Assembly (NCBI GenBank): GCA_022571575.1 | Contig: JACZXN010000066.1 | Coordinates: 1-7,708 of the forward strand | Source of the DNA: Chloroflexota bacterium | GTDB lineage: Bacteria; Chloroflexota; Dehalococcoidia; UBA3495 | DNA length: 7,708 nt | Direction of reading: 5' to 3' | Shown here: positions 1 through 7,708 of the stretch, one piece after another | Numbering within the stretch: the first letter of the stretch is position 1 | How the letters are laid out: each line of letters opens with the position of its first letter | Notes under the pieces: model-generated | What the model was told of the DNA's origin: nothing | What the model saw: only the letters and a program-made list of their open reading frames with translations | The model's database searches: none | Position numbers and translations under genes: made by a program

Positions 1-112
1 GTCGGCCGATCTCTGAATCCAGGCTTTTGACGGCCTCTTCCAGCGCCTGGACCCCTGCGCTGGGGACCGGTATGGCGATGAAGGACCGGATGCGGTCGCC
101 GGGCGTCGTCAC
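1..112 (-). CDS. thpR: RNA 2',3'-cyclic phosphodiesterase (ThpR/LigT family), N-terminal fragment
   Basis: Only the first 37 codons lie in the window; the gene runs off the left edge. The reading starts at a GTG (112-110) and contains the segment IRSFIAIPVPSAGVQALEEA, which matches the N-terminus of the 2H phosphoesterase family (typically R-x-F-I-A-I-P-x-P followed by an amphipathic helix). Family members hydrolyse 2',3'-cyclic phosphates on RNA ends. The two diagnostic HxT/S motifs would lie beyond the edge and cannot be checked. The start is supported by an AAAGGAGG Shine-Dalgarno sequence about 10 nt upstream. It sits 28 nt downstream of the glycosylase stop on the same strand, so the two are probably co-transcribed. 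The family call rests on a short stretch and is moderately sure. Confidence 0.65.
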   Translation of the reverse strand, partial: MTTPGDRIRSFIAIPVPSAGVQALEEAVKSLDSEIGR

Positions 113-140
113 CGTTGCCTTGCCTCCTTTGGTCCGGAAA

Positions 141-695
141 TCACTGATTGGAGAGGTGTTTGCGGAGCCGCCCGTACCACTCGGCCAGGTCATCAAGAGA
201 GTATTTGGCGTTGGCCGGGCTGGGGTTGGGAACCACAAATACAAAGGAAATGCCGATCGTGCGCTCCTGAAGACCGAGCTGCGCCCGTTCTTTCACGCCT
301 TCGCCGTGCTGGAGGTAGGCTTTGTAGGCCATCAGCCCATGGAAGCAGACCAGCCGTGGAGCGAACCGCAGAATCTTTTCCTTCAGAACCGGGGCCCACC
401 GGCGAAAATCGGCGGCCCGCAGTCCCGAGCCCATGGGCGTTGGCCGCTTGGCCACGTCGGTGAACCCGATGCCGTCGTCCAGCAGGGTGGCGTCTTCTTC
501 GGCGGTGACCTCCCTGGCCACCAGTCCCGACAGGTTGAAGGCCGGCCAGAACCGGTTGCGCGGGTTGGCGAAGTAATGGCCCACCTCGGCCGAGTACTGG
601 GAGGGGTTCAGGCCGACGAACAGCAGGTCCAGACCTTCCCGCAGATGGTCGGGCAGGGTCACCAGCTCGTCGGGTTTTGAGTTACCGGCGCTCAA
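141..695 (-). CDS. mug: G/U mismatch-specific uracil-DNA glycosylase (MUG/TDG family)
   Basis: This 184-residue protein is a base-excision repair enzyme expected to remove uracil (or thymine) from G:U/G:T mismatches. Motif 1 is GLNPS at residues 28-32, with N30 matching the catalytic Asn of E. coli MUG. It is followed by the family signature GHYFANPRNRFW (39-50). Motif 2 is the DNA-intercalating loop NPSPANA (157-163). The length fits the family (about 165-190). The start is uncertain: the longest reading begins at a TTG (695) without a clear Shine-Dalgarno. A GTG at 662 would give a protein beginning TLPDHLREGLDLLFVG, closer to where homologues usually begin. The gene starts 9 nt after the amidohydrolase stop and is followed by thpR, suggesting one leftward transcript. 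Confidence 0.9.
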   Translation of the reverse strand: MSAGNSKPDELVTLPDHLREGLDLLFVGLNPSQYSAEVGHYFANPRNRFWPAFNLSGLVAREVTAEEDATLLDDGIGFTDVAKRPTPMGSGLRAADFRRWAPVLKEKILRFAPRLVCFHGLMAYKAYLQHGEGVKERAQLGLQERTIGISFVFVVPNPSPANAKYSLDDLAEWYGRLRKHLSNQ

Positions 696-704
696 ATCAG
701 GCGC

Positions 705-1544
705 TCACAGGCCCAGCAGCCTAGCCGCGTTTCCGGATAGCAGGGCAGCTTCCACATCGGGGGCGAGCCCGGCGTTCCGGGCCTGCTCCAGAGGGCGGGA
801 GATCTCCATCAAGGGGTAGTCGCTGGCAAAAAGCACCTTCCCGGCCCAGGCCAGTTCGGCCACGGTGGCGAACACCTGGGGCCGGTAGAGAAAGGGCGAC
901 GCCGCCGAATCGAAGTACACGTTCTTCAGCGATTCCAGGACCTCGGGCATCAGCGAGTAGAAGGGGAGGCCGCCGCCCCAATGGGCGCAGATAATCAGGT
1001 TACCGGGAAAGTTCTGGATGAACCGGTATAATTTTTCGGGGGTCGTGCTCCCCTTGCCGGGGTATCGGTGGCCGACCGGCTCCGACGAGTGGACCAATAC
1101 CGGAAGACCGTTTGAGCGGGCCAGTTCCATGACTGGTGCCATGACCGCCACGCTGGTGATGTCGAACCCCTGAGTGTCCGCGTGGAACTCGCCGATGCCC
1201 GCCAGCCCGGCGTCCAGACACCGCTGGGCCTCCGCCACCGCCGGCTCCCCCCAGGCTGGGTTCACCGAGCAGAACCCGGTTAGGCGGCCGGGATTGTCTC
1301 CCACCGCCTCGATGATGTAGTCGTTGGCTTGGGCGGCTATCTCAGGGTCCGTCCACCCCAGGCCCATGACCACCGCACGCTCCACGCCGGCGCGGTCCAT
1401 GGCATCCAGCAGGTCTCCGGCCGAGGCGATGCGGGCGTCCGGGCTGGACAACAGCACCGCGAAGGTGGCGTCACGCCCGGCGATCTCCGCCCGGCGGCCG
1501 GCGAAAGAAGGCGGGAGGATGTGGCAGTGAGCGTCTATTACCAA
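705..1544 (-). CDS. Amidohydrolase family (Amidohydro_2, TIM-barrel metal-dependent hydrolase)
   Basis: The predicted protein has 279 residues and is an amidohydrolase-2-type TIM barrel. Numbered from the proposed start, the HxH metal motif is in VIDAHCH (H6, H8). A GEFH segment lies near 119-121, the strand-5-type His in VLVHS at H152, the strand-6-type His in ICAHWGG at H188, and the catalytic Asp in LFASDYP at D242. All expected metal and catalytic positions are present, so it should be active. The family includes hydrolases and decarboxylases and the substrate cannot be named. The frame stays open to an ATG at 1640, but that start would lie upstream of the apparent promoter. A TTG at 1544 placed just before VIDAHCH fits the family better, although it lacks a clear Shine-Dalgarno; TTG at 1577 is an alternative. 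Confidence 0.82.
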   Translation of the reverse strand: MVIDAHCHILPPSFAGRRAEIAGRDATFAVLLSSPDARIASAGDLLDAMDRAGVERAVVMGLGWTDPEIAAQANDYIIEAVGDNPGRLTGFCSVNPAWGEPAVAEAQRCLDAGLAGIGEFHADTQGFDITSVAVMAPVMELARSNGLPVLVHSSEPVGHRYPGKGSTTPEKLYRFIQNFPGNLIICAHWGGGLPFYSLMPEVLESLKNVYFDSAASPFLYRPQVFATVAELAWAGKVLFASDYPLMEISRPLEQARNAGLAPDVEAALLSGNAARLLGL

Positions 1545-1603
1545 GGTGAAAACTGTACAATCAATGGTCCGGGGCAAAGGTCCGGTGCGGGCTTGAGACG
1601 ATG

Positions 1604-1612
1604 AGTATAGCA
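1604..1612 (-). promoter_or_regulatory. Extended -10 promoter for the amidohydrolase gene
   Basis: On the minus strand the sequence TGCTATACT matches the extended -10 pattern TGnTATAAT at all but one position. No good -35 is present, which is common for extended -10 promoters. A start site about 7 nt downstream would give a leader of roughly 50 nt before the TTG at 1544. This is a motif match only. Confidence 0.45.
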
Positions 1613-1614
1613 CC

Positions 1615-1629
1615 GGGGGCGACGCCCCC
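1615..1629. repeat. Short perfect GC hairpin in the divergent intergenic region
   Basis: GGGGGC-GAC-GCCCCC forms a perfect 6-bp stem with a 3-nt loop, right beside the amidohydrolase promoter and upstream of the selenoprotein gene. There is no T-tract, so it is not a typical terminator. It could be part of a repeat family or a protein-binding site. In the 1545-1729 gap, no convincing plus-strand promoter for the selenoprotein gene was found: a TTGACT at 1652-1657 lacks a matching -10, and an AT-rich CTTAATTAT at 1712-1720 is the best -10 candidate. Confidence 0.4.
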
Positions 1630-1729
1630 ATCTCCGGCATGGTCGCGAGTCTTGACTTCGTCGGATGTGCAACCGGGCGACCTGGAGCTTCCGCGACATG
1701 AAAATGGCGCTCTTAATTATGAGCAGGGT

Positions 1730-2287
1730 ATGAGCGGCAACCAAAAGGGCGGTGCACCGGTGCTAAAGGGCCGCGCCGCCCCCGACTTCACCCTGCCCAA
1801 GCCCGAGGGCGAGTACCTCTCCCTCCAGGAATTACGGGGCAAGAAGATATTACTGGTCTTCCTGAGGCATTTCGCTTGAGTGCCTTGAAGGGAGCATCTG
1901 TCGCAGTTGCGGCAGCAGTACGCCGAGATTCGGGCCAGGGGCGCCGAAGTGGTGGCCATCTCCTTTGAACCCAGGGACCGGCTGTTCCAACTCACCCGTC
2001 TGCTCCAACTGCCCTTTACCATTCTGTCGGACCCGGAGCGGGACGTTTACACCGCCTACAGCCTGGCCCAGGGCAGGTGGATCAAGATATTCTCGCCCAA
2101 GACGGTCTGGACCTACGTGAAGCATTTCGCCAGAGGGCGGGGTTACGATCACGCCGCCAGCGATTGGAAACAGTTGGGCGGGGACTTTATCATCGGGGAG
2201 GACGGGACGGTGCTATACGAGCACCGGGGGCAGGCGCCCCACGACCGGCCCACGGTGGCCAGCCTGATCGCGGAATTGGACGGCTAG
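1730..2287 (+). CDS. selL: SelL-like selenoprotein: peroxiredoxin-like thioredoxin-fold protein with UxxU active site
   Basis: Reading two in-frame TGA codons as selenocysteine gives an intact 185-residue protein. The N-terminal part has the AhpC/TSA-like entry APDFTLP (17-23) and a strand LLVFLRHF (41-48), followed by the redox motif U50-V-P-U53 and REHLSQLRQQY. Cys homologues have the same context with CxxC (RHFGCxxCREH). The remainder is typical of the Prx-like2/AhpC-TSA family: GAEVVAISFEP (71-81), LPFTILSDPERDVYTAY (94-110) and QLGGDFIIGEDGTVLYEHRG (148-167). The protein is probably a cytosolic thiol/selenol oxidoreductase; no signal peptide is visible. SelL is a known family of this fold with a UxxU diselenide, and this gene fits it. 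Both TGAs fall exactly on the two redox Cys positions, and the frame is otherwise clean to TAG at 2285-2287. The ATG at 1730 has only a weak, very close GCAGGG; the frame is open further upstream. A twice-mutated pseudogene is the main alternative and looks unlikely. Confidence 0.88.
1877..1888 (+). other. Two UGA selenocysteine recoding codons (U50 and U53)
   Basis: TGA at 1877-1879 and TGA at 1886-1888 are in the same frame and separated by GTG-CCT (Val-Pro). They occupy the two positions of the CxxC motif in Cys-containing homologues. Elsewhere in the window TGA is a normal stop (glycosylase, amidohydrolase, small acidic protein, PhnD-like gene), so a genome-wide reassignment of TGA is not indicated. 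Confidence 0.85.
1898..1915 (+). promoter_or_regulatory. Putative bacterial SECIS element
   Basis: CTGTCGC-AGTT-GCGGCAG folds into a 7-bp stem (one G·U pair) with a 4-nt apical loop AGUU. It lies inside the coding sequence, over codons 57-62. Bacterial SECIS elements require a short stem, a small apical loop with a G in its first two positions, and about 16-37 nt between UGA and loop. Here the loop carries G at position 2, and the distance is 16 nt from the second UGA and 25 nt from the first. The top CGCAGUUGCG resembles the GCAGGUCUGC top of the E. coli fdhF element. A single hairpin appears to serve both codons. SelB binding itself is inferred. Confidence 0.75.
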
Positions 2288-2306
2288 TACCGCGCCCCCA
2301 TCCTAA

Positions 2307-2327
2307 CCTTCCCCCAAACGGGGAAGG
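2307..2327. repeat. REP-like palindrome between convergent genes, possible terminator
   Basis: CCTTCCCC-CAAAC-GGGGAAGG is a perfect 8-bp stem with a 5-nt loop, in the 61-nt gap between the selenoprotein stop (2287) and the stop of the leftward small gene (2349). The surrounding wording (CCCCCATCCTAACCTTCCCC, then GGGAAGGGAC) resembles the dispersed 'CCCTCACCCTAACCCTCTCCC' type of palindromic repeat common in many environmental bacterial genomes. There is no T-run, so any termination role is uncertain, but the position suits a bidirectional stop. Confidence 0.6.
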
Positions 2328-2348
2328 GACAGTTGCTCTCCCATTGTA

Positions 2349-2657
2349 TCAGTGGTCGCTGCCGTCCTCGCTGAATTCGTTCTCGTCGCTGAAGACCCCA
2401 GTCTCCCTTCCCTGGAAGACATGGACCACGAAATTCCCGCGGTTGATGCCCACGGCGTCGACGATGTCTTCGTCCACGGTGTCGATGATCTGCTGGATGG
2501 TCTCCTGGGTCAGGCTCTCATCGACCGAGATCGCGACGTGGACCATCTCCGGGGTGAAATGGATGTCTACCCGGCCGACCTGCCGGTCCTGTTCCATGAC
2601 CAGGTACGCTTCGGAGTAGGGTGTGCGCACCTCGCGCTCAAAGCTCAAATCAGCCAA
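2349..2657 (-). CDS. Small acidic conserved-looking protein of unknown function
   Basis: This 102-residue protein has no function I can name. It begins ADLSFEREVRTPYSEAYLV and has an alternating hydrophobic pattern (VGRVDIHFT, VHVAISVDESL) suggesting a small alpha/beta fold. A central acidic helix follows (ETIQQIIDTVDEDIVDAV), then a strand (NFVVHVFQGRE) and an acidic tail (SDENEFSEDGSD). There are no cysteines, membrane segments or signal peptide, so it is probably soluble and cytosolic. The start is a TTG, chosen because a strong Shine-Dalgarno lies 8 nt upstream. It follows proA by 75 nt on the same strand and may be transcribed with proBA, although the spacing also allows independent expression. 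Confidence 0.75.
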   Translation of the reverse strand: MADLSFEREVRTPYSEAYLVMEQDRQVGRVDIHFTPEMVHVAISVDESLTQETIQQIIDTVDEDIVDAVGINRGNFVVHVFQGRETGVFSDENEFSEDGSDH

Positions 2658-2665
2658 AGACCGGT

Positions 2666-2672
2666 CCCTCCC
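2666..2672 (-). promoter_or_regulatory. Shine-Dalgarno that fixes the TTG start of the small acidic protein
   Basis: GGGAGGG on the minus strand lies 8 nt before the TTG at 2657-2655. It is among the strongest ribosome binding sites in the window and supports the non-ATG start. Confidence 0.7.
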
Positions 2673-2684
2673 TGTGCCCTCGTG

Positions 2685-2772
2685 CCTACGGCCGGATGTG
2701 TCCCTTCACGATTAGGACCCACTTACGCCGTCCTACGGCCGGATGTGCCCCTTCCCAATTATGACCCACTTA
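2685..2772. repeat. Tandem duplication of the proA 3' end
   Basis: The sequence at 2685-2725 repeats that at 2732-2772, matching at 37 of 41 positions by eye with a period of 47 bp. The right-hand copy is the genuine end of proA (KWVIIGKGHIRP and stop). The left-hand copy, beyond the proA stop, reads KWVLIVKGHIRP plus TAG on the minus strand. Because 47 is not a multiple of three, the extra copy is out of frame with proA and is not translated as an extension. Confidence 0.85.
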
Positions 2773-4010
2773 TACGATGTTAGCTCTTTCAAGCCCATGG
2801 GGCCGCGGGCATGGTACTTCTGGGTGCTGATGCCCACCTCCGCGCCCAGGCCGAACTGCCCGCCGTCGGTGAACTGAGTGCTGGCGTTGACGTAAACCAC
2901 CGCGGCGTCCACCTCGTCCAGGAACCTGGCGGCGGCCGCGTCATCTTCCGTGATGATCGCCTCGGAGTGGCCGGAACCGTAGGTCTCGATGTGCTCCAGC
3001 GCGTCGTCCAGGGAGTCCACGACCTTCACCGCGGCGGTGAGAGAAAGGAACTCCTTTCCCCAATCGTCCTCGTTGGCCGGCAGGACCGAGCCGGGAGCGT
3101 CAGGTCCCAGTATGCTGAGGGCCCGGTTGTCGCAGTGCAACTCGACGCCCGCCGCGGTCAGTTCCTTGGCGATGAGTGGCAATCCTTCAAGGGCGATTTC
3201 CGAGTGGACCAGCACGGTGTCCAGGGCGTTGCAGATGGAGGGACGCCTGACCTTGGCGTTGTGGACGATCTCAACGGCCATCTTCAGATCGGCCGACCGG
3301 TCCACGTAGGTGTGGCAAACCCCGATGCCGCCGGTGACCGCCGGCATGGTGGCGTTCTCGGCCACGAACCTGACCAGACCCGCGCCGCCCCGGGGCACCA
3401 GCAGGTCGATATATTCGTTCATCTTGAGCATGGCGTCCACCAACGCCCGGTCCGGGTTGTCCACGAACTGAACGGCGTCCTCGGTCACGCCGGCGCCGGA
3501 GAGGGCCCTGCGCAACAGCGCCACCAGCGCCGAGTTGGAACGGATGGTCTCCTTGCCGCCCCGCAGGAAGCAGGCGTTGCCCGACTTGAGACAGAGGCCG
3601 AAGATGTCCACGGTCACGTTGGGCCGGGACTCGTAGATGCTGGCGACCACCCCCAGGGGCACCCGGCGGCGGCTGGTTATGAGGCCGTTGGGCATGGTTG
3701 CCGTCTCGATGACCTCGCCCACGGGGTCCGGTAATTCGGCCACACTTCGGACCTCGTCGGCGATGCCGTTCAGGCGCTCCTCGGTCAGCAGCAGCCGGTC
3801 CAACATGTACTCTTCCAGCCCGTCAGCTTTGGCTTGTTGGTAGTCCTGTTGGTTGGCCGCCAGCACGTCCGCCTGGTCGGACCGGAGCAGTTGGGCCAGG
3901 TTATTCAGCACCCGGTTCTTGTCCTCAGTCGATAACCGGGCCAACTTCCGGGCGGCCTTCCGGGCGGCTTGGCCCAGGGCGTTCAGGTCTTCAACTGTCT
4001 TGGTGGTCAT
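2733..4010 (-). CDS. proA: Glutamate-5-semialdehyde dehydrogenase (gamma-glutamyl phosphate reductase)
   Basis: ProA reduces gamma-glutamyl phosphate with NADPH to glutamate-5-semialdehyde, the second step of proline synthesis. The 425-residue protein is the usual family length. Recognisable segments are PLGVVASIYESRPNVTVD (near 118-135), GNACFLRGGKE (145-155), the motif GGIGVCHTYVD (227-237), the catalytic Cys in RRPSICNA (C260), and the C-terminal FGLGAEVGISTQKYHARGPM (386-405). The start is set at the ATG at 4010, which has GGTGA 5 nt upstream; a GTG at 4019 would add three residues. It begins 13 nt after the proB stop, so the pair is clearly an operon. Its last 12 codons are duplicated just downstream. 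Confidence 0.97.
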   Translation of the reverse strand: MTTKTVEDLNALGQAARKAARKLARLSTEDKNRVLNNLAQLLRSDQADVLAANQQDYQQAKADGLEEYMLDRLLLTEERLNGIADEVRSVAELPDPVGEVIETATMPNGLITSRRRVPLGVVASIYESRPNVTVDIFGLCLKSGNACFLRGGKETIRSNSALVALLRRALSGAGVTEDAVQFVDNPDRALVDAMLKMNEYIDLLVPRGGAGLVRFVAENATMPAVTGGIGVCHTYVDRSADLKMAVEIVHNAKVRRPSICNALDTVLVHSEIALEGLPLIAKELTAAGVELHCDNRALSILGPDAPGSVLPANEDDWGKEFLSLTAAVKVVDSLDDALEHIETYGSGHSEAIITEDDAAAARFLDEVDAAVVYVNASTQFTDGGQFGLGAEVGISTQKYHARGPMGLKELTSYKWVIIGKGHIRP

Positions 4011-4023
4011 CTCGTTCACCGTC

Positions 4024-5226
4024 CTATAAGAGGACCAGGTTATTCCGGTGCACCACTTCCTGTCCGTAGTCGTAGCCCAGGGTCTCTTCGATGCGGTCCG
4101 AGCGCAAACCTTGAATCTTGGCTATGTCCCGGGCCGCGTAGTTGGCGATGCCGCAGGCGATCTTCTTGCCCTTGGAATCCACCACGTAGATGGACTCGCC
4201 GCGGCTGAAATCGCCCCCCACGGACTGGATGCCCGCGGGAAGCAGGCTGCGGTGGTCGTCCAACAGCGCACCAGCCGCCCCGGCGTCCACGGTGACCTGG
4301 CCCCGCTGGGAGATACCGCTCAGCATCCACCGTTTGCGGGCCTCCATCTTACTGTCGGCGGGCTTGAAATAGGTGCCCACCGGCTCGCCCCGGGCGGCGC
4401 GGATCACCGCGTCCACGGCCCGGCCATGGCACATCACCATGGGGATGCCCGACGCCGTGACCAGCTTGGCCGCTTCCAGTTTGGTGGCCATCCCGCCCCT
4501 GGCCCCGGGATGCAAATCCTCCCCGGCCAGGGCCTCTATCTTGGCATCCACCTGGTCCACCTCGGCGATCAGGGTGGCATTGGGATCGGTCCTGGGGTCC
4601 GCCGAATACAGGCCCTCGGTGTCGGTCAGGACCAGCAGCAGGTCGGCGTCCACCAGGTTGGCCACCAGGGCCGAGAGACGGTCGTTGTCGCCGAACACCT
4701 CGCCGATCTCATCCACGGCCACCACGTCGTTCTCGTTGATCACCGGCACCACCCCCAATTCCAACAGCCGCTGCAGGGTGTTGCCAACGTTCAGATAGGA
4801 CTGACGGTTGGACAGGTCGGAGATGGTCAGCAGCGTCTGGGCGACCTGGGCGCCGTGGGAGGCGAACAGCTCCTGGTAGGTGTGCATCAACCGGCTCTGC
4901 CCCACGGCGGCGAACACCTGCCGGGAGGAGATATCGGGGCCCATATCCCCACGGGTCTGTCCCAGGGCCGACCGGCCGGCGGCGATGGCGCCCGAGGTCA
5001 CCAGCAGCACTTCTCCCGAGGCGTCGCGCACCTGGCAGACCTGGCGAACCAGGTCGGCCATCACCTCCGAGTCCAAACCGGAAGGGCCGGTGAGGGCGCC
5101 GGTCCCGGCTTTGACCACGATGCGGCGGTAACGAAGGCCGCCCGAGGCGGTATCCTCTTTGCCGGACCCCGGTTTAGTTGACTCCGGTTTGGTGGAATCC
5201 TTTGGACGCTGACTTGCTCTGGCCAT
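4024..5226 (-). CDS. proB: Glutamate 5-kinase with C-terminal PUA domain
   Basis: ProB phosphorylates glutamate to gamma-glutamyl phosphate, the committed and usually proline-inhibited step of proline synthesis. The 400-residue protein has the amino acid kinase domain, then a PUA domain (about 305-390, beginning GQVTVDAGAAGALL). Visible motifs are VVKAGTGALT with the conserved Lys at K39, LVTSGAIAAG (75-84), PVINENDVV (161-169), FGDNDRLSALVA (178-189), LTDTEGLYSADPR (200-212) and GGMATKLEAAK (244-254). The ATG at 5226 is chosen; the frame is open to a GTG at 5298, but that would add an unlikely leader. Even so, about 32 residues of Ser/Thr/Lys/Pro-rich, probably disordered sequence precede the kinase fold. 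A good promoter lies about 85 nt upstream. Confidence 0.97.
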   Translation of the reverse strand: MARASQRPKDSTKPESTKPGSGKEDTASGGLRYRRIVVKAGTGALTGPSGLDSEVMADLVRQVCQVRDASGEVLLVTSGAIAAGRSALGQTRGDMGPDISSRQVFAAVGQSRLMHTYQELFASHGAQVAQTLLTISDLSNRQSYLNVGNTLQRLLELGVVPVINENDVVAVDEIGEVFGDNDRLSALVANLVDADLLLVLTDTEGLYSADPRTDPNATLIAEVDQVDAKIEALAGEDLHPGARGGMATKLEAAKLVTASGIPMVMCHGRAVDAVIRAARGEPVGTYFKPADSKMEARKRWMLSGISQRGQVTVDAGAAGALLDDHRSLLPAGIQSVGGDFSRGESIYVVDSKGKKIACGIANYAARDIAKIQGLRSDRIEETLGYDYGQEVVHRNNLVLL

Positions 5227-5309
5227 GATCCAGGTGTTTTGGTGGGTATTTAGGGGCTGAAAACTGGGGCAAAAAAATGGGCGGTCCAAAGCCGCCACGC
5301 TCGCCGGAT

Positions 5310-5334
5310 ATTATAACACGCACCCTCCGGTCAA
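5310..5334 (-). promoter_or_regulatory. Promoter of proBA
   Basis: On the minus strand TGTTATAAT gives a consensus -10 (TATAAT, 5315-5310) with the extended TG. A TTGACC at 5334-5329 looks like a -35, but its spacing of 13 nt is too short for a normal one, so the extended -10 probably carries most of the activity. The predicted start near 5303 gives a leader of about 77 nt before the proB ATG. Confidence 0.7.
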
Positions 5335-5337
5335 CGG

Positions 5338-5369
5338 ATTATCCGCAGGGCCGGGTGTTCATTATCCGC
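5338..5369 (-). repeat. Pair of 9-bp direct repeats upstream of the proB promoter
   Basis: GCGGATAAT occurs twice on the minus strand (5346-5338 and 5369-5361), 23 bp apart, close to two helical turns, just upstream of the -35 region. The placement suggests a binding site for an activator or other regulator of proBA, but no known operator is recognised. Confidence 0.4.
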
Positions 5370-5399
5370 CGGCGCCGCCGGTCCTTCGCCCGCCTGAGT

Positions 5400-5466
5400 G
5401 GTATTGAATACCCCGCCTATTAACCGCTAAGCCTTGAGACCTCAGATCACCCGTTACCAGGCGGGG
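5400..5466. repeat. Dyad plus long imperfect hairpin upstream of proB
   Basis: GGTATT-G-AATACC (5400-5412) is a perfect 6-bp dyad. It overlaps by two bases a longer inverted repeat with arms CCCCGCCT (5411-5418) and AGGCGGGG (5459-5466). On the minus strand the stem continues after a 2x2 internal loop with TAAC/GTTA, and a small TGA-GGTC-TCA hairpin sits in the middle. The whole 56-nt unit could be a structured RNA, a terminator for the PhnD-like gene or a small palindromic repeat. No tRNA features (TPsiC loop, full length) were found. Confidence 0.5.
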
Positions 5467-5538
5467 AGTCAGCGTAAATCGGACCCGGTTTGAAACATGG
5501 GTTGGCCGGGTTGGCCCTCTGTTGCGGCCGTTCAAGTC

Positions 5539-5558
5539 CTCAGACGCATCAGTCTGAG
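5539..5558 (-). terminator. Hairpin overlapping the stop codon of the PhnD-like gene
   Basis: CTCAGAC-TGATGC-GTCTGAG is a perfect 7-bp stem with a 6-nt loop that contains the TGA stop codon. There is no T-tract after it, so it may protect the 3' end or act as a weak terminator rather than a standard one. Confidence 0.4.
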
Positions 5559-6346
5559 ATCAAGCCTTCCTCCTCGGCCACCATTTCGAGGGTTTCCCAT
5601 CCCTCGGTGGTGCCCGGCAAAAAGGCCTTGCACCCTTCCGCGTCCATGGCGATCTTCCCCACCGGGTCACTGTAGTCCATGGACACAAAGGCCTGGGTGA
5701 TCTGGTTGGATATCTTCTGGTCCAGGTCCCCCTGTGCGGTGAAGCAACAGTGGCTATATCCAGGACTGGTCCAGAAGATACGGACCCCGCCCTGGGGTAG
5801 AGACCCATCCTCCTCCATCCGTTCAATAGTGGTCCGGGACACTGCGCCCGCGTCGTACTCACCCTTCAGGACCAGTTCGACCACATCTCTCTGATCGGCC
5901 CCGGAGTCTTGCGGCCGGTCGTCGTAAAAGGTGAAGTGGGCCAGGTCCTGGGTGGGGTTGATGCCCACCTCCTTCAGGTAGTGGTAGGCGAGGAGCCCCG
6001 CCTCCACCGAGCCGCGGCCTCCCAGTGCGAAGCGCTTACCATTCAGGTCCTCCACCGTGAGTATCTCCGAATCGGGCTGGGTGATGAAATGGGTTACCAG
6101 GTTCACGTCAACATCCCGCATGGCCACCACCTGACACGGTTCGTCGAGGCGCCGTTTGATCTTTACGTAGGCCAGCGGACCATTCCAGGCCAGGTCGATC
6201 TCCCTACTGACAAAGGCATCAACCAGGGCATCCCAGCTTGAGTAAAGGACCCAGTCAAGGTCGATGCCCTCCCTTTGAAAATGTTCGCTGATCGCCGGAA
6301 ATCCCACCAGATAATTTTTGGACGCCACGCCTCCCAGTCTAAGCAT
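5549..6346 (-). CDS. PhnD-like phosphate/phosphonate-type substrate-binding protein without signal peptide
   Basis: This 265-residue protein has the periplasmic-binding-protein-like fold of the PhnD/SsuA/transferrin group. It begins directly with a first strand (MLRLGGVASKNYLVGFPAISEHF). It then shows VDAFVSREIDLAWNGPLAYV (42-61), EDLNGKRFALGGRGSVEAGLL (98-118), the hinge-region pattern VLKGEYDAGAVSRTTIERM (158-176) and VRIFWTSPGYSHCCFTA (188-204). PhnD homologues share the DLNGKxxALGxxxS and GxYDAGAV patterns. The start is secure: GGAGG lies 6 nt before the ATG. There is no N-terminal signal or lipobox, so it may stay in the cytoplasm. No permease or ATPase subunit is nearby, so its ligand and role are unknown; transport is not demonstrated by context. 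Confidence 0.8.
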   Translation of the reverse strand: MLRLGGVASKNYLVGFPAISEHFQREGIDLDWVLYSSWDALVDAFVSREIDLAWNGPLAYVKIKRRLDEPCQVVAMRDVDVNLVTHFITQPDSEILTVEDLNGKRFALGGRGSVEAGLLAYHYLKEVGINPTQDLAHFTFYDDRPQDSGADQRDVVELVLKGEYDAGAVSRTTIERMEEDGSLPQGGVRIFWTSPGYSHCCFTAQGDLDQKISNQITQAFVSMDYSDPVGKIAMDAEGCKAFLPGTTEGWETLEMVAEEEGLISD

Positions 6347-6419
6347 GTTCTTCCTCCGGTTTAGACGAATTTCCGATTTCAGCGAATGTGCCGCCCATTA
6401 AATCCCGTCGGAATAGATT

Positions 6420-6699
6420 TTACAACAGCATCTGATTCGGTGAGTAGGAACGGCTGACGGCTGTGCACCTGCCCCAGTACACCTGCGCTCCCAGGCCCTG
6501 GGCGTGGGAACCAACTCCTGCGCGGTACGGGTTTTGCCGATCCCGGCTCCCCCACAAGCATCGCCAGCCGGCCGCGACCGGCTATGGATTCCTCCAGGGC
6601 CGCCCGCAATTCGCCCATCTCCCGCTGGCGGCCGACGAAGACCCCAGCTGTCTGCCCGGAACTGGTCACGGCTCTCCAACCCTGATGGATTGGTGGCAT
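6420..6699 (-). pseudogene. Decayed remnant of an AAA/STAND-type ATPase regulator
   Basis: On the minus strand one frame reads VFVGRQREMGELRAALEESI, then AGRGRLAMLVGEPG, the typical entry into an AAA_16-type regulatory ATPase. The Walker A motif then breaks: one missing base near 6541-6544 shifts GEPGIGKTRTAQEL into the next frame. A second one-base loss near 6508-6510 moves HAQGLGAQVYWGRCT into the third frame, which soon ends at TAA (6422-6420). Stitched together, the three pieces give a normal N-terminal nucleotide-binding segment of about 90 residues. The rest of the protein (usually many hundred residues) is absent. It is not functional as an ATPase. Sequencing error could explain one frameshift but not the missing remainder. 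Confidence 0.8.
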
Positions 6700-6985
6700 T
6701 TTGCATCAAAACCGGACCATTCGAACGAGGAAACCGGTCCCGCGGCCCGTCAGGCAGTAGTTTCCATACGAAAATGCCCTATCTCCTTAGTAAAAACCGT
6801 TTTTGTGGACCCTGGAAAGCCGGTCTCCACTTGTAACAGACCCGGTCAGGCCATAAAATAGTTGAAAAGGGGCTGGCTTCGTCGCCAGCCTCTTTTCCGG
6901 CGTGTCAAATTAAGCCCCGGCCCTATACCGCCGTGTCTGCCCGTCGTTTTGCTTGGAAGTTTTATCTGGAGATTCTGGCCAAAAT
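6700..6985. other. Intergenic region before mfd
   Basis: No gene is supported here. It contains an imperfect inverted repeat, CCGGTCT (6820-6826) with AGACCCGG (6838-6845), an A5/T5 mini-hairpin near 6792-6804, and the strong terminator at 6864-6897. The mfd promoter must lie after that terminator or transcription must read through; I found no strong promoter match in 6898-6985. Confidence 0.5.
6864..6897. terminator. Strong, potentially bidirectional intrinsic terminator
   Basis: GAAAAGGGGCTGGC-TTCGTC-GCCAGCCTCTTTTC forms a 14-bp stem with one G·U pair and a 6-nt loop. The A-run on one side and T-run on the other allow termination in either direction. No gene on either strand ends directly before it. 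Confidence 0.85.
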
Positions 6986-7708
6986 ATGACCCTCAACGGA
7001 GTCCTAGAATTACTGGACCGCCATCCTGAGCACCGGGGGAACGTGGACTCGTGCGGCAAACCCGGGGGTGAATCCGGGGTGACCGTCCGCCAGGGCGCCC
7101 GCGCCGCCTTCCTGGCCTCCCTGTGGCGCCGACAGCGGGGCCCCATCCTGGTGGTCACTCCCCGGCCCGACGACGCCCGGCGTCTCCACGACCAATTGCT
7201 GACCTATCTGGGGGACGACCAGCCCATCCACCTGCTCCCCGAGCCCGAGGTGCTGCCCTTCGAGCGGCTGGCGGTGGACGCCAACACCAGCAACCAGCGC
7301 CTCAGCGCCCTGGCGGCTTTGGCGGCGGCCGGCCGTTTCGCCGGCTTGGAGCCGGACATCCAGCCCCTGGTGGTTTGCTCGGTGGGCTCGGCCCTGATCT
7401 ACACCCTGCCCCCGGAGCTGATGGCCGGCGTATTCCCAGCCACCGGAGAACTGAGCCTCTGGCGGAAGGGCGACCGGATACGGATCAACACCCTGCTTGG
7501 CCAGTGGCTGGACCTGGGCTACCGCAACGAACCGGTGGTGGAGGCCCCGGGAAGCTTCAGCCACCGCGGCGGCATCCTGGATGTTTACCCCACCGGGTCC
7601 GAATGGCCGCTGCGCATCGAACTCTTCGACGACGAGATCGACACCATCCGCTACTTCGACCCGGTGTCTCAACGCTCCATCCGGACGGCGGCCGAGGCAC
7701 GTTTCGCC
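6986..7708 (+). CDS. mfd: Transcription-repair coupling factor Mfd, N-terminal part
   Basis: An open frame of 241 codons runs off the right edge. Mfd is a DNA translocase that displaces RNA polymerase stalled at lesions and recruits UvrA. The visible part is its UvrB-like N-terminal module: an entry strand GPILVVTPRPDDARRLHDQL (52-71), LLPEPEVLPFERL (83-95), QRLSALAAL (104-112), and the diagnostic RGGILDVYPTGSEWPLRIEL (194-213) with FDDEIDTIRYFDP (214-226). The helicase and RNA polymerase-binding domains lie outside the window. UvrB shares the RGGxLDxxP element, but the N-terminus without a helicase Walker A motif favours Mfd. The start is ATG 6986; GGAG about 15 nt upstream is too far to be a strong ribosome site, so a slightly different start is possible. 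Confidence 0.93.
   Translation, partial: MTLNGVLELLDRHPEHRGNVDSCGKPGGESGVTVRQGARAAFLASLWRRQRGPILVVTPRPDDARRLHDQLLTYLGDDQPIHLLPEPEVLPFERLAVDANTSNQRLSALAALAAAGRFAGLEPDIQPLVVCSVGSALIYTLPPELMAGVFPATGELSLWRKGDRIRINTLLGQWLDLGYRNEPVVEAPGSFSHRGGILDVYPTGSEWPLRIELFDDEIDTIRYFDPVSQRSIRTAAEARFA

Follow-up and report, generated by a model that had tools for sequence, protein, structure and literature searches.

The frame at positions 1730–2287 of the window (the whole stretch of DNA analyzed, 7,708 nucleotides long) contains two in-frame TGA codons, raising the question of whether it is the remnant of a broken gene or encodes a single protein with two selenocysteines (Sec, U). The sequence-only reading had proposed one frame interrupted by nothing but these two codons, both standing where the cysteines of a CxxC motif belong. 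With TGA read as a residue, the plus-strand frame gave 185 amino acids with U50 and U53, ended at the TAG at 2285–2287 and had no stop elsewhere, as proposed; in some relatives, Cys or Ser occupies one of the two sites, and in others Cys occupies both, in agreement with the CxxC placement. Judged by alignment with relatives, translation probably starts at 1730, and an alternative in-frame ATG lies at 1601. Under translation table 11, the frame is split into two open reading frames (ORFs), 1601–1879 and 1907–2287, the latter of 126 amino acids. We conclude that the gene very probably encodes a SelL-related protein with a predicted peroxiredoxin/thioredoxin fold, in which both in-frame TGAs are likely read as Sec under one hairpin in the coding sequence (Table 1).

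Table 1. Features of the two-TGA locus, in window coordinates.
Feature	Position	Strand	Details and evidence
Divergent amidohydrolase (Amidohydro_2), upstream	705–1640	–	Matches in 15/22 loci searched; ends in TGA
SelL-related redox protein gene	1730–2287	+	185 codons, then TAG; translation, Pfam, NCBIfam NF040769, relatives
TGA codon 50	1877–1879	+	Predicted Sec, first U of UxxU; TGA in 44/45 Sec-type rows, TCA in 1 (L052)
TGA codon 53	1886–1888	+	Predicted Sec, second U; Sec-type rows (n = 45): TGA 19, TGC 19, TGT 6, TCG 1
Predicted single SECIS hairpin	1898–1915	+	7-pair stem 1898–1904/1909–1915, loop 1905–1908 (AGUU), loop G at 1906; covariation, frozen third positions
TTG in hairpin	1907–1909	+	Start of downstream ORF 1907–2287; apparently start codon in database proteins
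Convergent hypothetical protein, 102 aa, downstream	2349–2657	–	No Pfam match; 64–94% identical copies in 14/22 loci searched

The window protein scored 157.9 bits against the NCBIfam model NF040769 ("SelL-related redox protein"; cut-off 120), all seven full-length relatives tested also exceeded the cut-off, and Pfam family PF00578 matched the window protein. The SelL feature of two UGAs spaced as UxxU in the redox site was found in the window (codons 50 and 53) as well as in 17 other genomes, and the predicted structure of the window protein has the peroxiredoxin (Prx) fold. In the structure model, computed with Cys for Sec, residue 50 lies just before the helix 51–62 and residue 53 inside the first turn, a predicted placement similar to that of CxxC in thioredoxin; the N-terminal third of the model rests on two full-length sequences, and the pLDDT of the five versions ranged from 78.0 to 52.0. 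Typical peroxiredoxins carry the motif PxxxTxxC, in which Thr or Ser precedes the peroxidatic Cys by three residues. The window protein departs from this PrxQ, AhpC and AhpE type, having the TGA of codon 50 at the Thr/Ser position; set against PrxQ/BCP and AhpE, the position three before the Cys is Ser in the BCP compared and, by prediction, Sec here. At the profile level, the protein resembles prostamide/prostaglandin F synthase (PDB 9us9), with a near full-length match over positions 10–170 of 170 (E = 3.1e-13). The NF040769 score, the conservation of UxxU with Cys and Ser alternatives and, as described below, a covarying SECIS-type hairpin and the Sec machinery of related genomes together support the earlier identification as a bacterial SelL-type enzyme, whose role is likely the reduction of peroxides or disulfides.

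Two contigs carried full-length relatives of 81% identity, one from a Chloroflexi bacterium and the other from Dehalococcoidia bacterium NORP26, and two database relatives were named SAR202. These names agree with the Chloroflexota home proposed earlier and indicate that the window probably belongs to a SAR202-type Dehalococcoidia lineage. In the family of NORP26, 22 of 50 genomes matched at E ≤ 1e-12, three of them in the N-terminal part only, leaving 19 carriers, and these 19 were recovered again when 250 genomes from the order were searched (E ≤ 1e-22). Fifteen carriers have UxxU, two UxxC and one SxxU, while one match ends short of the motif. A class-level search, covering 393 genomes drawn from a larger group with loci taken for the 30 best, added two UxxU genes (L012 and L013); a partial match with two TGAs in G268 was not counted among the UxxU genes. 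With L019 and L058, which do not cover the motif, left out of the alignment, the 50 rows covering it (window included) comprise 18 UxxU, 25 UxxC, 1 UxxS, 1 SxxU and 5 CxxC forms, so that 27 of the 45 Sec-type rows have a single Sec. That 17 other genomes have the TGA pair at the same aligned codons shows that it is not a chance occurrence.

The sole SxxU row of the 45, L052 (1606–1653), reads TCA (Ser) at codon 50 and TGA at codon 53, representing either an error or a real variant. Dehalococcoidia-class genomes also contain further Prx-like genes whose UxxC motif includes an in-frame TGA (L026, L027, L030, L033, L035, L036, L040, L059, L060 and L061), and selenoproteins may be numerous in the class. 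Used as a query, the UxxC gene L014 returned 22 proteins, three of the five examined being longer: P0123 carries a CxxC motif, in P0127 the first Sec site is occupied by Trp, and the stretch containing the motif is missing from P0129. As P0123 is full-length, full-length Cys forms exist for the more distant L014 branch. In plasmid records, we found only distant peroxiredoxin-like relatives (82 records), all below 60% identity.

Bacterial SECIS elements are described, in a passage of PMC1088965, as stem-loops that closely follow the UGA and carry a G in their small apical loop. The window has a candidate of this form, with a seven-pair stem and an AGUU loop containing a G, downstream of the UGA. 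Counted to the loop G, the first TGA is 26 bases away and the second 17, the usual range being ∼16 to 37. In the 45 Sec-type rows, 86.0% of the stem cells were paired in comparison with 69.9% (sd 1.6) in shuffles (0/500), and the stem covariation was 0.468 in comparison with 0.197 (sd 0.022; 0/500), with slid partners reaching at most 0.213; the number of pairs changed on both sides, 7 versus 5.1 in shuffles (31/500), was less striking. Pairing differed by motif, with 124/126 cells paired in UxxU, 134/175 in UxxC and 15/35 in the five CxxC rows, and this hairpin register does not hold for several distant UxxC rows. Within the 18 UxxU rows, the third bases were invariant at codons +21, +24, +27 and +30, a single frozen run that the hairpin overlaps, whereas the third bases of the remaining codons from –90 to +117, the TGAs apart, showed conservation of at most 0.94. 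The Leu in the hairpin is TTG in 18/18 rows in comparison with 75/386 Leu codons elsewhere in the scanned region (which includes some bases upstream of the gene), although the rows share ancestry and represent far fewer than 18 independent cases.

We also built a model, R1, from 25 rows, leaving out 20 of the 45: the window's clade of ten and L018, L024, L025, L027, L031, L039, L052, L059, L060 and L061. R1 found the window hairpin at 54.5 bits as its sole match in the window up to E = 10, a score that does not come from structure alone as the model also carries protein-coding conservation. Covariation in the same 25 rows was 0.610, in comparison with 0.235 for the best slid partners; most of the ten extra rows dropped fit the hairpin poorly, and both R1 and this covariation value are thus favorable selections. 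Applied to the five CxxC genes, R1 matched at the homologous place in L032 alone (5.9 bits, E = 3.9). Single-sequence folding did not make the hairpin region clearly more stable than shuffles (z = –0.24 and –1.32), and an Rfam scan of the window matched no family. The covariation, the frozen third bases and the distances of 26 and 17 bases nevertheless suggest that a single hairpin, within reach of both codons, serves as the SECIS for both. Bacterial SelL SECIS elements likewise lie in the coding region, within reach of both codons.

Related genomes contain the machinery for Sec insertion. In the 50 genomes of the family, matches over the cut-off were found for tRNA-Sec in 40, SelB in 44, SelA in 43 and SelD in 47, and in the 19 carriers, for tRNA-Sec in 12, SelB in 15, SelA in 12 and SelD in 16; all carriers have at least one of the four and nine have all. 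Seven carriers have no tRNA-Sec match and two (G431 and G433) have SelD only over the cut-off, in genomes whose completeness is not stated. The tRNA-Sec anticodon was TCA in all six loci tested in related genomes. The machinery failed as a yes/no discriminator between Sec and Cys forms: in a set of 37 hand-chosen genomes of the class, tRNA-Sec was found in 21/23 Sec-form and 10/14 Cys-form genomes and SelA in 17/23 and 9/14, respectively, with 9 of the 14 called Cys-form only from the lack of stops inside the match and some having other TGA-bearing Prx-like matches. As most Cys-form genomes also have the machinery, its presence does not prove its use in the SelL-related gene. In one genome (G002), two tRNA-Sec genes over the cut-off lie on separate contigs (L004 and L005). 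Most SelD matches over the cut-off carry one TGA themselves, which in both loci read (L114 and L115) stands in CAGU, the known Sec site of SelD; with its own in-frame TGA, SelD is likely a second selenoprotein in genomes of this family.

If the gene were decaying or the TGAs were sequencing errors, the two truncated ORFs would be all that remains. One UxxU row does look this way, L047 having three extra in-frame stops (TAA62, TAG148 and TAG164; 1645–1692 and downstream) that reflect either an assembly fault or a decaying copy. A check for random stops in the relatives' copies, suggested with the original reading, came out in its favor in the other 17 of the 18 UxxU rows, which contain no further stop in codons 14–177, and the same two TGAs are shared by the window and 17 genomes. 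In comparisons with eight relatives of the window's own clade, dN was 0.045–0.180 upstream and 0.090–0.169 downstream of the TGAs, well below the dS of 0.383–1.630 (one value not computable) and 0.458–1.337, respectively; low dN relative to dS on either side indicates that the two halves are kept as one protein. With the frozen third bases of the hairpin also speaking against it, we rejected the pseudogene reading and regard decay or error as extremely improbable. Just as little credence can be given to a general reassignment of UGA in this genome, for example to Trp, for which the Trp at the first site of P0127, a relative of the UxxC gene L014, could be cited. Four of the six neighboring genes checked in the window end in TGA, which argues that the codon is not generally reassigned; TGA occurs in codons 14–177 at the two redox sites only in all 18 rows, and the tRNA-Sec genes of the relatives have the anticodon TCA. 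On the grounds of the neighbors' ends and this confinement, reassignment was rejected.

A more serious contender, though still unlikely, is that only one UGA, most likely the first, is efficiently decoded as Sec, while the other mostly terminates translation and makes the main product truncated or mixed. The prevalence of single-Sec forms agrees with this, as does the unchanged spacing between the first TGA and the hairpin in most UxxC genes, such that the hairpin may fit codon 50 by origin. Against it, TGA occupies codon 53 in 19 rows scattered across the tree, including all of the window's clade of ten (support 100/99), L052 has TGA at codon 53 only, and dN is low past the second TGA. Under the preferred reading, with both codons decoded, SelB carrying Sec-tRNA would bind the predicted hairpin, and as the ribosome advances, the one element could serve both UGAs, its loop G being 26 and then 17 bases away. 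As codon 50 is TGA in 44 of the 45 Sec-type rows, attack would fall to the selenol of U50 and resolution to that of U53; a U50–U53 diselenide would form and a cellular reductant would reopen it.

To follow the second Sec, we masked the two motif columns and used a midpoint-rooted tree built from 40 of the 50 rows; the ten further Prx-like UxxC genes listed above, which match within residues 5–113 only, were left out of the tree and kept among the 45 covariation rows. The window falls in the set of ten UxxU rows noted above. Explaining UxxU on the tree takes five changes, no fewer than four by the starred branches, and L055 (TGT at codon 53) and L056 (TGA) are sisters with support of 100/100. 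The second Sec has thus changed several times within the family tree, the midpoint root giving no direction for each change. U50 appears to be the older, catalytic Sec, and as the hairpin would already reach codon 53, U53 could be gained or lost by a single base. On balance, we favor the view that in SAR202-type Dehalococcoidia, a hairpin that originally served the first Sec also has the codon three positions later within reach, such that the second Sec comes and goes by one base (TGC or TGT to TGA and back), producing a natural series of UxxU, UxxC, SxxU and UxxS on one SECIS in a marine redox protein whose active site is missing from every database copy listed. If true, the case provides comparative evidence for one bacterial SECIS serving two UGA codons, and the UxxU/UxxC series makes the benefit and cost of the second selenium directly testable.

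The kind of protein is already known. Passages of the respective papers report SelL with a diselenide from fish, invertebrates and marine bacteria (PMC2397514) and one SECIS serving both Sec residues of SelL (PMC3316567), and list bacterial UxxU Prx-like selenoproteins (PMC2398784, PMC9312934 and PMC13188914), among them Prx-like thiol:disulfide oxidoreductases of PF00578 with UxxC or UxxU (PMC9312934 and PMC13188914) and several UxxU sequences of Prx-like 2 (PMC2398784). As far as these passages go, the PF00578 proteins share the motif class and the Pfam match with the window protein, and SelL shares the U pair two residues apart, the single SECIS (predicted here), the Prx-like redox character and aquatic bacteria among its holders. 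It differs in that the lineage here is probably SAR202-type Dehalococcoidia and that the diselenide, reported for SelL, is a prediction here. Among the 120 matches listed of 272, most of them without a source name, no relative was named eukaryotic SelL. The suggestion that the occurrence in Chloroflexota may be new holds to the extent that we found no publication placing SelL in Chloroflexota in the open-access literature searched, and "Chloroflexi" and "Chloroflexota" are absent from the main texts of PMC9312934, PMC13188914 and PMC2398784; it does not extend to the class of protein itself. What is added here is the probable SAR202-type Dehalococcoidia lineage, the repeatedly changed second Sec and the truncation of the listed database relatives. 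If true, a conserved double-Sec redox protein is placed in an uncultured marine bacterial lineage.

The earlier expectation that standard annotation splits the gene was borne out not only by the table 11 ORFs but by the protein database, where 121 relatives were found and each of the 120 listed starts past the second TGA, none before query residue 57. In 101 of the 120, the start is at residue 60, the TTG in the predicted SECIS hairpin, and the redox site is consequently lost; if our reading is true, this is a repeated annotation error. The 126-residue database version (P0005) scored 97.5 bits against NF040769, below the cut-off of 120, and where source names were shown, the listed relatives were called redoxin, peroxiredoxin or hypothetical protein, not SelL. 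The name SelL-related redox protein does appear for P0171, a Dehalococcoidia protein that is full-length yet distant.

A promoter scan of 1541–2400 gave no site upstream of the SelL-related gene, ARAGORN found no tRNA in the window and PHROGs gave no match. The gene stands alone between the divergent amidohydrolase and the convergent 102-aa gene, followed by proA and proB. In L001, the order is the same from the uracil-DNA-glycosylase gene through proB, with mfd next and the window's intervening PhnD-like gene missing; in L002, the conserved order runs from the glycosylase gene through proA into a fragment of proB.
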